Below are positions 1 to 64,000 of a stretch of 64,000 bases of DNA, piece after piece. Every line of letters begins with the position of its first letter. The first letter of the stretch is position 1. A program made the translations under genes and the position numbers. The notes beneath the pieces were generated by a model. It was given only the letters and a program-made list of their open reading frames with translations, did no database searches and was not told the origin of the DNA. Source of the stretch: Archangium lipolyticum (GTDB lineage Bacteria; Myxococcota; Myxococcia; Myxococcales; Myxococcaceae); NCBI RefSeq assembly GCF_024623785.1, contig NZ_JANKBZ010000032.1:62001-126000 (forward strand), in the 5' to 3' direction.

Positions 1-169
1 ACTCGGGGCCTCCGTCGGCCCGGACCACGCGCAGGGCCACCTGGGGCCGGGCCGTCACTTTCGGCGCCGCCATCACCATGGTGCCGCCCGCGCGTACGGG
101 CGAGCCACAGGCATGACAGGTGGAGGCGGAGTCGGGGTTCTCTGCGTCGCAGCGGGGGCAGTAGACCAT
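1..169 (-). CDS. Zinc-ribbon protein, probable FHA-domain protein (5' part only)
   Basis: Only the first 56 codons are inside the window; the gene runs off the left edge. The protein opens with MVYCPRCDAENPDS and then CHACGSPV, two CxxC pairs typical of a small zinc ribbon. The last visible stretch (ALRVVRADGGPE) resembles the first strand of an FHA phosphothreonine-binding domain, as in the zinc-ribbon FHA protein at 2211-3284. It is divergent from the Ser/Thr kinase gene at 309, with about 140 bp between the starts, so it may be a partner or reader of that kinase. The zinc ribbon is seen directly; the FHA assignment is inference from a very short stretch. Confidence 0.7.
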   Translation of the reverse strand, partial: MVYCPRCDAENPDSASTCHACGSPVRAGGTMVMAAPKVTARPQVALRVVRADGGPE

Positions 170-308
170 GGCGGGCGGGCTTACATATCAAGCCCCGTGG
201 AGGGTTGCGCGGGCACAAAGCAATGCCCGTCCACCTTGCGGGCGACCCGACGCTCGTGGGAAGTTCGGGGACCAACACCCCCCAGACCCCTGCATTCCGG
301 GAAGTCCC

Positions 309-2195
309 TTGCATTGTCCGAGCTGCCGCGCTGACGCCGGTGATGTTTCCAAATATTGCCCCGCCTGCGGCGCCACGCTCGCCCGCGGGGAGGCGGACGA
401 GTACATCGGACGCACCATCGCCCAGAAGTACCAGGTCGAGGCCCTCATCGGTGAGGGTGGGATGGGCAAGGTGTACCGTGCCCGTCAGGTCGCCCTGGAC
501 AAGCTGGTGGTGCTCAAGGTGCTGCGTCACACCCTGCTGGGGGATGACCGGACCGTGGCCCGCTTCAAGCGCGAGGCCAAGGCCGCCAGCCGCCTCAACC
601 ACCCCAACTCCATCAGCATCCTCGACTTCGGCGTGACAGAGGACGGCGCCCTCTTCATCGCCATGGAGTTCGTGCCGGGGCAGGACCTGCACACCGTCCT
701 GAGCAAGGACGGCCCGCTGCCCGAGCCGCGCGTCATCCGCATCGTCAGCCAGGTACTCTCCGCCCTCTACGACGCGCACGCCGCCGGCGTCATCCACCGG
801 GATCTCAAGCCCGAGAACATCATGGTGGAGCAGCGCCGCAACGAGCCGGACTTCGTGAAGGTGCTCGACTTCGGCATCGCGAAGATCCAGGACGGCGAGG
901 ACGGCCCGACGCTCACCCGCACCGGCTTCGTCTGCGGCACCCCCGAGTACATGTCTCCCGAGCAGGCCCGCGGCGCCACGTTGGATCACCGCTCGGACCT
1001 GTACGCCGTGGGCGTCATCCTCTACCAGCTCATCTCTGGCCGGCTCCCCTTCGAGTCCGACTCCGCGGTGGGTTACGCCACCAAGCACCTCACCGAGGAG
1101 CCCGTCCCTCCGTCGCGCAAGCGCCCGGAGATCCGCGTCTCCCAGGCCATGGAGCGGCTCATCATGCGGGCCCTCTCCAAGAGCCCGGATGACCGGCCGC
1201 AGGACGCGGAGGCCTTCAAGGCCGAGCTGCTCGCGGTGGAGAAGGAGCGGGAGCGAGAGCCGCGAGAGCGCCGCTCCAACGTGGCGGCCACCGGCCGGCG
1301 CACGGCGGCGGCCTCGGCGGGGGTGTTCGCCCCGCTGCCTCGCCGGGCTACGCCTCCTCCCAGCGGGGTGAGCACGGAGATCACCGATCCGTGGGGGAAA
1401 AACGAGTCCGACGCCACCGTGCGCGCCATGCCCGAGCGCATGCAGCCCGGTGCCGCCATGGCCCGCATGTCCCAGGAGCGCACGCAGCTCGCTCCCCCGA
1501 GCCGGCCCGCGCCGGAGCGGGAGCGGGAGCGCCCGCCGCCGGCCCTGGCGCACGCGCCCGTGCGCTTGGCCACCGAGAAGCTCCCCACCGAGCGCTCGGC
1601 CACCGAGAGACTCCCACCCGTCGAGCGGGCCCCGGCGGCCACCGTCAACCATGCCCTGGCCAACGACAAGACCGAGGCCATCGTGGCCACCATTCCCGAC
1701 CCCGGGGGCGGGTTCGGTTTCCTCAAGGCCTTCGTGCTCACGCTGGCGCTGGGGACGCTCGGCCTGGCCGGCTACTGGTTCTACACGAGCTGGCGCAACC
1801 AGGCGACGAAGGAGCCCTTCGTTCCCCCGGTGAACGCGCCCATCCCCGGCCGCGAGGGGGGCGCCTTCGTGCCCGATCCCTCCATGCCCCTGTACGAGCA
1901 GCAGATCCCCAAGGATCCGCGCAACCTCGGGGAGGCGCAGCGGCGGCAGCAGGCGGGGTACGACGCCTACAAGAACAAGAACCTGGATCTGGCCGCCACC
2001 GAGTTCCGCAACGCCTTCGTCCTCAACCCGTCGCCCGAGCTGTCGCTGATGCTCGGCGAGGTGTACTGGGCGCGTGAAATCACCGACGAGGCGCGCGGCT
2101 GGTGGAGGCGCCACCTGCGCGACCTGCCGGACTCCAAGGCCCGCGCCACCATCCTCAAGCGGATGCCGGACCTGTCCTCCGCCGCCGGCCGTTAG
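309..2195 (+). CDS. Membrane-anchored Ser/Thr protein kinase with N-terminal zinc ribbon
   Basis: Eukaryotic-type (Hanks/PknB) kinase of about 628 residues. I place the start at a TTG (309) preceded by a GGGAA ribosome site, because it puts the zinc ribbon (HCPSC, then YCPAC) at the very N-terminus as in neighbouring FHA proteins; the open frame itself extends up to 168. The kinase domain covers roughly residues 40-300: glycine loop GEGGMGKVY, lysine in VVLKVL, catalytic loop HRDLKPEN, DFG in LDFGIAK, and CGTPEYMSPEQ in the activation segment. All catalytic residues are present, so it should be active. A proline/arginine-rich linker leads to one membrane helix (FVLTLALGTLGLAGYWFYT) and a TPR-like C-terminal domain. 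It phosphorylates Ser/Thr, and FHA proteins encoded on both sides are plausible readers. Confidence 0.93.
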   Translation: MHCPSCRADAGDVSKYCPACGATLARGEADEYIGRTIAQKYQVEALIGEGGMGKVYRARQVALDKLVVLKVLRHTLLGDDRTVARFKREAKAASRLNHPNSISILDFGVTEDGALFIAMEFVPGQDLHTVLSKDGPLPEPRVIRIVSQVLSALYDAHAAGVIHRDLKPENIMVEQRRNEPDFVKVLDFGIAKIQDGEDGPTLTRTGFVCGTPEYMSPEQARGATLDHRSDLYAVGVILYQLISGRLPFESDSAVGYATKHLTEEPVPPSRKRPEIRVSQAMERLIMRALSKSPDDRPQDAEAFKAELLAVEKEREREPRERRSNVAATGRRTAAASAGVFAPLPRRATPPPSGVSTEITDPWGKNESDATVRAMPERMQPGAAMARMSQERTQLAPPSRPAPERERERPPPALAHAPVRLATEKLPTERSATERLPPVERAPAATVNHALANDKTEAIVATIPDPGGGFGFLKAFVLTLALGTLGLAGYWFYTSWRNQATKEPFVPPVNAPIPGREGGAFVPDPSMPLYEQQIPKDPRNLGEAQRRQQAGYDAYKNKNLDLAATEFRNAFVLNPSPELSLMLGEVYWAREITDEARGWWRRHLRDLPDSKARATILKRMPDLSSAAGR

Positions 2196-2210
2196 CCGGA
2201 GGCGGGGGGT

Positions 2211-3284
2211 TCAGCCCATCAGCTCCACCTGGACGATGTGCTGGCCCATGCGCACCCGGTCTCCCGGGCGCAGCGGCCGCTCCACCCCCGAGGGGATGCG
2301 CACATAGGTACCCAGGCCTCCGGAGAGATCCCTCAGCTGGGCACCGGCGAGGCTGAAGCTCAGCTCGCAGTGGCGGCTGGCCAGCCCCTCCTCCTGGCCG
2401 TAGCTGAAGTCGCAGTTGGCCTGTCCAAGCGTCAGCAGCGGAGCCGAGGTCACCACCGTCCGGCCGCTGCGGCCTCCCACCAGCACCTCCTCCACGCCGA
2501 ACACTCCCTGGCCGGGGGGCACCGGGGCGCCGTAGACGGTGGGGCGGCCGGCGAGCGGCGGCGGGGCCTCGAGCTTGCCGAGGAAGCGGAAGAGGCGCTG
2601 GCCGATGCTGAAGAACGACAAGGGGAGGAGCGTCTCCACACCTGGGATGGTGACGTACACCCCCGAGGCGCTGGACTCATCGCGCACATGCAGCACGTTG
2701 TCCTTGATGAGGAACGAGGCGTGCTGGGCGGAGACGAAGGCATCATCGGCGAAGAGGATGGCGCCCCGGGTGCGGCCCACGGTGCAACCGGTGATGGGCA
2801 GCTTGAAGCGCTGGCCCCGCGTGGAGCCGGCGATGACCGCCAGCCCGAAGCGGGAAGCGACCGGGGCGGGACGAGCACCCGGGGCGGGCGCGGCGCCGGG
2901 CCTGGGCGCCGGGACGGGCGGCGCGGCGGGGCCGACGGGGCGCGTCATGGGCAGGGGAGCCGCTACGGGGCGCGGGGCGGACACGGGCCGGGCCGCGAGT
3001 GGGATACCTCCCGCCACCGCGACGGGGGCCGGGGTGCGCGAGGCCGGACGGAGACCGGGCGGGGCCTCGGGCGGACGGGCGGTACCGGGCGGGGGCCGGG
3101 GGACACCCGGGACGGGCCTGGCCGGAGAGGGAGCGGGCGCTACCCGGGCGGGTGAAGCATTCACCGGGGCCGGCGTCTCGATGAGGGGGGTGCCGCAGCT
3201 CGCGCAGGCCTCGGCACGAGGGGGATTGTACCCGTCACAGTTCGGGCAGACGACGGCGAGAGCGGACAGCAGGAGCTGTGACAT
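2211..3284 (-). CDS. Zinc-ribbon protein with two FHA domains
   Basis: 357 residues. It starts with a zinc ribbon (VVCPNCDGYN and ACASCGTPL), followed by a long Pro/Ala/Arg-rich linker (about residues 35-145). Two FHA-like modules follow: the first around GCTVGRTRG and SAQHASF, the second around ANCDFSYG and ASRHCEL. FHA domains bind phosphothreonine, so this is a likely reader of the convergent Ser/Thr kinase that ends 15 bp away. The G-R...S..H signature is good in the first module; the second lacks the usual GR pair and may not bind phosphate. The linker is low-complexity, as often in myxobacterial FHA proteins. Confidence 0.85.
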   Translation of the reverse strand: MSQLLLSALAVVCPNCDGYNPPRAEACASCGTPLIETPAPVNASPARVAPAPSPARPVPGVPRPPPGTARPPEAPPGLRPASRTPAPVAVAGGIPLAARPVSAPRPVAAPLPMTRPVGPAAPPVPAPRPGAAPAPGARPAPVASRFGLAVIAGSTRGQRFKLPITGCTVGRTRGAILFADDAFVSAQHASFLIKDNVLHVRDESSASGVYVTIPGVETLLPLSFFSIGQRLFRFLGKLEAPPPLAGRPTVYGAPVPPGQGVFGVEEVLVGGRSGRTVVTSAPLLTLGQANCDFSYGQEEGLASRHCELSFSLAGAQLRDLSGGLGTYVRIPSGVERPLRPGDRVRMGQHIVQVELMG

Positions 3285-3403
3285 GAGCGGATCGACTCTA
3301 GAAGTGGGCGGAACACGGGGTCAACGAAAGCGAATCCCTCGTAAATCCCAAGGACGTGACGTTGCCCCCCCTGGGGGCGGCAGTTACCATTGCTGACGCT
3401 TCG

Positions 3404-5620
3404 ATGATCCGCCTCAACGACATCCTCCAACGGGTTGCGTCCTATCACCCGGACCCCGATCTGGACATCATCAAGAAGGCGTACGTCTATTCGGCCAAGG
3501 TGCATCAGGGCCAACTACGCAAGTCTGGTGAGCCCTACCTCATCCACCCGCTCGAGGTCGCCGGACTTCTGGCCGAGCTCAAGCTGGACGAGGCCTCCAT
3601 CGTCACCGGCCTGCTCCACGACACCATCGAGGACACGCTCGCCACCGCCGAGGAGCTCACCGAGCTGTTCGGCCCCGAGGTCGCCCAGCTGGTCGACGGG
3701 GTGACCAAGCTCTCCAAGTTCTCCGCCTCGGCCACGCTCTCGCAGGAGGAGAAGCAGGCGGAGAACTTCCGCAAGATGATCATCGCGATGGCGCAGGACA
3801 TCCGCGTCATCCTGGTGAAGCTGGCGGACCGCACGCACAACATGCGGACGTTGGACCACATGTCCGAGGAGAAGCAGCGGCGGATCGCCCAGGAGACGCT
3901 GGACATCTACGCCCCGCTGGCCAACCGCCTGGGCATCAGCTGGATCAAGACCGAGCTGGAGGATCTGTCCTTCCGCTACGTGAAGCCCCAGGACTTCGTG
4001 GCGCTGCAGGACAAGCTCAACAAGCGCAAGAAGGAGCGGGAGAAGTACATCGAGGACGTCAGCACGCTCATCCGCACGAAGCTGGAGGAGCGGGGCCTGT
4101 CGGGCGACGTGAGCGGCCGCTTCAAGCACGTCTACAGCATCTACAAGAAGATGAAGTCGCAGGGGATCGAGTTCGAGCAGATCCACGACATCATCGCCTT
4201 CCGCATCATCATGCCCTCGGTGCCCAGCTGCTACGAGGCGCTGGGCCTGGTGCACCAGCTGTGGAAGCCGGTGCCGGGCCGCTTCAAGGACTTCATCGCC
4301 ATCCCCAAGCCCAACATGTACCAGTCGTTGCACACGACGGTGGTGGGGCCGTTGGGCGAGCGCATCGAGGTGCAGATCCGCACCCCGGACATGCACAAGG
4401 TGGCCGAGGAAGGCATCGCGGCGCACTGGGCGTACAAGGAGGGCAAGGCGGTCTCCGTCAGCAAGGACGACGAGAAGTTCGCCTGGCTGCGCCAGCTGAT
4501 GGAGTGGCAGCAGGACCTCAAGGATCCCAAGGAGTTCCTGGAGACGGTGAAGGTGGACCTCTTCACCGACGAGGTCTTCGTCTTCACGCCTCGGGGTGAC
4601 GTGAAGAGCCTGCCGCGAGGCGCCACGCCGGTGGACTTCGCCTATGCCATCCACTCGGACGTGGGTGGCCGGTGCGTGGGCGCGAAGGTGAACGGGAAGA
4701 TCGTCCCACTGCGCTACAAGCTGAAGAACGGGGACACGGTGGAGGTGCTCACCAGCCCGCAGGCGCACCCGTCCAAGGACTGGCTCACCTTCGTCAAGAC
4801 GAGCCGCGCGCAGCAGCGCATCCGCGCCTTCATCAAGCAGCAGCAGCGCGAGAAGAGCCTTCAGCTGGGCCGCGAGCTGCTGGAGCGGGAGCTCAAGCGC
4901 TTCCAGCTCAACTTCAACCGGCTGCTGAAGAACGGCGAGCTGAAGAAGGTCTGCGAGGAGCTGGGTTACCGGGTGGAGGACGACCTGCTGGTGGCCGTGG
5001 GCTACGGCAAGGTGGTGCCCAACCAGGTGATCTCCCGCGTGGTGCCGCCGGAGAGGCTGGCGGCCAACTCGGGGGAGGGGAAGGGGACGTCGGTGGAGTC
5101 CTCTGCCGCGGCCTCCAGCAGCAGCATGTTGCCGGGCCTGTCGAGGGTCACCGACTTCGCCAAGAAGCTGGTGGGCAAGCAGAACAGCAGCGGGGTGCAG
5201 ATCGGCGGCGTGGACGACGTGCTGGTGCGCTTCGGGCGGTGCTGCAACCCGGTGCCGGGAGATCCGATCGCGGGCTTCATCACGCGAGGCCGGGGCGTGA
5301 CGGTGCACACGGTGGGCTGCGACAAGGCGTTGGCGACGGATCCGGAGCGCCGCGTGGACGTGTCGTGGGACGTGCGTGGCGACTTCAAGCGCCCGGTGAC
5401 CCTGCGAGTGCTCACGGCGGATCGGACGGGCCTGCTGGCGGACATCTCGAACACCTTCTCGAAGAAGGGCGTGAACATCTCCCAGGCCAACTGCCGGGCG
5501 ACGGGGGATGACCGGGCGGTGAACACCTTCGAGGTGACCATCTCGGACCTGAAGCAGCTCACGGACCTGATGCGCACCATCGAGCGTCTCCCGGGCGTCT
5601 ACTCCGTCGAGCGCATCTAG
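3404..5620 (+). CDS. rel: Bifunctional (p)ppGpp synthetase/hydrolase
   Basis: RelA/SpoT-family enzyme of the stringent response, about 738 residues, that makes and degrades (p)ppGpp in the cytoplasm. Domains in order: HD hydrolase with the GLLHDTIEDT metal site (about residues 70-85); nucleotidyltransferase synthetase with GRFKDFIAIPKPN and YQSLHTT; TGS (ATPVDFAYAIHSDVGG); zinc-finger/helical region with GRCCNPVPGD; C-terminal ACT domain. The RxKD form of the synthetase loop and the intact HD site point to a bifunctional enzyme rather than a RelA-type synthetase. I chose the ATG giving MIRLNDILQRV because it matches the family N-terminus; the frame continues 16 codons upstream. The stop is followed by a copy of the 35-bp intergenic repeat. 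In myxobacteria (p)ppGpp triggers fruiting-body development. Confidence 0.96.
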   Translation: MIRLNDILQRVASYHPDPDLDIIKKAYVYSAKVHQGQLRKSGEPYLIHPLEVAGLLAELKLDEASIVTGLLHDTIEDTLATAEELTELFGPEVAQLVDGVTKLSKFSASATLSQEEKQAENFRKMIIAMAQDIRVILVKLADRTHNMRTLDHMSEEKQRRIAQETLDIYAPLANRLGISWIKTELEDLSFRYVKPQDFVALQDKLNKRKKEREKYIEDVSTLIRTKLEERGLSGDVSGRFKHVYSIYKKMKSQGIEFEQIHDIIAFRIIMPSVPSCYEALGLVHQLWKPVPGRFKDFIAIPKPNMYQSLHTTVVGPLGERIEVQIRTPDMHKVAEEGIAAHWAYKEGKAVSVSKDDEKFAWLRQLMEWQQDLKDPKEFLETVKVDLFTDEVFVFTPRGDVKSLPRGATPVDFAYAIHSDVGGRCVGAKVNGKIVPLRYKLKNGDTVEVLTSPQAHPSKDWLTFVKTSRAQQRIRAFIKQQQREKSLQLGRELLERELKRFQLNFNRLLKNGELKKVCEELGYRVEDDLLVAVGYGKVVPNQVISRVVPPERLAANSGEGKGTSVESSAAASSSSMLPGLSRVTDFAKKLVGKQNSSGVQIGGVDDVLVRFGRCCNPVPGDPIAGFITRGRGVTVHTVGCDKALATDPERRVDVSWDVRGDFKRPVTLRVLTADRTGLLADISNTFSKKGVNISQANCRATGDDRAVNTFEVTISDLKQLTDLMRTIERLPGVYSVERI

Positions 5621-5640
5621 GTCCCGCCTCCCCACCTCCT

Positions 5641-5675
5641 CCCTCTCCCTCTGGGAGAGGGTCGGGGTGAGGGTA
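5641..5675 (+). repeat. 35-bp palindromic intergenic repeat, copy 1
   Basis: Nine-base inverted arms (CCCTCTCCC / GGGAGAGGG) around a TCT loop, followed by tcggggtgagggta. It lies 20 bp after the rel stop codon. It matches the copies at 19706 and 35322 except for one base in the tail. A REP-like element; as RNA it would form a strong hairpin but has no U-run, so it is not a classical terminator. Confidence 0.85.
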
Positions 5676-5848
5676 TGGGACCCCTCGAGTTCATTCCCGC
5701 ATTCCCGATGTCCCTGGCGCAGGCCCGCCCGCTCGTCCTCGTGGGAAGGGGCCGCTGACGGTGCGCTGCGGCGAGCGGGGAAGCTGCACATGATGCCAGG
5801 CGGAGCGCCTGTCGGGGCGCTCGCGACTCCCGAGTGAGGAGAGGCACC

Positions 5849-6421
5849 ATGGACGAGACGGATCCAAGGACGTTCCAGCCCCTGCCGGGTGTGCGCTGGG
5901 GCGCGGTGGCCACGGGGGCACTGTTGGGGGCGGCGGCGTGGCTGGTGCTCCTGCGCTTCGTGGATGAGCCTCGGGACTTCATACGAGGGGACGGGCCCGG
6001 AATCGGGCTCCGGCTGTGGTGGGTGGTGGCGCCGCTGCTGGCAGCGGGGGTGGCGTCATGGACCGGGGCGTCCGCTTCGGGAGAGCAGGGCATCCGAGGT
6101 GCGTACCTGCACGGGCTGCTGGCCTGCGCGGGAGCGCTGCTGCTGGCGGCGGTGGCGGGGCCGGGAAGCGTGGGTGTCCTTCCCCAACCCGTGTGGAGCG
6201 GGCTCGCGGCGATGGTGGGCGCGGTGACGGGCGCCGCGCTGGGGCGTGCCCTGCTCGCCGGGCGAGTGGTGGCACCCCGGTTGCGCTCCGGGGCTGGAGG
6301 GGAGCGCATCGGGACACGGAAGTCCCGTGTGCCGTGGCGCGAGGTGCTCCTGGGCCGGAGGGGCACGCCGGAGGCCCGGCGATACGAGGACGCGGGGCAC
6401 CGGGACCAGGAGCTGCACTGA
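5849..6421 (+). CDS. Small multi-pass membrane protein of unknown function
   Basis: 190 residues, not recognised. The ATG at 5849 follows a good GAGGAGAGG ribosome site and is preferred to an in-frame start 15 bases upstream. Four hydrophobic helices are visible: around WGAVATGALLGAAAWLVLL, WWVVAPLLAAGVASW, LLACAGALLLAAVA and GLAAMVGAVTGAALG. A basic, hydrophilic C-terminal tail (about residues 145-190) follows and would be cytoplasmic. The next gene, a DUF2382 protein, starts 55 bp downstream in the same direction, so the two may be co-transcribed and act together in envelope stress. The pairing is inference. Confidence 0.7.
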   Translation: MDETDPRTFQPLPGVRWGAVATGALLGAAAWLVLLRFVDEPRDFIRGDGPGIGLRLWWVVAPLLAAGVASWTGASASGEQGIRGAYLHGLLACAGALLLAAVAGPGSVGVLPQPVWSGLAAMVGAVTGAALGRALLAGRVVAPRLRSGAGGERIGTRKSRVPWREVLLGRRGTPEARRYEDAGHRDQELH

Positions 6422-6475
6422 CGGCGGGACGCGCGGGCGAGGCACGACACGACGGGCAACCAGGGAGCGACGGGC

Positions 6476-7144
6476 ATGGCGGCAGACTCGACGCAGGAGC
6501 TGAGGAAGGGCCTCGAGGTGCGTGCGGCGGACGGCAAGCGCCTGGGGACGCTGGTGGGGCTCGAGGGTGGAGCCCTGGTGGTGGAGCGCGGCTTCTTCTG
6601 GCCCCAGCGCTTCACCATCTCCCGCAGTGACGTGGGGACGGTGGTGGACGGGGAGGTGCGGCTGCTCACCGGAGCCGCGCCGCGCGCGGTGCGCTCCGAG
6701 GTAGAGGAGCCCGCGGTGCGCGAGACGCCCCTCGCCAGCGCGGGCACGCACGAGGAGTCGGGGGACGTGCGGGTGCCCCTGGCGCGAGAGGAAGCCCTGG
6801 CGCGAGTCCGCACACGTGACGTGGGCGCGGTGCGCGTGCGCAAGGTGGTTCGCACCGAGCTGAAGCAGCTCACCGTGGAGGTACGGCGCGAGGAGCTCCT
6901 GGTGGAGCGCATCCCCGTCCAGCCGGGCGCCTCCGACGCCTCCGCGCGAACCTCGGGCATGTTCGAGGAGCTCGAACAGGTCATCCCGCTGTGGCGCGAG
7001 GACGTGGAGGTGGTGAAGCGCCCCGTGGTCTACGAGGAGGTCCACCTGAAGAAGGCCGTGGAGCGACGCACGTGGACGGAGGAAGTGCCCCTGCGTCGCG
7101 AGGAGGCCCGCGTGGAGGAAGAGGGCGACACGCACTCGCACTGA
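6476..7144 (+). CDS. DUF2382 (YsnF/AvaK) domain protein with PRC-barrel-like N-terminus
   Basis: 222 residues. The N-terminal part (about 8-65: GLEVRAADGKRLGTLVGLEG...FTISRSDV) resembles a PRC-barrel fold. The C-terminal half is a DUF2382-type region rich in charged residues with repeating units: VPLAREEALARV, VRTELKQLTVEVRREELLVERI, VIPLWREDVEVVKRPVVYEEV and WTEEVPLRREEARVE. DUF2382 proteins are linked to general stress responses in several bacteria, but their biochemical role is unclear. An AGGGAG ribosome site lies upstream of the ATG. Probably one operon with the membrane protein before it. Confidence 0.85.
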   Translation: MAADSTQELRKGLEVRAADGKRLGTLVGLEGGALVVERGFFWPQRFTISRSDVGTVVDGEVRLLTGAAPRAVRSEVEEPAVRETPLASAGTHEESGDVRVPLAREEALARVRTRDVGAVRVRKVVRTELKQLTVEVRREELLVERIPVQPGASDASARTSGMFEELEQVIPLWREDVEVVKRPVVYEEVHLKKAVERRTWTEEVPLRREEARVEEEGDTHSH

Positions 7145-7252
7145 GTGCGGTGAACAGGTCCCGTCCGAGAGGGTTGGCCGGTCGCCGCCTCCGGTGGTAG
7201 AGCCGCCGCGGACTCGCGGCCGCCGCTGGCCGCCTCACCCCGAGGTGTATTC

Positions 7253-7639
7253 ATGGCTCGCAAGATCGTTCACTCCGACGACGCGCCCAAGGCGATCGGC
7301 CCCTATTCGCAGGCCGTGCAGGTGGACGCCGGGAAGATGACCTTCCTGTCGGGGCAGATTCCCCTGGATCCGAAGACGATGGAGCTCGTCCAGGGTGACG
7401 TCGTCGTCCAGGCGGATCAGGTGATGAAGAACCTGGGGGCCGTGCTGAAGGCCTCGGGCCTGGACTTCTCCCACGTGGTGCGCTGCACCATCTTCCTCGT
7501 CGACCTGGGCGACTTCGCCAAGGTGAACGAGGTCTACGGCCGTTACTTCCCCGGCCAGCCTCCCGCGCGCGTCACCGTGCAGGTGTCCGCGCTGCCCCGC
7601 GGCTCCAAGGTGGAGATCGACGCCATCGCCGTGTCCTGA
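7253..7639 (+). CDS. ridA: RidA-family reactive intermediate deaminase
   Basis: 128 residues, the usual length for YjgF/YER057c/UK114 proteins. RidA hydrolyses reactive enamine/imine intermediates such as 2-aminoacrylate in the cytoplasm. Family signatures: APKAIGPYSQAV near the N-terminus, FLSGQIPLDP, the catalytic-site arginine in VVRCTIFLVDL, and the C-terminal PPARVTVQVSALPRGSKVEIDAIA. Complete and unremarkable. It is followed by a short repeat core and then a bidirectional terminator shared with the convergent DsbA-type gene. Confidence 0.95.
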   Translation: MARKIVHSDDAPKAIGPYSQAVQVDAGKMTFLSGQIPLDPKTMELVQGDVVVQADQVMKNLGAVLKASGLDFSHVVRCTIFLVDLGDFAKVNEVYGRYFPGQPPARVTVQVSALPRGSKVEIDAIAVS

Positions 7640-7660
7640 CCCTCTCCCAGGGGGAGAGGG
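7640..7660 (+). repeat. Palindromic repeat core, short variant
   Basis: The same 9-base arms (CCCTCTCCC / GGGAGAGGG) as the 35-bp repeat, but with an AGG loop and without the cggggtgagggta tail. It starts directly after the ridA stop codon. Best read as a partial or degenerate member of the repeat family. Confidence 0.7.
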
Positions 7661-7672
7661 AGTTGAAAAAGA

Positions 7673-7711
7673 GAAAGGCCGCCGGACCCGCTTCGGTCCG
7701 ACGGCCTTTTT
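7673..7711. terminator. Bidirectional rho-independent terminator
   Basis: Strong stem AAAGGCCGCCGGAC / GTCCGACGGCCTTT (one internal mismatch) with a short loop, flanked by a T-run on the plus strand (cctttttc) and an A-rich run on the other side (gttgaaaaagag). It lies between the convergent ridA and triple-DsbA genes and can terminate both. Confidence 0.9.
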
Positions 7712-7742
7712 CATTCAGGAGCCTCGCGAGAGGCGGCGCGGA

Positions 7743-9719
7743 TTACTTCTGGTCCGCCGCCATCGGAACGCCCTTCTTCTTCAGCTCCTCGTCGATGACG
7801 CGCTTGAAGGCATCGACGGGCTGCGCGCCCACCAGCGAGCGGCCGTTGATGAAGAAGGTCGGGGTACCGTTGACGCCCACGCGGCTGGCCTCGGCCATCT
7901 CCGCGGCGATCTGCGCCTCGAACTTGTTGCTGTCCAGCGCGGCCTTGAACTTGGGCATGTTCAGCTTGAGCTCCTCGGCGTAGCGCTCCAGCGAGACGCG
8001 ATCCAGGGCGCGCTGATTGGCGAACAGCTTGTCGTGGTACTCCCAGAACTTGCCCTGCTCACCGGCGGCCAGCGCGGCGGCGGCGGCCGGCTTGGCGTTC
8101 GCGTGGAACGGCAGCGGCGAGTTCTTGAAGGCGATGCGCACCTTGCCGTGGTAGTCGGTCTCGATCTGCTTGAGCGTCGGAACGGCGCGGCTGCAGAACG
8201 GGCACTCGAAGTCGGAGTAGGCCACGATGGTGACGGGGGCGTTCTTCGGGCCGATCGCCGGAGCGTTGCCGACCTCGATGTTCTGCACGGGGGCCTCGGC
8301 CGGAGCCTGGGCCTGCGGGGCGGAGCCATTGGACTTCAGGCCCTCCTCGATCAGCTTGCCGTACAGCTCCTCCGGCTTGGTGCCGGCGGCCACCAGCTTG
8401 TTGGCGCGGGCGAGCTCCTCGTCGATGACGCGCTTGAAGGCCTCGAAGGGCTGGGCGCCCACGAACTCACGGCCGTTGACGAAGAAGGTCGGGGTGCCAT
8501 TGGCGCCCACGGCGGCGCCGGCGGAGGCATCGGCCTCGACCTTCGCGCGGTACTTGCCGGAGTCCAGCGCGGCCTTGAACTGGCCCATGTTCAGCTTGAG
8601 CTCCTCGGCGTAGCGCTCGAAGGTGGCGCGGTCCAGCGCGCCCTGGTTGGAGAAGAGCTTGTCGTGCATCTCCCAGAACTTGCCCTGCTCATGAGCGGCC
8701 ATGGAGGCCTCGGCGGCGGGCTTGGCGTTCGGGTGGAAGGACAGCGGCTGGTGACGGAACACCACGCGCACGTCGTTGGGGTAGGCCTCCTTGATCTGCT
8801 TGAGCGTCGGGGTGACGCGGCTGCAGAAGGGGCACTGGAAGTCGGACCACTCGACGATGGTCACCTTGGCGTTCTTCGGGCCGAAGGAGGGGGAGTCGGC
8901 GGGCACGTCCACCTTGCGGTAGGCGGTGGCCGGGGCCTCCTGCTGCTGGGGGGCGGCCTTGGGAGCGGACTCCACGCCCTTGGCGAGGATGGCGGCGTAC
9001 ACCTGGCTCGCGGGAGTACCGGAGCGGGTCATGGCCTCGGCCTTGCCGAGCTCCTCGTCGATGATGGCCTTGAAGTTGTCGATCGGCTGGGCGCCGGAGA
9101 GGAAGCGGCCGTTGATGAAGAAGGCCGGGGTGCCGTTGGCGCCGAGCTTGCCGGCCAGGGCCTGGTCACGATCGATGAGGGCCGACAGCTTGGGGTTGGT
9201 GAGGTCCGCCTTCCAGCGGTTCAGGTCCAGCCCGATCTCGGTGGCGTACTTCTCCAGGTCCGCGTCCTCGAGGGCCTTGGCGTTGGAGAAGAGCTTGTCG
9301 TGGTACTCCCAGTACTTGCCCTGCTCACCGGCGGCCAGGGCGGCCAGGGCGGCGGGCTTGGCGCGCGGGTGGAAGGAGAGCGGGTTCTCCTTCATGACGA
9401 CGCGCAGCTTGTTGCCGTACTGCTTGCGGAGCTGCTCCACGGTCGCGTTGGCGCGCGCGCAGAACGGGCACTGGTAGTCGGAGAACTCGACCAGCGTGAC
9501 GAGCGCGTCCGCGCTGCCGATGACCGGAGAGCCATCGATGGGCACCTTGAAGACGGTGGGGTCCACCGGGCGCGCGTTCGGCCGGGACGGGTTGGCCGCG
9601 GCGGCGGCAGTGGGCTTGTTGCCAGCGGCGGAGTCCTTCGAGGGGCCGGTGACAGCACGGCCACCAACGAATCCCAGCACCAGGCCCACCAGCAGGGCCA
9701 CGATCACATTGGGTTTCAT
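7743..9719 (-). CDS. Envelope protein with three tandem DsbA-like thioredoxin domains
   Basis: 658 residues. Residues 1-22 form a signal anchor (PNVIVALLVGLVLGFVGG), so the catalytic part is periplasmic. Three homologous DsbA/DSBA-oxidoreductase modules follow, each with a CPFC active site (Cys 84/87, 296/299 and 506/509), a conserved FHP or FHA motif, an EQGK(Y/F)WE(Y/M)HDKLF helix, and a cis-proline loop NGTP(A/T)FFxNGR. Normal family members carry one such domain of about 180 residues. All six cysteines are intact, so three independent thiol-disulfide centres are predicted. Domain linkers are Ala/Pro/Gln-rich. Likely role: disulfide formation or isomerisation in exported proteins. Monocistronic, ending at a bidirectional terminator. 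Confidence 0.93.
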   Translation of the reverse strand: MKPNVIVALLVGLVLGFVGGRAVTGPSKDSAAGNKPTAAAAANPSRPNARPVDPTVFKVPIDGSPVIGSADALVTLVEFSDYQCPFCARANATVEQLRKQYGNKLRVVMKENPLSFHPRAKPAALAALAAGEQGKYWEYHDKLFSNAKALEDADLEKYATEIGLDLNRWKADLTNPKLSALIDRDQALAGKLGANGTPAFFINGRFLSGAQPIDNFKAIIDEELGKAEAMTRSGTPASQVYAAILAKGVESAPKAAPQQQEAPATAYRKVDVPADSPSFGPKNAKVTIVEWSDFQCPFCSRVTPTLKQIKEAYPNDVRVVFRHQPLSFHPNAKPAAEASMAAHEQGKFWEMHDKLFSNQGALDRATFERYAEELKLNMGQFKAALDSGKYRAKVEADASAGAAVGANGTPTFFVNGREFVGAQPFEAFKRVIDEELARANKLVAAGTKPEELYGKLIEEGLKSNGSAPQAQAPAEAPVQNIEVGNAPAIGPKNAPVTIVAYSDFECPFCSRAVPTLKQIETDYHGKVRIAFKNSPLPFHANAKPAAAAALAAGEQGKFWEYHDKLFANQRALDRVSLERYAEELKLNMPKFKAALDSNKFEAQIAAEMAEASRVGVNGTPTFFINGRSLVGAQPVDAFKRVIDEELKKKGVPMAADQK

Positions 9720-10079
9720 GAGTCTGTTCTGCTCCTAGGGTACGTCGTCAGTTCCGACTGCGGTCCCGGGCTTTGCTCAAGTCAGCAGGGCGCGGGTAGA
9801 TAACAGAGCCCGTTCGGAGCACGCAAGGCGACCCAGGCGTGCCCGACCCGGGCGATGAATCCACCCAGGGCCCCGGAAACACAACGGTTTTCGGCTGGAA
9901 TTCCCCCGTCCCGGCGTCCGCTCACGCCTACACCGAAGCCATGCGGCCGGGCGTGGGCGTGGATGCTTCGAGGACGCGTGAGGGGTCGTTCCGCCATCGC
10001 CCCTGTGGTGACCCGAGCCATTCCGGAGTTTCACCCGGAATTTCCGGGGGATTTCCTTCCTGGGACGGATGGCTGCTCC
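9720..10079. other. Intergenic region, 360 bp, no gene recognised
   Basis: Lies between the start of the triple-DsbA gene (minus) and the stop of the ABC ATPase gene (minus). It should hold the promoter of the DsbA-like gene and the 3' end of the ABC operon. The only structure I see is a perfect 15-base palindrome (CCCGGAA-T-TTCCGGG) at 10034-10048. No open frame here has convincing coding character. Confidence 0.6.
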
Positions 10080-10994
10080 TCAGAGGAGCTGCAGCACCCG
10101 CTCCTCCAGCCGGCGGCCTCGCGAGACGCCGAGGATCAGCACGCCCGTCTGCAGCAGGTGGCCCACCACGCGGCTGATGACCTCCTCGGGCTTGTGGCTC
10201 TGGCCATCGAAGCGGACGTGGAGGACCGTCTCGCCCTCCATGCGCGCGGAGGTGACGCCGGGGAGCGACTCGAGCTCCGGGACGATGACGGTGCCGCGGG
10301 CCACCTGGACGCGGAACTCGGCCGTCTGGCTGGTGAGCTCGGCCATGGTGCCGGCCTGGGCCAGCTTGCCCCGATCGAGGATGGCCGCCGCGTCGCACAG
10401 CTCCTCCAACTCCTGGAGGTTGTGGCTGGACACCACCACCGTCTGCTGCTGGCCCCGCATGTCGCGGATGACCTGGCGCACCTGGGCGGCGATGCGTGGA
10501 TCCAACCCCGCGGTGGGCTCGTCGAGCAGCACCAGCGGTGGCTTGCCCATGAGCGCCTGTCCCATGGCCACGCGCTTGGCCATGCCGTGGGACAGCGCCT
10601 GCGTCTCCACGTTCCAGGCCTCCAGGAGGCCCACCTTGTCGAGCGCCTCGCGTGCCTCGGTCTCCGGCTTGTCCAGGCCGCTCAGCCGCGCCCAGTACGT
10701 GAGGAGGGCGCCCACCTTCCAGCCACCCGGGAGCACCGCGTCCTGGGGCAGCGCGCCCAGCGCTCCCTTGAGGGCTCCATCCTTCGAGGGGTCCACTCCC
10801 ATCACCCGCACGGTGCCGCCGGTGGGGTAGAGGTAGCCACACATCATGGAGAAGGTGGTCGTCTTCCCGGCGCCGTTGGGGCCGATGAGCCCGTACACCT
10901 GGCCGCGCTGGACGGTGAAGCTCACACCATCCACCGCCATCTTCGGGCCGAAGCGCTTGGTGACGTTGACGAGATCGATGGCCAGCTCGCTCAC
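10080..10994 (-). CDS. ABC transporter ATP-binding protein
   Basis: 304 residues with all ABC ATPase motifs: Walker A GPNGAGKTTT, a Q-loop region (ALPQDAVLPGG), a signature LSHGMAKRVAMGQAL in place of LSGGQ, Walker B PLVLLDEPTAGLD and the H-switch SSHNL. The C-terminal ~90 residues form an extra domain seen in exporter ATPases of the CcmA/NatA type. The GTG start overlaps the TGA of the permease gene (GTGA), implying translational coupling. It energises the adjacent permease; the substrate is unknown. The signature has HG where GG is usual. Confidence 0.93.
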   Translation of the reverse strand: MSELAIDLVNVTKRFGPKMAVDGVSFTVQRGQVYGLIGPNGAGKTTTFSMMCGYLYPTGGTVRVMGVDPSKDGALKGALGALPQDAVLPGGWKVGALLTYWARLSGLDKPETEAREALDKVGLLEAWNVETQALSHGMAKRVAMGQALMGKPPLVLLDEPTAGLDPRIAAQVRQVIRDMRGQQQTVVVSSHNLQELEELCDAAAILDRGKLAQAGTMAELTSQTAEFRVQVARGTVIVPELESLPGVTSARMEGETVLHVRFDGQSHKPEEVISRVVGHLLQTGVLILGVSRGRRLEERVLQLL

Positions 10995-11878
10995 AGGTCC
11001 CTCGCGCGCAGAACGAAGAGGGCGCCGCCGAGGAACAGCAGCGCGAAGGCGGCATACGCCGCACCGCTCACCGCGAACTCGGCGAGCCGGGGGTGCAGCA
11101 GGTTGTTGGCGTAGTGCGAGGGCGTCAGGTAGCGCACGTACGACAGCGGGCTCTTCTCCGTGGCGAAGCTTCCCATCAGGTTCACCAGCCAGAAGCCGAA
11201 GAGCATGAAGATGTTGAAGATGAGGCTCAGCGCGGGGGCGCGGAAGACGCTGGAGCAGAAGGTGGTGAGCGCCAGGTACGCCAGCGAGAACACCACCGCG
11301 GCCAGCCAGAACTTCAGCAGGTTGATGGCGAAGGAGCCGGGGGTGAATTCCGGCGTGGTGAACGCGGCGTAGATGAAGATGGCCAGGTCGATGACGAGCA
11401 CCAGCCCCAGCAGCACCGTGGCCTGGGACAGGAACTTGCCCAGCAGCAGCGACGAGCGCCGCGAGCGCACGGTGAGGTAGCGGATGGAGCGCGGGCCCAC
11501 CTCGCCGCTCACCTGATCGAAGCCCATGATGGCGATGTAGACGGGCAGGAAGAAGAGGGTGACCTTGAAGACCACCAGCACGACCAGGGGCACCTGCGCC
11601 AGGGCCTCCATCATCGCCTGATCGCCCCCCAGCAGGAACCCGAGGAATCCCTGGCGGAACTGGTCGGCCACCTGCGAGGCCGCGGCGGCATCCGCGCCGG
11701 CCTGGGCCACCTGGGTGTCCAGCTGCTCGCGCAGGGCCTTGGTGATGCCTCCCACCACGAGCAGCACCAACAAGGAGAACATGCTGTAGAGCGCCAGCAG
11801 CGCCACCACCCGAGCGCTGCGCACGGTGCGGCGGCACTCGGCGCTCCAGATCACTGCGGTCTCATTCAATCCGTTCAA
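10991..11878 (-). CDS. ABC transporter permease (ABC-2 type)
   Basis: 295 residues, ABC-2-like membrane subunit with about six helices: one near the N-terminus (VVALLALYSMFSLLVLLVVGG), a periplasmic loop containing the Q/A-rich AQAGADAAAASQVADQFRQ, then LVVLVVFKVTLFFLPVYIAIM and helices around VLLGLVLVIDLAIFIYAAF, FWLAAVVFSLAYLALTTF, LIFNIFMLFGFWLVNLM and AAYAAFALLFLGGALF. It pairs with the ATPase encoded downstream with a 4-bp overlap. Such pairs export lipids, drugs or other compounds or aid envelope assembly; the sequence does not show which. Confidence 0.9.
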   Translation of the reverse strand: MNGLNETAVIWSAECRRTVRSARVVALLALYSMFSLLVLLVVGGITKALREQLDTQVAQAGADAAAASQVADQFRQGFLGFLLGGDQAMMEALAQVPLVVLVVFKVTLFFLPVYIAIMGFDQVSGEVGPRSIRYLTVRSRRSSLLLGKFLSQATVLLGLVLVIDLAIFIYAAFTTPEFTPGSFAINLLKFWLAAVVFSLAYLALTTFCSSVFRAPALSLIFNIFMLFGFWLVNLMGSFATEKSPLSYVRYLTPSHYANNLLHPRLAEFAVSGAAYAAFALLFLGGALFVLRARDL

Positions 11879-12013
11879 GGCGGGTGGACCCTACCGGGCC
11901 CGGCGGACGCTCGCCAGGATTCTCGCTCTCCAGGCGACCTTCACGATGGAATGGACGGAACGCCCGGGACAGGTACCATTCCGGCCCCCCCACCCCTCGC
12001 GCGACGGTCCCGC

Positions 12014-13483
12014 ATGACCCTTTCCCGTGCCCTCCCCGCCACGCTGCTCCTGCCCTTGTTCATCCTGCTCGTCGGTGCGGACGAGGGGAGCGCGGGGGAG
12101 ACCCCTCCGGCCATCGAGGTCGCCTTCTCGGATGGCGGAACGGCGGCGGTGGCCGAGGTCACGGACGGCTCCGACGGTGGGACGGCGGTGGCCGAGGTCA
12201 CGGACGGCGGGGTGCTGCCGGGGCTCGTTCCTCCCGTGCCCGTGCCCTCGCGCGAGGCGGACCCGCCCATCGCCCGCCTGCGCTCGTTGGCTCCCAAGCA
12301 GGACGTGCTCGCCCGCGCGAAGCGGGATGCGCAGGGGCGGCTGGTGGTGCCGGGGCCCAACGGCAACGTGCCGCTGACCATCGATCCGACCCTCCAGTCG
12401 CAGCTCAAGGGGCTCCTCGAGCAGTACCAGGTGCCCTACGGCGCGGTGGTGGTGCTGGAGCCGTCCACGGGCCGGGTGCTGGCCATGTCCGAGCACTCGC
12501 AGGCGCAGCCGGGGCTGCGCGGACTGGCCACGCGCGCGGTGTTCCCCGCCGCGAGCGTCTTCAAGATCGTCACCGGCAGCGCGCTGCTGGAGGCCGGCGT
12601 GACGCCCATGGACGAGACGTGCTTCCACGGCGGCAAGCGGCGCCTCTCCGAGAAGCTGCTGACGGACAGCGAGCGGGATGGCCAGTGCCACTCGCTGGCC
12701 GAGGCCATGGGCAAGAGCGCCAACGTCGTCTTCGCCAAGCTGACGCAGCGCTACCTGTCGCCCGGGGCGCTCAAGCACGCCGCGGCCCGCTTCCGCTTCA
12801 ACCGGGAGATCTCCTTCCCGGTGCCCACGGACGTGTCGCTCGCCTCAGTGCCGGACAGTGACGAGTTCCGCTTCGCGCAGACGGGCGCGGGCTTCGGGGA
12901 CGTGTACCTCTCGCCGCTGCACGGCGCGCTGCTGGCGGCCGTGGCGGCCAACAAGGGTGTCTGGAAGGATCCCGTGCTCTTCGAGCCCGACCCGAACGCT
13001 CCGCCCCAGCCCCAGTCCGGCGAACAGGTGCTGTCGCCCGAAGTGGCGCACGACCTGACGACCCTGATGGAGGCCACGGTGACCAAGGGCACCGCGCGCC
13101 GCATCTTCCGCGAGCGCGGCATGGGCGTGCCGGGCGCGGTGGGCAAGACGGGGACGCTGGCGGACCGCAAGCCCTTCCGCGACTACTCGTGGTTCGTGGG
13201 CTTCGCGCCCAAGGACAACCCGAAGGTCGCCGTGGCGGCGGTCATCGTCAACGAGCCCCTCTGGCGCATCCGGGCCACGTGGCTCGGCCGCGAGGCCATG
13301 CGTCTGGGTCTGGCGCGCCTGCCTCCCGGGTCCCTGGCGCCCGCGAAGGAAGATCCATCCGCGCCGCACGAGGACGACTCCGTCGAGGAGGAGTCTTCCG
13401 AGGACGATGCTCCCGCCGATGAGGTGGCCGGCTCGCCCGCCTCCCAGGCTCCGGCCATGAAGGCCGCGACCACCGGGCCCTGA
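12014..13483 (+). CDS. Penicillin-binding transpeptidase-domain protein
   Basis: 489 residues. An N-terminal signal peptide (LLLPLFILLVGA) leads to an Asp/Gly-rich segment with two near-identical VAEVTDG repeats, then the transpeptidase domain with the three penicilloyl-serine motifs: SVFK (181-184), SAN (235-237) and KTG (378-380). The domain is shorter than in high-molecular-weight PBPs and no glycosyltransferase or PASTA domain is present. It should cross-link or modify peptidoglycan in the periplasm. The C-terminus is an acidic low-complexity tail (about 445-489). The ATG at 12014 is chosen because it gives a clean signal peptide; the frame is open far upstream. Divergent from the ABC operon. 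Confidence 0.9.
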   Translation: MTLSRALPATLLLPLFILLVGADEGSAGETPPAIEVAFSDGGTAAVAEVTDGSDGGTAVAEVTDGGVLPGLVPPVPVPSREADPPIARLRSLAPKQDVLARAKRDAQGRLVVPGPNGNVPLTIDPTLQSQLKGLLEQYQVPYGAVVVLEPSTGRVLAMSEHSQAQPGLRGLATRAVFPAASVFKIVTGSALLEAGVTPMDETCFHGGKRRLSEKLLTDSERDGQCHSLAEAMGKSANVVFAKLTQRYLSPGALKHAAARFRFNREISFPVPTDVSLASVPDSDEFRFAQTGAGFGDVYLSPLHGALLAAVAANKGVWKDPVLFEPDPNAPPQPQSGEQVLSPEVAHDLTTLMEATVTKGTARRIFRERGMGVPGAVGKTGTLADRKPFRDYSWFVGFAPKDNPKVAVAAVIVNEPLWRIRATWLGREAMRLGLARLPPGSLAPAKEDPSAPHEDDSVEEESSEDDAPADEVAGSPASQAPAMKAATTGP

Positions 13484-13699
13484 ACCACCACGGGGAGCCA
13501 GGTGAGCGCCCGGACCCCGCCTCGCCCTCCGCAGCGATGGCTACCCGATAGGAATCAGGGGCACCTCTCCGAGGAGGGGCTCCTCATGGTGTGCTAGCGG
13601 ACCTCTTCGTGCTCCCGGGGAGCACTGGACATCCGCCGGGTACTCTCCAGATTCGCGAGACCGTGTGGCGTGTGTCCACACGGTGGAGGGGGAAAATCC
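13484..13699. other. Intergenic region, 216 bp
   Basis: Contains the promoter region of the ELWxxDGT-repeat lipoprotein and a small inverted repeat (gtgtgtccacac) at 13672-13683. Nothing else recognised. Confidence 0.4.
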
Positions 13700-15337
13700 A
13701 TGTCTCGCAAAGGCTTGCTCTGGTTGGCCAGTGGCTGCGCGTTGTGGTGTGCCTGCGGCCCGCTGGATGAATCGATCGAGGCCGATCCGTCATCCGAGAT
13801 CACCGAACAGCTCGGAGCGGAGTCGAACTGGCGCAATGAGGCTCGCTGCCAGCCGCCCGTCATGATCGGGGATCTCACGCCAGCACCTGGCCACACCAAC
13901 GTGCTCGATCAGGCCGAAGTGGATGGGGCGGTCTTCATCAGCACGATCAACGTCTCGGTCGGCACCTACGCCTTGTGGAAACTGGAGGATGTGTCGAGGG
14001 GCCGCGAGCCGGCCGAATGGAGGACCACCCTTCTGCTCGGCGATCTCTCCGAGTCTCCCAGGTTCCTCACCGCAGTGGGCCGGAAGCTCTTCTTCATCGT
14101 CGATGACGGAGTCCACGGCGAGGAGCTGTGGAAGAGCGACGGCACACCCGGGGGCACGGTCCTGGTCGAGGACATCAACCCCCTGGGTGACGCCTTCCTC
14201 GCCTCCTCCCCGCGCCCCGTCGTCGTGGGCCGGACGCTCTACTTCGCCGCCAACGATGGTGTCCACGGCGAGGAGCTGTGGCGCAGTGACGGCACGGCTG
14301 GCGGCACCCGGATGGTGAAGGACATCGCCCGAGGGGCCGCGAGCTCCTCGCCCGGTCCGTTCCTGGTGGCCGGCCACCGGCTCCTCTTCGCCGCCGATGA
14401 CGGCGTCCACGGCCGCGAGCTGTGGAAGAGCGACGGCACGAGGGATGACACCCGGCTGGTGAAGGACATCGCCCGAGGGCCCGCGAGCTCTTCTCCCGAC
14501 TCACTGCTCCGGATGGACAACGGCCGGGTCTTCTTCGTGGCCGACGACGGCGTCCACGGCCGCGAGCTCTGGAAGACCGATGGCACCCGGGACGACACCC
14601 GGCTCGTGGAGGACATCCGCCCCGGCCCCGAGGGCTCGAGTATCGCGGAGCTGACCGTGGCGCGGCGGACGCTCTTCTTCACCGCGGATGACGGGGTCCA
14701 TGGCGTCGAGCTCTGGGCCTCGAGGGGCTGCGCCGACGATACCCGGCTCGTGGAGGACATCCGCCCTGGAGCGGAGGGCTCGTTGCCGCTCGAGCTGACC
14801 GCGCTGGACGGGAACGTCATCCTGACCGCCGACGATGGCACCCACGGCCGCGAGCCCTGGCGGAGCGATGGCTCGCCGGAAGGCACGCTGCTGCTCGCGG
14901 ACACCCATCCGGGCTCGCCTCCCCCCGGGTTCGAGGTGGGGAGTCTGGTCGCGGCGGGGGAGAAGGTCTTCTTCTATGCGCACGCGCCCGATACGGGCAA
15001 GGAGCTCTGGGTCACGGATGGATCTCCCGCCGGCACGCGGCTCGTGAAGGACATCTGGCCGGGTCCCGCCAGCTCCATCTCGGGAGATCCCTTCCTGCCC
15101 TTCCCGGTACGTGGCGGTGTCTTCTTCCAGGCCTTCACTGATGTCCATGGGGTCGAGCCGTGGTGGTCCGATGGCACCGAGGAGGGAACGGAGATGGCGG
15201 ACATCGCGCCGGGAGCCGCGTCGTCGTCCCCGTTCGCCTTCATCGCCACCCGTGAGTGGCTCTTCTTCACGGCGGATGACGGCGTTCACGGAACCGAGCC
15301 CTGGGCGCTCCCCGTGGCCTGCTTTCCGAGACGCTGA
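13700..15337 (+). CDS. ELWxxDGT-repeat lipoprotein
   Basis: 545 residues. The ATG at 13700 sits behind a GGAGGGGGAA ribosome site and gives a short signal peptide with a lipobox-like cysteine (ALWCAC). From about residue 110 to the end there are about nine tandem units of ~45 residues built on the pattern (D/N)DGVHG-x-ELW-(K/R)(S/T)DGT-xx-GT-x-(L/M)VKDI. Examples are DDGVHGEELWKSDGTPGG and DDGVHGRELWKTDGTRDD. These ELWxxDGT/hyalin-like units are common in large myxobacterial surface proteins and are expected to form a beta-propeller. Some late units are diverged (ELWASRGCADD, EPWWSDGTEEG). Function unknown; adhesion or surface display is the usual guess. Confidence 0.88.
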   Translation: MSRKGLLWLASGCALWCACGPLDESIEADPSSEITEQLGAESNWRNEARCQPPVMIGDLTPAPGHTNVLDQAEVDGAVFISTINVSVGTYALWKLEDVSRGREPAEWRTTLLLGDLSESPRFLTAVGRKLFFIVDDGVHGEELWKSDGTPGGTVLVEDINPLGDAFLASSPRPVVVGRTLYFAANDGVHGEELWRSDGTAGGTRMVKDIARGAASSSPGPFLVAGHRLLFAADDGVHGRELWKSDGTRDDTRLVKDIARGPASSSPDSLLRMDNGRVFFVADDGVHGRELWKTDGTRDDTRLVEDIRPGPEGSSIAELTVARRTLFFTADDGVHGVELWASRGCADDTRLVEDIRPGAEGSLPLELTALDGNVILTADDGTHGREPWRSDGSPEGTLLLADTHPGSPPPGFEVGSLVAAGEKVFFYAHAPDTGKELWVTDGSPAGTRLVKDIWPGPASSISGDPFLPFPVRGGVFFQAFTDVHGVEPWWSDGTEEGTEMADIAPGAASSSPFAFIATREWLFFTADDGVHGTEPWALPVACFPRR

Positions 15338-15360
15338 GCCCCACGAGGGCCCATGATCCA

Positions 15361-15401
15361 CGAGGGGCGGGCATCCGCGCGACACCGGGTGCCTGCCCTC
15401 G
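15361..15401. terminator. Possible hairpin between convergent genes
   Basis: The segment starting cgaggggcgggcat and ending tgcctgccctcg can fold into an imperfect GC-rich stem. It lies between the convergent lipoprotein and DUF4388 genes. There is no clear T-run, so a terminator role is only suggested by position. Confidence 0.35.
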
Positions 15402-15415
15402 GCGGGGACGTGGTG

Positions 15416-16588
15416 CTACCGGGGCGAGAGCTTCACCAGCCCCGCGTCCACGAAGGCCCGGAAGTACTTCAGCGCCTCCAGCTCCTTGATGGGAGACACG
15501 CTGATGATGGCGCCCAGGTCGCGCTTGCCGTCGATGCGCGACAGCAGGTAGCGCTCGGGCGAGCTGAGCTGCAGCGTCTTCAACTGCGCCGCCGACACCA
15601 CCAGCGAGGGCACCTGCGGCTTGTCCAGCATCTCCCGGCGCAACGCGCCCTGTAGCGCGGCCTCCGCCGAGCGCAACAGCGCCTCCGTCTCCGGCGTGGC
15701 CGACATCTCGTACGCCCGGCGCGCCAGCGCCTCTCCATCCCGGAAGTTGCCGTTCGCCAGGAACGACTGCGCCGCCTGGATGACCTCGCTCGTGGGGGAC
15801 TCGGCGCCGAGCACGTCCGCGTCCACCACCTGCGCCTCTTCCTCGTCCTCGACGGGGGCCGTCCGCGGGCGTCCCGCGGGCGGCGCGCTCCGCACCTTCA
15901 CCGCCTCCATCCGGTAGAGCGCGTACAGCCGCTGGTACACCAGGAACTCCGAGGCGTGCAGCACCTTGGCCATCTCGTCGATGCTCAGCCCCTCGCGGAT
16001 GCGCTTCACCAGCTTCGCGTCCAGACTGCCCGCCTTGGGCGGCTCCGCCAGCCGGCTCTCGTCCAGCGCCAGGTACAGGTTCCCCGAGGGGAAGGCCGTC
16101 CGGATCGCCTGCCAGGCCGTCTCGCGGAACTCGCCCTCGCGGTGCACGTCCGCCAACTCCACGCGCGCATCCACGCCGTCGATCTCCGCCACCGGGCCCG
16201 CGTCGAAGGAGAACTCGCCGTCCTCCCAGGGGAACATGTCCAGCAGCGTCTCGCGGAACTTCAGGTTGAGCGCCGCGCGCACCGTCTGCTCGGGCACCAG
16301 CCCCGTCATCACCAGGATCTTTCCCAGCGGCACCCGCGTCTCGCGCTGGGTCGCGTAGGCCTTGCTGAACTGCTCCTCGTTCAGGTGCCCCATGTTGATG
16401 AGGAACTGCCCGAGGAACTCGCGCGGCTGATTGGAGCTGGCGCTCAGCACCTGCCCGTCGCGCAGGAGGAGGAGCTTGCGCACGCCCGCCCGGGTGACCC
16501 TCAGCGTCCCCATCACCCGCCGGCTGCCGAGGTACGCGACGAGATCCTTCAACGGCATCGTCGAGAAGTCACCTGACAGACCGCGCAT
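15416..16588 (-). CDS. DUF4388 (PatA N-terminal-like) protein
   Basis: 390 residues. The N-terminus (MRGLSGDFSTMPLKDLVAYLGSRR..GTLRVTRAG..KLLLLRDGQVLSA) is a DUF4388 domain, known from gliding/social-motility and signalling proteins of delta-proteobacteria. It is followed by a type IV pilus PilB-N-like segment (GQFLINMGHLNEEQF, then LGKILVMTGLVPEQTV). The middle contains a winged-helix-like segment (LVKRIREGLSIDEMAKVLHASEFLVYQRLYAL), then a short TPR-like stretch and a C-terminal helical domain. No enzyme motif is seen. It is divergent from the glutaredoxin-like gene with only 22 bp between starts, so the two share a promoter region. Confidence 0.85.
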   Translation of the reverse strand: MRGLSGDFSTMPLKDLVAYLGSRRVMGTLRVTRAGVRKLLLLRDGQVLSASSNQPREFLGQFLINMGHLNEEQFSKAYATQRETRVPLGKILVMTGLVPEQTVRAALNLKFRETLLDMFPWEDGEFSFDAGPVAEIDGVDARVELADVHREGEFRETAWQAIRTAFPSGNLYLALDESRLAEPPKAGSLDAKLVKRIREGLSIDEMAKVLHASEFLVYQRLYALYRMEAVKVRSAPPAGRPRTAPVEDEEEAQVVDADVLGAESPTSEVIQAAQSFLANGNFRDGEALARRAYEMSATPETEALLRSAEAALQGALRREMLDKPQVPSLVVSAAQLKTLQLSSPERYLLSRIDGKRDLGAIISVSPIKELEALKYFRAFVDAGLVKLSPR

Positions 16589-16610
16589 CGCAGCACATCC
16601 TTCGTCCGAA

Positions 16611-16889
16611 ATGATTGTCCGAATCTACTCGAAACCGAACTGTTGCCTCTGCGACCAGGCCAAGGACGTGCTCGAGCGGGTGCGCGAACGCATCCCCTTC
16701 GATCTGGTGGAGGAGGACATTCGTGCCGACCCCGCCACTTTCACTGCCTTCCGGTACGACATCCCCGTGGTCATCATCGACGGCCACCAGGCGTTCAAGC
16801 TCCGCCTGGAGGAAGGGGAGGTCGAGGCGTACCTCCGGCGGGTCATGGATGGCACGCCCGTTGCTCCTTCCGGGGACCATGAGGGGTAA
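16611..16889 (+). CDS. Glutaredoxin-like (DUF836) protein
   Basis: 92 residues with a thioredoxin fold. The N-terminus IVRIYSKPNCCLCDQAKDVL carries the CxxC-type redox pair typical of the small DUF836/YruB-like glutaredoxins. A cis-proline segment (YDIPVVIIDG) and the C-terminal helix follow. A dithiol oxidoreductase acting in the cytoplasm is expected. ATG at 16611 starts in the short divergent interval with the DUF4388 gene. No ribosome site stands out. Confidence 0.88.
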   Translation: MIVRIYSKPNCCLCDQAKDVLERVRERIPFDLVEEDIRADPATFTAFRYDIPVVIIDGHQAFKLRLEEGEVEAYLRRVMDGTPVAPSGDHEG

Positions 16890-17011
16890 TGGCCTTCCCA
16901 ACCCCAGGAAAAACATGGGGATGGAAGGGAGTAGGGGTGGGTGAGGCTGTAAACCTGGGGATGGGGCGGAGAAGCGATGTGGAAAAAGGTTCTGGCCGGA
17001 GGGGAGGGGCA

Positions 17012-17953
17012 GTGGCGTTGAGGCGCAAGCACAAGAGGGCGGACCAGCCGCTGACGGTGCTGGTGGTGGAGCCGAGAGCGGGAGACCTGGAGCGGACCCG
17101 GCTGGTGCTGGGGGAAGCGGGCTTCCGGGTGGTGCCGGTGACGCGCTTCGACGCGGCGGGGCCACTGTTCGAGGCCATCCGCCCGGACGCGGTGGTGCTC
17201 GCCGCGCAGCCCCCGGACTTCGCGGCGGTGTCGGTGGCGCGGCGGCTGCGGCAGATGGGCCGGGGCGCGGTTCCCCTGCTGTACCTGGTGGATCCGGAGG
17301 ACACCGAGGCCCACCGCCACTGCCTGGAGAAGGGCCTGTGCGTGGACATGGTGCCGCGCACCGGCTCGGGCGAGGAGCTGGTGCTGCGCCTGCGGGCCCA
17401 ACTGCGGCTGAAGAAGGCCGTGCGGCGGGCGATGCAGCCCGAGGACGCGGGCTCGGCGGCCCTGCATGATCCGCTCACCGGGCTGTACACCCGCACCTTC
17501 CTGCTGGAGCTCATGACGCTGGAGATGCGGCGCACCGAGCGCTTCGGGGGCAGCTTCTCCGTGGTGGCCGGATCGCTCGAGGACTTCCGGAGCCTGCGCA
17601 AGGAGGCGGGACGGAGCGTGGCCGAGCGGCTGCTCGTCTACAGCGCGGTGGTGTTCGGCCAGACGGTGCGCGAGGCGGACGTGGTGGCGCGCGTGGGCGA
17701 GGATGAGTTCGCCGTGCTGCTGCCGGGGACTCCGGCGGAGGGCGTGCCGGACGTGATGGCCCGCGTGAGCGAGCGCTTCTCGCTGGCGCGCCTGCAGGTA
17801 GAGGGAAAGGTGCTGCGCCCATCGCTGGCCCTGGGCGCGGTGAGCTACCCGGACACGATTGGGGCTCCGGCCCAGTTGCTCACCCACGCGTTGCAGGCGT
17901 TGCGCCGGGCACGCGAGGAGCGGCGGGGCGTTGGAGTGGGACTGACGGTTTGA
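17012..17953 (+). CDS. Receiver-like protein with degenerate GGDEF domain
   Basis: About 313 residues from a GTG at 17012 that follows a GGAGGGGAGG ribosome site; an in-frame ATG at 16889 is possible but would add a glycine-rich leader. Residues ~15-130 look like a receiver domain lacking the usual phospho-acceptor (VLVVEPRAG at the N-terminus, VVLAAQPPD where VLLDxxMP is expected). Residues ~150-310 are GGDEF-like (HDPLTGLYTRTFLLELM), but the signature reads RVGEDEF instead of R(L/V)GGDEF and the first metal-binding aspartate is replaced in VVAGSLEDFRSL. Diguanylate cyclase activity is therefore doubtful; a regulatory or binding role is more likely. It lies directly upstream of an NtrC-type regulator. 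Confidence 0.8.
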   Translation: MALRRKHKRADQPLTVLVVEPRAGDLERTRLVLGEAGFRVVPVTRFDAAGPLFEAIRPDAVVLAAQPPDFAAVSVARRLRQMGRGAVPLLYLVDPEDTEAHRHCLEKGLCVDMVPRTGSGEELVLRLRAQLRLKKAVRRAMQPEDAGSAALHDPLTGLYTRTFLLELMTLEMRRTERFGGSFSVVAGSLEDFRSLRKEAGRSVAERLLVYSAVVFGQTVREADVVARVGEDEFAVLLPGTPAEGVPDVMARVSERFSLARLQVEGKVLRPSLALGAVSYPDTIGAPAQLLTHALQALRRAREERRGVGVGLTV

Positions 17954-18017
17954 TGAGGGGCGGACCCGTCGAGGGTAGGCCCTGGGGTGATTCGCGATGG
18001 TGAGGGGAGGCGAGGGG

Positions 18018-19658
18018 ATGGATCGGATCGCGGTGCTGGTGGTGGACGACGAGGAGCAGGTGCGGACGTTCCTCGCCGAGCTGCTGGGCAGCTCGGGGTA
18101 CCAGGTGCGCTGCGCGTCGAATGGGACTCAAGCCCTGGAGATGCTGGCCGGGGGCTCGTTCGACGTGGTGTTGCTGGACGTGATGATGCCGGAGATGAGC
18201 GGTCTGGAGGTGCTGCGGCGCTACCGTTCTTCCGGTGGCAACGCGCCGGTCATCGTGCTCTCCGCGCTGTCGGGCGCGGAGGACGCCATGCGTGCCATGA
18301 AGCTGGGCGCCAGCGATTATCTGTCCAAGCCCTTTGGCAACGACGAGCTGGAGGACGCGATGGCGCGTGCGCTGGGCAGCCGCATGCCGGCGCGCCAGCC
18401 CGCGGCGAGCGCACCGGTGGCGGCCCAGTCGGCGGCACTGGTGGACGCGGGTGCGGAGCGGTTGCTCATCTCGCACTCGCCGGCCATGCGCCGGGTGCGG
18501 GCGCTGGTGGAGCGCATCGCGGACACGGACGTGCCGGTGCTGTTGCTGGGTGAGTCCGGCACGGGCAAGGAAGTGATTGCCCGAGAGGTCCACGCGCGCA
18601 GCAACCGGCGCAACCGGCCGTTCATCAAGGTGAACTGCGCGGCGCTGCCGGGCGAGCTGCTGGAGAGCGAGCTCTTCGGCCACGAGCGAGGCGCCTTCAC
18701 GGGCGCGACGGCGGAGAAGCCGGGCAAGTTCGAGCTGGCGGATCAGGGAACGATCTTCCTGGACGAGATCGGCGAGATGGCCATCCGGCTGCAGGCCAAG
18801 CTGTTGCAAGTGCTGCAGGACGAGGAGTTCTTCCGGGTGGGAGGCAAGAAGAGCGTCCGGGTGGACAGCCGGGTGGTGGTGGCGACGAACCGGGACCTGG
18901 AGCGGGAGATCGAGCTGGGCAACTTCCGCGAGGATCTGTTCTACCGCCTGAACGTGGTGGCGATCCGGCTGCCGCCGCTGCGCGAGCGCCCGGAGGACGT
19001 GGTGCCGCTGACGGACCACTTCCTGAAGAAGTACGGGCGGCAGTACATGAGCGGGGTGGCGGAGCTGCCGCCGGAGGTGCTGAGGGCCTTCACGGAGTAC
19101 GAGTGGCCGGGCAACGTGCGCGAGCTGGAGAACATGGTGCGCCGGCTGTGCGTGCTGAAGGATCCGACGCTGGTGCTGGACGAGCTGCGCGCGGGAGGCC
19201 GTGCGCCGGCGAGCGCGCCGTCGTTGCCGACGTCGTACGCGGGAGACGGGGACGTGGAGCCTCCGGCGCCGACGGTGGTGCGGACGCCGGTGACGGTGCC
19301 CGCGGCGGGTGGTGGCACGGCGGTGCAGGTGCTGGAGATGCCGTCGAAGGGGAACGTGCCTCCGGCGGAGGTGCCAGCGAACCAGGTGGTGCCGCCGGTG
19401 GTGCGTTACGCGAACCCGTTCGACGTGCCGCAACCGCCGCCGCCGCCGCCGAGCGTGCCGGAAGGAGAGATGTCGCTGAAGGACATTGGCAAGAGGGCGG
19501 CGATGCTGGCGGAGCGCGAAGCCATCCTGGCGATGCTGCAGCGGACGGCGTGGAACAAGAGGAGGGCGGCGAGCAAGCTGCGAATCAGCTACAAGGCGCT
19601 GCTCTACAAGATCAAGGAGTGCGGCATCGTGGATCCGAGGGCCTCGGCCGAGTTCTGA
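18018..19658 (+). CDS. Sigma-54-dependent response regulator (NtrC family)
   Basis: 546 residues. The receiver domain has DDEEQ at the N-terminus and phospho-acceptor Asp54 in VLLDVMMPEMSG. The AAA+ domain has Walker A GESGTGKE, the sigma-54 contact loop GAFTGA and Walker B TIFLDEIGEM, with RVDSRVVVATNRDL and the ENMVRRL segment. A Pro/Ala-rich linker leads to a Fis-type helix-turn-helix (AAMLAERE..AWNKRRAASKLRISYKALLYKI). It should activate sigma-54 promoters after phosphorylation by a histidine kinase not found next to it. The start is the ATG after GAGGGGAGGCGAGGGG. It is encoded 65 bp after the degenerate GGDEF protein and may share its transcript. Confidence 0.95.
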   Translation: MDRIAVLVVDDEEQVRTFLAELLGSSGYQVRCASNGTQALEMLAGGSFDVVLLDVMMPEMSGLEVLRRYRSSGGNAPVIVLSALSGAEDAMRAMKLGASDYLSKPFGNDELEDAMARALGSRMPARQPAASAPVAAQSAALVDAGAERLLISHSPAMRRVRALVERIADTDVPVLLLGESGTGKEVIAREVHARSNRRNRPFIKVNCAALPGELLESELFGHERGAFTGATAEKPGKFELADQGTIFLDEIGEMAIRLQAKLLQVLQDEEFFRVGGKKSVRVDSRVVVATNRDLEREIELGNFREDLFYRLNVVAIRLPPLRERPEDVVPLTDHFLKKYGRQYMSGVAELPPEVLRAFTEYEWPGNVRELENMVRRLCVLKDPTLVLDELRAGGRAPASAPSLPTSYAGDGDVEPPAPTVVRTPVTVPAAGGGTAVQVLEMPSKGNVPPAEVPANQVVPPVVRYANPFDVPQPPPPPPSVPEGEMSLKDIGKRAAMLAEREAILAMLQRTAWNKRRAASKLRISYKALLYKIKECGIVDPRASAEF

Positions 19659-19705
19659 GCCGGACAAAAGCCCCTATCGGATCAAACGGAGTCAACCAGG
19701 TCAGA

Positions 19706-19740
19706 CCCTCTCCCTCTGGGAGAGGGACGGGGTGAGGGTA
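19706..19740 (+). repeat. 35-bp palindromic intergenic repeat, copy 2
   Basis: Arms CCCTCTCCC / GGGAGAGGG around TCT, then acggggtgagggta. Identical to copy 3 at 35322 over all 35 bases. It lies 47 bp after the sigma-54 regulator stop. Confidence 0.88.
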
Positions 19741-19771
19741 ACCGGCCCCGTGTTCAAACCTGTCCGTCCCA

Positions 19772-19818
19772 GCAAGAGGCCCCGAGTACCGCCCAAGGTA
19801 CCCGGGGCCCTGCTTTTC
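19772..19818 (+). terminator. Rho-independent terminator
   Basis: A 13-bp stem GGCCCCGAGTACC / GGTACCCGGGGCC with one mismatch and a six-base loop, followed by ctgctttt. It lies downstream of the sigma-54 regulator gene and the repeat, and should end that transcript. Confidence 0.8.
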
Positions 19819-19965
19819 AGGGCGCCCCGAACGGCCAGCCCGAATCCTCTCCAAACGAGCAAGCGAGCCTTCAGGACAGGGTCGTCATCCGGAGGGTATC
19901 TGCCCACCTTTCCCGCCGAGTTCCAGGCCCGCAGGGGCGTGGGATGTCTCGCAGGAGGTCTGGCC

Positions 19966-20520
19966 ATGATGGGAAGACTGACGCCGCCAGTATCCGAGCG
20001 CGATCATGTGAGGGGCCCGGCTGAAGCACGCGTGACACTGGTGGAGTACGGGGATTACGAGTGCTCCTACTGCGGCGAGGCCTACGCCATCATCCAGGCG
20101 GTGAGGCAGAGGCTGGGAGGGCAGGTGCGCTTCGTCTTCCGCAACTTCCCGCTGTCCGAGCTGCATCCGCGCGCGCGTCTGGCGGCCTACGCCGCCGAGG
20201 CGGCGGCCCTGCAGGGCCGCTTCTGGGAGATGCACGGCCTGCTCTACGAGAACCAGGAGTCACTCGAGCCCGATGATCTGATCGGCTACGCGGAGCTGCT
20301 GGGGCTGGACGTGGAGCAGTTCGACCGGGACGCGGGAAGCCGCGCGGTGGCGGAGCGCGTGCGTTCCGACTGCCTCGGAGGCGCACGCGGTGGAGTCAGC
20401 GGCACACCGACGTTCTTCATCAACGGCCAGCGATATGAAGGGAACTGGGCCGTGCGCCCCCTCTTCGGGGCCCTGGAAGCGGCCCTCGCGGAGGCCGACT
20501 CCCAGGAACAGTGGCGCTGA
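19966..20520 (+). CDS. Single-domain DsbA-like thioredoxin
   Basis: 184 residues. Start at ATG 19966, behind a GGAGG site; the upstream open frame crosses the terminator and is not coding. The domain matches the DSBA/thioredoxin_4 family: VTLVEYGDYECSYCGEA (active site CSYC), FRNFPLSELHPRA, RFWEMHGLLYENQ and cis-Pro loop GVSGTPTFFINGQRYEG. No signal peptide is seen, so unlike the triple-domain protein at 7743 it is probably cytoplasmic, as in the DsbA-like domains attached to NhaA antiporters. A role in redox or disulfide reduction is likely. Confidence 0.88.
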   Translation: MMGRLTPPVSERDHVRGPAEARVTLVEYGDYECSYCGEAYAIIQAVRQRLGGQVRFVFRNFPLSELHPRARLAAYAAEAAALQGRFWEMHGLLYENQESLEPDDLIGYAELLGLDVEQFDRDAGSRAVAERVRSDCLGGARGGVSGTPTFFINGQRYEGNWAVRPLFGALEAALAEADSQEQWR

Positions 20521-20542
20521 GCGGCGGAGGCTTCGCCGCTCA
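20518..20542 (+). terminator. Hairpin overlapping the stop codon
   Basis: Perfect 9-bp inverted repeat TGAGCGGCG / CGCCGCTCA with a 7-base loop, beginning in the stop codon of the DsbA-like gene. No T-run follows. It lies between convergent genes and may act as a weak or factor-assisted terminator. Confidence 0.5.
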
Positions 20543-20568
20543 GGCCTCATGGTGGAGTGCCCGGTCCT

Positions 20569-22461
20569 CTACTCCGGGAAGTGAATCACGCGACCGTCAT
20601 CACCCACGGCCCAGATGTCGCCCGACGAGTAGATTGCGATATCCCGCAGGGGCTTGTCCGCGGTGTAGGCGGTGGACCACGTGCCGGCGGCACTCAGCCG
20701 ACGGATGGTTCCGTTGGTACTGGCATCAGTGACGTAGATAGTGAAGGAGTCCGGTGCCACCACGCTGGTGAACGGGGCGGTGGTGTTATCCGTTGGTGGG
20801 TTCACTCGCGTCCAGTTTGTGGCTCCGTCCCACTTCACCACCAAGCCCCCATCGCCCACCGCATAGGCGATGTTGGAACTGGCCATCCACACACCACGCA
20901 AGGCGCCGCTGTACCCGTTGGGTGTACTCACCGAGTGATACGTCGCGGTACTTCCGGTGCCAGGATAGCTGGAGATGTACGGTGTCGAAGATCCTCCTGT
21001 GTCTCCCACGGTGAGCAGTTTCGTGGAGTCCAATCCGTGGATGTCGAAGTAGGTTTGGGGGTCCAGGTTGTAGCGCTCCTCCAGCGAGACTCCAGGTGAC
21101 CACACGTACAGCCGCCCCCGGTCGTCCACGACATAGAGCAGGGGAGAGAACCCGGTGAGGCCTTCGAGAGTATTGCCAGAGGAAACGGTGATCTGGTTGG
21201 AGCAATTTTCACCGTCGTGCTCGGCCAGATTTCCTCCACTACCGGCCAAAAACACGTGATTGTTGTTGGGGCTCACCCACGCGGCACGCCAGTTGACGTT
21301 ACCGCAACTCCCATCCAGGCTCTTGAAAGCCGCGCCTGCGGCGGGTCGGATCGCGAGCTTGCCGCCATCACCCGCCATCCAGACCCGTCCGTCAGCGCCG
21401 AGCGCCACGGTTTTCCACTGGCGGCTGTTTCCTGTGAGGGCGGGATCATTGACCACCTTCCACCCCTTGCCCCCGCAGATGTTCTCCTCGTCTCGCTGCT
21501 TATCGCAGTTGTTGTCCCGGTCGTCGCACACCTCGGCCTTGTTGTGCCGATTGTATTTGTCCTGATCATCGCAGTCGTCCGTATTGAGGACGAAGCCCGT
21601 GGGCGGTGTTGTGTCAGGGCACACCTGGGCCGGGGTGCCACGCTCGTCACCCGCGCCGTCGCCGTCTGCATCTGGGTAGTACAGGGTCGGGGTGGGGGCG
21701 TTCTTGCAGAACAGAGCGTTGCGGTTGTCATTGCAAGCGAGCTGCCCGCCCGGACAGGGGACGTCGCACGGATCGCCCTTGGTCTCGAAGCCTTCGTCCA
21801 CCGTGCCATCGCAGTCATCGTCCACTTCGTCGCACCGAGCTTCGGAGACATCGGCACGCGGATAGACTGCGGGGTCCGAATCCTTGCAGTCCTTGGCGTT
21901 CTGCACATAGCGGGTTGTGCCCGAGTCCTCGGGCTTGGTGCAACTCCGCAGCGGTGAGACATCCGGGTCGCCGAAGCCGTCACCGTCCTTGTCGGCGTAC
22001 CACCGGGTTATGGGATCATCGACGTTGAATGTCTTGTCGTCGCAGTCCGTACCGTTGCGGTCGGTGCTGATGTAGCCATCCCCATCCTCATCCGGAGCCT
22101 CCAAAGTGAGGGCGACCTGCTCGATGGCTCCCTTCTTCTGGAGCGTCACTTCGCTCACGTCGCGGGCCACGACGTTCCCCTCGCACGACTTCTCGTGGGC
22201 CGTCGTTGTGATCTCCAGAGTGTGGCTCCAGCTCTCCTGTCGGAACACGGCGAACACCACCTCCCGGGTCTCACGATCGAGCACGGCGAGCTGATCACGC
22301 GTCTCCCGGTCCGTGCCTTCCGCATCTTTGGCGGTCACGGTGATGCAACCGGCATTGAATGTGTAGGAGACCTTCAGCCGGACGGCTGCTTCTTGCGCCT
22401 TTGGTTTGCACCCGACTCCGACGAGAGTCAGAAGCAGGAGAAGCGAGGTGAGTCGACCCAT
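20569..22461 (-). CDS. MopE-like lipoprotein with metal-binding DCDD motifs
   Basis: 630 residues. Signal peptide with lipobox (LVGVGCKP). After an N-terminal beta domain (to about residue 125), residues ~125-320 contain repeated putative metal-binding motifs of the MopE type: EDGDGYISTDRNGTDCDD, NAKDCKDSDPAVYP, VDDDCDGTVDEG, DADGDGAGDE and NTDDCDDQD. The C-terminal half (from WKVVNDPALTG) has beta-propeller-like units such as WMAGDGGKLA, FLAGSGGNLAEH, YAVGDGGLVVKWDG and WAVGDDGRVIHFPE. It is a lipid-anchored, probably surface-exposed calcium/metal-binding protein. Codon use is less GC-rich than in its neighbours, as often in exported repeat proteins. Function unknown. Confidence 0.88.
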   Translation of the reverse strand: MGRLTSLLLLLTLVGVGCKPKAQEAAVRLKVSYTFNAGCITVTAKDAEGTDRETRDQLAVLDRETREVVFAVFRQESWSHTLEITTTAHEKSCEGNVVARDVSEVTLQKKGAIEQVALTLEAPDEDGDGYISTDRNGTDCDDKTFNVDDPITRWYADKDGDGFGDPDVSPLRSCTKPEDSGTTRYVQNAKDCKDSDPAVYPRADVSEARCDEVDDDCDGTVDEGFETKGDPCDVPCPGGQLACNDNRNALFCKNAPTPTLYYPDADGDGAGDERGTPAQVCPDTTPPTGFVLNTDDCDDQDKYNRHNKAEVCDDRDNNCDKQRDEENICGGKGWKVVNDPALTGNSRQWKTVALGADGRVWMAGDGGKLAIRPAAGAAFKSLDGSCGNVNWRAAWVSPNNNHVFLAGSGGNLAEHDGENCSNQITVSSGNTLEGLTGFSPLLYVVDDRGRLYVWSPGVSLEERYNLDPQTYFDIHGLDSTKLLTVGDTGGSSTPYISSYPGTGSTATYHSVSTPNGYSGALRGVWMASSNIAYAVGDGGLVVKWDGATNWTRVNPPTDNTTAPFTSVVAPDSFTIYVTDASTNGTIRRLSAAGTWSTAYTADKPLRDIAIYSSGDIWAVGDDGRVIHFPE

Positions 22462-22475
22462 GATGTTCCTCCCGT

Positions 22476-22499
22476 GGCCCCGCCTTGAACGGCGGGGCC
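22476..22499 (-). terminator. Hairpin downstream of the helicase gene
   Basis: Perfect 9-bp stem GGCCCCGCC / GGCGGGGCC with loop TTGAAC, located between the helicase stop and the start of the MopE-like gene on the same strand. There is no T-run. It could be an intrinsic-like terminator or an RNA-stability element. Confidence 0.5.
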
Positions 22500-22517
22500 G
22501 CGAAGTCGCACCGGGGC

Positions 22518-24248
22518 TCAGCCCCGGTCCCGGCGTACCAGCACCTTCTTACCGCGTAGGGTGGTCTGGCGCAGCGCCGTGATGATCTGCTCGGCCTGTG
22601 ACTCGGGCACTTCGACGAGCGAGTAGTTGTCGCCGATCTCGATGGCCCCGAGCCGCTTGCCCTCCACGCCCGCCTCGCCCGTGATGGCACCCACCAGGTC
22701 CCCGGGACGGAGTCCCGTGCCCCGGCCGGCACCGATGAACAGCCGGGTCATATCGAAGTCCTGCGCCGGACCCGCGCGGCGTTTGGCGCCTCGGGGCTCC
22801 TTCGCACCCGGCCCCCCGGGCCCCGGGCGAGCAGCCGCCCGGGCATTCTTTCCCGGATGCGGGCGCTTCTCCGAGGGAGGGGGCAGTGTGGGGATGTCCT
22901 CTTCCTCCTCCTGCCCGTGGCCCTCCACCTGCGCGTCGTGGAGCAGCTTCACCGAGGCGGCGGCCACATCCACCAGGTCGAACTCGGAGGCGAGGCTCTC
23001 CACCACGGAGCGGTAGGAGTCGAGCTCGCCGGCCACGAGGGCCTCGCGCAGGGAGGCGCGCACCAGCTCGAGCCGGCGGGCGCGCAGGTCCGCCACGGTG
23101 GGCACGGTGGCCACTTCGATCTTCTGGCCCGTGAGCTTCTCGATGTTGCGCAGCAGGCGGTGCTCGCGGGGCTCGGCGAGCGTGATGGCCACGCCCTCGC
23201 GGCCGGCGCGGCCGGTGCGGCCGATGCGGTGGACATAGGCCTCGGGGGCATTGGGCACGTCGTAGTTGACGACGTGGGTCAGCTTCTCGATGTCCAGTCC
23301 GCGCGCGGCCACGTCGGTGGCGACGAGCAGATCCACCGCGTGGGCCTTGAACTGCTTGAGGACGCGGTCGCGCTGGGCCTGGTCCATGCCGCCGTGGAGG
23401 GCCTGGGCGCGCCAGCCCCGGCCGTTGAGGGACACGGTGAGCTCGTCCACCTCGGTGCGGGTGCGGCAGAAGACGATGGCGGCGGTGGGGGCCTCGACGT
23501 CCAGCACGCGCCCGAGCGTGGCGGCCTTGAAGGCGCGCGGGACGATGTAGGCCGTCTGGCGCACGCGGGGCCCGGTGCCGGGCGCCACCTTCTCCTTGGC
23601 GATGCGCACGTGGACGGGATCGCTCAGGTGGCGCTCGGCGATGGAGGCGATGCGCGGGGGCAGGGTGGCGGAGAAGAGGGCCGTCTGGCGCTCCTCGGGG
23701 GTGGCCTCCAGCAGGGACTCCAGGTCCTCGGCGAAGCCCATGTCGAGCATCTCGTCGGCCTCGTCGAGCACCACGGTGCGCACGGAGTCGAGCAGGAGCG
23801 ACTGGCGCTTGAGGTGGTCGAGCGCGCGGCCCGGGGTGGCGACGACGACGTCCACGCCGCGCTTGAGCACGCGCAGCTGCTGGCCCATGGGCTGGCCGCC
23901 GTAGATGGGGAGCACGCTCACGCCGAGCTTCTGGCCGTAGCGGTGGATGGCCTCGGCCACCTGCATGGCGAGCTCGCGGGTGGGGACGAGGACGAGCGCG
24001 GAGGTGGAGAAGGGCTCGCGCTTGCCGGGCTCGAGGCGCTGGAGGAGGGGCAGGGAGAAGGCGGCCGTCTTGCCGGTGCCGGTGGCGGCGATGCCGAGCA
24101 GGTCCTTCCCGGCGAGCAGCGGGGGCAGGGAGGCCCGCTGGATGGGGGTGGGCTCCTCGTACCCGAGCGCGGTGAGCGCCTCGACGAGGGCGGGGAGGAG
24201 GCCCAATTGCTCGAAGGTAGCGGATGTGTCGGTCGTGGGAATGGTCAC
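22518..24248 (-). CDS. DEAD-box ATP-dependent RNA helicase
   Basis: 576 residues, GTG start. Motifs in order: Q-motif (TFEQLGLLPAL...YEEPTPIQ), I ATGTGKT, Ia PTRELAMQ, Ib TPGR, II DEAD, III SAT, IV-V (IVFCRTRTEVDEL, VATDVAARGLDI) and VI HRIGRTGRAGREG. After the helicase core comes a charged linker with poly-Glu (QEEEEDIP) and an Arg/Pro/Gly-rich segment. A C-terminal DbpA/CsdA-type RNA-binding domain follows (MTRLFIGAGRGTGLRPGDLVGAI). This architecture fits DeaD/CsdA-like proteins that remodel rRNA or mRNA, especially in the cold. It is encoded 44 bp after the histidine kinase on the same strand. Confidence 0.95.
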   Translation of the reverse strand: MTIPTTDTSATFEQLGLLPALVEALTALGYEEPTPIQRASLPPLLAGKDLLGIAATGTGKTAAFSLPLLQRLEPGKREPFSTSALVLVPTRELAMQVAEAIHRYGQKLGVSVLPIYGGQPMGQQLRVLKRGVDVVVATPGRALDHLKRQSLLLDSVRTVVLDEADEMLDMGFAEDLESLLEATPEERQTALFSATLPPRIASIAERHLSDPVHVRIAKEKVAPGTGPRVRQTAYIVPRAFKAATLGRVLDVEAPTAAIVFCRTRTEVDELTVSLNGRGWRAQALHGGMDQAQRDRVLKQFKAHAVDLLVATDVAARGLDIEKLTHVVNYDVPNAPEAYVHRIGRTGRAGREGVAITLAEPREHRLLRNIEKLTGQKIEVATVPTVADLRARRLELVRASLREALVAGELDSYRSVVESLASEFDLVDVAAASVKLLHDAQVEGHGQEEEEDIPTLPPPSEKRPHPGKNARAAARPGPGGPGAKEPRGAKRRAGPAQDFDMTRLFIGAGRGTGLRPGDLVGAITGEAGVEGKRLGAIEIGDNYSLVEVPESQAEQIITALRQTTLRGKKVLVRRDRG

Positions 24249-24292
24249 GTTGAACGGGCTTGTACCACCGCGTCCGGCTTCCAGACGAGCAC

Positions 24293-25624
24293 TCAGGCCG
24301 CCGAGGCGGTGACTTCTGTTGCCTGCTGCAGCAAGAGAACGAAGCGGGCGCCGCCCTCGGGCCGGTTCTCAACGTGGAGCGTCCCCCCGGACTGGGTGAC
24401 GTACCCGCGGCACAGGGCGAGTCCCAACCCGGTGCCCTTGCCCGGCGGTTTGGTGGTGAAGAAGGGCTCGAAGAGGCGCGGCAGCACCTCGGGAGGAATC
24501 CCCGGGCCGTTGTCCTCCACCTCCAACCGCACCCCGCCGTCCACCCGCCGGGCCCTCACCACGACACGGGCCGGACGGGGTGGGACCGCTGCCTCCACCG
24601 CGTCCGCCGCGTTCAGCAGCAGGTTCAACAGCACCTGCACCAGGTGACGCTGCCCCAGCTTCACCCTGGGCAGCTCCGGCCCCGCGTCCAGCACCACCTC
24701 GCCCAGGCCGCGCAGGCGCACCGAGGCCAGCCGTCGTGCCTCCTCCATGGCCTCCTTCGGCGAGCCCGCCTCCTCCCTTTCGTGCTCGCTTCCCTCCCGC
24801 GAGAAGCGCCGGAGATCCGTGACGATCTGCTGGATGCGCAGCAGGCCCTGCTCCGTCTCGCTCAGCACCTCGCCGAGCTCCACCGGGTCCGGCGGCGGGT
24901 CCTCACGCCGCAGCTCCTCCTTGAGGTAGCTCAGGTTGGCCTTCACGAAGGCCAGCGGATTGTTCACCTCGTGGGCCACTCCGGCGGCGAGCTGGCCCAC
25001 CATCACCAGCCGCTCCACCTCGGCGCGCTCGCGCTCGGCGTGCAGCCGGAGGCGCTCGCTCCGCGCCAGTTGCTCCAGGGCCGCGAGCCGCTCCTCCTGT
25101 GCCACCCGCTCCGCCTCGCGCAGCCGCCGGTAGGTCTGGCTCCCGAAGGCGCCGATCATCCCGACGAGGCCGAAGGTGACCGCCCGTGGCACGAGGACGC
25201 CGGTGGGCACTTGCGCGAGCAGGTCCAACGCCACCACGGCGCCCACCGACGCTCCGAGGGTCAGCAGCATCGGCAGCAGGGAGTCCGGGGTGAACATCGC
25301 CAGGAGGAGGGGAATGGCGACGAGCAGTGCGAGGTAGGGGCTCGCGGGACCCCCGGTGAAGTGGATGATCGCCGTCACCGACGCCAGGCACACCAGCCCG
25401 GCCATCATGCCCGGGGACCACTCGGGCAGCACCCCCACTCCCAGGCCGATCAGCACGAAGCTCGTGCTCCAGGCGAGCTGCACCAGCGCCAGCCTCGGGT
25501 CGGGTTCGCCGGGCAGCAGGAACTCGTGCACCAGGAAGATCGTCAGGAGCAGCGCCGCGGAGACGAAGCAGCTCCGCCTCTTCACTCGGAGTTGGGCTTG
25601 GCGCGTGGCGTGATCCGCCGTCAT
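24293..25624 (-). CDS. Membrane-bound sensor histidine kinase
   Basis: About 443 residues. I use the ATG at 25624; a GTG one codon upstream is equally possible. Residues ~15-165 hold about six membrane helices (FVSAALLLTIFLVHEFLL, ... VTFGLVGMIGAFG). A coiled linker (AERVAQEERLAALEQLARSERLRLHAERERAEVERL) leads to the HisKA domain with phospho-acceptor His in AAGVAHEVNNPLA. The HATPase domain has N box NLLLNAADAV, G1 DNGPGIP, the F box FEPFFTTKP and G2 GTGLGLAL. An intact kinase, likely sensing a membrane or hydrophobic signal. No response regulator is adjacent. Confidence 0.94.
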   Translation of the reverse strand: MTADHATRQAQLRVKRRSCFVSAALLLTIFLVHEFLLPGEPDPRLALVQLAWSTSFVLIGLGVGVLPEWSPGMMAGLVCLASVTAIIHFTGGPASPYLALLVAIPLLLAMFTPDSLLPMLLTLGASVGAVVALDLLAQVPTGVLVPRAVTFGLVGMIGAFGSQTYRRLREAERVAQEERLAALEQLARSERLRLHAERERAEVERLVMVGQLAAGVAHEVNNPLAFVKANLSYLKEELRREDPPPDPVELGEVLSETEQGLLRIQQIVTDLRRFSREGSEHEREEAGSPKEAMEEARRLASVRLRGLGEVVLDAGPELPRVKLGQRHLVQVLLNLLLNAADAVEAAVPPRPARVVVRARRVDGGVRLEVEDNGPGIPPEVLPRLFEPFFTTKPPGKGTGLGLALCRGYVTQSGGTLHVENRPEGGARFVLLLQQATEVTASAA

Positions 25625-25798
25625 CACGCCAAAAGGCTGCCATGTCGCCCTGAAGCCATGCGTCGAGGGCGGGGACGGTCACGCTTGCGTCATCCGGTTT
25701 ACGACAAAGAAGTCTCAAGCCCTGAGAGCCAATTTCAATGCGCGTGTGAGTCGTTCACCTGGACCCGATATCCGCGCCGGCCCGATAATCGCGAGGGC

Positions 25799-26593
25799 AT
25801 GGTTCCTCTCGTCTTGCTGGGATGTGGCTACACGTTGATACGGTTGGCACTTGTGGAGGCACGGCGCGGGCGCCCGGTGCTGGCGGTGACCCGGGACGAA
25901 GCGCGCCGCGAGGAGCTGTCCCGGGAGGGAGTCCAGCTTCCGTCCCTGGAGGAGGCCGTGGCGTCCGCGAAGGGGGCCCACGTGGTGGTCTCCATCCCAC
26001 CGGAGGCCGGGCTCGATGCCTCCCTCTCCGAGTCCCTGTCGCGCGCTGGACCTGCCCGCCTAGTCTATCTCTCCTCGACGGGCGTCTACGGTGATGCGCG
26101 GGGACACGTGGACGAGTCCACCCCCATCGATACCGCTTCCACGCGCGCCCGGGGCCGCATCGACGCGGAGGCCCACTACCGCCGGCTCGGTGGCATCTCC
26201 CTGCGCATCGCGGGCATCTACGGTCCCGGCCGGGGCCTGCACGAGCGCCTCCGCGCGGGCACGCTCCGCATCCCCGAGAGCGGGGGAGGCCGCATCTCCC
26301 GGGTGCATGTGGAGGATCTGGTGGAGGCCCTCCGGGTGGTGCTGGAGCGGGGCGAGCCGGGAGGCACGTACTGCGTGGCGGACGACCGGCCGGCGACGCA
26401 GGCGGAGACGAGCACCTGGCTGTGCGCGCGGCTCGGGCTGCCGCCCCCACCGGCAGTGCCCCTGACTTCACTCCACGAGTCCCTGCGCGGGGACCGGGCC
26501 ATCTCCAATGCCCGGCTGAAGGCGCTGGGATGGAAGCCGCGCTACCCGGATTTCGTCGCGGGTTTTTCGGCCCTCCTGGACGCCGGAGATTGA
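25799..26593 (+). CDS. NAD(P)-dependent epimerase/dehydratase-like protein
   Basis: 264 residues, atypical short-chain dehydrogenase of the YeeZ type. The N-terminal Rossmann strand is VLLGCGYTLIRLAL with the glycine pattern GxGYxxxR rather than GxxGxxG. The family feature YLSSTGVYGD follows, with an S-T-G-V-Y segment; then RIAGIYGPGRGLHERL and the C-terminal ALGWKPRYPDF. The substrate is not evident, but the family includes nucleotide-sugar and unknown sugar-modifying reductases. Start at ATG 25799. Divergent from the histidine kinase with about 170 bp between. Confidence 0.85.
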   Translation: MVPLVLLGCGYTLIRLALVEARRGRPVLAVTRDEARREELSREGVQLPSLEEAVASAKGAHVVVSIPPEAGLDASLSESLSRAGPARLVYLSSTGVYGDARGHVDESTPIDTASTRARGRIDAEAHYRRLGGISLRIAGIYGPGRGLHERLRAGTLRIPESGGGRISRVHVEDLVEALRVVLERGEPGGTYCVADDRPATQAETSTWLCARLGLPPPPAVPLTSLHESLRGDRAISNARLKALGWKPRYPDFVAGFSALLDAGD

Positions 26594-26720
26594 GCTGACG
26601 GGCCCGATTCCGGCTACTTACGGCGCCTTCTCATTCCATTTCACGACGATGCCACAGGCGCGGTAACAGTTCGCGCGCGCTCCGGTGTTCAAGTTCGCGC
26701 GAGGACGGAGGAAGGGACCG

Positions 26721-27200
26721 TTGGCCATTGACGTGGAAGCCTGCTACCGCCGGTACGGACCGATGGTGCTTCGGCGCTGCCGCTTCCTCCTGCGCGACGA
26801 GGAGAGGGCCGTGGATGCCATGCACGATGTATTCGTCCAGCTGCTCGACCATCAGGAGGCCCTGACGCAGACGGCGCCGTCGAGCCTGTTGCACCGCATG
26901 GCGACGAACGTGTGCCTCAACCGGATGCGCTCGGAGCGCCGGCGCCCGGCGGACGCGGACGAGGAGCTGCTGGTGCGCATCGCCTCGCTGGAGGACCTGG
27001 AGGCGCGCACGGGCGCGTCGGCGGTGCTGGACCGGCTCTTCGGACGCGAGCAGGTGTCCACGCGCACCATCGCCGTGCTGCACCTGGTGGATGGAATGAC
27101 GTACGAGGAAGTGGCGAAGGAGGTGGGCCTCTCCGTCTCCGGCGTCCGCAAGCGCCTGCGCACCTTGCGCTCCCACCTGCAGGAACTGGAGGCCGCCTGA
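26721..27200 (+). CDS. RNA polymerase sigma factor (sigma-70/ECF-like)
   Basis: 159 residues from a TTG at 26721 preceded by GGAGGAAGG; an in-frame GTG at 26685 would add 12 residues. Region 2 is CYRRYGPMVLRRCRFLLRDEE..AMHDVFVQLLDH. Region 4 is TIAVLHLVDGMTYEEVAKEVGLSVSGVRKRLRTLRSHL, with a good helix-turn-helix. The two regions are joined by a short linker as in ECF factors. It is followed after one base by an ActD-like membrane protein, which may restrain it, and then by a caspase-fold gene. I infer that this sigma factor controls its own operon. Confidence 0.9.
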   Translation: MAIDVEACYRRYGPMVLRRCRFLLRDEERAVDAMHDVFVQLLDHQEALTQTAPSSLLHRMATNVCLNRMRSERRRPADADEELLVRIASLEDLEARTGASAVLDRLFGREQVSTRTIAVLHLVDGMTYEEVAKEVGLSVSGVRKRLRTLRSHLQELEAA

Positions 27201-27201
27201 C

Positions 27202-28008
27202 ATGTCCCACCGCACGCCCGATTGGATGCTGGAGCGCATCGCCCTGGGGGAGCTGCCTCCCAAGGAGCTGGCCGCCGCCCGCGCGCGCCTGGCCTCGGAG
27301 CCCGGAGGACTCGAGCGGCTCGCGAAGCTGGAGGCGGATGATGGGGCCACGCTGGCGAAGCTCCCGCCGTCCCAGGTCGCCGCCGAGGTGGCTCGCCGCC
27401 GCCGCGTGGTGGAGGCCTCGCGCTCGGTGGAGGCCCGCTCCACCTCCCGGGGTTGGCTGCCCGCCGTCGCGCTGGGCGCCCCCGTGGCCGCGGGGCTCGC
27501 GCTGATGATGTTCTTCTCCCGGGAAGAGCTGCCCGAGCGGACCCGGCCGGAGGAGGTGGCGCTGCTCGAGACGACGCGCACCAAGGGGCTGGAGCCGAAG
27601 CTGCTCATCCACCGCCAGACGCGCGGCGAGCCCGAGCCGCTCGCGGACGCGGCCCGGGCGAGGCCTGGGGACGTGCTGCAGCTCAGCTACGTGTCCGCGG
27701 GCCGGCCCTACGGCGCGGTGTTGTCCGTCGATGGCCGGGGCTCCGTCACGCTGCACTACCCGGAGTCGCTCACCGGCTCGCTGGCGCTCGCGGGAGGCAC
27801 GGTGTCGCTGTCGAGCGCCTATGAGCTGGACGACGCGCCCCTCTTCGAGCGCTTCTTCTTCGTCACCAGCACCGAGCCCTTCGACCTGAACGCGCTGATG
27901 GACGCGGCGCGCCAGCTGGCCCGCTCCCCCGAGGACGCCCGCCGCGCGCCGCTGTCCCTGCCGGAATCGCTTTCCCAGTCGTCCCTCACCCTGGAGAAGT
28001 CCCCGTGA
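27202..28008 (+). CDS. ActD-like membrane protein, putative anti-sigma factor
   Basis: 268 residues. A hydrophilic N-terminal half (SHRTPDWMLERIALGELPPKEL), which could bind the sigma factor, is followed by one transmembrane helix (LPAVALGAPVAAGLALMMFF, about residues 89-108) and a periplasmic domain (residues ~110-268). The N-terminal ERIALGELPPKE pattern is typical of the myxobacterial ActD-like family and resembles the start of many anti-sigma proteins. It starts one base after the sigma-factor stop, and its end overlaps the caspase gene start (GTGA). No zinc-finger cysteines are present. The anti-sigma role is inferred from gene order and topology. Confidence 0.75.
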   Translation: MSHRTPDWMLERIALGELPPKELAAARARLASEPGGLERLAKLEADDGATLAKLPPSQVAAEVARRRRVVEASRSVEARSTSRGWLPAVALGAPVAAGLALMMFFSREELPERTRPEEVALLETTRTKGLEPKLLIHRQTRGEPEPLADAARARPGDVLQLSYVSAGRPYGAVLSVDGRGSVTLHYPESLTGSLALAGGTVSLSSAYELDDAPLFERFFFVTSTEPFDLNALMDAARQLARSPEDARRAPLSLPESLSQSSLTLEKSP

Positions 28009-30101
28009 AGCGAGCGCTCTTCGTCTCCCTGCTGCTCCTTCCCCTCCTGGCCTCCGCCGCCGCGCCGGACGCGGGCCCGGTGCCGGTGCGGCGCTTCGCG
28101 CTGCTGGTGGGCGTCAATGACGGTGGCCCCAGCCGCGTGCGCCTGCGCTACGCCATCTCCGACGCGAAGGCCGTGAGCCAGGTGCTCGGCGAGCTCGGCG
28201 GGGTGCTGCCCGGAGATCGCATCCTGGTGCTGGACGCGGACCGCGCGGGGCTGGAGGACGGGATGAACCGCCTCCGGCGGATGATCGACGCGGCGAAGTC
28301 CTCCGGCGGGCGCACCGAGGCGCTCCTCTATTACTCGGGCCACTCGGACGAGGAGGGCCTGATGCTGAAGCAGGACCGCTTCTCGTACCGGGAGCTGCGC
28401 CAGGCGTTGAACGCGCTGCCGGCGGACGTGCGCATCGCCATCCTGGACTCGTGCGCGTCCGGAGCGATGGCGCGGCAGAAGGGTGGGGTGCGGCGGCCGG
28501 CCTTCCTGGTGGACGCGTCGGCGTCCGTGCGGGGGCACGCCATCCTCACCTCGTCCTCGGAGGACGAGGTGTCCCAGGAGTCGGACCGCATCGGCGGCTC
28601 GTACTTCACGCACAACCTGGTGTCGGGCCTGCGCGGCGCGGCGGACCTGAGCGGGGACGGGCGGGTGACGCTCAACGAGGCGTACCAGTTCGCCTTCCAC
28701 GAGACGCTCGCGCGCACGGAGAAGACGCGGTCCGGCGCGCAGCATCCGGCGTATGACATCGACCTGGCCGGTTCGGGCGACCTGGTGATGACCGAGCTGC
28801 GCACGAACACGGCGGGCCTCGTGCTGGCGGGCCCGCTCGATGGCCGGCTCTACGTGCGTGACGCGCCGGGCAACCTGGTGGTGGAGCTGGAGAAGCGGGC
28901 GGGACGTCCCACCGAGCTGGCCCTCCCACCCGGCCAGTACACGGTGACGCGCGAGCGGGAGGGGGCGGGCTCACGGGCGGCCTTCGCGCTCGCGGAGGGC
29001 CGGCGCACCTCGCTGGGCGAGAGCGACTTCTCCGGGATGGCGGGCGAGCCCACCGTGTCGCGCGGAGGGGGCGGGATGGCGGTGGAGGCCCCGGCGCGGC
29101 AGAGCTCGCGCCGGTTCCTCAACGTGGGCCTGGTGCCGCTGGTGCAGACGAACTCCGTGCTGGATGGCCCGGTGGACAACGACCTGTCGCTCTCCCTGCT
29201 CGTGGGCAGCTCGGCGCGGCTGAGCGGCGTGGCGTTCGCCATCCTCGGCCACTGGGCCACGGACGGCGTGTCGGGCGTGCAGCTCTCGACGTTGGCCAAC
29301 GTGTCCGGCTCGGAGGTCCGCGGACTGCAGTCCTCCGTGGGGGCGAACTGGGCCTCGGGGAGTGTCCTCGGGGGACAGGCCTCGGTGGGCTTCAATCGGG
29401 CCGGAGGGGATTTCACCGGCCTCCAGGCCTCGGTGGGCGCCAACCTCGTCCACGGCCGGATGCGCGGCTTCCAGGGGGCGACGGCCGTGAACTGGGCGTC
29501 GATGGCCGAGGGTGTGCAGCTCTCCCTCGTCAACGTGGGAGGGGACGTGTCGGGCGCGCAGGTGGGCCTCCTCAACATCGCCCGTCGCATGAAGGGCCTT
29601 CAGTTCGGGCTCGTCAACGTGTCGAGCGACATGGATGGCATTCCCTTCGGGTTGGTCAGCGTGGCGGGAAATGGCCTGTTCCGCGTCGAGGTGACCGGGA
29701 GCGATCTGCACCCCCTCGACGTGGCGTTCAAGCTGGGCAGCAAGTCCTTCTACACGGTGTTCATGGGCGGCTACGGCACGCTGGTGGGGGGCGAGGCGCG
29801 CTGGTCGACGGGCCTGGGCTTCGGTGGGCACGTGTCGTTCGACCGCTGGTTCGTCGACCTTGACGCGGTGGGTCGCAGCGTCTTCGTGGGCAGGGCCACG
29901 GAGAGCAATTCCCTGCTGGCCCAGCTCCGGCTCCTCGGCGGCTTCCAGGTGGCGCCGCGCTTCGCGGTGATCGCCGGCCCCACGTTCAACACCGCCATCG
30001 CGCTCGACGGGAAGCCGATGCAGAAGATGAGCTTCATGTCCGGTGAAGTCCGGGGCGAGCTGGAGATGTGGCCCGGGTTCCAGGTGGGCATGCGCTTCTA
30101 G
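28005..30101 (+). CDS. Secreted caspase-like (peptidase C14) protein with surface-repeat C-terminus
   Basis: 698 residues, GTG start overlapping the previous stop. Signal peptide 1-20. Residues ~28-260 form a caspase/metacaspase-like domain with the catalytic pair intact: His113 in YYSGHSDEEG and Cys150 in ILDSCASGA. An EF-hand-like loop, DLSGDGRVTLNEAY, follows within it and could bind calcium. A linker with a small beta domain (about 265-345) leads to a repeated region (~400-555). Its units of about 20 residues are rich in G-x-N/Q: GLQSSVGANWASG, GLQASVGANLVHG and GLQFGLVNVSSDM. These resemble bacterial surface-repeat barrels. A predicted outer-membrane or surface-linked cysteine protease, probably Arg/Lys-specific like other bacterial members. 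Confidence 0.9.
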   Translation: MKRALFVSLLLLPLLASAAAPDAGPVPVRRFALLVGVNDGGPSRVRLRYAISDAKAVSQVLGELGGVLPGDRILVLDADRAGLEDGMNRLRRMIDAAKSSGGRTEALLYYSGHSDEEGLMLKQDRFSYRELRQALNALPADVRIAILDSCASGAMARQKGGVRRPAFLVDASASVRGHAILTSSSEDEVSQESDRIGGSYFTHNLVSGLRGAADLSGDGRVTLNEAYQFAFHETLARTEKTRSGAQHPAYDIDLAGSGDLVMTELRTNTAGLVLAGPLDGRLYVRDAPGNLVVELEKRAGRPTELALPPGQYTVTREREGAGSRAAFALAEGRRTSLGESDFSGMAGEPTVSRGGGGMAVEAPARQSSRRFLNVGLVPLVQTNSVLDGPVDNDLSLSLLVGSSARLSGVAFAILGHWATDGVSGVQLSTLANVSGSEVRGLQSSVGANWASGSVLGGQASVGFNRAGGDFTGLQASVGANLVHGRMRGFQGATAVNWASMAEGVQLSLVNVGGDVSGAQVGLLNIARRMKGLQFGLVNVSSDMDGIPFGLVSVAGNGLFRVEVTGSDLHPLDVAFKLGSKSFYTVFMGGYGTLVGGEARWSTGLGFGGHVSFDRWFVDLDAVGRSVFVGRATESNSLLAQLRLLGGFQVAPRFAVIAGPTFNTAIALDGKPMQKMSFMSGEVRGELEMWPGFQVGMRF

Positions 30102-30206
30102 GTTTCCCGTTGCGCGAAGGGCCCCCCGACCTGTCAGGCTGTCTCATCCGGCGATAGAATGTGCCGGTGAGCACGGGCCGGCACGGAGCCGGCGGGAAGG
30201 GGGCAT

Positions 30207-30794
30207 ATGTCCAATCTGCTAGCGGCATTCAACGAGGGCGTGAGCCACTCGATGTCCGGCAACCACCAGGCCGCGATCCAGGTCTTCGACCGCCTTTTGG
30301 AGCAGGACCCCAGTGATGTGCTGGCGCTGAGCGCCAAGGGCTCCTCCCTGGTGAGTCTGGGGCGTCCGCGCGAGGCGCTGAAGTGCTTCGAGCGCGCCAT
30401 CGATCTGGATCCGGAGACGGCCGAGCACTACCGCAACGCGGCCATCTGCCAGCTCGAGCTGGACGAGCCGGAGGCGGCCAGGGGTCTGCTGGAGGAGGCG
30501 CTTCAGCTCAACACGGAGAAGGCCTGGCGCGAGGGCACGGCGGTGGAGATCGCCAGCCTGGGCGAGGCGCTCCTGACGGAGTCGGGCAAGCACCGCACCC
30601 GGGGCATCGGCCTGACGGGCAAGGCGCGCTACCGCCACGCGCGCCACGTGCTGGAGATGGCGCTGGAGCTGCACCCGGGACTGGCGGAGGCGGCCAGGGC
30701 CCTGGCGGATGTCTGGGCGCACCTCGGGGACACCGAGAAGCGCGATCAGTACACCCAGCTGGCGGGCCGGCTGCTGCGCAGCGTCGCCAGCTGA
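30207..30794 (+). CDS. Tetratricopeptide-repeat protein
   Basis: 195 residues, made almost wholly of TPR helices. Units include GNHQAAIQVFDRLLEQDPSDVLAL, GRPREALKCFERAIDLDPETAEHY and DEPEAARGLLEEALQLN, with two more diverged units near the C-terminus. No signal peptide and no catalytic domain, so a cytoplasmic scaffold is expected. The ATG at 30207 follows GGAAGGGGG. Convergent with the acetyltransferase gene, with the stop codons 1 bp apart. Confidence 0.88.
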   Translation: MSNLLAAFNEGVSHSMSGNHQAAIQVFDRLLEQDPSDVLALSAKGSSLVSLGRPREALKCFERAIDLDPETAEHYRNAAICQLELDEPEAARGLLEEALQLNTEKAWREGTAVEIASLGEALLTESGKHRTRGIGLTGKARYRHARHVLEMALELHPGLAEAARALADVWAHLGDTEKRDQYTQLAGRLLRSVAS

Positions 30795-30795
30795 T

Positions 30796-31239
30796 TCAGA
30801 GGGCCCGCCACATGAGGTAGTGCGGGCCGATGCCGGCGAGCTCGAACTCCCCACCCTCCACGGTGAAGCCCAGCCGCCGGTAGAAACCCGCGGCCGTCGT
30901 GCGCGCGTTGCACCACAGCCGGGTGCCGCCATGACGCGCCGCGTGATCGATGCAGGCCTGTAGAAGGGCGGCGCCATTGCCCCGGCCCTGTTCGTGGGCG
31001 AGCACGGCCATGCCCCGCAGGCGCCACTCGGAGGGGGACTTCGAGCCCGGTTGGGGCTCGCGGTAGAGCGAGGCCACTCCGAGCTGCTGTCCCTCCACAT
31101 ACAGTCCCAGGTGGAGGGTGTCCGGAGCGTCATCCCCCGGGTAGACCAGCTCCTCGGGGCGCTGGTGAGGGCGGAGCACGACGTGGCGGAGGTGGCGGGT
31201 CTCGGCCGCGGAGATGGGGCGGATCTCGTACGGGGGCAT
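30796..31239 (-). CDS. GNAT-family N-acetyltransferase
   Basis: 147 residues from the ATG giving MPPYEIRPISAAETRHLR. The acetyl-CoA-binding motif is seen as LRGMAVLAHEQGRGNGAALLQACIDHA (Q/R-x-x-G-x-G/A pattern), with the following NARTTAAGFYRRLGF segment. The fold and length are normal for small-molecule or protein acetyltransferases; the substrate is not predictable. It is divergent from the ECF sigma gene, with a short A/T-rich stretch (ggaaaaataggggaaataat) between them that probably contains promoters. Confidence 0.9.
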   Translation of the reverse strand: MPPYEIRPISAAETRHLRHVVLRPHQRPEELVYPGDDAPDTLHLGLYVEGQQLGVASLYREPQPGSKSPSEWRLRGMAVLAHEQGRGNGAALLQACIDHAARHGGTRLWCNARTTAAGFYRRLGFTVEGGEFELAGIGPHYLMWRAL

Positions 31240-31367
31240 GGGGTGGATTCTTCCGGAGGGGCGGAAAAATAGGGGAAATAATTCTCGGGTATGCCGCCAG
31301 CGGGGCTCGTGCGTCCTCTCCTGTGGAAACCGGGCAACGAGGTCCAACCTTGAAGGGCACCGCCATC

Positions 31368-31901
31368 ATGGACGAGACGCCGCTGGGAGCGAGGGTCACC
31401 CCCCTCGACTTCGACGCGCTCGTGGAGCGCGAGCAGGCCGCCCTCCTGCGGCTGGCGCGGCGCCTCGTCTGGGACGGGGAGGAGGCGAGGGACCTGGTCC
31501 AGGCCACCCTGGCGGATGCCTACGAGAAGCGTCACACCCTGCGGGACGCCGGGGCCGGCCCCGCCTGGCTGCGGCGCATCCTCGTCTCACGCGCCATGGG
31601 CCTGCTGCGCCGGCGCCGGGTGTGGAGCGTCGTCCGGGAGGTGTTGGACCTGGGCCCGGCCCCACAACCCTCGCCGGAGGAGAGCTTCGCGGGGGTCGAG
31701 CGTTGGCGCGCCTTCGGCCGGGCCCTGCGGACGCTCCCGGCCCAGCAGGCCACGGCCTTCTCCCTCCGCTACCTGGAGGGGCTCGACCTCGATGCCATCG
31801 CCGACGCCATGAACGTCGCCCGCGGCACCGTCCGCATCCATCTCTACCGGGCGCTCCAGAAGCTCAAGGCCGCTGACGCCCTCCAAGGAGACACCCCATG
31901 A
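31368..31901 (+). CDS. ECF-family RNA polymerase sigma factor
   Basis: 177 residues. Region 2: FDALVEREQAALLRLARRLVWDGEEARDLVQATLADAYEKRHTL. Region 4: LPAQQATAFSLRYLEGLDLDAIADAMNVARGTVRIHLYRALQKLK. The stop overlaps the next start (ATGA). The next gene encodes a zinc-finger anti-sigma factor and the one after a periplasmic Spy/CnrX-like protein, forming a typical envelope-stress sensing module. ATG 31368 is preferred over an upstream GTG (31323) because it matches the family N-terminus. Confidence 0.92.
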   Translation: MDETPLGARVTPLDFDALVEREQAALLRLARRLVWDGEEARDLVQATLADAYEKRHTLRDAGAGPAWLRRILVSRAMGLLRRRRVWSVVREVLDLGPAPQPSPEESFAGVERWRAFGRALRTLPAQQATAFSLRYLEGLDLDAIADAMNVARGTVRIHLYRALQKLKAADALQGDTP

Positions 31902-32473
31902 GCTGCCAGGACTTCACCGCGGCCCTCCTGGACGAGCGACTGCCCCGGCCTCCGGGCCTCCAGGCCCACCTGGAGCAGTGCGCCGGATGCCGGGCCCTCG
32001 CCGGCCTCCATGCGTCCGCCGCCTCGCTCCGCCTGCCCGAGCCACCGGCTCCGGCCACCGTCCCGCGCGAGGCCATCCTCGGCGAGGTGCGCCGCCGCCA
32101 GCACTTCCGCCGCGGGGTGGCCAGTGCCGCCGCCACCGCCGCCGTGGCCCTGCTGGTGCTGCTCGTTCCACCCCGGGCGGTGACGCCGGTGTCCGAGGAG
32201 GGCGGGCCCGTGGTGGGCGGCCCGGTCGAGGGCTCCCTGCGGGTCGAGCAGCCCGTGCGGACGGCGCCGGCCGCGCGGGGCGAGGTCCTCTCGCTCGGGG
32301 CGCTGTTCGACGAGGTGCACGGCTACACGCGCACCAACCCGAGCGTCGGGGACGCGATGTACCAGCCGTTCGGGATGCTCGCGGTCTGGGTGCGTCCGCC
32401 GGACGCCACGGCGCTCGACGCCGAGCCCTTCCAGACGGCCCTCGCGGCCTTCCATGTCTCGCGGTCGCAGTGA
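31898..32473 (+). CDS. Zinc-finger anti-sigma factor
   Basis: 191 residues. The N-terminus carries the zinc-binding anti-sigma pattern (Cys3, His25, Cys29 and Cys32: SCQDF ... AHLEQCAGC), as in ZAS/zf-HC2 proteins. One membrane helix lies near residues 72-90 (GVASAAATAAVALLVLLVP), and a periplasmic domain follows. The start overlaps the sigma gene stop by 4 bp. It should hold the sigma factor at the inner membrane until an envelope signal is received, possibly through the product of the next gene. Confidence 0.88.
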   Translation: MSCQDFTAALLDERLPRPPGLQAHLEQCAGCRALAGLHASAASLRLPEPPAPATVPREAILGEVRRRQHFRRGVASAAATAAVALLVLLVPPRAVTPVSEEGGPVVGGPVEGSLRVEQPVRTAPAARGEVLSLGALFDEVHGYTRTNPSVGDAMYQPFGMLAVWVRPPDATALDAEPFQTALAAFHVSRSQ

Positions 32474-32499
32474 ACCGAAGTAATGAAAGGAGCCGTACC

Positions 32500-33099
32500 A
32501 TGATGAAGAAGCTGATGTGCGCCCTCGTGGTCCTCACCGCCGTGCCCGCGCTCGCCGAGGACAAGCAGGAGAAGCAGGACGTGCGCGTCTTCGTGCACGG
32601 TCCGCACGCCGCGCACGGTGGGATGGGCGTGGCGCCCATTCCTCCGCATCCCCCGATGCCGCCCTCGGCCCCGCTGGCGCCTCCGTCCTTCGGGATTCCC
32701 GCGGAGGTGGCGGCGAAGATCGGCCTGCCGCAGAACCTGGTGCAGAAGGTCCAGGATCTGTCCTTCGAGGCCAATGACGCGCTGATCGGCCTGGAGGCGG
32801 ATCTGAAGAGGGCCCAGCTGAACCTGGAGCGCGAGCTGCGCCAGGCGAGCCCCAACGAGGGCACGGTGAAGGACCTGGTGGAGAAGGTGGGCCGCGCGGA
32901 GACGGCGGTGAGGCAGAACCGGGTGGGCTTGATGGTGGCCATCAAGAAGACGTTGGGCCCCGACTACTGGCAGAAGCTGGAGGCGGAGATGCCCCTGGGG
33001 ATGGGAGGGGCCTTCCAGAGGCACTTCCGCCTCGAGCGGCGGATGGTGGCGCCTCCGGCCCCCGCCCAGGAGAGCCAGGGGCAGGGCGGCAAGCGCTGA
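32500..33099 (+). CDS. Periplasmic Spy/CnrX-like protein
   Basis: 199 residues. Signal peptide (KKLMCALVVLTAVPALA). The mature N-terminus is His/Pro/Gly-rich (VHGPHAAHGGMGVAPIPPHPPMPP), which could bind metal. Then comes a long helical segment (about residues 65-150) like the periplasmic heavy-metal sensor or Spy chaperone families, with a YWQKLEAEM segment near the end. The AAAGGAG ribosome site decides the ATG. It follows the sigma/anti-sigma pair by 26 bp. By analogy with CnrX/CnrY/CnrH it may sense metals or misfolded proteins and relieve the anti-sigma; that is inference. Confidence 0.8.
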   Translation: MMKKLMCALVVLTAVPALAEDKQEKQDVRVFVHGPHAAHGGMGVAPIPPHPPMPPSAPLAPPSFGIPAEVAAKIGLPQNLVQKVQDLSFEANDALIGLEADLKRAQLNLERELRQASPNEGTVKDLVEKVGRAETAVRQNRVGLMVAIKKTLGPDYWQKLEAEMPLGMGGAFQRHFRLERRMVAPPAPAQESQGQGGKR

Positions 33100-33162
33100 C
33101 GGTCCCACACTCCGCACCCGGGTCCCTCGCATCCCCCTGGCCAGAAGGCCATAGTTCAGGGC

Positions 33163-34623
33163 ATGGACGCGGACAAGAAGGACCAACTGGATGCGGATGC
33201 GGCCCAGCTGCAACGGCTGGGATACGCGCAGCAGTTGCTGCGTGACATGGGCGGCTTCTCCAACTTCGCCGTCTCCTTCTCCATCATCTCCATTCTCACG
33301 GGAGCGGTGACGCTCTATGGCCATGGCCTGCGCTTCGGCGGGCCATTCGTCATGGCGGTGGGCTGGCCGTTGGTGGCGGTGATGACGCTGACGGTGGCGG
33401 CGAGCCTGGCGCAGCTGGCCTCCTCGTTCCCGACGGCGGGGGCGCTCTATCACTGGTCGGCCATGCTGGGAGGCCCGCGGGTGGGCTTCTTCACGGCGTG
33501 GCTGAACACCATCGGCCAGTTCGCGATTACAGCGGGCATCGACTACGGGCTGGCGGAGTTCGTGGCGGACATGTTGGGGTGGCCGAGGGAGTCGCGGAGC
33601 CACGTGCTGTCACTGTACGCGGCCATCCTGCTGTCACACGCCATCCTCAACCACGTGGGCGTGCGCGCGGTGGCGCTGCTCAACAACGTGTCGGCCTGGT
33701 ACCACGTGGCGGGCGTGGCGGTGGTGATTGGAGCGCTGGTGGCCTTCGCGCCCAAGCAGGATCCGGGCTTCCTGCTCACGCGCTTCACCACGGAGGGCAA
33801 CGTCTACGCGTACACCTTCCTGATCGGCCTGTTGCAGGCGCAGTGGACGTTCACGGGCTACGACGCGAGCGCCCACGTCTCCGAGGAGACGATGGATCCG
33901 ACGCGCAACGCGCCCTGGGGCATCTTCCTGTCGGTGGCGGTGAGCGCGGTGGTGGGGTACGCGCTGCTGGTGGGGGTGACGCTGGCGATTGGAGATCTGC
34001 CGGCCGCGGCGGCCGCGCCCAACCCCTTCCTGCACGTGCTGCGCGAGTCCCTGGGGCCGGCGCTCGGCGGGGCGCTGGTGTGGATCGCGATCGGGGCCAT
34101 GTGGTTCTGCGGGCTGTCCTCGGTGACGTCCAACTCGCGAATGCTCTTCGCGTTCGCGCGGGACGGGGGGCTGCCGGCCTCGGCGCACCTGGCGAGTGTG
34201 TCGCCCCGCTTCCGGAGCCCGCACGTGGCCATCTGGGTGTCGGTGGCGGCGGCCTTCGTGGTGGCCATCTGGAGTGGGGCCTACGCGGCCATGGTGGCGC
34301 TGAGCACGCTGGCCCTGTACGCCTCGTACGCACTGCCAGTGCTGGTGGGCCTGCTGGCGCGGAGAAACGGGACCTGGTCGCACCAGGGGCCGTGGGACCT
34401 GGGACGCTTCTCCACGCTGGTGAACGTGGTGGCGCTGGGGTGGTGCGCGGTGGTGATGGTGCTCTTCGTCCTGCCGCCCAACGAGCTGGCCGGGTACACG
34501 TTCGCCGGGGCGCTGGCCCTGCTGACTGTCTACTGGGTGGCATTCCAGCGGCATACCTTCGTGGGACCGAAGGTGACATTGCTCGCTCCGTCTCCAGTCA
34601 TCGAGGCAAGTTCGGGGAAATGA
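33163..34623 (+). CDS. APC-superfamily amino-acid permease
   Basis: 486 residues with about 12 membrane helices. The N-terminal signature LLRDMGGFSNFAVSFSIISILTG matches the amino acid/choline (ACT) and GABA permease group. Further features are FPTAGALYHWSAMLGGPRVGFFTAWLN, FTGYDASAHVSEET and FAFARDGGLPASAHLASV. It imports amino acids or amines by proton symport in the inner membrane; the substrate is unknown. It appears monocistronic. Confidence 0.92.
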   Translation: MDADKKDQLDADAAQLQRLGYAQQLLRDMGGFSNFAVSFSIISILTGAVTLYGHGLRFGGPFVMAVGWPLVAVMTLTVAASLAQLASSFPTAGALYHWSAMLGGPRVGFFTAWLNTIGQFAITAGIDYGLAEFVADMLGWPRESRSHVLSLYAAILLSHAILNHVGVRAVALLNNVSAWYHVAGVAVVIGALVAFAPKQDPGFLLTRFTTEGNVYAYTFLIGLLQAQWTFTGYDASAHVSEETMDPTRNAPWGIFLSVAVSAVVGYALLVGVTLAIGDLPAAAAAPNPFLHVLRESLGPALGGALVWIAIGAMWFCGLSSVTSNSRMLFAFARDGGLPASAHLASVSPRFRSPHVAIWVSVAAAFVVAIWSGAYAAMVALSTLALYASYALPVLVGLLARRNGTWSHQGPWDLGRFSTLVNVVALGWCAVVMVLFVLPPNELAGYTFAGALALLTVYWVAFQRHTFVGPKVTLLAPSPVIEASSGK

Positions 34624-34697
34624 GTCCGGGCGCGATCTGCTAGGAACGCGTAGGAACACAGGGAGAGAGTGCCCTTCCGAATCGGAGCCGCATCCAT

Positions 34698-35309
34698 ATG
34701 AGCAAGCGTCCGCAGTCCGCCGAGTCTTCCGAGCTGGTTGCCGCGGCGATGGCCATCGAGGAGGAGCTGCGCAAGTTCGAGACCCTGGCGGAGGAAGTGC
34801 GCACCGGGCCGCTCCGGTCGCAGAAGAACCTGGAGAAGATGGGGAAGCTGCTCAACTCGGTGGCGGACTGTGACGAGCGGATGGTGGCGCACATGCGCTC
34901 GTTGCTGGGGGTGTTGAACCAGTGGAGGGATCGCCAGCAGGCGCTGGCGGCGGAGGTGAACAGCCGGGCGTTGGAGCTGCAGGAGCGCACGAAGGTGTAC
35001 CAGTCGCTGATGGAGCGCTTCGCGGCATTGGGGCAGGAGGCGGCGGCGCTGAGCGGGCACATGCAGGGGATCGCGAGCCAGACGCAGCAGGGGCAGCAGA
35101 TGAAGGCGGAGGAGATCATCTCGTCGTTGCAGACGATGAACGATCGGATGACGCAGGTCGCGGAGAGCGCGGAGTCACTGGCGAGCGACGCGGCGGCGCA
35201 GGACTTCGCGGACATCTCGAGAGACGCGGAGTCGCTGAGGCAACAACTGCTATCAGCGAGGAACCGGGCGAACCTGTTGCAGCAGAAGCTCCACCCCGCG
35301 AACGCCTGA
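34698..35309 (+). CDS. Coiled-coil protein of unknown function
   Basis: 203 residues, mostly helical and charged, with heptad-like Leu/Ala spacing through most of its length. No signal peptide, membrane helix or catalytic motif is seen. It is rich in Gln, Glu and Ala (for example IASQTQQGQQMKAEEI) and resembles bacterial coiled-coil structural or regulatory proteins. The start at ATG 34698 is supported by CGGAG. The stop is followed 12 bp later by copy 3 of the 35-bp repeat. Not recognised further. Confidence 0.75.
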   Translation: MSKRPQSAESSELVAAAMAIEEELRKFETLAEEVRTGPLRSQKNLEKMGKLLNSVADCDERMVAHMRSLLGVLNQWRDRQQALAAEVNSRALELQERTKVYQSLMERFAALGQEAAALSGHMQGIASQTQQGQQMKAEEIISSLQTMNDRMTQVAESAESLASDAAAQDFADISRDAESLRQQLLSARNRANLLQQKLHPANA

Positions 35310-35321
35310 ACCTGGTTTCGA

Positions 35322-35356
35322 CCCTCTCCCTCTGGGAGAGGGACGGGGTGAGGGTA
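35322..35356 (+). repeat. 35-bp palindromic intergenic repeat, copy 3
   Basis: Identical to the copy at 19706 over 35 bases: CCCTCTCCC-TCT-GGGAGAGGG plus acggggtgagggta. It lies between convergent genes, just after the coiled-coil gene stop. Confidence 0.88.
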
Positions 35357-35387
35357 TGGAGCCCCCCGGCATCCAACCCGAGTACCC

Positions 35388-35828
35388 TCAGCGGGAGGAG
35401 GCCCTGGGAATCCGGGTCCCGCCCATCTCGAGAACGAGCTTGAAGTGCTCGGGAGACACGGGAGCAACGCTCAACCGGCTCCGGGTGATGAGCGGAAAAT
35501 CCTTCAGCTCGCGGGTGGACTTGATGGTGGAGAGGGTGACCGGCTCCTGGACGGGCACCAGGGGTCCCATATCGACGGAGGCCCAGTCCTCGCCGGGGGC
35601 GGTGGGGTCGGGGCCGGGGTTGGAGAGGACGCGAGCGACGCCCACGACGGCCTTGCCCTCGTTGGAGTGGTAGAAGAGACAGAGGTCGCCGGGCTTCATG
35701 GCCCGGAGGTTGTTACGGGCTTCGAAGCTGCGCACGCCGGTCCAGCTGGTCCTGCCGTCCTTCTCCAACTGGGAGTAGGGGTAGACGGAGGGTTCGCTCT
35801 TGATCAGCCAATACTGGGGTTTCGCCAT
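35388..35828 (-). CDS. EVE-domain protein
   Basis: 146 residues from the ATG giving AKPQYWLIKSEP. EVE (PUA-like) fold as in human THYN1: WLIKSEPSVYPYSQLEKDG, WTGVRSFEARNNLRAMKPGDLCLFYHSNEGKAVVGVARV and the C-terminal LPLITRSRLSV-like pattern. Bacterial EVE proteins are proposed to recognise modified bases in RNA or DNA. Divergent from the amidase gene by 53 bp. Confidence 0.93.
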   Translation of the reverse strand: MAKPQYWLIKSEPSVYPYSQLEKDGRTSWTGVRSFEARNNLRAMKPGDLCLFYHSNEGKAVVGVARVLSNPGPDPTAPGEDWASVDMGPLVPVQEPVTLSTIKSTRELKDFPLITRSRLSVAPVSPEHFKLVLEMGGTRIPRASSR

Positions 35829-35881
35829 GGCGGCGCATGGTAGAGCAGGGGGCGTGACCGTAGGAGAGGAGACCGTACCGC

Positions 35882-37378
35882 ATGGCCATCCAGGGATACG
35901 ACGCGCTCGACGCCACGGCACTCGCCGAGCTGGTGCGCAAGAAGGAACTGCACCCGAGCGAGCTGGTGGAGGAGACGATCTCGCGCATCGAGTCCGTGAA
36001 CCCGAAGCTCAACGCGGTGGTTCACGAGATGTACGACCAGGCGCGCAAGACGGCGGCGGGTGCGCTCCCCGAGGGTCCATTCACGGGGGTGCCCTTCGTG
36101 GTGAAGGACCTGGACGGGTACGTGGCGGGGGTGCCCTATACGGGCTCGTGCAGGGCGTTGTTGAACTTCGTTCCCGACCATGACTCGGAGCTCATCGCGC
36201 GGTTCCGCCGGGCGGGAGTCATCCTCGTGGCGAAGACGAACACGCCCGAGCTGGGGATCCTCGGAACGACGGAGCCGGCGCTGCGAGGGCCGACGCGAAA
36301 CCCCTGGAATCCGGAGCACTCGACGGGGGGCTCGAGCGGAGGCTCGGCGGCGTGCGTGGCGGCGCGGGTGGTGCCGATGGCGCATGCGGGTGACGGAGGG
36401 GGTTCCATCCGGATTCCGGCGTCGGCCTGTGGACTCTTCGGGCTCAAGCCGACCCGGGCGCGCAATCCGCTGGGGCCGATCATCGGCGAGTCGTGGGGAG
36501 GCTACGTCCAGCAGCACGTGTTGACGCGGAGCGTGCGGGACAGCGCGGCGATGCTCGATGCGACCCACGGCGCGGATCCGGGGGCGCCCTACGCGGCGCC
36601 TCCACCGGCGCGGCCCTTCCTCCAGGAGGTGGGGACGCCGCCGGGACGCCTGCGCATCGCGTTCTCCACCGGCTCGCTCTTCGGGAAGAACGTGCACCCG
36701 GACTGCGTCGCGGCGGTGAAGGACGCGGCGAAGCTCTGCCAGGAACTGGGCCACGAGGTCATCGAGGACGCCCCCCGGCTGGACTGGGGGGAGCTGGTGC
36801 GCGCGTACCTGGTGAACATCGCGGCCAACGTGACGGTGGATCTGGAGGAGATCTCCCGCAAGACGGGGAAGGCGCTCGACGCCAATGACTTCGAGCCGTC
36901 GACCTGGGCACTCGGACAGCTCGGCGGCATCCTCTCCGCGGCGGATCTCCAGCGCTCGCGCAATGCCACCCACCACGCGAGCCGGAAGGTCGCGGCCTTC
37001 TTCGAGCGGTACGATCTCTTCCTGGACGCGACGCTCGCATATCCGCCGGTGCGCATTGGCGAGCTGGCACTCAAGCCCACGGAGCTCGCGGCGCTGGCGG
37101 TACTGCGCAGGGTGCCGGTGAAGCCCGCCTTCCTGCGGATGCTGGACGAGCTCGCGGCCAGCAGTCTGGAGCGGACGCCCAACACGCAGCTCTTCAACCA
37201 GACGGGGCAGCCGGCCATGTCGGTGCCGCTGTACTGGAACGCGGCCGAGCTGCCCATCGGGGTGCAGTTCGCCGGGCGCTTCGGAGACGAGGCCACGCTG
37301 TTCCGGCTCGCGGCGCAGTTGGAACAGGCCCGCCCGTGGGCGGGGCGGACGCCCCTGGTCTCGGCCGGGAGCCGTTAG
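35882..37378 (+). CDS. Amidase-signature family hydrolase
   Basis: 498 residues. The Ser-cisSer-Lys triad region is visible: Lys in [10 protein letters not shown], the glycine-serine stretch [19 protein letters not shown], and [21 protein letters not shown] with the nucleophilic serine. It hydrolyses amide bonds of small molecules or peptides in the cytoplasm. It is not embedded in a GatCAB context (no gatB or gatC near), so a tRNA-amidation role is unlikely. GGAGAGGAG precedes the ATG. Confidence 0.92.
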
Positions 37379-37405
37379 ACTGGAAGGACAAGGGGGGCGT
37401 GCCTC

Positions 37406-37987
37406 ATGGCGTCGGACAAGGCCGATCTCGCGGCGCGGCTCGTCGTGGCCCAGCGGGGAGATTCCGTTCTCGGGCTCTTCTTCCAGAGCGTCTTCGACCT
37501 CGTCCGGCAGCGGGCGGGGGAGGGGGGGCTGGAGAGGCTGCGAGCCGATGGGCTCTCACGGGACTACGGGGAGCTGCGCATGTACCCGGTGCAGGACTTC
37601 CTCCAACTGCTTTACGCCACCGGGGACGTGCTGGAGACCTCGTTCGGCTCCCCGGAGGCCGTCTTCCGGGCATGTGGGGAGCACGGCGTGGCGCGCTACG
37701 ACTCCGGCCCGGGCCGCTTCGTCTTCGGCGTCATCGCCCGGGGGGATCCGCACAGGTTCTTCTCGGTGGTGCAACTGGGCTACAGCGGCGCGGTGACGTA
37801 CGGGCGCCGCGAGTACCACCGCACCGGGCCGAAATCGGGCGTCATGTCCACCACGGGCGACATGGTGCCGCCGACCTACCATGAGGGGGTCCTCATCGGC
37901 GCGCTCCGGGTGCTCAAGCTCCAGGGGCGGGCCCAGGCGAGGCCTCAGTCCATCGACCGCGTGGAGTACGACATCTCCTGGTCGTGA
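37406..37987 (+). CDS. DUF2378 (TIGR02265) myxobacterial protein
   Basis: 193 residues, matching the Myxococcales-restricted family: FFQSVFDLVRQRAGE, DYPL-like YPVQDFLQLLYATGDVLE, AVFRACGEHGV and the C-terminal GALRVLKLQGRAQARPQSIDRVEYDISW. Function is not known for any member; genomes of the group carry many paralogues. The start follows AGGGGGG. It lies 27 bp after the amidase stop, so the two may be co-transcribed. Confidence 0.85.
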   Translation: MASDKADLAARLVVAQRGDSVLGLFFQSVFDLVRQRAGEGGLERLRADGLSRDYGELRMYPVQDFLQLLYATGDVLETSFGSPEAVFRACGEHGVARYDSGPGRFVFGVIARGDPHRFFSVVQLGYSGAVTYGRREYHRTGPKSGVMSTTGDMVPPTYHEGVLIGALRVLKLQGRAQARPQSIDRVEYDISWS

Positions 37988-38019
37988 GGGGGCCGTGCCC
38001 CCTCGGGCTGGCGGCTCGC

Positions 38020-39429
38020 TCAGGCCGCGCGTGAGGTGGAGATGGCGAGCGGCCGTGGCCCCGGCGTCCGGGCGGCCTTGTCGGGCTGGACCGTGAGCAC
38101 CTTGAGCACCATGCGCGGGGAGAACATGGCGGTGGGTGACTCGATCATGTGCTGCACGCGCGCGAAGAGCCTCAGCGCCTCCTCGTCGTAGCCCGCGAGC
38201 TGCTGGAACCGGTTGCCGTACCAGTTCATCAGGGCGAACCCCGGCGGGCGCTTGCCCTCCACCTCGGGGAAGGCCAGATCGCCGGCCGTCGCGAGGGCCC
38301 AGGGCCCCGCGAGGATCTCTCCCGCCCGTCGGCGGTAGCGATCGGAGGCCCCGCGCACGCCCTGGCGCAGACACTCGCCCAGCGCCTCGGCCTGCATGGC
38401 GCCCGTGCTCATGCCCTGGCCGTAGATGGGATTGAACGAGCAGACGGCATCCCCCACCACGGCCAGCCCCTCGGGGAAGCGGGACATGCGCTCGTAGTGA
38501 CGGCGCTGGTTATGAGGGAAGCGGTAGAGGTGGATGGGGCCGAGTGGCTCGGCGTTCTTGATGGCCTCGTACAGGTGCGGCTGGGGCAGGCCGCGGGCGA
38601 ACTCGAGGAACGCCGCGTCCTCCGCCGTCGTGAGGCACTCGCCCAGCCAGCCGCCCACCAGCACCAGCCAGCGGTTGTCTTCGATCTCCTGGATGATGCC
38701 GAGCCGCCGTTCCTGCGTCAGCTTGGGAGCGATCGCCAGGGACCGCCACCCTGGCTCGAACCCCTGCGGCTGGCGGTAGAGACGGCTGGCGTAGCCCACG
38801 TTCACGTGGATGCGCGTCTCCTCCACGCGGGGGTAACCCAGCGCCTCGAGCCACTGGGGCGTGCGCGAGCCACGGCCGCTGGTGTCCACCACCAGGTCGG
38901 CCTCGAGCGTCTCCTCCTGCCCGCCGCCCGGAGCCTGCAACTGGAGTCCCGTGACGCGTGTCCGGTCTCCGCTCGTCTTCAATCCCACCGCTTCCCTGCC
39001 ATCGAGGATGCGCACGTTGGGAAGGGCCTGGAGACGCTGACGGACGACCCACTCGAGCAGCAACCGGCTCAGGGAGGCGGCCTTCACGTCGCTGCGGAAC
39101 CGTGGGCGCCAGCTGCCGGCCCCGAACGAGGCGGTGGTCTCGACCACGTCCAGGAACTCCACTCCGGTGGCCGTGATGTCCTCCTGGATGCCCGGGAAGA
39201 TGCCGGCGAGGATGTCCATTCCCCGCGTGAGCAGACCATGGACGTGCTGCGCCTGGGGGACGCCCTTGCGCGGCAGCGGCCCGTCCGGGAAGCGATCGCG
39301 CTCCACGAGGGTGACGCGCTCGAAGTGGCGGGACAGCAGGCCGGCGGACATCAACCCGGCCATGCTGCCGCCATAGACGATGGCGTGCGTACCGGCGCGC
39401 GAGGAGGGAAGGGGCGTCGAAGTGCTCAT
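38020..39429 (-). CDS. FAD-dependent monooxygenase/oxidoreductase
   Basis: 469 residues. Dinucleotide-binding N-terminus HAIVYGGSMAGLMSAGLLSR..VTLVERD, with the second FAD motif GDAVCSFNPIYGQGMSTGAMQAEALG. The fold is that of aromatic hydroxylases, geranylgeranyl reductases and related flavoproteins. It is the last gene of the nine-gene cluster, and its ATG overlaps the PIG-L stop (ATGA), so it is translationally coupled. It may oxidise or reduce a hydrophobic part of the cluster product; the substrate is unknown. Confidence 0.9.
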   Translation of the reverse strand: MSTSTPLPSSRAGTHAIVYGGSMAGLMSAGLLSRHFERVTLVERDRFPDGPLPRKGVPQAQHVHGLLTRGMDILAGIFPGIQEDITATGVEFLDVVETTASFGAGSWRPRFRSDVKAASLSRLLLEWVVRQRLQALPNVRILDGREAVGLKTSGDRTRVTGLQLQAPGGGQEETLEADLVVDTSGRGSRTPQWLEALGYPRVEETRIHVNVGYASRLYRQPQGFEPGWRSLAIAPKLTQERRLGIIQEIEDNRWLVLVGGWLGECLTTAEDAAFLEFARGLPQPHLYEAIKNAEPLGPIHLYRFPHNQRRHYERMSRFPEGLAVVGDAVCSFNPIYGQGMSTGAMQAEALGECLRQGVRGASDRYRRRAGEILAGPWALATAGDLAFPEVEGKRPPGFALMNWYGNRFQQLAGYDEEALRLFARVQHMIESPTAMFSPRMVLKVLTVQPDKAARTPGPRPLAISTSRAA

Positions 39430-40274
39430 ACGGGATGTGAGCGTAGGAGACCTCGTGCTGGCCGTCGAATCGCGGAATTCGGGACCTGTTCCGTGAGTGC
39501 CTCCCGCAGGCCCGGATCGAAATCGGCTCCCGCGAGGAACACCTCGGCATGGCCGGTGCGGCCATGGGCCGCCGCCTCGCGCTGATGGAAGGCCGTCAGC
39601 GTGGGGCCCACGGCCTGGGCTCCACCGAACTGGAAGCCGACCTGGGTCCGGTAGCAGGTGCATCCGGTCACCTTGCGCGGCAGCTCGGCCGACACGTCCA
39701 CCACCAGGGGCCGCAGGTCCGAGGGCAGCGCCGGATCGGGCCGGGCTCCGGGTTGGCGCACGGCATAGGGCGTGTCGCGGTACCACAGGGTGCGGGAGTC
39801 CCACGCTCCCAAGGACGGCATCAGCCGCGCCACCTGCACGTGGTCCACATGACTGCCCAGCGCTTGCGGTGCCAGCACGAGGTCCGGTTGCAGCTCGGCC
39901 AGCAGCGGCGCGAGCCGTTTCACCACCGCCGTGCCGATGCGATCGTCCTCGCGTGGCGGGGTGAAGAGGGCCGGCGCGCTGTCATAACCGCGGTGTGGCG
40001 CCTCCGGCAGGTTGGTCCACACCAGCACATCCACCTCCATCAGCTCCGCGAAGTCGCGATCCTCCTCGCGGCGCATCTCCATGTAGTCCACGTCCGGCGG
40101 GAGGCCCTTGTCCGTCTGACAGGCGAGCGCGAAGCCCGAGGGGTGGGGCACGGAGCGGGTGAAGACGGTGACGAGGGCCACCGTCCACCCCCGGGCCTTC
40201 AACCGGGCCAGGGTGCCACCGCAGGAGAAGGCGACGTCGTCCAGGTGGGGCGAGAGGAAGAGGGCGGTGCTCAT
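39426..40274 (-). CDS. PIG-L (LmbE-like) N-acetylglucosaminyl deacetylase
   Basis: 282 residues. Zinc-site motifs of the PIG-L family: PHLDDVAFSCGGTLA near the N-terminus and SHVDHVQVA, in place of HPDH. Family members deacetylate N-acetylglucosaminides: MshB (GlcNAc-inositol) in mycothiol synthesis, BshB in bacillithiol synthesis and PIG-L in GPI anchors. Overlaps on both sides (ATGA) tie it to the glycosyltransferase and the FAD enzyme. With inositol-1-phosphate synthase and a GT4 enzyme in the same operon, GlcNAc-inositol is the natural substrate guess. The C-terminus (TGCTCYRTQVGFQFGGAQ) is unusually Cys-bearing. Confidence 0.92.
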   Translation of the reverse strand: MSTALFLSPHLDDVAFSCGGTLARLKARGWTVALVTVFTRSVPHPSGFALACQTDKGLPPDVDYMEMRREEDRDFAELMEVDVLVWTNLPEAPHRGYDSAPALFTPPREDDRIGTAVVKRLAPLLAELQPDLVLAPQALGSHVDHVQVARLMPSLGAWDSRTLWYRDTPYAVRQPGARPDPALPSDLRPLVVDVSAELPRKVTGCTCYRTQVGFQFGGAQAVGPTLTAFHQREAAAHGRTGHAEVFLAGADFDPGLREALTEQVPNSAIRRPARGLLRSHPV

Positions 40275-41557
40275 AGCAGGTGGGGTGCGCTCCGGAAGCG
40301 GCAGGAGGGATCTGCGGTGTCCACGGTGGTGGCCGGGTCGTACAGCCGCGTCCAGCCCGTGTCCGGACCGGTGCCGGTGAGCTGGCCGTACACCTGCTGG
40401 ATGCGCCGGCCCACGGCCTGCCACGAGTACAGCTCCCGCACCTCGGCGAGGGCCATGCGCGCCAGGCGGCGGCGCAGCTCCGGATCGTCCAGCATCCGGG
40501 CGATGGCATCGGCCAGGGCGCGGGCGTCCCGGGGCGGGACGAGCAGTGCGTTCCGGCCGTCCTCCAGGCAGTCCACCACGCCCACCGCTCGCGTGGAGAC
40601 GATGGGCAGGCCGGTGGCCATGGCCTCGAGGATCGTGTTGGAGAAGCCCTCCGAGTACGTGGGCGAGACGAACAGGTCGCCGCGCCGGTACACGGCGGGC
40701 GCGTCGTCGTAGGAGGCATGGCCGGTGAGCTCGACGCTGTCACGCAGCCCCAGCGTGGTCACCCGGTTGCGCACGGCGTTGAGGTCCGGGCCGATGCCGG
40801 ACACCACCAGCTTCAGCTCGCGGCCGTTGCGCGTCAGCATGCGCATCGCGTCCAGCAGCTCCATCACGCCTTTCCGCGCGTCCACGCGGCCGTGGTAGAG
40901 CAGCACCGGCGGATTTCCCATCGCGCCGAGAGAGGGCTCGTCACGCGGGTGGAAGCGGCGCGTGTCGGTGGCGCCGGGCACGAGGGTGAAGCGCTCCAGC
41001 GGCGTCCCGTGGTGGCCCCGCACCTCCTCGGCGAAGGAGCGGCTGCCGATGAGCAGCGCCCCGGCGTGGCCCAGCACCGCCAGCATGGCCTGCTTGTGTG
41101 TCCCGCAGCAGGTGCCCACCCAGTGGCCGTCACCGCCCTGGATGGACACCACGTTGGGCAGCCCGAGCCGCCGGCTCGCCTCCAGCGCGGCCAGCCCGCA
41201 CGGGTAGCCGTACTGCGCGTGGATGAGGTCGAACGGACGCCGCCGGTGCTCGCGCTCCACGGTGGCCACCATGTCCTCGACGTCCTGCTCGAAGCTGGCC
41301 GGCAGACCGTCGCCGACGCGCTGCTCGCCCAGGGACTCGCGGCCCAACACCTTGACACCGGGGACATGAGGCGGAGGCCCGCCGCCGTACACCGAGACAC
41401 CCGCCCGGTCATTGCGGTACTGGCTGACCATCGTCACGTCGTGACCACAGTCCGCCAGCTCCCGCACCAGGTTGAGGGCGTAGACGCTCATCCCCGAGAT
41501 GGCCGGGAAGAAGCGCCGGGAGATGAAGCAGACCCGCAGCGAGTTCCCGCCGCTCAT
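40271..41557 (-). CDS. GT4-family glycosyltransferase
   Basis: 428 residues, GT-B fold. Acceptor side: RVCFISRRFFPAISGMSVYALNLVRELADCGHDV. Donor side: the retaining-GT EX7E pattern in YSEGFSNTILEAMATGLPIVSTRAVG, and LLYHGRVDARKGVMELLDAMRML. It resembles MshA/PIG-A-type transferases in domain layout, which join GlcNAc to inositol-1-phosphate or phosphatidylinositol. Overlaps with both neighbours. A Cys pair occurs in VGTCCGTHKQ. The donor and acceptor are inferred from context only. Confidence 0.92.
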   Translation of the reverse strand: MSGGNSLRVCFISRRFFPAISGMSVYALNLVRELADCGHDVTMVSQYRNDRAGVSVYGGGPPPHVPGVKVLGRESLGEQRVGDGLPASFEQDVEDMVATVEREHRRRPFDLIHAQYGYPCGLAALEASRRLGLPNVVSIQGGDGHWVGTCCGTHKQAMLAVLGHAGALLIGSRSFAEEVRGHHGTPLERFTLVPGATDTRRFHPRDEPSLGAMGNPPVLLYHGRVDARKGVMELLDAMRMLTRNGRELKLVVSGIGPDLNAVRNRVTTLGLRDSVELTGHASYDDAPAVYRRGDLFVSPTYSEGFSNTILEAMATGLPIVSTRAVGVVDCLEDGRNALLVPPRDARALADAIARMLDDPELRRRLARMALAEVRELYSWQAVGRRIQQVYGQLTGTGPDTGWTRLYDPATTVDTADPSCRFRSAPHLL

Positions 41558-42420
41558 GCCGCCACCTCCGCGTCCGAGGGCATGTGGGCCCGCAGCCACT
41601 CGCGAGCCTGGGGCACCATGGCGTGCGCGCGGTGCGAGTCGCGCGACAGCTCGACGCACACGAGCTTGTCGAAGCGGACCTCCACCAGCGCCCGGAGCAC
41701 CGAGGCCACATCCAGGTCTCCCTCGCCGAAGGGCAGGTGCTCGTGCACGCCGCGCTTCATGTCCTCCAGCGCCACCGTGCCCAGCACCGGCGCCAGCTCG
41801 CGCACCGCGTCCGCGGGCACCCGCTCCTGCGTCACCATCAGGTGTCCCACGTCCAGCGCCAGCCGGATGGGGGCCGCGCCGCGCCGTGCCACCTCCTCCT
41901 GGAGGCGGCGCCACTCGTCCACCGTCTCCACCCGCATGCCCGGCTCCGGTTCCACCGCGGCCACCACGCCGCGCGACGCCGCGTAGTCGGACAGCCGGGC
42001 CACGCCATCCACGAGCCAGCCCCAGGCCGCCTCCGCGTCCACTCCGGGCTGGGGCACTCCGGCCCAGAAGGACACCGCCTCGCCCCGGCAGATGGCGCAG
42101 ATGTCCACCGCCCTCCGGAGGAAGTCGAGCCGCCGCTCGCGGCCCTCCGGTTCCGGGGTGATCAACGTGGGCTCGTGCTTGGCCCGTGGCTCCAGCAGGA
42201 AGCGCGCGCCCGTCTCCACCACCAGCCCCAGGCCGAGCCGCTCCAGCAGGCCCGCCAGCATCTCGGCGCGGTGTCCCAGCCGGGGCGCGAAGGGATCGAA
42301 GTGGTGATGATCCAGCGTGAGGGCGACGCCGTCGTAGCCGCTGTCGGCGATGAGCCGCAGCGCGTCCTGGAAGCGGTGATGGGCGGTGCCGTTGGTGTTG
42401 TAGGCGAAGCGCAGGCTCAT
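41554..42420 (-). CDS. Sugar-phosphate isomerase/epimerase-like TIM barrel
   Basis: 288 residues, AP-endonuclease-2/xylose-isomerase-like fold. Metal-ligand-type segments: VVAAVEPEPGM (Glu), RLALDVGHLM (Asp/His), LGTVALEDM and LVCVELSRDSHRAH (Glu and His). Relatives include inosose isomerase/dehydratase (IolE, IolI), which act on inositol-derived ketones. This fits the inositol-1-phosphate synthase and Gfo/Idh-type dehydrogenase in the same operon. ATGA overlaps on both sides. Confidence 0.88.
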   Translation of the reverse strand: MSLRFAYNTNGTAHHRFQDALRLIADSGYDGVALTLDHHHFDPFAPRLGHRAEMLAGLLERLGLGLVVETGARFLLEPRAKHEPTLITPEPEGRERRLDFLRRAVDICAICRGEAVSFWAGVPQPGVDAEAAWGWLVDGVARLSDYAASRGVVAAVEPEPGMRVETVDEWRRLQEEVARRGAAPIRLALDVGHLMVTQERVPADAVRELAPVLGTVALEDMKRGVHEHLPFGEGDLDVASVLRALVEVRFDKLVCVELSRDSHRAHAMVPQAREWLRAHMPSDAEVAA

Positions 42421-43895
42421 GACAGACCTCCCCCGAAGCGGCGGCCGCGCAGCACCTGCTGCACGCTGTGGCGGCCCGGCTCGCGGTAGAGCGAGTACAG
42501 GCGCCCCACGCGCTGCTCGGCCAGGCGGACGTTGAACCAGGCCGGTCCTCCCAGCCGCTCCTCGGCGGCGGGCGTCAGGCGTACGGGCCGGGCGCCCTCC
42601 GGAGGCGTGCCGAGCCCGGCGAGCGGATCCTCGCGCGCCATCAGCCGGGCCACGTTCCGCTCACCGATGCGGTAGTAGGTCATCGTCTCCACCTCGAGTC
42701 CCGGCACGAGCACCTTGACCACGTGGATGGAGCGGTCCGGTGGAGACATGTCGGCCACGAGGATGTCGAAGCCGGCGGAGCGCAACTGATCCACCACCTG
42801 CTGGCAGCGGACCGCCGGATTCTCGGCGACCTGGACGCGGGGGAGGTCGGTGAAGCGCACCTTGCGGTTGCACGAGACCGTGCAGGCCGTCAGCGCGCGC
42901 AGCGCGTCCGCGGACATCCGGGCCCACTCGACCATGCCGTGCAGGGCGCGTTGCTCCTCCCGGTCCACGTTCACCTGGGGGAGGAACTGCTCCAGGTAGC
43001 CGGGAGGGGCGACGCGGGCCACGTGCTCCAGCGGCCCGTGCATGAAGGCCTTGCGTGCTCGCGAGCCGGCGTACTCCAGCAGGGCCTTGCGCAGGGCACG
43101 TTCCCGGTCCGGATCGGCCGCCTCTCCGCAGGCCGTCACCATCAGGGGCTGATCGCCCACGTGGGGATCCCTCGCCACCACGTACAGGTTCACCAGGCCG
43201 AACTCGGTGGTGGCCAGCTTGGGAATCACCTCGATGCCGAGCTGCCGGTAGCGCTCCAGCAGGGCCCGGACGTCGGGGGACAGCTCCGCCCCCTCCAGGT
43301 CGAGCACGACGCCCTGATCCATGGCGCGGAAGCACAGGCCATTGCCGTCGCGCTGGAGCAGCTCCAGCAGGGCGTGGGCCAGGGCCTGAGGGCGGGTGAG
43401 GCCGGCGCCCTGGCCGTTGGTGATGGGGAGGATGAGCGCTGATGAGCGGCCGTGGAGCTGGCTGGGATGGATGGCGACGTACTCCTCGGGCACCAGCACG
43501 GGCTCGCTGGTGGACAGCCGCCGCATCTGCACCCAGGTGAGCAGCATGTCCGGATGGTAGGGGCTACCGGCCGGCAGGCTCAGCGTGAGCGGATCCGCCA
43601 CTCCGGACTTCCCGCGCGAGCGCACCAGCTCGGTGTAGCTGCCATGGAAGCGGGGGAGGGTGGCCAGGGCGCGCTCGGCGAAGACCTCCTCGGCCAGCTC
43701 GCCGATGGCGCTGACCATGCCTTCCTCCTCGGTGGCGCCGTACCCGTGGGAGGTGATCCACGGTCCGCCCACCATGCGCAGGCTGGAGGCCACCACCGGG
43801 ATGCCGACGCGATCGATGGCATCGTCCCGGAACAACGACAGCTCTCCGGGCGGCATGGCCCGGGCGTAGGCGTCTCGTGCTGCTCTCAGGCTCAT
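42417..43895 (-). CDS. YcaO-family ATP-dependent protein
   Basis: 492 residues. YcaO ATP/Mg motifs in order: SAIGELAE (62-69, pattern SAxxExxE) after GYGATEEE; NGQGAG (160-165) with ALLELLQRD (about 175-183); and RKALLEYAGSR (269-279). The second motif has Gln181 where the family usually has Glu (ExxER), and the third has Gly where Gln is common. YcaO enzymes use ATP to activate amide oxygens and make azolines, thioamides or amidines in peptides and other metabolites. No E1-like partner, TfuA or precursor peptide gene is visible nearby. Overlaps ATGA with the genes before and after. Confidence 0.88.
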   Translation of the reverse strand: MSLRAARDAYARAMPPGELSLFRDDAIDRVGIPVVASSLRMVGGPWITSHGYGATEEEGMVSAIGELAEEVFAERALATLPRFHGSYTELVRSRGKSGVADPLTLSLPAGSPYHPDMLLTWVQMRRLSTSEPVLVPEEYVAIHPSQLHGRSSALILPITNGQGAGLTRPQALAHALLELLQRDGNGLCFRAMDQGVVLDLEGAELSPDVRALLERYRQLGIEVIPKLATTEFGLVNLYVVARDPHVGDQPLMVTACGEAADPDRERALRKALLEYAGSRARKAFMHGPLEHVARVAPPGYLEQFLPQVNVDREEQRALHGMVEWARMSADALRALTACTVSCNRKVRFTDLPRVQVAENPAVRCQQVVDQLRSAGFDILVADMSPPDRSIHVVKVLVPGLEVETMTYYRIGERNVARLMAREDPLAGLGTPPEGARPVRLTPAAEERLGGPAWFNVRLAEQRVGRLYSLYREPGRHSVQQVLRGRRFGGGLS

Positions 43896-44725
43896 GTCAG
43901 TTCCTCCAGGGCAATGGGCCGGGTGTGAGGCATTCCGGCGAGCAATCGATCGAACAGGGCCAGCGCATGGGCGCGGGTGACGCCTCGGGCCGGTTCGAAG
44001 GGGGTGAAGACGTTCTCGAAGGGAAGCCGCTCGAGCACCGCGCGGTAGCGGCGCAGCTCGCCGTGGCTCAGGGGGATGGCGGCGTGGAAGCCCTTGTGGC
44101 TCGAGAGCGCCACCGGCCGGCCCCGGGAGTCCAGCTCCACCTTGAGGACGTCTCCGCAGAAGAGCGAGCGCGTGCGCGCGTCGTACAGCACGCACTGGCC
44201 CTCGTAGTGGCCGCCCACGCAGTGCAGCGTGAGGCCGGGGGCCAGCTCGTGCTCGTCGTCCACGGGCCAGCGGACCTGGAAGGCCTTGGTGTAGGGCACC
44301 GCGTCGCGGTGCAGCACGAGCAGCGGATCGAACCGCTCCTGCAACTGCCACAGCGCGCCGAAGCCGTGGGGATGCGAGGCGGACAGCACCTGGATGCCCC
44401 CCAGCGAGGCGAGGTGCTCCAGCGCCCGCCGCGAGTACCAGGGGGCACCCTCGAAGGCCACGTTGCCCTCGGGCCGCCGCAGCAGCCAGCCGGTGCCGCC
44501 CAGCCCGAAGCTTGGGGTGCACTGGAAGCCGAGCACTCCCGGCAGCGCCTCGTACCAGGAGGTCTCCAACGACTCCGCCACCTGGGCGGCGGAGCGGAAC
44601 TCCCAGCCGTTCTCGGGCAGGGCGTTGCGCACGTCCATGCAGATGGGACAGTGCGGAGGCCGCTCGTGGACGAACCACGGCTGCCAGGAGCCGCAGTTGC
44701 AGCAGGCGTAGCGGCTCAACGGCAT
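43892..44725 (-). CDS. Zinc-ribbon plus metallo-beta-lactamase-fold protein
   Basis: 277 residues from the ATG at 44725, which overlaps the upstream stop by 10 bp; a GTG at 44755 is less likely. Residues ~6-40 form a rubredoxin-like zinc ribbon (YACCNCGSWQPW and PHCPICMDV). The rest resembles an MBL fold, but the metal motif reads ASHPHGFGALW rather than HxHxDH. Later ligand-like positions are GGHYEGQCVLY and LFCGDVLKVEL. A thiol hydrolase, lactonase or redox role is possible; the diverged metal site makes it uncertain. Its end overlaps the YcaO start (ATGA). Confidence 0.82.
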   Translation of the reverse strand: MPLSRYACCNCGSWQPWFVHERPPHCPICMDVRNALPENGWEFRSAAQVAESLETSWYEALPGVLGFQCTPSFGLGGTGWLLRRPEGNVAFEGAPWYSRRALEHLASLGGIQVLSASHPHGFGALWQLQERFDPLLVLHRDAVPYTKAFQVRWPVDDEHELAPGLTLHCVGGHYEGQCVLYDARTRSLFCGDVLKVELDSRGRPVALSSHKGFHAAIPLSHGELRRYRAVLERLPFENVFTPFEPARGVTRAHALALFDRLLAGMPHTRPIALEELT

Positions 44726-45753
44726 GGTGCGGCCTCCCAGGCGTGGGGCTCGCACGCCTGGCTCAGCAGGTTGAGCAGGCGCACGTCCCGCTCGGGCGCG
44801 AAGGGATAGGGGCGGCCCGCCAGCACGCAGGAGGAGAAGGCCTCCACCTGGTGGAGGAAGGGGCTCCGGTCCTCCTCGGGGGAGATGGGCACCACGGTCT
44901 CCACGCCGGTGGCCGCCTCCGTGAGCGTCAGTGTGCCGCCGGGCGTCTGGCCCATCGTCTTGCAGGCCAGCGCACGGGCCCGGGTGCCGATCAGCTCCAG
45001 GGTGCGGCGCGGGTAGGTGTCCGGGCAGTTGTAGGCCACCTGAAGCAGGCCCAGGGTGCCGCTGCGGAACCTCCCCATGAGCATGGCGCCGTCATCCACC
45101 GGGTAGTCATGGACGCGCCGCTGCATCAGGGCCGTGAGGGACGTCCACTCGTCGTCCAGCAGCACCTCCAGCAGATCGATTCCGTGGGGTGCCAGGTCGA
45201 TCATCGCGCCGCCCCCCGCCTGGTGCGGGTCGATGCGCCAGTTGCGCGGCGCCCAGTCGCGAGGCAGCCAGCAGGCGTAGTGGATGCGCGCCTGGGTGAT
45301 GGTGCCGAGCACGCCCTCGCGCACCAGGGTGCGCAGCTTCCGGTGGGCGGCGTGGTGGCGCTGGTCGAAGGCGGTGGCGTACTGGACGCCCGCGCGCCGG
45401 CACGCCTTCACCATGAGGCGGCCCTCCTCGGGGCGGATGGCCATGGGCTTCTCGCACAGCACGTGCCTGCCGGCGGCGGCGCAGGCCACCGTCACCTGCG
45501 CGTGCACGTGGTTGGGCGTGGCCACGTAGACGGCCTCCACCTCCGGGTGGGCCAGCACCTCCTCCAACCGTGTGTACCGGGCCGCGCCGTCACCGGGCAT
45601 GCGCGCCAGCGATTCGGAATCCGGATCGCACAACGCCACCAGCCGGGCATTGCCCGCCTGCGACAAGGCTGGTGCCACATAGTCTCGGGCCACCCAACCA
45701 CAGCCCACGATGGCCCACCCGAGCCGCCGCGAGCCCTGGAGCGTACGTTCCAT
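44716..45753 (-). CDS. Gfo/Idh/MocA-family oxidoreductase
   Basis: 345 residues. Rossmann motif AIVGCGWVARDYVAPALSQ, nucleotide contact VATPNHVHA, the conserved EKPMA catalytic lysine segment and GGGAMIDLAPHGIDLLE with the metal- or substrate-side histidine. Family members oxidise sugars and cyclitols, including inositol dehydrogenase (IolG). In this operon an inositol-phosphate or glycoside substrate is plausible. The ATG at 45753 has a GAGAGG site upstream. The stop overlaps the MBL gene start. Confidence 0.9.
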   Translation of the reverse strand: MERTLQGSRRLGWAIVGCGWVARDYVAPALSQAGNARLVALCDPDSESLARMPGDGAARYTRLEEVLAHPEVEAVYVATPNHVHAQVTVACAAAGRHVLCEKPMAIRPEEGRLMVKACRRAGVQYATAFDQRHHAAHRKLRTLVREGVLGTITQARIHYACWLPRDWAPRNWRIDPHQAGGGAMIDLAPHGIDLLEVLLDDEWTSLTALMQRRVHDYPVDDGAMLMGRFRSGTLGLLQVAYNCPDTYPRRTLELIGTRARALACKTMGQTPGGTLTLTEAATGVETVVPISPEEDRSPFLHQVEAFSSCVLAGRPYPFAPERDVRLLNLLSQACEPHAWEAAPCR

Positions 45754-45795
45754 GAGCACACCTCTCGAAAGTTCATGGCCCGAGGAGGGCCGTGT

Positions 45796-46728
45796 TCAGG
45801 GCTGGATGCCCGCCGCGGCCAGCACCGCGTTCTCGTAGGACTGCATGGGGCCGTCGTGGACCAGCTCCAGGTCCTCCAATGCGTGGCGGAGGGTGAAGCC
45901 GGCGGCGCGGGCGTGGAAGTCCATCTCCAACACCCGGTCCAGCACATCGGCGGCGTGGAAGGCGCGGGCCTCCGGCGTGTCGGTGCGTGGCAGCACGCGC
46001 CGGGCCTCCCGGATGCGAGTGGCCGGTCCTGCTGGCAGCGTGGCCAGCACCTCCTCGGTGAGCCGCTCCACCATGGGCCCCACCGCATCACCCAGCAGCA
46101 CGTCCCCTGCGTAGCCGGCGTCCGGCAGCACCACGTTGAAGAGGTGGTGGCTCAACCCGGCCACGAAGGGCGGGGCCGGGCTGGCACCGAAGAGGGGCGC
46201 CACGAGCACCGCCGCAACGGCGACGGCGTAGCAGTGGTCCGCGTGGCTCTCCGCGGGCTCCAGGAGGATGCGGGGACGGCCGGGGAGCGTGGCCCCGGCG
46301 CGTGGCTGACGGACCAGCCGCTCCACGAAGGGCGGGGGTGTGGTGCCCTCGGTGCCGAGCGGCTCCGCGAGCGCGGCGTGCAGCCGCTCCCGGAGACCCG
46401 GCTCCAGGGGACCGGCCGCCGCGTCCAGTGCGCGGTGGAGGAGCTCCAACGCGCGGGGAGGTGACAGACCGGCCCGGTGCAGCACCTCGGCGTCGATGCC
46501 TCCGAGCCGCACCGAGACCAGGGCGAGCGCCGTCTCGCGCAACGCCAGCGCCTCCGGCTCCACGCCCGCGACGAGCGCCGCCCAGGCTCGCCGGAACCCG
46601 CGTGCCGCCAGACCCTCCAGGTGGTCGGCGGTGCGTACCCGCTTGAGGTCCATCAACTCCCCCAACAGCGGGCGCAGTGTGGCCAGACGGTCCGGGACCG
46701 CGGCCGTGTCCGAGACGGAGGCGCTCAT
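45796..46728 (-). CDS. Diverged HD-domain-like protein
   Basis: 310 residues, not assigned by full-length similarity. The second half resembles YfbR/HDDC2-type HD phosphohydrolases. SHADHCYAVAVAAVLVAPLFG matches the first helix with its metal histidine. AGLSHHLFNVVLPDAGYAGD stands where LLHDxxE..xGD is expected. EARAFHAADVLDRVLEMD holds the final aspartate. The central HD doublet has become HH. The first half (residues 1-140) is helical and Leu/Arg-rich. It follows inositol-1-phosphate synthase by 3 bp. A phosphatase acting on a cyclitol phosphate is the obvious guess; the changed doublet leaves activity open. Confidence 0.6.
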   Translation of the reverse strand: MSASVSDTAAVPDRLATLRPLLGELMDLKRVRTADHLEGLAARGFRRAWAALVAGVEPEALALRETALALVSVRLGGIDAEVLHRAGLSPPRALELLHRALDAAAGPLEPGLRERLHAALAEPLGTEGTTPPPFVERLVRQPRAGATLPGRPRILLEPAESHADHCYAVAVAAVLVAPLFGASPAPPFVAGLSHHLFNVVLPDAGYAGDVLLGDAVGPMVERLTEEVLATLPAGPATRIREARRVLPRTDTPEARAFHAADVLDRVLEMDFHARAAGFTLRHALEDLELVHDGPMQSYENAVLAAAGIQP

Positions 46729-46731
46729 GGG

Positions 46732-47952
46732 TTAGCCCCGAAGAAGCTCGTTGCCGACGGTGGGCCGCACACTCCCGGTGGACAACCACTTCATGAGGCG
46801 CCGCTGCTGCTCGGGCATGGCGTGCTCGGGCGTGCGGCCGTCCTGCGTCATGGGCGCCTTGAAGAAGCAGCCCAGCGAGTCGATGACCCCACCTTCACCG
46901 CGGCGTTTGGCCAGGTCCAGCGTGCGCGCCAGCTCCACCACCAGCGGCGCGGCCAGGATGGAGTCCTTGCACAGGAAGTTGACCTTGAGCTGCATGGGTT
47001 GGCCGAGGAAGCCGAGGACGTCGATGTTGTCCCAGGCCTCCTTGTTGTCGCCGCGCGGCCGGTAGTATTGGATTTGGACGATGTGGTCCTGGACCTTGTA
47101 GCCGAGGATGCTGTCCAGTACGGCGCCCTTGGTGTCGAGCTTCGAGGCCTTCGAGGCCGGGTCGTTGAGGGCCTCGCCGTCCCGGTTGCCCAGGATGTTG
47201 GTGGAGTACCAGCCGGACACGTACAGCGCGCGATCCCTCAAGGCCGGGGCGAGCACCGTCTTGAGCAGCGTCTGGCCCGTCTTCCCATCCTTGCCCGCGA
47301 CGGGCGCGCCGTTGCGCCGGGCCAGCTCCAGGAGCGCCGGCACGTCGGCGGCGACGCTCGGCGTGAAGTTGGCGAAGGGGATGCCTCGCGAGACGGCGGC
47401 GTAGGCGTAGAGCATGGCCGGGCTGATCTCCGGATCATTGGCGTCGATCGCCGCCTCGAAGGCCTCCGGCGTGGCGAACTGGGGCAGCGCCGCGTTCACC
47501 GGACGCTCGGTCGAGGCGCAGTTGATCATCACCAGCCGGTCCACCTGCTGCTCGCGTTGGAAGCGTTCCAGATCCTGATGGATGGCTTCCACCTGGGCGC
47601 GCAGGCTGCTCATCTTCTTGTTGGATGAGCCCACCACGTTGCGACAGAAGTTCCTGTTGGACACGGCGGGCCAGGGCCGCATCTTCGACAACACGGGTTC
47701 CACTGCCTGGAGCTGAGCCTCGGTCAGCACGCCATGGGTGCGTGCGGCCTTGGCCAGATCATCATCGTACAAATCCCAGCCCCCGAAGATGAGCGCGCCG
47801 TAGTCCACCAGACCCGCGCCCTTCACTCCGGCCAGAGGCAGACCCGTGGTGTCCACCACGCCCCGCTTGAGCAGCTCCATCCCCGCGATGGCAGTGGTCG
47901 CCACGGCCCCACCCATCCCCACGACCGCGATCCCCAGACGATCCCCGTACAT
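46732..47952 (-). CDS. ino1: Inositol-1-phosphate (inositol-3-phosphate) synthase
   Basis: 406 residues. NAD-binding motif VVGMGGAVATTAIAGMELL at the N-terminus. Later family segments are FANFTPSVAADVPALLELA, CKDSILAAPLVVELARTLD and VIDSLGCFFKAPM, including the KDS catalytic lysine region. It converts glucose-6-phosphate to L-myo-inositol-1-phosphate in the cytoplasm using NAD+. The start is the ATG at 47952 behind GGGGAG; an in-frame ATG at 48063 has no ribosome site. First gene of the nine-gene cluster, preceded by 180 bp that must hold its promoter. Confidence 0.93.
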   Translation of the reverse strand: MYGDRLGIAVVGMGGAVATTAIAGMELLKRGVVDTTGLPLAGVKGAGLVDYGALIFGGWDLYDDDLAKAARTHGVLTEAQLQAVEPVLSKMRPWPAVSNRNFCRNVVGSSNKKMSSLRAQVEAIHQDLERFQREQQVDRLVMINCASTERPVNAALPQFATPEAFEAAIDANDPEISPAMLYAYAAVSRGIPFANFTPSVAADVPALLELARRNGAPVAGKDGKTGQTLLKTVLAPALRDRALYVSGWYSTNILGNRDGEALNDPASKASKLDTKGAVLDSILGYKVQDHIVQIQYYRPRGDNKEAWDNIDVLGFLGQPMQLKVNFLCKDSILAAPLVVELARTLDLAKRRGEGGVIDSLGCFFKAPMTQDGRTPEHAMPEQQRRLMKWLSTGSVRPTVGNELLRG

Positions 47953-48132
47953 GCCAGACGACTCCCCTTGAGTTTCACCACGTGTCGGGCTCGTGCTCTC
48001 TTTTCGAGGAACCGAGGCCCCTCGTCTCGGAGCGGGTCCCTCCGAGCCCACGTAATGAGTCATCACTGGACGTAAGGCCTTCAAGTCGGGGAAACCCGAA
48101 TGTCCTGAAGGGCAGGATATCCGTCCGCAGAT
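47953..48132 (-). promoter_or_regulatory. Probable promoter region of the ino1-YcaO operon
   Basis: Located between the MATE terminator and ino1. Because that terminator ends upstream transcription, a promoter here is required for the nine-gene operon. On the minus strand it contains a TTGAAG hexamer followed about 20 bp later by an ATGACTCAT inverted repeat. I cannot place a confident -10 box. Confidence 0.45.
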
Positions 48133-48172
48133 GGAAAAAGAGCCCATCGCGAGTATGTTTCGCGACGGGCTC
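48133..48172 (-). terminator. Rho-independent terminator of the MATE gene
   Basis: Twelve-base stem AGCCCATCGCGA / TCGCGACGGGCT (one mismatch), loop gtatgtt, with an A-run on the plus strand just left of it (a T-run on the minus strand). Orientation and position fit the end of the MATE transporter transcript, isolating it from ino1. Confidence 0.88.
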
Positions 48173-48197
48173 CGGGCACTGTGAGGGATTGGGTGCG

Positions 48198-49643
48198 CTA
48201 GAGGGCGCGAGCCTTCCACCGTCCGCGCCGGAAGAAGACGGCGCTCAGCGTGCCGAGCGCGCAATAGCCGAGGGCGATGGCCAGGAAGACGCCAGAGGGG
48301 CCGAGCCCCAACGTCTTGGAGAGGACGTAGGCCAGGGGCAGCTGCAACATCCAGGAGCAGAGCAGGTTGATGATGGTGGGCGTGGTGGTGTCCCCCGCGC
48401 CATTGAAGGCATGCGGGAGGACCGTACCAAAGGCGTAGAAGACCATGCTGCAGCTCACGATTCGCAGGCAGCGCGTGGCATGCAGCACCACCTCGGCCTC
48501 CGAGGTGAAGGCGCGCACGAGCGGATCGGCGAACACCAGGAAGCCGAGCGCCATCGCGCCGAGCAGCAGCAGGGTGTGGAAGCTCGCCCGCCACGCCGCG
48601 CGCTCGGCCCGCTCCGGATCCCTGGCACCCAGACTCTGGCCCACCAGGGTGCCCGCGGCGTGGCTCATGCCCCAGGAGGGCTGCTGGGCGAAGAGGAGGA
48701 TGCGCATGGCGATGGTGTAGCCGGCCATCGCCGCGCTGCCGAAGCTGGAGACGAGGCGCATCAACACCAGCCAGCTGGACATGATCAGCAGGGATTGGAC
48801 GAGGGCGCTGCCCGACAGCCGCAGCAGGGAGAGCAGGGTGGCGGGCTCCAGCCGCAGGTGGCGTCGCCGGATGACGAGCCGGCCGCTGCCGCGCACCAGC
48901 CCATGGAGCTGGTAGAGCACGCCCACGGAGCGCCCGAAGGTGGTGGCCACCGCCGCGCCGAGCACGCCCAGCTCGGGCAGGGGGCCCAGGCCGAAGATGA
49001 GACAGGGGGCGAGTACGATGTTGAGGGCGTTGGCCAGCCACAGCGCGCGCATGGAGGTGGCCGCGTCCCCCGCGCCGCGGAGGATGGCGCTGATGAGGAA
49101 GAGCAGCGTGAGGACGAGGGTGCTGCCCAGCATCACGCGTGTGTAGGAAGCGCCGTGCTCCACCACCCAGGGCGAGGCACCCAGGGCCGACAGCAGCGGG
49201 CGGGCGAACAGGATGCCCCCCACCGCCACGGGCAGGGCGAGCAACAGTCCGAGCCACAGGGACTGCATGGCCGCGCTCGCGGCGCGCTCCGGATCCTTCT
49301 CCCCGATGCGCCGGGCCACCAGGGCGGTGGCGCCGATGGACAGGCCCATGGGCAGCGTCTGGACGAACGTGAGCATGGACTCCGTCATGCCCACGGTGGC
49401 CACGGCCTCCGCGCCCAGTCGCGAGACGAAGAAGACGTCCACCAGGGCGAAGATGGACTCCATCACCATCTCCAGCACCATGGGCACCGAGAGCAGCAGG
49501 AAGGCGCGATCCACGGAGCCGGCGGTGAGGTCGTGCCTGGCGCCGCGCAGGGCGTCCCACAGCACGGGGAGCCAGCCCCTGCCTTCCTCGATGGACGGGG
49601 AGGCGGCGGACGTGAGGAGCTCGGGTGTGGAGGGCTGCGACAT
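48198..49643 (-). CDS. MATE-family multidrug/metabolite efflux transporter
   Basis: 481 residues with about 12 membrane helices. Family segments: LLLSVPMVLEMVMESIFALVDVFFVSRLG, GLSIGATALVARRIGE and GMSHAAGTLVGQSLGARDPERAERAAW. It exports cationic or hydrophobic compounds by Na+ or H+ antiport. ATG 49643 gives MSQPSTPE; a TTG at 49700 is possible, and no ribosome site is clear for either. It sits directly upstream of the inositol-type cluster on the same strand but is separated by a terminator. It could export the cluster product, though that is only a guess from position. Confidence 0.92.
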   Translation of the reverse strand: MSQPSTPELLTSAASPSIEEGRGWLPVLWDALRGARHDLTAGSVDRAFLLLSVPMVLEMVMESIFALVDVFFVSRLGAEAVATVGMTESMLTFVQTLPMGLSIGATALVARRIGEKDPERAASAAMQSLWLGLLLALPVAVGGILFARPLLSALGASPWVVEHGASYTRVMLGSTLVLTLLFLISAILRGAGDAATSMRALWLANALNIVLAPCLIFGLGPLPELGVLGAAVATTFGRSVGVLYQLHGLVRGSGRLVIRRRHLRLEPATLLSLLRLSGSALVQSLLIMSSWLVLMRLVSSFGSAAMAGYTIAMRILLFAQQPSWGMSHAAGTLVGQSLGARDPERAERAAWRASFHTLLLLGAMALGFLVFADPLVRAFTSEAEVVLHATRCLRIVSCSMVFYAFGTVLPHAFNGAGDTTTPTIINLLCSWMLQLPLAYVLSKTLGLGPSGVFLAIALGYCALGTLSAVFFRRGRWKARAL

Positions 49644-49755
49644 GGAATGAAAGGCGGAGGGGCCCGTATGGGTGTGAGGGACGCCAGGGAACGGGTCCAA
49701 CCGCGTTTTTCATCCACGGCCGGGCGAGGGTCGCCCGGTCGCCAGGACTGGAGCC

Positions 49756-50430
49756 TTACGAGGCCCGGACGCGCCCGACGAACAGCGTATGCATGGGCCC
49801 GCCGCCCTTGGAGCGGGCGGGCGTCTCCACCACCTCGGTATCGAACCCCGCCCGCTTGAGCCGGTTGGCGAAGGCGGGGTCCGGCGAGGCGGACCACACC
49901 ACCACCAGGCCGCGAGGCTTCAGCGCACGCCGGATGGCACCCAGCCCGCGCTCGCCATAGAGCCAGCGGTTGGCTTCCTGGGTGAGCGCCTCGGGGCCAT
50001 TGTCCACGTCCAGCAGCACGGCGTCGTAGTGGCCCTCTGCCTGGCGGAGCAGCTCTCCCACGTCCCGGGCCTCCACCTTGACGCGAGGATCCTCGAGCGG
50101 CCGCCCGGCCAGTGGGGCGAGGACGCCCCGGTTCCACTCGATGACGGCGGGCACCAGTTCGGAGACGACCACCTCGGCGGAGGGAGGAAGCCGCTCCAGC
50201 GCGGCCCGGACCGTGTAGCCCAGCCCCAGGCCGCCGACGAGCACCCTGGGCCGCTTCCCGGCGAGTCCCGTGCAGGCCACCTCGGCCATTTTCTCCTCGG
50301 AGCCATGCTGACGGCTGGACATGAGCTCGCGGCCGTTCGCACGGATGGCGAACTCCTCGCCGCGCTGGTGCAGCACCAGCTCACCACCGCCCGGAGCGGG
50401 CGCCCGATCAATCACCTTCCACGGCTTCAT
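49756..50430 (-). CDS. Spermidine-synthase-like methyltransferase-fold protein
   Basis: 224 residues with a Rossmann-type core: RPRVLVGGLGLGYTVRAALERLPPSAEVVVSELVPAVIEWN, DPRVKVEARDVGELL and YDAVLLDVDNGPEALT. This is the spermidine/spermine synthase fold without the N-terminal strand domain of true SpeE. The substrate is unknown. Start at the ATG giving MKPWKVIDR; an in-frame start 14 codons upstream also exists. Confidence 0.82.
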   Translation of the reverse strand: MKPWKVIDRAPAPGGGELVLHQRGEEFAIRANGRELMSSRQHGSEEKMAEVACTGLAGKRPRVLVGGLGLGYTVRAALERLPPSAEVVVSELVPAVIEWNRGVLAPLAGRPLEDPRVKVEARDVGELLRQAEGHYDAVLLDVDNGPEALTQEANRWLYGERGLGAIRRALKPRGLVVVWSASPDPAFANRLKRAGFDTEVVETPARSKGGGPMHTLFVGRVRAS

Positions 50431-50527
50431 CGTTCCGTCACCATAGCCGCATTCCAACCACGAAACCGTCATCAGTTCCTGCTGGTCTCCGCGCGGCGAT
50501 AGGCCTTTTTCGTTCCGTCGCGCGTCG

Positions 50528-51229
50528 CTACGCCGTGGACGGCAACAACCACGCGTAGGCCTGCGCGAGCGCAGCGCGACTGCCCTCCTCGAGCGGAGCT
50601 CCGTGTCCGAAGACGATTCGATCGAACGGATGCGCCAGCACGGCTTCGAGACTCCTGCGTGCGGCGGCTCGATCGGAGAACGCCGTCCAGCGAATCATCC
50701 GGCTCAGGGCGACGCGGTCATGGAAGCCCATGAGCCGTGTGTAGAGCCGGGTCCACCGATGCTCCGGCCGACCGATGTTGTGCACGAGGTCCGCGACCAC
50801 CAGCGTCCGCGCGGGTCCGTGTACGAGCACGGTCTCCTTCAACCAGAAGCCGTCGATGGCCACCTCCTCGACTGTTCCGGCGAAAGCGGGCTCGGCTACT
50901 TCGCCATGGACCCGATCGATGCGCAGATCCGGACGTTTTCTGCTCATTCCGGGCGGAGCGTGAACCCGGGCCTCAGGAAACGCGCGTGCCCAGTCTCCGA
51001 TCCGGAGGTGGTGGTGCAGGTTCGGAGCGTAGAGATGTGCGACGCGTCCGAGCGCTTCGACGGCCGCGCGTCGCTCCGGTGTCATCGCCACCGGCGAATG
51101 GAGGAGCAGGCTCCCGTCACCGAGACGGATCACCGTCATCGTGGAGGTGAGGTGCATCCCGAGAACGCGCACGGGCGCGGCGCTCAACCAGATCCCTTCG
51201 GCGAACGGTGTCAGCGGGCTTTCGGACAC
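50528..51229 (-). CDS. DUF4336-domain protein (metallo-hydrolase-like)
   Basis: 233 residues from a GTG at 51229 that follows a GGAGG site; the frame is open further upstream but lacks a good signal. Matches DUF4336: LGDGSLLLHSPVAMTPERRAAV, LYAPNLHHHLRIGDWARAFPEARVHAP, LVVADLVHNIG and VFGHGAPLEEGSRAAL. The fold is MBL-like; function is unknown. Divergent from the serum-amyloid-A-like gene, with about 200 bp between. Confidence 0.82.
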   Translation of the reverse strand: MSESPLTPFAEGIWLSAAPVRVLGMHLTSTMTVIRLGDGSLLLHSPVAMTPERRAAVEALGRVAHLYAPNLHHHLRIGDWARAFPEARVHAPPGMSRKRPDLRIDRVHGEVAEPAFAGTVEEVAIDGFWLKETVLVHGPARTLVVADLVHNIGRPEHRWTRLYTRLMGFHDRVALSRMIRWTAFSDRAAARRSLEAVLAHPFDRIVFGHGAPLEEGSRAALAQAYAWLLPSTA

Positions 51230-51425
51230 GGCGACGGAGCCTCCTGGGGACGGCGATGTTCGCAACCCCTCCCGCGCGCCCCTGACTCGCCTGATCTCCT
51301 CAAAATGGCGAAAGTCGGGTTTGACACACTCGCTGGAAAGGACCTCCAGTCCTTGGCACCAGGGCACCGACGTTGGCGTACATTACCTACCTGCCGTTTT
51401 AACCCGTTTTTATTGGGAGGTTGCC

Positions 51426-51968
51426 ATGAGCGGTGTTGGAGGCGCAGGAGGCTCTGGAGGTGCTGATTCCGCCGGCAGGGCAGCGGATGCCGCGGCGAAG
51501 GCGGATGCCGCGGCGAAGGCGGATGCCGCGGCGAAGGCAGCTGCCGCCGAGAAGGCGAAGGCTGCGGAGGCCGCCAAGAAGGCCGAGGAGGCCGCGAAGA
51601 ACCCGGTCGCGGGCTTCTTCTCCGACATGTTCTCGGCCGCGACGGCGCCGTTCGGGGCCATCTCGGACTTCGCGCGAAACTACCAGGACATGAAGGCCGC
51701 CAACGTCATCGGCGCGGACGGCTACTTCCACTGCAAGGCGAACTACGAGGCCGCGAGCCGGGGCTACCTGGGGGCGACCACCGCGATGCAGATGGACTCC
51801 CTGCGGGAAATCACCGACGCCATCCGGGGCAAGAGCAGCTTCGAGGCCTACAAAAGCGACATGGCCGCCAACAGGCATGGAATCGCGGGGGCCATGAGCG
51901 GGCGCTACAACTCTGCCCAGGAGGCCTGCGACGATCTCCGTCCCAACGGGCTGCCCGACAAGTATTGA
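51426..51968 (+). CDS. Serum amyloid A-like protein with Ala/Lys repeat N-terminus
   Basis: 180 residues; ATG behind GGGAGG. Residues 1-58 are Gly/Ala then Ala/Lys/Asp-rich, including three perfect 18-bp repeats (51483-51536) giving ADAAAK-type units. Residues ~78-180 strongly resemble vertebrate serum amyloid A. The line FARNYQDMKAANVIGADGYF, then HCKANYEAASRGYLGA, parallels the SAA core (..[28 protein letters not shown]..). The end LRPNGLPDKY parallels SAA's [10 protein letters not shown]. No signal peptide is seen, and Cys102 is not in human SAA. SAA binds lipids and lipoproteins and forms amyloid; its bacterial role is unknown. A TTGACA hexamer lies at 51321, but no clear -10 was found. 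The similarity was read by eye from memory of the family. Confidence 0.8.
   Translation: MSGVGGAGGSGGADSAGRAADAAAKADAAAKADAAAKAAAAEKAKAAEAAKKAEEAAKNPVAGFFSDMFSAATAPFGAISDFARNYQDMKAANVIGADGYFHCKANYEAASRGYLGATTAMQMDSLREITDAIRGKSSFEAYKSDMAANRHGIAGAMSGRYNSAQEACDDLRPNGLPDKY
51483..51536 (+). repeat. Three tandem 18-bp repeats inside the SAA-like gene
   Basis: Three perfect consecutive copies of GCGGATGCCGCGGCGAAG, in frame, encoding the Ala/Asp/Lys-rich N-terminal segment. In-frame copy-number change would lengthen or shorten the tail without breaking the gene. Confidence 0.9.
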
Positions 51969-52100
51969 GCCCGGGCGGTAGAAAAAACGAGGCGCTGGGG
52001 AACACGCCAACCCCCTGGCCCTGTTGCCAGCTTATGATAGCGGCGACCAGGTGCAGGTCCTGAGCCCGTAGTCCGGGTGCTTCTGGCAGGTATAGGCATT

Positions 52101-52503
52101 CTAAGGCCAACGCCAGACGGCGCTCACCGGCAGCTCACGCGCCAGCACGGCGGCGCCGGGCTTGGAGCCCTTCACCTTGGCCACCCTCCCGTCCGTGTCC
52201 CCCAGCACGACAGAGGCGGCCGTGGAGCAGCGTCCCCTCGGGCAGGACTCCATCTCCCTCCGTGATGCGTCCGATGACGGGTCCGTCCTGGTAGACACCT
52301 GCCTCGCTGGGGTCGCCGGGCTGGTTGATGTCCACGACGGCCCGAAGAGTGCTGACATCCTGAATCTTCAGCTCCTGGGCCATGGCCTCGGCCGCCTCCT
52401 TGGGGCAGTCCTCGGGCTCCGGGGGCCTCACCTGGACGGCGGGGCAGCCGAAGCCGACGACGGCGCACAGCCAGGCGGCGAGGAAACTCGAGGAGGTGGA
52501 GGG
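52101..52503 (-). pseudogene. Frameshifted remnant of a myxobacterial lipoprotein
   Basis: The reading is split. One frame gives SFLAAWLCAVVGFGC (lipobox) then PEDCPKEAAEAMAQ..LPEGTLLHGRL and ends near 52213. The next frame continues with SVVLGDTDGRVAKVKGSKPG..VSAVWRWP and a stop at 52101. The two halves join into one lipoprotein of the type that in myxobacteria usually follows a Ser/Thr kinase gene. No start codon is found in the first frame near the signal peptide. A +1 frameshift at about 52213 and loss of the start show decay. A sequencing error could mimic the frameshift but not the neighbouring deletion. Confidence 0.65.
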
Positions 52504-52747
52504 GGGAAGTGGTGGACACGGGCGGGCTTCCTTTCTCGGACTGGCCAGACCCAGGCTGGAGCGCCTCGGGTGGGGGCGTGAGTGTGGAGCGTGCCAGCCA
52601 CAAGACAAGGCCGACTACGGTCAAACCCACGAGGAGGACCCGGGGCCACCTTGCGCGCCGGGGATGGCCAGGAGCAGCCGTCGGGGTCCTCTGCTGCTGC
52701 GGAGCCTCCTCAGGAGCCTCGCGGGCCGTTTCGGGCGGCTGGGCCGG
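52502..52747 (-). pseudogene. Remnant of the C-terminal end of a Ser/Thr kinase
   Basis: In one minus-strand frame the sequence reads as a Pro/Gln-rich linker (PAQPPETAREAPEEAPQQQ), then a membrane helix (PRVLLVGLTVVGLVLWLAR) and a polar tail. This is the typical end of myxobacterial kinases. The kinase catalytic domain is absent: the remnant abuts the DUF2381 remnant directly. No start codon serves this frame. Confidence 0.5.
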
Positions 52748-53057
52748 CGGAGACGGATTGGAGTGCCGCGAGTGCCGCCTCCTTCTCCGCCAGCGCCGCC
52801 TCCAAGGCGTCCACCACCCGGAAGCGCGTCGTCCGCCCCTCCACTTCCACCGAGGCCCGATCGATGGTGGCGTCGAAGCGGAAGAGGGTGAGGGTGTTGG
52901 CCGCTATCCTCACCTCGGGCACCGGCTCGTCCGGGCTGCTGGGTATGACGATTTGCCGCTCCTGGTGCTCGCGGACGGAGGGCCGGGTCTGGGCCGCCGA
53001 GGGCGTCGCCAGGGACAGGGCGAGAAGGACCTGGAGTAGGGGAGATGGTAGTGTCAG
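52710..53057 (-). pseudogene. Truncated DUF2381 (TIGR02268) gene
   Basis: The readable frame begins after a GGAGAGG site at a CTG (53057), where an ATG is likely to have been lost. It gives a signal-peptide-like LLQVLLALSLATPSAAQ and then VPEVRIAANTLTLFRFDATIDRASVEVEG, characteristic of DUF2381. It then jumps to a short coiled segment (ALEAALAEKEAALAAL) that in full-length members lies much further on, and stops at 52710. This indicates an internal deletion of most of the gene. DUF2381 genes often precede Ser/Thr kinases in these genomes. Confidence 0.6.
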
Positions 53058-53149
53058 GAGGGGTGACCTCTCCGGTTCACCCTAGCAGATGTTGTACCCG
53101 GGAGGGCCCTGTTTCACTTCGACGGAACGGCTACTCGACCTCCGCGGGC

Positions 53150-53887
53150 TCAGCGCTTCGAGGCGGCTTGCGCCGGGCCGGCCTTCAGGTGCTTGTCGTA
53201 GTGCGCCTGCAGGGCGGCGAAATACCCGCGCTCCTCCCAGAGCTCAGCGAGCAGCCGGTCCGTCAGCGACTTCACCTCGGCGCTCCCCTCCGCCTCGGGC
53301 GTGCGCGGGCCCGGATTCTTCGGGTTGAAGAAGGCGCGGGCGGCCTCGGCCATCAGCATGCGGCTGCTGGCGAAGAGCCGGCGGAGGATCTGGTTGATGG
53401 GGCGCGAGTCCACCTCCGCGCAGGCGGCGACGATGGCGTCGTATACCTTCCGCGGCGTGTCTCCGGTCAGCGAGGCTGGGTCCAGGTCCCCGCGCTCCAC
53501 CGCGTGGGTGAGCAGGAAGCCGTGGTGCAGGGACAGCGAGGCCAGGTCCACGCAGTCCTTCACCCAGAGGACGAAGAAGACCTTCCGGAAGATCTTCCGC
53601 ACGGGGAACAGCAGCACGCCCTTGAGGAAGCCCTTCACCGCGCCGCCCAGGGAGGTGCTCATGTGGGAGCCGGCGAGCACCTGCACGGCCGGGTCCGGCG
53701 TGGGCAGGCCGTGCTCCCGGAGGATCTGCCGGACCATGCCCTCGCGCGTCTGGCGCAGGGCATAGTCGTCCAGGAACGGCACCGGGATGAGCGGCGTCAG
53801 CCCGGAGGCGACGGCGAGGAAGGCCACGCGGCCTGGCAGGGGAGGCAGGTCGTTCTTTGAAACGGGGCGCGACGTCGGCTCGGTCAT
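53150..53887 (-). CDS. Conserved hypothetical protein
   Basis: 245 residues from the ATG giving MTEPTSRPVSKNDLPPLPGR. A hydrophobic stretch, VAFLAVASGLTPLIPVPFLDDYALR, is followed by a longer amphipathic segment (GAVKGFLKGVLLFPVRKIFRKVFFVLWVKDCVDLASLSLHHGFLL) that may associate with membranes. The remainder is helical (about residues 135-245). The PLIPVPFLDD motif appears in uncharacterised myxobacterial and other proteobacterial proteins. No catalytic motif recognised. Confidence 0.75.
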   Translation of the reverse strand: MTEPTSRPVSKNDLPPLPGRVAFLAVASGLTPLIPVPFLDDYALRQTREGMVRQILREHGLPTPDPAVQVLAGSHMSTSLGGAVKGFLKGVLLFPVRKIFRKVFFVLWVKDCVDLASLSLHHGFLLTHAVERGDLDPASLTGDTPRKVYDAIVAACAEVDSRPINQILRRLFASSRMLMAEAARAFFNPKNPGPRTPEAEGSAEVKSLTDRLLAELWEERGYFAALQAHYDKHLKAGPAQAASKR

Positions 53888-54040
53888 GCCCTGTTCATAT
53901 GCCGATTCCGCCCGCTCATTGCGAGGCGGCGGGAGCGGGCTTCGGTGCTTCCGGGGCATTTCGCGAGAAAAGGAACGGATAGGTGGAACGCTTCCGGACC
54001 CGGACACTCCAACTCCGGACACCGCGGAGGGGAGCCCACT

Positions 54041-54676
54041 TCACATGCGGAGTCTCAGTGCATGGAGGACCTGTTGGATGGCGATGCCCTCGGCCCACTC
54101 CGGCCCATCGGGGTTGCCTCGGACATGGAGCGCCACGGGGGTCCGCGTCTGAATCTCCAGCCAGAGGGCACCCGAGTCCCCCGCGTCCGAGAGCTCATAG
54201 TCCTCGGGAAAGCCCTCGGGTGGCTCCAGCCGCACGAGGTCGCCGCTGACAGCCTTCACCACCCCCTCGGTGACTCCCGTGGAGAGCCCGGACTTGACCA
54301 CCCGCATTCCCACCTGCGCCAGCCGCGGCGTTCCGGGCTGCCCGAGCCCCAGGATGCCCCGGCTTGCCTGGATGTTGTCGGCGACCCTGGCCGCCGCACA
54401 ATCCAGTCTCGGGTCCGCCCGTGACAGATCCACGAAGGCGACCTCGGAGCTCTGTCCCTGATTGGAGGGCTGGAAGATGGGTTCGCCTTCGACACCGGGC
54501 TGCCCCTGCAGTCGCACGAGCACGTGATAGCTGCTGACGAGGAATCGCTGGGTCGGATCGACCTCGTCCACCGCCACGAACCCCAACGTTCCCGGGTGCT
54601 TGACCTGGGGATTGACCACCGCCGTTCCGCCCCGCAGGGGGCGGAAGGCACCTCGGTGATTGTGGAGGGTGGGCAT
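54041..54676 (-). CDS. Trypsin-fold serine protease-like protein
   Basis: 211 residues with a chymotrypsin-like arrangement. HPGTLGFVAVDEVDPTQRFLVSSYHVL holds His51. Asp92 is in PRLDCAAARV. The nucleophile is Ser168 in the GDSGALW motif. The VKSGLSTGVTEGVV segment between them is also typical of the fold (KxGxxTGxTxG). No signal peptide is visible. It is encoded 3 bp after the secreted nuclease gene, on the same strand. All three catalytic residues seem present, so activity is possible. Paired with a nuclease it may process the nuclease or act as its partner. Confidence 0.75.
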   Translation of the reverse strand: MPTLHNHRGAFRPLRGGTAVVNPQVKHPGTLGFVAVDEVDPTQRFLVSSYHVLVRLQGQPGVEGEPIFQPSNQGQSSEVAFVDLSRADPRLDCAAARVADNIQASRGILGLGQPGTPRLAQVGMRVVKSGLSTGVTEGVVKAVSGDLVRLEPPEGFPEDYELSDAGDSGALWLEIQTRTPVALHVRGNPDGPEWAEGIAIQQVLHALRLRM

Positions 54677-54679
54677 CGC

Positions 54680-55678
54680 TCACTGCCACATGGGCGACGG
54701 GGAGGCCTCGAGCGCCTGCTGCTGTTCGTCCTCGAGGTCGGGCATGAAATCGAACCCCGCGCGCTCCTCGATCCAGTCGACGGATTGAATGGTCTGAGGC
54801 AACTGCGAATCATAGGGCTTGTCGTAGCCCCTATGCTCTTGGACGAAGGCGATGGCCTCCCACTGCCCGCTGGCATTCTGGGCGACGACGATCTTGAAGA
54901 AGTGGGTGGGGACCGGCAGTGCATTCGCGCCGATCCGGTACACGTCGACGAAGCCATCCGCCGTGTTGGGATCCTCCTCCGCGGGGTCGTAGAACATCGG
55001 TCCGGTGATGATGTAGGCCTTGCCCCGGTCCTGTGCCCATTGACGAGCCGTGTTCTCGAGCGTGGACCAGATCCCCCCATTGTGCACCTGAAGTTGGGGG
55101 ACCATGTTCGAGAGATAGAAGGTCTCCGTCTTGCGTTGCTGGTCCACGGTCTGGTTGCCGGCGGGAGCCATGTGCCCGCGGCTGTAGCCGGAGCCCTTGT
55201 AGTCAGCGAGCTCCGCACGCTCACCCTTGGGCAGCTCCGGATCCGGCTTGAAAGCCCCCTGACCGGGCCGCGGCAGGTTTCCCTCCAGCTGGGCCCGCTC
55301 CACCCCCTCGCAGACCCAGAGTGGAAGCTTGTCGCTTCCACTGTGCTGGAGGACGTAGCCCTCACGAATGACGTATCGCGTGGGCCCGTGCTCCCAGGCC
55401 TTCAGCGCCCGAGGCAGGCCGAAGGGGCAGTTCGCTTCGATTCGCCGCTCCTGCTCCGGGGTGAAACCGGCTTCGGCTTGCCCGAACTTCGTGAACTGCG
55501 CCCGGCGTTTGTCGACGATGAAGTCATCATCGTAGTCCGATGCCTCGTCCTGGCTCTCCTCCGGCGGTGGCGCTCCCAGGGGAGGTCCCGGCTGGATCGA
55601 GGGTTTCTGTGCGACACAGGCCGTCAACAGCCATGCGATACATGCGAGGACGCCAAGGCGATGAGGATTGTGAGACAT
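54680..55678 (-). CDS. Secreted DNA/RNA non-specific endonuclease lipoprotein
   Basis: 332 residues. Signal peptide with lipobox (WLLTAC, Cys21). The NucA/EndA-type beta-beta-alpha metal motif is at about 160-200: YKGSGYSRGHMAPAGNQTV with His169 (SRGH replaces the common DRGH), then NMVPQ, Asn200 and the W...LEN segment. It should degrade DNA and RNA outside the cell or in the periplasm, useful for predation or DNA scavenging. The N-terminal ~60 residues are acidic and Pro-rich. Probably bicistronic with the protease-like gene. Confidence 0.88.
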   Translation of the reverse strand: MSHNPHRLGVLACIAWLLTACVAQKPSIQPGPPLGAPPPEESQDEASDYDDDFIVDKRRAQFTKFGQAEAGFTPEQERRIEANCPFGLPRALKAWEHGPTRYVIREGYVLQHSGSDKLPLWVCEGVERAQLEGNLPRPGQGAFKPDPELPKGERAELADYKGSGYSRGHMAPAGNQTVDQQRKTETFYLSNMVPQLQVHNGGIWSTLENTARQWAQDRGKAYIITGPMFYDPAEEDPNTADGFVDVYRIGANALPVPTHFFKIVVAQNASGQWEAIAFVQEHRGYDKPYDSQLPQTIQSVDWIEERAGFDFMPDLEDEQQQALEASPSPMWQ

Positions 55679-55814
55679 GCCCCTCTCCTGGGGATGCTGC
55701 TATGGGAGAGGGCACGCTAGCCACTCGACTCCAGATGTGAAGATGCCTCGCACTCCGGGGTGATTTCCTTGCGGACAGGACGGAGGTTCGTCGGCGCGGA
55801 CCATCCGCCGTTCG

Positions 55815-56210
55815 CTACCGCTCGAAGAACGACACCTGCTGGAATCGAAGGCCGGCCAGAATCTGATCCACCCGCGTGTCGGACAGCGAGCCGATCCGTT
55901 CACCCAAGCGGGCCTTGTCGACCGAGGAGATCTGCGACACGACCACGACGCTCTGCCTGGGAAGGTTTCCCTCTCCCACTTCCAGCAGGACATTCCCCGG
56001 CTCGTTCGCCCGGTGCAGGTTCGACGTCAATGCGCACACGACCACGGTCGTGATGCGCGAGTGATTGAAGACGTCGTCCTGAACCACCACGTGGGGATGG
56101 GAGTAGCTCGGGACAGGCCCTCGCGAGTCATCTGGCGCCATCCAGAACACGTCACCGCGGTTGATCCTCGTTGGACGTGTGCCCATTGGCTGTTTTGTGT
56201 CCGTCGTCAT
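55815..56210 (-). CDS. MazF/PemK-family toxin (orphan)
   Basis: 131 residues. MazF fold: RINRGDVFWMAPDD, then PSYSHPHVVVQDDVFNHSRITTVVVCALTSN and EVGEGNLPRQSVVVVSQISSVDKARLGERIG. The pattern matches ribosome-independent mRNA interferases that cleave specific RNA triplets. No antitoxin gene lies on either side: upstream is the divergent serine hydrolase and downstream nothing coding. M. xanthus has a solitary MazF whose antitoxin role is played by MrpC, so an unlinked antitoxin is possible here too. Confidence 0.88.
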   Translation of the reverse strand: MTTDTKQPMGTRPTRINRGDVFWMAPDDSRGPVPSYSHPHVVVQDDVFNHSRITTVVVCALTSNLHRANEPGNVLLEVGEGNLPRQSVVVVSQISSVDKARLGERIGSLSDTRVDQILAGLRFQQVSFFER

Positions 56211-56319
56211 GTGCGCTCTGGCTAGAGCGAGTCTATACCAGCTCGTGCCGGGGGGCGCCGGGACGGGGGTTCTCGTCCCGAGCTGGACATTCTGGAGCTC
56301 CTTGTCATTACCTCACCGG

Positions 56320-57444
56320 ATGCTGATCGATCTGACTGCCCTGCGGAGGTCCCGTGACCGCCGCCTGCTGCTCTGGGTTCTCGCGTGCGGCGTGGTGGCC
56401 TGTGGTGGACTCCGGATGGAGGGCCCTGGCAGCCCGCCCGATCCGCTCGATGACGGGTGGGCTGTCTCCTCGCTTCAAGCCGAGGGCATGAACCCCGAGC
56501 GGCTAGCGGAGCTGGAGCGCAAGCTGGAGGCCGGCGACTACCCCGCGCCGGACTCATTGCTCATCGCCCGCAACGGCAAGCTCGTCTACGAGCGCTATTG
56601 GAACGGCTTCAGCCGCGACAAGCTGCACGACCTGCGCTCGGCCACCAAGAGCATCACCTCGATGCTCACAGGCATCGCCCTGGAGCAGAAGCTGCTGCCC
56701 GGCGTGGACACCCCCGTGCTGCCCCTGCTGGGCAGGTACGCGCCCGTGAAGAACGTGGATGAGCGCAAGGAGCGGCTGGCGCTGCTCCACCTGTTGCAGA
56801 TGCGCACCGGGCTCTCGTGCAACGACTGGCAGGAGGACTCTCCCGGCAAGGAAGAGCGGATGTACGACTCGCGGGACTGGGTGAAGTTCATCGTCGATCT
56901 GCCGATGGCGGAGGAGCCCGGCCAGTCCAGCGCATACTGCACCGGGGGCGTGGTGGTGCTGGGCGCGCTGGTGGAGGATGCCGCCGGGGTGCCGTTCCCC
57001 GAGTTCGCGCGCCGCCACCTCTTCGAGCCGCTGGGTATCACCCGGAGCGAGTGGCAGGAGGCCGACGGCGGGCGCACCGACACCGGAGGCCACCTGCACC
57101 TGCGCCCCCGGGACTTCGCCAGGCTGGGCCAGGTGATGCTGGAGGGGGGCCGGTGGCGGGGTGAGCAGCTCGTCCCCGAGGCCTGGGTAAAGGAGTCCAC
57201 CACCGGCAGCCACCCGCTGGGCGACTCGAAGTACGGCTACCTCTGGTGGGTCAACACGTTTGGCATCGCCGGCACGCCGGTGGATGCCTACTTCGCGCGG
57301 GGAAACGGGGGCCAGTACCTCTTCGTCTTCCCTTCGTTGAACCTGGTGGCCGTGTTCACCGGCAGCTTCTACAACGAGCCGGAGTCCTCCTTGGCCCTCG
57401 AGCTGTGCGGCCGCTTCGTGCTCACCTCCGCGCTGGGGAAGTAG
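56320..57444 (+). CDS. Serine hydrolase of the beta-lactamase (class C-like) family
   Basis: 374 residues from the ATG at 56320, giving a lipoprotein signal (RRLLLWVLACGVVACGG). Nucleophile motif SATK in LRSATKSITSML, followed by the YxN-equivalent AYCTGG (Tyr-Cys) and the HxG-like region near the C-terminus. The family includes beta-lactamases, DD-peptidases and esterases; the altered YxN makes true beta-lactamase activity unlikely. It probably acts in the periplasm on peptidoglycan or esters. Confidence 0.88.
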   Translation: MLIDLTALRRSRDRRLLLWVLACGVVACGGLRMEGPGSPPDPLDDGWAVSSLQAEGMNPERLAELERKLEAGDYPAPDSLLIARNGKLVYERYWNGFSRDKLHDLRSATKSITSMLTGIALEQKLLPGVDTPVLPLLGRYAPVKNVDERKERLALLHLLQMRTGLSCNDWQEDSPGKEERMYDSRDWVKFIVDLPMAEEPGQSSAYCTGGVVVLGALVEDAAGVPFPEFARRHLFEPLGITRSEWQEADGGRTDTGGHLHLRPRDFARLGQVMLEGGRWRGEQLVPEAWVKESTTGSHPLGDSKYGYLWWVNTFGIAGTPVDAYFARGNGGQYLFVFPSLNLVAVFTGSFYNEPESSLALELCGRFVLTSALGK

Positions 57445-57620
57445 GGCGCCACCCATGAAGAAACGCGCCGGTGGAGACTCCGCCGGAGCCCGGGCCCGGG
57501 GCGGGTCCGAGGTTGGCGCCAGAACAGGTGGAGGCCGTGCCTCCCACGCATCCTGGTGTCCGCCATTGCCCCGTCCAAGGGGCATGCTTAAGGGGAAGGC
57601 TTCCTATCCGGAGGACTTCC

Positions 57621-58700
57621 ATGCTGCATGCCCCGCTCCTCGGTCGTGTCCTGCTGCGGTTCGACGCCGGCAAGGAGGAGATTCATGAGGATCTCTCCGC
57701 GGCGGTGTTCTCCGCGGATGGCGGCCTCTGGGTGGCCTCGGACGAGCACCACTCGCTCGAGCGCTTCTCCCCGGTGAACCCGCGCGTCTTCGGCGAGCAC
57801 CGGCACTTCGTCATGGCGGATCTGCTCGGGGAGGAGGTCCACGAGGAGGTGGATATCGAGGCGCTGGACTTCCAGGACGGGCACCTGTGGTTCGTGGGCT
57901 CGCACAGCGCGAAGCGGAAGAAGCCCAAGGGCAAGGCGATGGTGAAGGACCTGGAGCGCCTGGCCACCGTGGAGCACCAGCCCTGGCGCTTCCTGCTCGC
58001 CCGGGTGCCGCTGCCCGCGAATGCGTCGGGCTCGGCCCGCCCGGCGAAGCTCATGCGCGCGGAGGGCCGGGAGGACTCGGGGGTGAACGTGCTGGTGGAG
58101 CTGCTGCGCCAGGACGCCCACCTGGGGCCCTTCCTCGCGCCGGCCTCGCCGGACGATCCGGATGGGGCCCTGGCCATCCCCAGCAAGGACAATGGGCTGG
58201 ACATCGAGGGGCTCGCCGTCCACGGGGACCGGGTCTTCCTCGGGCTCCGGGGCCCCGTGCTGCGGGGCTACGCCGTCATCCTGCAAATGGAGGTGGAGGA
58301 GGTGGGCAACGGCCTGCTCGCGCCCCGGCGGACGAAGAAGGGCCACCCCTATTACAAGCACTTCCTGGACCTGGATGGCCTGGGCATCCGCGAGCTGTGC
58401 CGCCACGGGGAGGATCTGCTCATCCTCGCGGGGCCCACCATGCCAGTGGATGGCCCCATCCGGTTGTTCCGGCTGCACAAGGGCCTGCTGCTCTCGGGAG
58501 ACACGCTCCACACGCAGGCGCAGGGGGTGCTGGAGCCGCTCTTCGACTTGAAGAACGGGAGCAGGGACGACAACGCCGAGGGCGTGGCCGTGTTCTCCTG
58601 GTTCGCGCCGAACGACTCCGTGCTCGTCGTCTACGATACGCCCTCGCCGCAGCGCCGCTACGGGCCGGAGGGTGTGCTCGCGGACGTGTTCCGGCTCTGA
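57621..58700 (+). CDS. DUF3616-domain protein
   Basis: 359 residues. ATG behind GGAGGA at 57621; the frame extends upstream without coding character. DUF3616 signatures: LWVASDEHHSLERF, HEEVDIEALDFQDGHLWFVGSHSAKR, NGLDIEGLAVHGDRVFLGLRGPVLRGYA and DDNAEGVAVF. The fold is expected to be a beta-propeller. Function unknown. No signal peptide is evident. Confidence 0.88.
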   Translation: MLHAPLLGRVLLRFDAGKEEIHEDLSAAVFSADGGLWVASDEHHSLERFSPVNPRVFGEHRHFVMADLLGEEVHEEVDIEALDFQDGHLWFVGSHSAKRKKPKGKAMVKDLERLATVEHQPWRFLLARVPLPANASGSARPAKLMRAEGREDSGVNVLVELLRQDAHLGPFLAPASPDDPDGALAIPSKDNGLDIEGLAVHGDRVFLGLRGPVLRGYAVILQMEVEEVGNGLLAPRRTKKGHPYYKHFLDLDGLGIRELCRHGEDLLILAGPTMPVDGPIRLFRLHKGLLLSGDTLHTQAQGVLEPLFDLKNGSRDDNAEGVAVFSWFAPNDSVLVVYDTPSPQRRYGPEGVLADVFRL

Positions 58701-58770
58701 GGTCTCGGCGAGGTCGCCGCGAGCTCGAGAACGTTGCTCGTGAGGGGTGGGGCCTTTATCCAGGGGCCCC

Positions 58771-61524
58771 ATGCGAGCCAATCATTTCCTCCTCTTTTGT
58801 TCCGCGTCGGTGCTGCTGTCGGCCAGTGCGTGCCGTGACGAGCCGCAACCGGGCCCGGAGCCGGTCTGCACCGAGGCGCCGCTCCCGCTGCAGAACCCGC
58901 GCGCCCATACCCTGGGCGAGACCTTCTACCTGCCCCGGCTGAAGCAGGACGCGCGGTGTCCCTCCACCCTGGAGTGGCAGGTCGTCTCCGCGCCCGAGGG
59001 CAGCCGCAACACCGCCTACACGCGGGGCGCTCCCGAGCCGCGCTTCACTCCGGACCTGCCCGGCGACTACGTCCTCCGGCTGGGCGAGCTGCGCAACTCC
59101 GAGGTGCCGCTCCACGTCGTGGCCCGTTCTCCGGCCGAGCGCTTCCGCAACCACTCCCTGACGCCCCTGTCCGGCGTGGTGCGGGTCGGGGAGGAGCTGT
59201 GGATCGCGAACGGTGCGTCCTACACGGTGAGCCGTCTCGCGCGGGTGGACGGCACGTCTTGGAGCCAGCAGGGCGAGGTGACCGTGGGCGCGTGGCCCTC
59301 GGCGCTGGCCTGGCGCGAGCCGCTGCCGTATGTGCTCGTCGCCCAGCGCGGCGGCGACACCGTGGGCTTCATCGACAGGGCGCGCGGCGTGCTCGTGGAC
59401 TCCCTCTGGGTGGGGGACGAGCCCTCCGGTCTGGCCCTCTCGCCGGACGCCCGGCGGTTGTACGTGTCGCTGGCCACGCAGCGCCGGGTGGCGGTGGTGG
59501 ACCTCGCGGTGCGCGAGGTCGTGGCGCAGGTGGAGGTGGGGTTCGATCCCCGGGCCCTGGCGCTCTCCCCGGATGGCCGGCGGCTCTTCGTGGCCTCGTA
59601 CCGCTCCGGCAACCGCGTCAAGGACACGCGCGGCACGTACGGGCCGGGGGACGACAAGGACATCTCGGTCGTCGACACCGCGTCGCTGACGACGATCGCC
59701 ACCGTGGACGGTGTGTCAGCCGATCTGCGGGCCCTGGCGCTCTCCGAGGACGGTACCGAACTGTATGTCGCCGCGACCGATGGAGACCCCGAGCCCTCGC
59801 AGGCGGACGCCACGGCGAAGCCCTTCGTGCACGAGGTGGTGGTGGTGGATGCGGACGCGGTGGTGCCGGGCGTGCTGCGGCGCGCCGATTTGACGCGCCA
59901 GGCCGGCTCTGGCGGCCCCGTGGTCAATCCCGCCGGGGTGCTCGCGGTAGGGGACACGCTGTGGGTCTCCTCCGAGTCCTCGGAGGTGGTGGTGGCGCTC
60001 GACCGGAACACGCTCGCCGAGAAGGCCCGGGTCGCGGTGGGCCCGGGGGCCCGGCAGTTGGTGGCGCTGGATGCCGCGGGCACGGTGGCCGTCCACTGCT
60101 ACCAGAGCTTCGAGCTGTGGGTGCTGCGCGCGGACGGGACGGTAGTGCAGAAGGTGAAGCTCGCGGAGGATCCGCGTCCGGCGAGCGTGGCGCTCGGCGA
60201 GCGCGTCTTCACCCGGCCCGGTGGGGGCTTCGCGGCGAACCACTCCTGCTCGAGCTGTCATGTGGAGACGCAGAACGACGGCATGGTGTGGCGCTTCGGA
60301 CCATCCATCTGGCACAACGTCCGGCCGCTGCAGTTGCTGGACGCCACCACGCCGCTGGAGTGGGGCGCCTACGTCTCCAGCTCCGACAACTTCGGCTACC
60401 AGGGGCCCGCGTCCATCGTGTCGCGTGCGGCCACGCCCGAGGAGGCGCTCGGACTCCAGGCCTTCCTGGGCTCGCTGCTCGGCGCTCCCAGGGCCACGGG
60501 CCACACCCGGCTGGATGGCAGCTACACCGAGGCGGCCCTGCGCGGACAGGCGCTCTTCGAGGGCAAGGTCGCCTGCTCGGGTTGCCACATGCCGCCGCTG
60601 TACACGTCGCGCGGTTATGTCACGCAGGGCAAGTCCGGTGAGCCGGCCGACATCCCCACGCTCCTGGGCACCTACCGCCACGGCATCTACTTCGTGGGTG
60701 CGAAGGCCCGGAGCCTGGAGGCCGCCCTGGATGTGGCGATCGACTACGTGAAGGTGTCGCTCAGCGCCGAGGAGCGCGCGGATCTCCTGGCGTTCCTGCG
60801 CGAGCTGACGCCGAAGGGTGGGGCTCCCCTGGGCATCTGGCCGGACATCGACAGCGACGAAGGTGTCTACCCGGACGTGCGCCCGTCCGTGGCCTTCGCG
60901 GATCCGGTGGATGACACCCAGAAGACGGCCGCCGAGGTGGCGGCGGAGTACGTGGTGCTGGAGGACGCGCTCGGCAATCGCGTGTCCGGCGCGGTGGAGG
61001 TCCAAGGCGGACGGCTCACGTTCGTGCCGGCGGCGCCACTGGCGCAGGGGGCCCGCTACCGCTTCCGGGTGCTGCCGGGCCTGCCGTTCCTCTCTGGAGG
61101 CTCGCTCTGGGGCGAGTTTGGGAGCGAGTTCACCGTCGCGAAGCCGGCCGCGGGCACCTGGCCCCGGACGATGCGCATGACGGTCCAGGTTCCGGGGCGC
61201 GGGGGCACCACGCCCGTGGACTTCGTGCTCGAGAAGGCCGAGGCCTCCCGTCCGGGTGGGCTCACCCTGACGGTCCTTCCCCAGGGCTCGGGCCGCCAGC
61301 AGCGTCAGCAGGTCTGGTCGCGGCTGGATGGGGACCGGTGGCGGGTGCAGCCCTTCGCGATGCCGCTCTTCGGGAGCAGCGTGGCGGATGCCTCGGAGGT
61401 GGTGGGCTCGGTCACGCAGGTGGATCCGTCCAACCAGGGCATCACCCGGGTGGAGGGCAGGCTGCGCATCCGCGGGCCCGGCATCGACATGCCGGATGTC
61501 GCGTTCTCCATCGTTCCGCAATAG
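58771..61524 (+). CDS. Beta-propeller lipoprotein with two c-type haem sites
   Basis: 917 residues. Lipobox at LLSASAC. Residues ~120-480 contain YVTN-like propeller units (for example PSGLALSPDARRLYVSLATQRRVAVVDL and PRALALSPDGRRLFVASYRSGNRV). Two haem-binding motifs follow: CSSCH (Cys493, Cys496, His497) and CSGCH (Cys602, Cys605, His606), spaced as in di-haem MauG/cytochrome-c-peroxidase-like domains. The C-terminal ~230 residues are Ig-like/beta-rich (ALGNRVSGAVEVQGGRLTFVPAAPLAQGARYRFRV). A secreted, lipid-anchored electron-transfer or oxidase protein; its partner is unknown. Confidence 0.9.
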   Translation: MRANHFLLFCSASVLLSASACRDEPQPGPEPVCTEAPLPLQNPRAHTLGETFYLPRLKQDARCPSTLEWQVVSAPEGSRNTAYTRGAPEPRFTPDLPGDYVLRLGELRNSEVPLHVVARSPAERFRNHSLTPLSGVVRVGEELWIANGASYTVSRLARVDGTSWSQQGEVTVGAWPSALAWREPLPYVLVAQRGGDTVGFIDRARGVLVDSLWVGDEPSGLALSPDARRLYVSLATQRRVAVVDLAVREVVAQVEVGFDPRALALSPDGRRLFVASYRSGNRVKDTRGTYGPGDDKDISVVDTASLTTIATVDGVSADLRALALSEDGTELYVAATDGDPEPSQADATAKPFVHEVVVVDADAVVPGVLRRADLTRQAGSGGPVVNPAGVLAVGDTLWVSSESSEVVVALDRNTLAEKARVAVGPGARQLVALDAAGTVAVHCYQSFELWVLRADGTVVQKVKLAEDPRPASVALGERVFTRPGGGFAANHSCSSCHVETQNDGMVWRFGPSIWHNVRPLQLLDATTPLEWGAYVSSSDNFGYQGPASIVSRAATPEEALGLQAFLGSLLGAPRATGHTRLDGSYTEAALRGQALFEGKVACSGCHMPPLYTSRGYVTQGKSGEPADIPTLLGTYRHGIYFVGAKARSLEAALDVAIDYVKVSLSAEERADLLAFLRELTPKGGAPLGIWPDIDSDEGVYPDVRPSVAFADPVDDTQKTAAEVAAEYVVLEDALGNRVSGAVEVQGGRLTFVPAAPLAQGARYRFRVLPGLPFLSGGSLWGEFGSEFTVAKPAAGTWPRTMRMTVQVPGRGGTTPVDFVLEKAEASRPGGLTLTVLPQGSGRQQRQQVWSRLDGDRWRVQPFAMPLFGSSVADASEVVGSVTQVDPSNQGITRVEGRLRIRGPGIDMPDVAFSIVPQ

Positions 61525-61797
61525 CGGCGCTGCCTTGCTGGCCCCAGGAGTACGGATCTCAGGGGCTTCATCGAGCCCATGGACTGATGTTGAGATGACG
61601 GACAAGCAAAAAAATGACCCTCATCGCCTACGCGCCTGCGCTCGTGGGCGATGACGGCCGCCCTGTGGCCGTGGTTCATGGAATGTGGGGCACCGGATGT
61701 ACCGGGTCTTTGAATCAATCCTGCCCGGTTCACGGAAGCCTGAAGACGTGAGGGCCTCTTGAGCCTGAAGGCGCTACATTCACCAACAACTCCCTCC
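61525..61797. other. Intergenic region, 273 bp, lower GC
   Basis: Lies between the cytochrome lipoprotein gene and a small lipoprotein gene. Base composition drops here (for example caaaaaaatgac near 61609), and no gene is recognised. It may mark the edge of an acquired segment that continues to about 63270. Confidence 0.5.
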
Positions 61798-62460
61798 ATG
61801 AATAAACCTTCTATTCCGCAGAGGTTTGGCGCTTCATTGCTCGGCCTGCTCCTTGTTTCCTGTAGTGCAGCTCGATCCCCGATCCCCGGTCCCACTGGGG
61901 TACGTGATCTGTCCAGGTACGTACTTGTCGTTGAGGAGACGTCCGATGGACGGGTGACTCACTCCTGGAAGCCCCTCAGGGACTTCGATCTGACGATGTA
62001 CCCGAGGCAGGTGCACGTCGACGGTTTCCATGGGCGGCTTGAACAGGTCGTGTTCACGGACCAGGAGTGTCACCATCAATACGAGGTCTGCGTCCCCACC
62101 TGCCTTGCAAGCACCAGGATCCTCCAGGTCGATAAGTATGTATACGATTCAAGTCAGTATGGTCAGTGGAGGACCGGGAAGAAGCGGTACTGCCCGGAGG
62201 CATGCATGAAGCAACTCGCCATGTGCCTTGCACAGGCGGAGGCCAGTCCTGTGCGATTCGAAGCCATGGACACCGCAGTTGATTGGGTCAGGCGACATCG
62301 AACCAAGATCCTGGCCGGTACGGTCATCATCATTGCCGGCGCCGCCTTCATCGCCGTGGTCGGCGCTTCAGGTGGGGCTGCGCTCGTCTTCGTACCGGTC
62401 GTGCTGGTGGCTTCCTCGGGCAACCCTTTGGGGTTCGAGCTGACGCCGGAGACACCGTGA
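61798..62460 (+). CDS. Cysteine-rich lipoprotein of unknown function
   Basis: 220 residues from the ATG at 61798, giving a signal peptide with lipobox (LLGLLLVSC); an in-frame TTG at 61759 is weaker. It contains several cysteines (QECHHQYEVCVPTC and YCPEACMKQLAMC) that could form disulfides, and a C-terminal hydrophobic segment (ILAGTVIIIAGAAFIAVVGASGG). Codon use is less GC-rich than in most of the window. The stop overlaps the next start (GTGA). Resembles small proteins that in myxobacteria sit next to uncharacterised toxin/immunity-like genes; not recognised further. Confidence 0.7.
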   Translation: MNKPSIPQRFGASLLGLLLVSCSAARSPIPGPTGVRDLSRYVLVVEETSDGRVTHSWKPLRDFDLTMYPRQVHVDGFHGRLEQVVFTDQECHHQYEVCVPTCLASTRILQVDKYVYDSSQYGQWRTGKKRYCPEACMKQLAMCLAQAEASPVRFEAMDTAVDWVRRHRTKILAGTVIIIAGAAFIAVVGASGGAALVFVPVVLVASSGNPLGFELTPETP

Positions 62461-63269
62461 CGATCTCCAAACTGCTCTCCGCATCGGAAGCACTGGTTAC
62501 CGACCAGTGGCAGAAGCTCCGACCACCCGGCGACTCCAAGTCATACCGTCTCCTGAAAGAGGCAGGCTTCTTCATCTGGCGAACAGGCCAGATCTATCGC
62601 TTCGAGGACTATCTCGCACGCCCCTCGGCGGACCGTGCTGTCGATGTGAGAGCCTCCTGGCGTGGCGAGAATGGCGAGGAGGCCAGCGAGGCCTGGCAGA
62701 CTCTCGCTCGAATTCGCGACACCCTGCGATCCGCGGAGAAGAAGAATCTCATCCAGGTCGCCAGGGCTCAGCTCGAATTCATTGCTTCAACAGGCCAATG
62801 CGAGGAATTTCACGACTACCTGAAGACCTTCTACCGTAACCCTCCTCCAGTCATCGCCCGATTCGACACGCGCGACGAGGCGGAGACCTGGTTGAGAAAC
62901 CTCCCCGAGCCGCCCAGCAGCGCATATATCCTGGTGGGGAATGAATATCTGGAGGTCTTCTATTCTCGCGAGAGGGGCGTTCGTGCCCTCCGACGCGATT
63001 ACGCACTGGAACGATTCATCGAGGCCGTCACGTCACGCGGGTTGCCTGCCCCGGTGGCCTCGTTCGACACCGATGCGGAGGCAGCGGCCTGGTGGAAGAG
63101 TCACTCTGCTCCGCCCCTGTCGGTTTTCGTGCGGATCGCGGGCGAATACCATCTCGCAGTGTATCACAAGAAGATCGATTACCGCTCGCTACACCCCATC
63201 TCCATCCTGGAAGACTGGCGGAGGGAGCAGGAGAGAATCGCAGAGCAAGAGAAGACGCGGAGCAGGTGA
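62457..63269 (+). CDS. Protein of unknown function with an internal duplication
   Basis: 270 residues, GTG start overlapping the previous stop. Residues ~131-180 and ~199-248 are homologous repeats: PPVIARFDTRDEAETWL...YILVGNEYLEVFYSRERGVR and PAPVASFDTDAEAAAWW...VFVRIAGEYHLAVYHKKIDYR. The N-terminal ~125 residues are helical and start LLSASEALVTDQWQKL. No signal peptide. Together with the lipoprotein before it, this looks like a two-gene unit, possibly a toxin/immunity or adhesion system. That is speculative. Confidence 0.65.
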   Translation: MTISKLLSASEALVTDQWQKLRPPGDSKSYRLLKEAGFFIWRTGQIYRFEDYLARPSADRAVDVRASWRGENGEEASEAWQTLARIRDTLRSAEKKNLIQVARAQLEFIASTGQCEEFHDYLKTFYRNPPPVIARFDTRDEAETWLRNLPEPPSSAYILVGNEYLEVFYSRERGVRALRRDYALERFIEAVTSRGLPAPVASFDTDAEAAAWWKSHSAPPLSVFVRIAGEYHLAVYHKKIDYRSLHPISILEDWRREQERIAEQEKTRSR

Positions 63270-63396
63270 TTGTCCATCCCGGAAAGCTGAGCCTTTCCGG
63301 GATGCGTGCTCGTGTGTCGCTGTCGGAGCGCCCCGGCATACTCCGAACGGCCCCACCAGGACTCAATAGGTCCTGGCCTGACCGGAGGACGTAATC

Positions 63397-63610
63397 ATGC
63401 GTTTCCGAGCGTGCATCGCACTTCTGCTCTATGTCTCAGCTTGAGCTACGTCAGCGCCGAAAATGGCAGGGCTCAAGGTTCCTTCTTCTGGCTCGCCGGG
63501 AATGTGACGTTCCCAAGGGTGATAGTGCGCGGCCCGCCTGCCTCCCACAGGGGGGCCTGAACGTCGCTCACTTCAGCTCCGGCGTGCTCGCCATCTACGG
63601 CCGGTTCTGA
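63397..63610 (+). pseudogene. Small exported protein with two frameshifts
   Basis: An ATG (63397) behind GGAGGAC starts a signal-peptide-like MRFRACIALLLYVSA, then a TGA. In another frame the protein-like text continues with SYVSAENGRAQGSFFWLAGN and VTFPRVIVRGPPASHRG. A second shift at a G6 tract (63550-63555) leads to LNVAHFSSGVLAIYGRF and a stop at 63610. The three pieces read as one short secreted protein. G-tract slippage or sequencing error could produce the second shift; the first needs another event. Confidence 0.5.
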
Positions 63611-63613
63611 TGC

Positions 63614-63841
63614 ATGACCCAGGAGTGGGCCACGACCCAGTTCAACCTGGGAAATGCGCTCTGGGTTCTTGGCCAGCGAGCCATCCACGATGGCGGCCTC
63701 GTGGATGCGCTCGCCCACGGTGAGGAGGTTGCCGTCGAGGTCGTCGTGCCCGCGGACGACGAGAGCGTGTTGCCCTTGCCCGTCACCTCCAGCCGCACCG
63801 TGCGCTCCGGCAGCGGTGCACCGTTCAATCCCGTTCAGTAA
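63614..63841 (+). pseudogene. Fragment with a single TPR-like unit
   Basis: An open frame of 75 codons whose first 20 residues (TQEWATTQFNLGNALWVLGQ) match the W-A-T-Q-x-N-L-G-N-A-L consensus of TPR_10-type repeats. The rest, VDALAHGEEVAVEVVVPADDE and onward, is unrelated to TPR and unrecognised. Only one repeat unit is present, so this is probably a chimeric or decayed remnant rather than a working gene. Confidence 0.3.
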
Positions 63842-64000
63842 GCAACAGAAGACCCGACTCATCCGCACCGCCCTCCTCTCCGTGCATCCATGCCGGGAGG
63901 GGGGCGGTTGTCTGATGGACGTCTTCGCCGCGATGCTGACGCACGAGGCGCCGCACCCCTCTCGAAGACAACGCCGTCACGCTCTACCTGCTGGGCATCA

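Follow-up and report, generated by a model that had tools for sequence, protein, structure and literature searches.

What does an operon make that joins an inositol-phosphate synthase, a GT4 glycosyltransferase, a PIG-L deacetylase and a YcaO enzyme, and does it belong to a pathway already described? The question is raised by nine consecutive ORFs on the minus strand at positions 38020-47952 of the window (the whole stretch of 64,000 nucleotides of Archangium lipolyticum DNA that was analysed), which by ORF calls form one operon.

Organization and borders of the operon

The operon and its upstream region hold the following features.

48198..49700, minus strand: predicted MATE-family exporter, upstream of the operon (PF01554, E 3.4e-66)
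48139-48173, minus strand: intrinsic terminator between the MATE gene and the operon (14 pairs, 9 of them G-C)
46732..47952, minus strand: Ino1, myo-inositol-1-phosphate synthase (PF07994, E 2.5e-66, 224.8 bits; PF01658, E 3.2e-33, 114.6 bits)
45796..46728, minus strand: HD-fold protein, proposed YcaO partner (PF13023, E 8e-4, under cut-off)
44716..45753, minus strand: Gfo/Idh/MocA oxidoreductase (PF01408, E 6.2e-27; PF22725, E 1.6e-29)
43892..44725, minus strand: MBL-fold protein with an N-terminal four-cysteine (zinc-ribbon-like) segment (PF00753, E 5e-4, under cut-off)
42417..43895, minus strand: YcaO-family enzyme (PF02624, E 5e-57, 194.1 bits, cut-off 25.7)
41554..42420, minus strand: xylose-isomerase-like TIM barrel (PF01261, E 1.5e-37)
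40271..41557, minus strand: GT4 glycosyltransferase (PF00534, E 5.1e-38; PF13692, E 1.6e-36)
39426..40274, minus strand: PIG-L family de-N-acetylase (PF02585, E 1.6e-18)
38020..39429, minus strand: FAD-dependent oxygenase-like protein (PF01494, E 2.1e-9), overlapping PIG-L by 4 bp

Domain searches supported the gene families assigned in the sequence-only reading. The nine minus-strand genes with overlaps of 4-10 bp at six of eight junctions were likewise confirmed from the ORF coordinates: Ino1 and HD are separated by 3 bases and HD and Gfo/Idh by 42, Gfo/Idh and MBL overlap by 10, and five more junctions overlap by 4. The upstream terminator, earlier placed at 48133-48172, was also borne out, and six terminator-like sites were observed in the region against a shuffle mean of 2.1. 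The nine-gene arrangement is more than chance. All ten genes compared between the window and genome G003 showed dN/dS of 0.07-0.38, and eight genes of a second genome pair showed 0.16-0.36.

Among the fetched loci, the FAD gene was found only in G003 (L060) besides the window; it is a local addition in two genomes and lies outside the conserved set. Among copies with sequence upstream, 13 that are complete or lack HD have the MATE gene adjoining Ino1, and the MATE ortholog group (69-100%) was found in 21 of 96 family genomes, every one a YcaO carrier. MATE is part of the unit in myxobacteria and shares its accessory block with the operon. Of the borders drawn earlier, the gene run stood, while the inclusion of FAD and the omission of MATE did not.

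Distribution in myxobacteria and on plasmids

YcaO orthologs with 60-94% identity were found in 31 of 96 genomes of the myxobacterial family, the window genome counted. Mapping covered 26 loci, with the window left out and some representing one genome present in two collections. All eight core genes, in the order Ino1-HD-Gfo/Idh-MBL-YcaO-TIM-GT4-PIG-L, were present in 10 of the 26; four had seven core genes with HD located elsewhere, four had an HD-YcaO module, three were ended by contig ends and five were decayed. L121 is an additional complete copy beyond these. Several genera of the family hold the same gene set in the same order. Two or three YcaOs are present in some copies, and a SAM methyltransferase, absent from the window cluster, is found in 11 of the 31 carriers. 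The four carriers of genus g15 have a main copy without HD; another site of each genome holds HD grouped with methyltransferase and a second YcaO. In G032 and G081, the HD-YcaO pairs resemble deletion remnants, and an MBL tail persists in L079. An empty site was observed in four congeners without YcaO, where 436-456 bp separate two flanking genes; the same genes are ~12.4 kb apart in the window genome and G003. The cluster is accessory and patchy in its distribution. Between the eight core genes, distance matrices agree with r 0.91-0.98 (up to 17 clusters), a correlation that could also arise from shared descent alone. Named carriers include Corallococcus species and Methylobacterium aquaticum 22A.

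Plasmids from Roseomonas, two Methylobacterium and Hymenobacter carry the same gene order with 39-65% identity, making three phyla with the myxobacteria. A search of 72,556 plasmid records gave four matches each for GT4 (E<=1e-50), PIG-L (E<=1e-15) and HD (E<=1e-3), and these were the identical four records. The neighbourhood is found across genera and phyla, and its absence from all other genomes, which would have spoken against the sequence-only reading, was not observed. The MBL protein had no match at 1e-6 in both Methylobacterium copies (L109 and L110), and PF00753 was over cut-off in the Roseomonas ortholog. MATE had no match in any of the four plasmid copies, so export is not common to all copies. 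Similarly, with the methyltransferase present in only 11 of 31 carriers and MBL missing from the Methylobacterium copies, the core depends on neither. The Hymenobacter carrier came from air and the Roseomonas carrier from a tick.

Comparison with inositol and amino-sugar pathways

The closest solved structure to the operon Ino1 is the inositol-3-phosphate synthase 7nwr (E 6.9e-87, 295 bits), against 59 bits for the five-membered-cyclitol-phosphate synthase 6k96. With both Pfam domains over cut-off and a position nearer to 7nwr than to 6k96, the protein is classified by sequence as a myo-inositol-1-phosphate synthase. With the mycothiol-type model TIGR03450 it scored 37.5 bits, below the cut-off of 638. 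It is the second Ino1 paralog of the genome, 45% identical to the other (G000:C6:174162-175367), and a further Ino1 was found in 23 of 25 listed genomes with the operon type. At E<=1e-30, G003 and G015 had no Ino1 except the operon one, which may there serve housekeeping too. The nearest solved relative of Gfo/Idh is 1,5-anhydro-D-fructose reductase 2glx (E 8.2e-44); its score with the IolG NCBIfam model was 111 bits (cut-off 355), and the IolE NCBIfam model scored far under its cut-off.

The TIM barrel shares 49-53% identity with that of actinobacterial ebo clusters, which likewise carry it in one operon with Ino1, one gene apart; the two co-occur in 3 of 3 ebo clusters inspected (from 29 non-cluster records with a TIM match). 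However, ebo Ino1 is only 34-37% identical to the operon Ino1, and GT4, PIG-L and YcaO are not annotated in the three clusters. EboA, TatD, EboE and EboF of L111 had no BLASTP match at 1e-3 in the operon, and no UbiA/prenyltransferase domain was found among its nine genes, which sets it apart from an ebo cluster. In cyanobacteria, ebo genes have been tied to the transport of scytonemin precursors (PMC6282210), and an isoprenoid-cyclitol has been put forward as the product of ebo clusters (PMC5133447).

The mycothiol pathway also unites an inositol-phosphate synthase, a GT4 and a PIG-L deacetylase. The operon differs in adding YcaO, HD, Gfo/Idh, TIM and MBL, and in being accessory rather than universal in the lineage. 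The mycothiol-like logic seen earlier in GT4 and PIG-L held for the families, but identity with MshA and MshB did not hold by NCBIfam cut-offs. GT4 scored 91.7 bits with MshA (TIGR03449, cut-off 462.5) and 78.7 with BshA (cut-off 273.7), while PIG-L scored 16.2 with MshB (TIGR03445, cut-off 224.35) and 44 with BshB1 (cut-off 182.5). MshC and MshD had no match among the nine genes with domain and NCBIfam models. On these grounds the operon was placed in neither the mycothiol nor the bacillithiol pathway. The C-terminal half of GT4 aligns with MshA and other GT4 structures, while the N-terminal half, save a stretch of ~40 residues, gave no alignment to MshA; with the score also below the MshA cut-off, inositol is a presumed acceptor. 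In PIG-L, the PHLDD and HxDH residues are invariant in 9 of 9 aligned rows, and the nearest solved structures are deacetylase 6iiy and teicoplanin pseudoaglycone deacetylase 2x9l.

GT4 and PIG-L could instead make a glucosamine conjugate on a non-inositol acceptor, as with malate in bacillithiol, leaving Ino1, TIM and Gfo/Idh as a separate block and giving a low-molecular-weight thiol or redox cofactor. The scores with BshA and MshA (79 and 92 bits) and with BshB1 and MshB (44 and 16) hint in this direction but are all below cut-off; moreover, the set has no cysteine ligase and its patchy accessory spread is ill-suited to a housekeeping thiol, making such a product highly improbable.

The same PIG-L/GT4/inositol logic recalls GPI, and the product could be, instead of a free molecule, a membrane lipid or envelope glycan that carries glucosaminyl-inositol as its head group, with membrane neighbours as flippases or extenders. 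Besides MATE, these are a PF03706 (LPG-synthase-like) membrane protein that follows the cluster downstream in the two Methylobacterium copies (behind a uracil-DNA-glycosylase-like gene in L109) and an MdoH-annotated transferase after PIG-L in Roseomonas. These neighbours vary from phylum to phylum, however, no lipid-handling enzyme is conserved across copies, and YcaO, HD and the methyltransferase are left without a role. A head group is thus considered unlikely.

YcaO, the HD-fold protein and the proposed product

The operon enzyme scored 81.4 bits with TIGR00702 (cut-off 75.65) and is placed by its sequence in the YcaO superfamily. Its best solved relative is MJ1094 (6pe3, E 4e-12), which we take to be a McrA-type thioamidating YcaO. 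Scores were below cut-off with the SagD model TIGR03604 (119 bits, cut-off 219.25) and the McrA-type thioamidating model TIGR03266 (113.9 bits, cut-off 365). A proline-rich C terminus marks azoline-forming YcaO, according to PMC8442711. None was found in 30 myxobacterial rows including the window or in the four plasmid copies, whose last 20 residues hold at most three, unclustered, prolines. The azoline group suggested earlier is weakened by this and by the SagD score. The TfuA-dependent form of the thioamide, also suggested, lost ground too: the three other YcaOs of the window genome (G000) each lie beside TfuA, while the cluster has none adjoining. TfuA (PF07812) was found in 16 of 16 genomes searched, but none of the 13 carriers among them has it next to the cluster. 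In the 13 Ino1 leaders covered, 15 closed sense ORFs of at least 15 aa were found, and resemblance between them was confined to L062-L065, which belong to one genus. The operon shares the YcaO domain with YcaO-dependent RiPP clusters and YcaO-TfuA thioamidation but differs in TfuA, C terminus and SagD score, and no precursor was seen in it.

The AlphaFold2 model of the HD protein (pLDDT 87.6) matched human HD domain-containing protein 2 (4l7e) with Z 13.3, rmsd 3.0 and 168 aligned residues in VIA-align, where 12 of the best 16 rows were titled HD-domain, YfbR or metal-dependent phosphohydrolase. Foldseek found no counterpart at E 0.001, and searching PDB sequences with a profile yielded no hit even at E 1. 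On the model, the protein is assigned an HD fold. All 19 myxobacterial rows and all 4 distant ones keep a variant motif, H162/H165, H194-H195 and D264, unchanged. HD phosphohydrolases have the metal motif H...HD...D, and H194-H195 seems placed where H-D is expected; phosphatase activity is therefore doubtful. In 195 genomes of the phylum, the family turned up in YcaO carriers alone.

The majority of YcaOs with a characterised function have peptide or protein substrates, and YcaO and HD might modify a peptide or protein encoded elsewhere, by RiPP-like chemistry or protein thioamidation, with the sugar-cyclitol genes decorating it or acting separately. The kinship with MJ1094 and the separate HD, methyltransferase and second YcaO modules of four genomes fit such a target. 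uL16 (PMC13063428) and McrA (PMC5589413) are examples of proteins acted on by YcaO. All four split-module genomes hold the cyclitol cluster too, however, the G032 and G081 pairs look like remnants, leader ORFs are common to one genus at most, and TfuA does not adjoin; we consider a peptide or protein target improbable.

As to the pathway, we give about an even chance that this is a mobile, undescribed cluster for an amino-sugar-cyclitol small molecule, exported in myxobacteria, in which YcaO and HD would activate a carbonyl. From the gene families, Ino1 would convert glucose-6-phosphate to inositol-1-phosphate, and TIM and Gfo/Idh may oxidise the ring and isomerise or dehydrate it. GT4 would attach N-acetylglucosamine, and PIG-L would take off the acetyl to give a free amine. 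YcaO, without TfuA and with HD as partner, may activate the small molecule at an amide or vinylogous carbonyl at the cost of ATP; this carbonyl could then be attacked by an amine, giving an amidine- or imine-like product, or by sulfur. MBL, and in other copies the methyltransferase, may tailor the product, and MATE would export the myxobacterial version. The acceptor, the order of steps and the YcaO chemistry are inferred. The cluster has no phosphatase, aminotransferase or amide ligase, which leaves the presumed amide unexplained; so are the two or three YcaOs of some copies. Of the new glucosaminyl-cyclitol pathway first proposed, the operon set and its conservation stood, and the product is putative.

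Among the matches listed from open-licence literature, none described a YcaO combined in this manner with inositol, cyclitol or PIG-L. The aminocyclitol antibiotics kasugamycin and fortimicin, with an inositol-derived ring and an amino sugar (and in kasugamycin an amidine group), resemble the proposed product, but the operon lacks an aminotransferase and we know of no YcaO in their pathways. In the 6-thioguanine cluster, a YcaO-type enzyme acts on a non-peptide small molecule, but the product is a purine, not a sugar or cyclitol, and to our knowledge its other genes are not common with the operon. The available excerpt of PMC7994395 on that cluster does not carry the term YcaO.

An inositol-based, mycosporine-like UV-absorbing sunscreen of a new class is very unlikely as the product. 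Gfo/Idh and TIM would then convert inositol by oxidation and dehydration into a cyclohexane-dione or enone, methylated where the methyltransferase is present. Phosphorylation of the vinylogous acid or amide would fall to YcaO, and an amine, for instance glucosamine from GT4 and PIG-L, could condense to an enaminone or imine chromophore. In mycosporines, the equivalent condensation is done by ATP-grasp and NRPS-like enzymes. UVA-absorbing compounds are reported in Methylobacterium strains (Yoshida 2017, cited in PMC12573535 and PMC8561711), and no result of the analysis connects them with the cluster.

The cluster fits none of the tested families (mycothiol, bacillithiol, ebo, azoline-YcaO and YcaO-TfuA). 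If the proposed amino-sugar-cyclitol pathway is true, it would be a mobile natural-product pathway uniting inositol chemistry, amino-sugar chemistry and YcaO, and YcaO chemistry would reach from peptides to sugar-cyclitols. The HD-fold family, seen in the 195 phylum genomes in YcaO carriers alone, would gain a role, and the Ino1 and TIM-barrel pair, common with the still unexplained ebo clusters, would become directly testable.

Layout of the operon and its predicted cyclitol and sugar enzymes

The sequence-only reading had placed nine minus-strand genes between 38020 and 47952 of the window, and by reading of open reading frames all nine were found there. From Ino1 to FAD the successive junctions measure 3, 42, -10, -4, -4, -4, -4 and -4 bp, where negative values denote overlap. 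FAD, formerly listed as a core gene, was removed from the core, as among the fetched loci only the window and genome G003 carry it.

Genes of the operon with the outcome of the Pfam comparison, and the terminator
46732-47952, minus, inositol-phosphate synthase Ino1, match above cut-off
45796-46728, minus, HD-like protein (HD), match below cut-off
44716-45753, minus, Gfo/Idh dehydrogenase, match above cut-off
43892-44725, minus, MBL-fold protein, match below cut-off
42417-43895, minus, YcaO protein, match far above cut-off
41554-42420, minus, TIM barrel protein, match above cut-off
40271-41557, minus, GT4 glycosyltransferase, match above cut-off
39426-40274, minus, PIG-L family protein, match above cut-off
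38020-39429, minus, FAD protein, match above cut-off
48139-48173, terminator

The closest solved structure to Ino1 is a true synthase (7nwr). PIG-L is nearest to deacetylase 6iiy and the teicoplanin pseudoaglycone deacetylase, and its metal-site residues are kept in all nine aligned rows. For Gfo/Idh the nearest solved protein is 1,5-anhydro-D-fructose reductase. GT4 can be aligned to MshA and further GT4 proteins over its C-terminal half; the N-terminal half aligns with MshA only briefly, so the acceptor is not fixed by the alignment. The AlphaFold2 model of MBL (pLDDT 57.6) was set aside. MBL relatives of 25-30% identity, whose match begins close to the cysteine-rich N terminus, occur commonly on plasmids of Pantoea, Cronobacter and Rhizobium; neither of two regions looked at (L114:7001-7726, L115:7001-7702) showed a comparable cluster around them, and they gave no hint of function.

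The TIM barrel of the ebo clusters of Streptomyces is 49-53% identical to that of the operon. Of the 29 non-cluster records matched, three were inspected, and each shows the order Ino1, prenyltransferase, TIM barrel, EboA, TatD, EboE and phosphodiesterase. The ebo Ino1 shares 34-37% identity with operon Ino1, and the other operon proteins have no match to the ebo proteins tested. As TIM barrel and Ino1 stand together in both settings, a cyclitol derived from Ino1 is the probable substrate of the TIM barrel in each. The Streptomyces plasmid ebo clusters L111, L112 and L113 contain Ino1 and the TIM barrel; a sugar-phosphate cyclase (EboD) is not annotated in these ebo operons. A ScyD/ScyE-family gene lies beside two of these three clusters.

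YcaO and its putative HD-fold partner

The nearest solved relative of YcaO is MJ1094, and the protein scores below the cut-offs of the SagD and McrA-thioamidation models. Its C terminus, read through to the stop since several sequences of an earlier alignment ended at BLAST match ends, is not proline-rich in any of 30 myxobacterial and four plasmid sequences. Each of the three other YcaOs of the genome has a TfuA match within ~0.5 kb. No TfuA stands beside the cluster YcaO in the window or in any copy of the 13 carriers tested, which leaves a TfuA-dependent thioamide unsupported. A peptide or protein substrate is considered unlikely. For a RiPP, a precursor was sought in the leader between Ino1 and the upstream exporter gene MATE in 13 copies; 15 closed ORFs of at least 15 aa were found, none common beyond one genus, and the only intergenic gaps of the window operon are those of 3 and 42 bp.

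In a predicted model, HD consists of a helical N-terminal part ahead of a C-terminal domain (residues 129-310) resembling human HD domain-containing protein 2 (4l7e; VIA-align Z 13.3, rmsd 3.0, 168 residues aligned), a score near that which helical bundles can attain through arrangement alone (Z 13). A profile search against PDB sequences returned nothing up to E 1, and Foldseek nothing at E 0.001; the proposed fold rests on VIA-align and the sub-threshold Pfam match, with the model predicted from 12 sequences. Five residues (H162, H165, H194, H195 and D264) show no variation among 19 myxobacterial and four distant rows. The second residue of the HD pair is expected to be aspartate, and here histidine apparently takes its place. 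Because HD accompanies a YcaO even at loci apart from the cyclitol genes, we take it as the putative partner of YcaO.

Distribution and completeness in myxobacteria

The host genome has 12.6 Mb and belongs to a family including Myxococcus and Corallococcus. With YcaO orthologs at E<=1e-60, 31 of the 96 family genomes are carriers, that of the window included, and they belong to five of 26 genera (g26, 16/16; g11, 4/4; g15, 4/7; g1, 2/6; g23, 5/27). GT4 (E<=1e-40; 25/96 family genomes), a SAM-dependent methyltransferase (11/96) and the HD family (E<=1e-4; 30/195 phylum genomes) were found exclusively in YcaO carriers, G080 being the sole carrier without HD. One homologue search was filtered at a minimum of 45% identity and 75% coverage of the query. 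The methyltransferase (~400 aa, PF08241) lies between HD and the following gene in several copies and has no match at E<=1e-30 in the genome of the window.

Twenty-six loci were mapped, some genomes appearing twice from two collections. The complete set Ino1-HD-Gfo-MBL-YcaO-TIM-GT4-PIG-L is present in this order in ten (L031, L032, L060, L066, L067, L068, L070, L071, L075, L076), the set minus HD in four (L062-L065) and an HD-YcaO module in four (L069, L072-L074). Three are truncated by contig ends (L033, L034, L036) and five are decayed (L035, L061, L077-L079). In the four g15 carriers the main cluster is without HD, and an HD-methyltransferase-YcaO module with open frames is situated at another place in the same genome. 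The gene set is retained even where split between two places. HD-YcaO in G032 and G081 was rejected as a minimal functional module and read as a deletion remnant, because a C-terminal MBL fragment lies beside YcaO in L079 and their YcaOs deviate at E66. Genus g11 holds HD, an MBL tail and YcaO (L079:7975-10503), HD-YcaO alone (L078:9035-11563) and only Ino1-YcaO-TIM (L077:7861-11526), which look as if produced by internal deletions. Some cluster copies have two or three YcaO genes in tandem (L033:260-4842, L075:8541-11560, L032:5193-8190), all of them 65-70% identical to that of the window.

The dN/dS between the window and G003 is 0.07-0.38 (ten genes), and in a second cluster pair 0.16-0.36 (eight genes). 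Genes downstream of the cluster, compared like other neighbours from ORFs with high third-position GC, are common to subsets of loci only. The flanks, a spermine-synthase-like gene and an amidase, are convergent in all genomes compared; their matched segments are separated by 436-456 bp in four congeners without YcaO, and by ~12.4 kb both in the window and in G003. This accessory block also contains MATE. A DUF2378 gene (37406-37987, plus strand), convergent with the operon, lies in the same block and has an ortholog at the same position in G003 (L060).

The MATE group of 69-100% identity is confined to YcaO carriers (21 of 96 family genomes), and a group of 53-65% is scattered through the family. 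The linked group is missing from ten of 31 carriers (G032, G070, G072, G073, G074, G075, G079, G080, G081, G090), some being fragmented assemblies or decayed copies. Since the four plasmid copies described below also gave no match, MATE was rejected as a universal member. Counting both kinds, 125 of the 195 genomes of the phylum have Ino1. The operon type (76-100% among carriers) is listed for 25 genomes; 23 of these encode another Ino1 as well, and in G003 and G015 the operon copy is the only one at E<=1e-30, so a dedicated extra Ino1 in every carrier was rejected.

Plasmid copies and the proposed product

A tblastn search of 72,556 plasmid records detected the cluster on four, all from other phyla, with 39-65% identity and unchanged gene order. 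With the limits applied, GT4, PIG-L and HD each gave the same four records and no others.

Cluster copies on plasmids
Roseomonas haemaphysalidis p546-2 (L107), Ino1-HD-methyltransferase-Gfo-MBL-YcaO-TIM-GT4-PIG-L
Hymenobacter volaticus plasmid (L108), methyltransferase match absent, Gfo/Idh and GT4 interrupted
Methylobacterium bullatum plasmid and M. aquaticum pMaq22A_1p (L109, L110), MBL match absent

In the Hymenobacter copy Gfo/Idh (L108:11072-12120) and GT4 (L108:15341-16572) each appear as two overlapping pieces; this copy may be non-functional or mis-sequenced, and it was omitted from the residue-conservation alignments of these two genes. An LPG-synthase-like membrane protein (PF03706) is encoded downstream in both Methylobacterium copies (L109:17939-19126, L110:18366-19493), and an MdoH-annotated transferase follows the cluster in Roseomonas (L107:17248-18810). 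Between the eight core genes, distance matrices show correlations of r 0.91-0.98 across as many as 17 clusters, chosen as complete or nearly so and with the interrupted Hymenobacter genes represented by the best-scoring piece only, and of r 0.79-0.99 in myxobacteria alone; much of this could be explained by shared descent alone.

Taken from gene content, the cluster has about an even chance of encoding a glucosaminyl-cyclitol pathway, whose product would be exported in myxobacteria and whose YcaO would activate the carbonyl of a small molecule. This reading is weakest with regard to what GT4 uses as acceptor and what YcaO acts on. Its probability was slightly lowered, and those of an envelope glycolipid as product and of a peptide or protein substrate were slightly raised, because the plasmid copies are without MATE and two carriers without a second Ino1; the glycolipid is nevertheless improbable, to the same degree as the peptide. 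A thiol-like conjugate is the least probable product, with a slim chance. Among the matches listed from the open-access literature, no published description of such a cluster was found. The cluster lacks the features by which mycothiol, bacillithiol, ebo, azoline-YcaO and YcaO-TfuA systems are recognized, and for this reason the glucosaminyl-cyclitol cluster proposed here was judged new in kind, a judgement that depends on the classes of the reader; taken as one more natural-product cluster, it would count as a variant.
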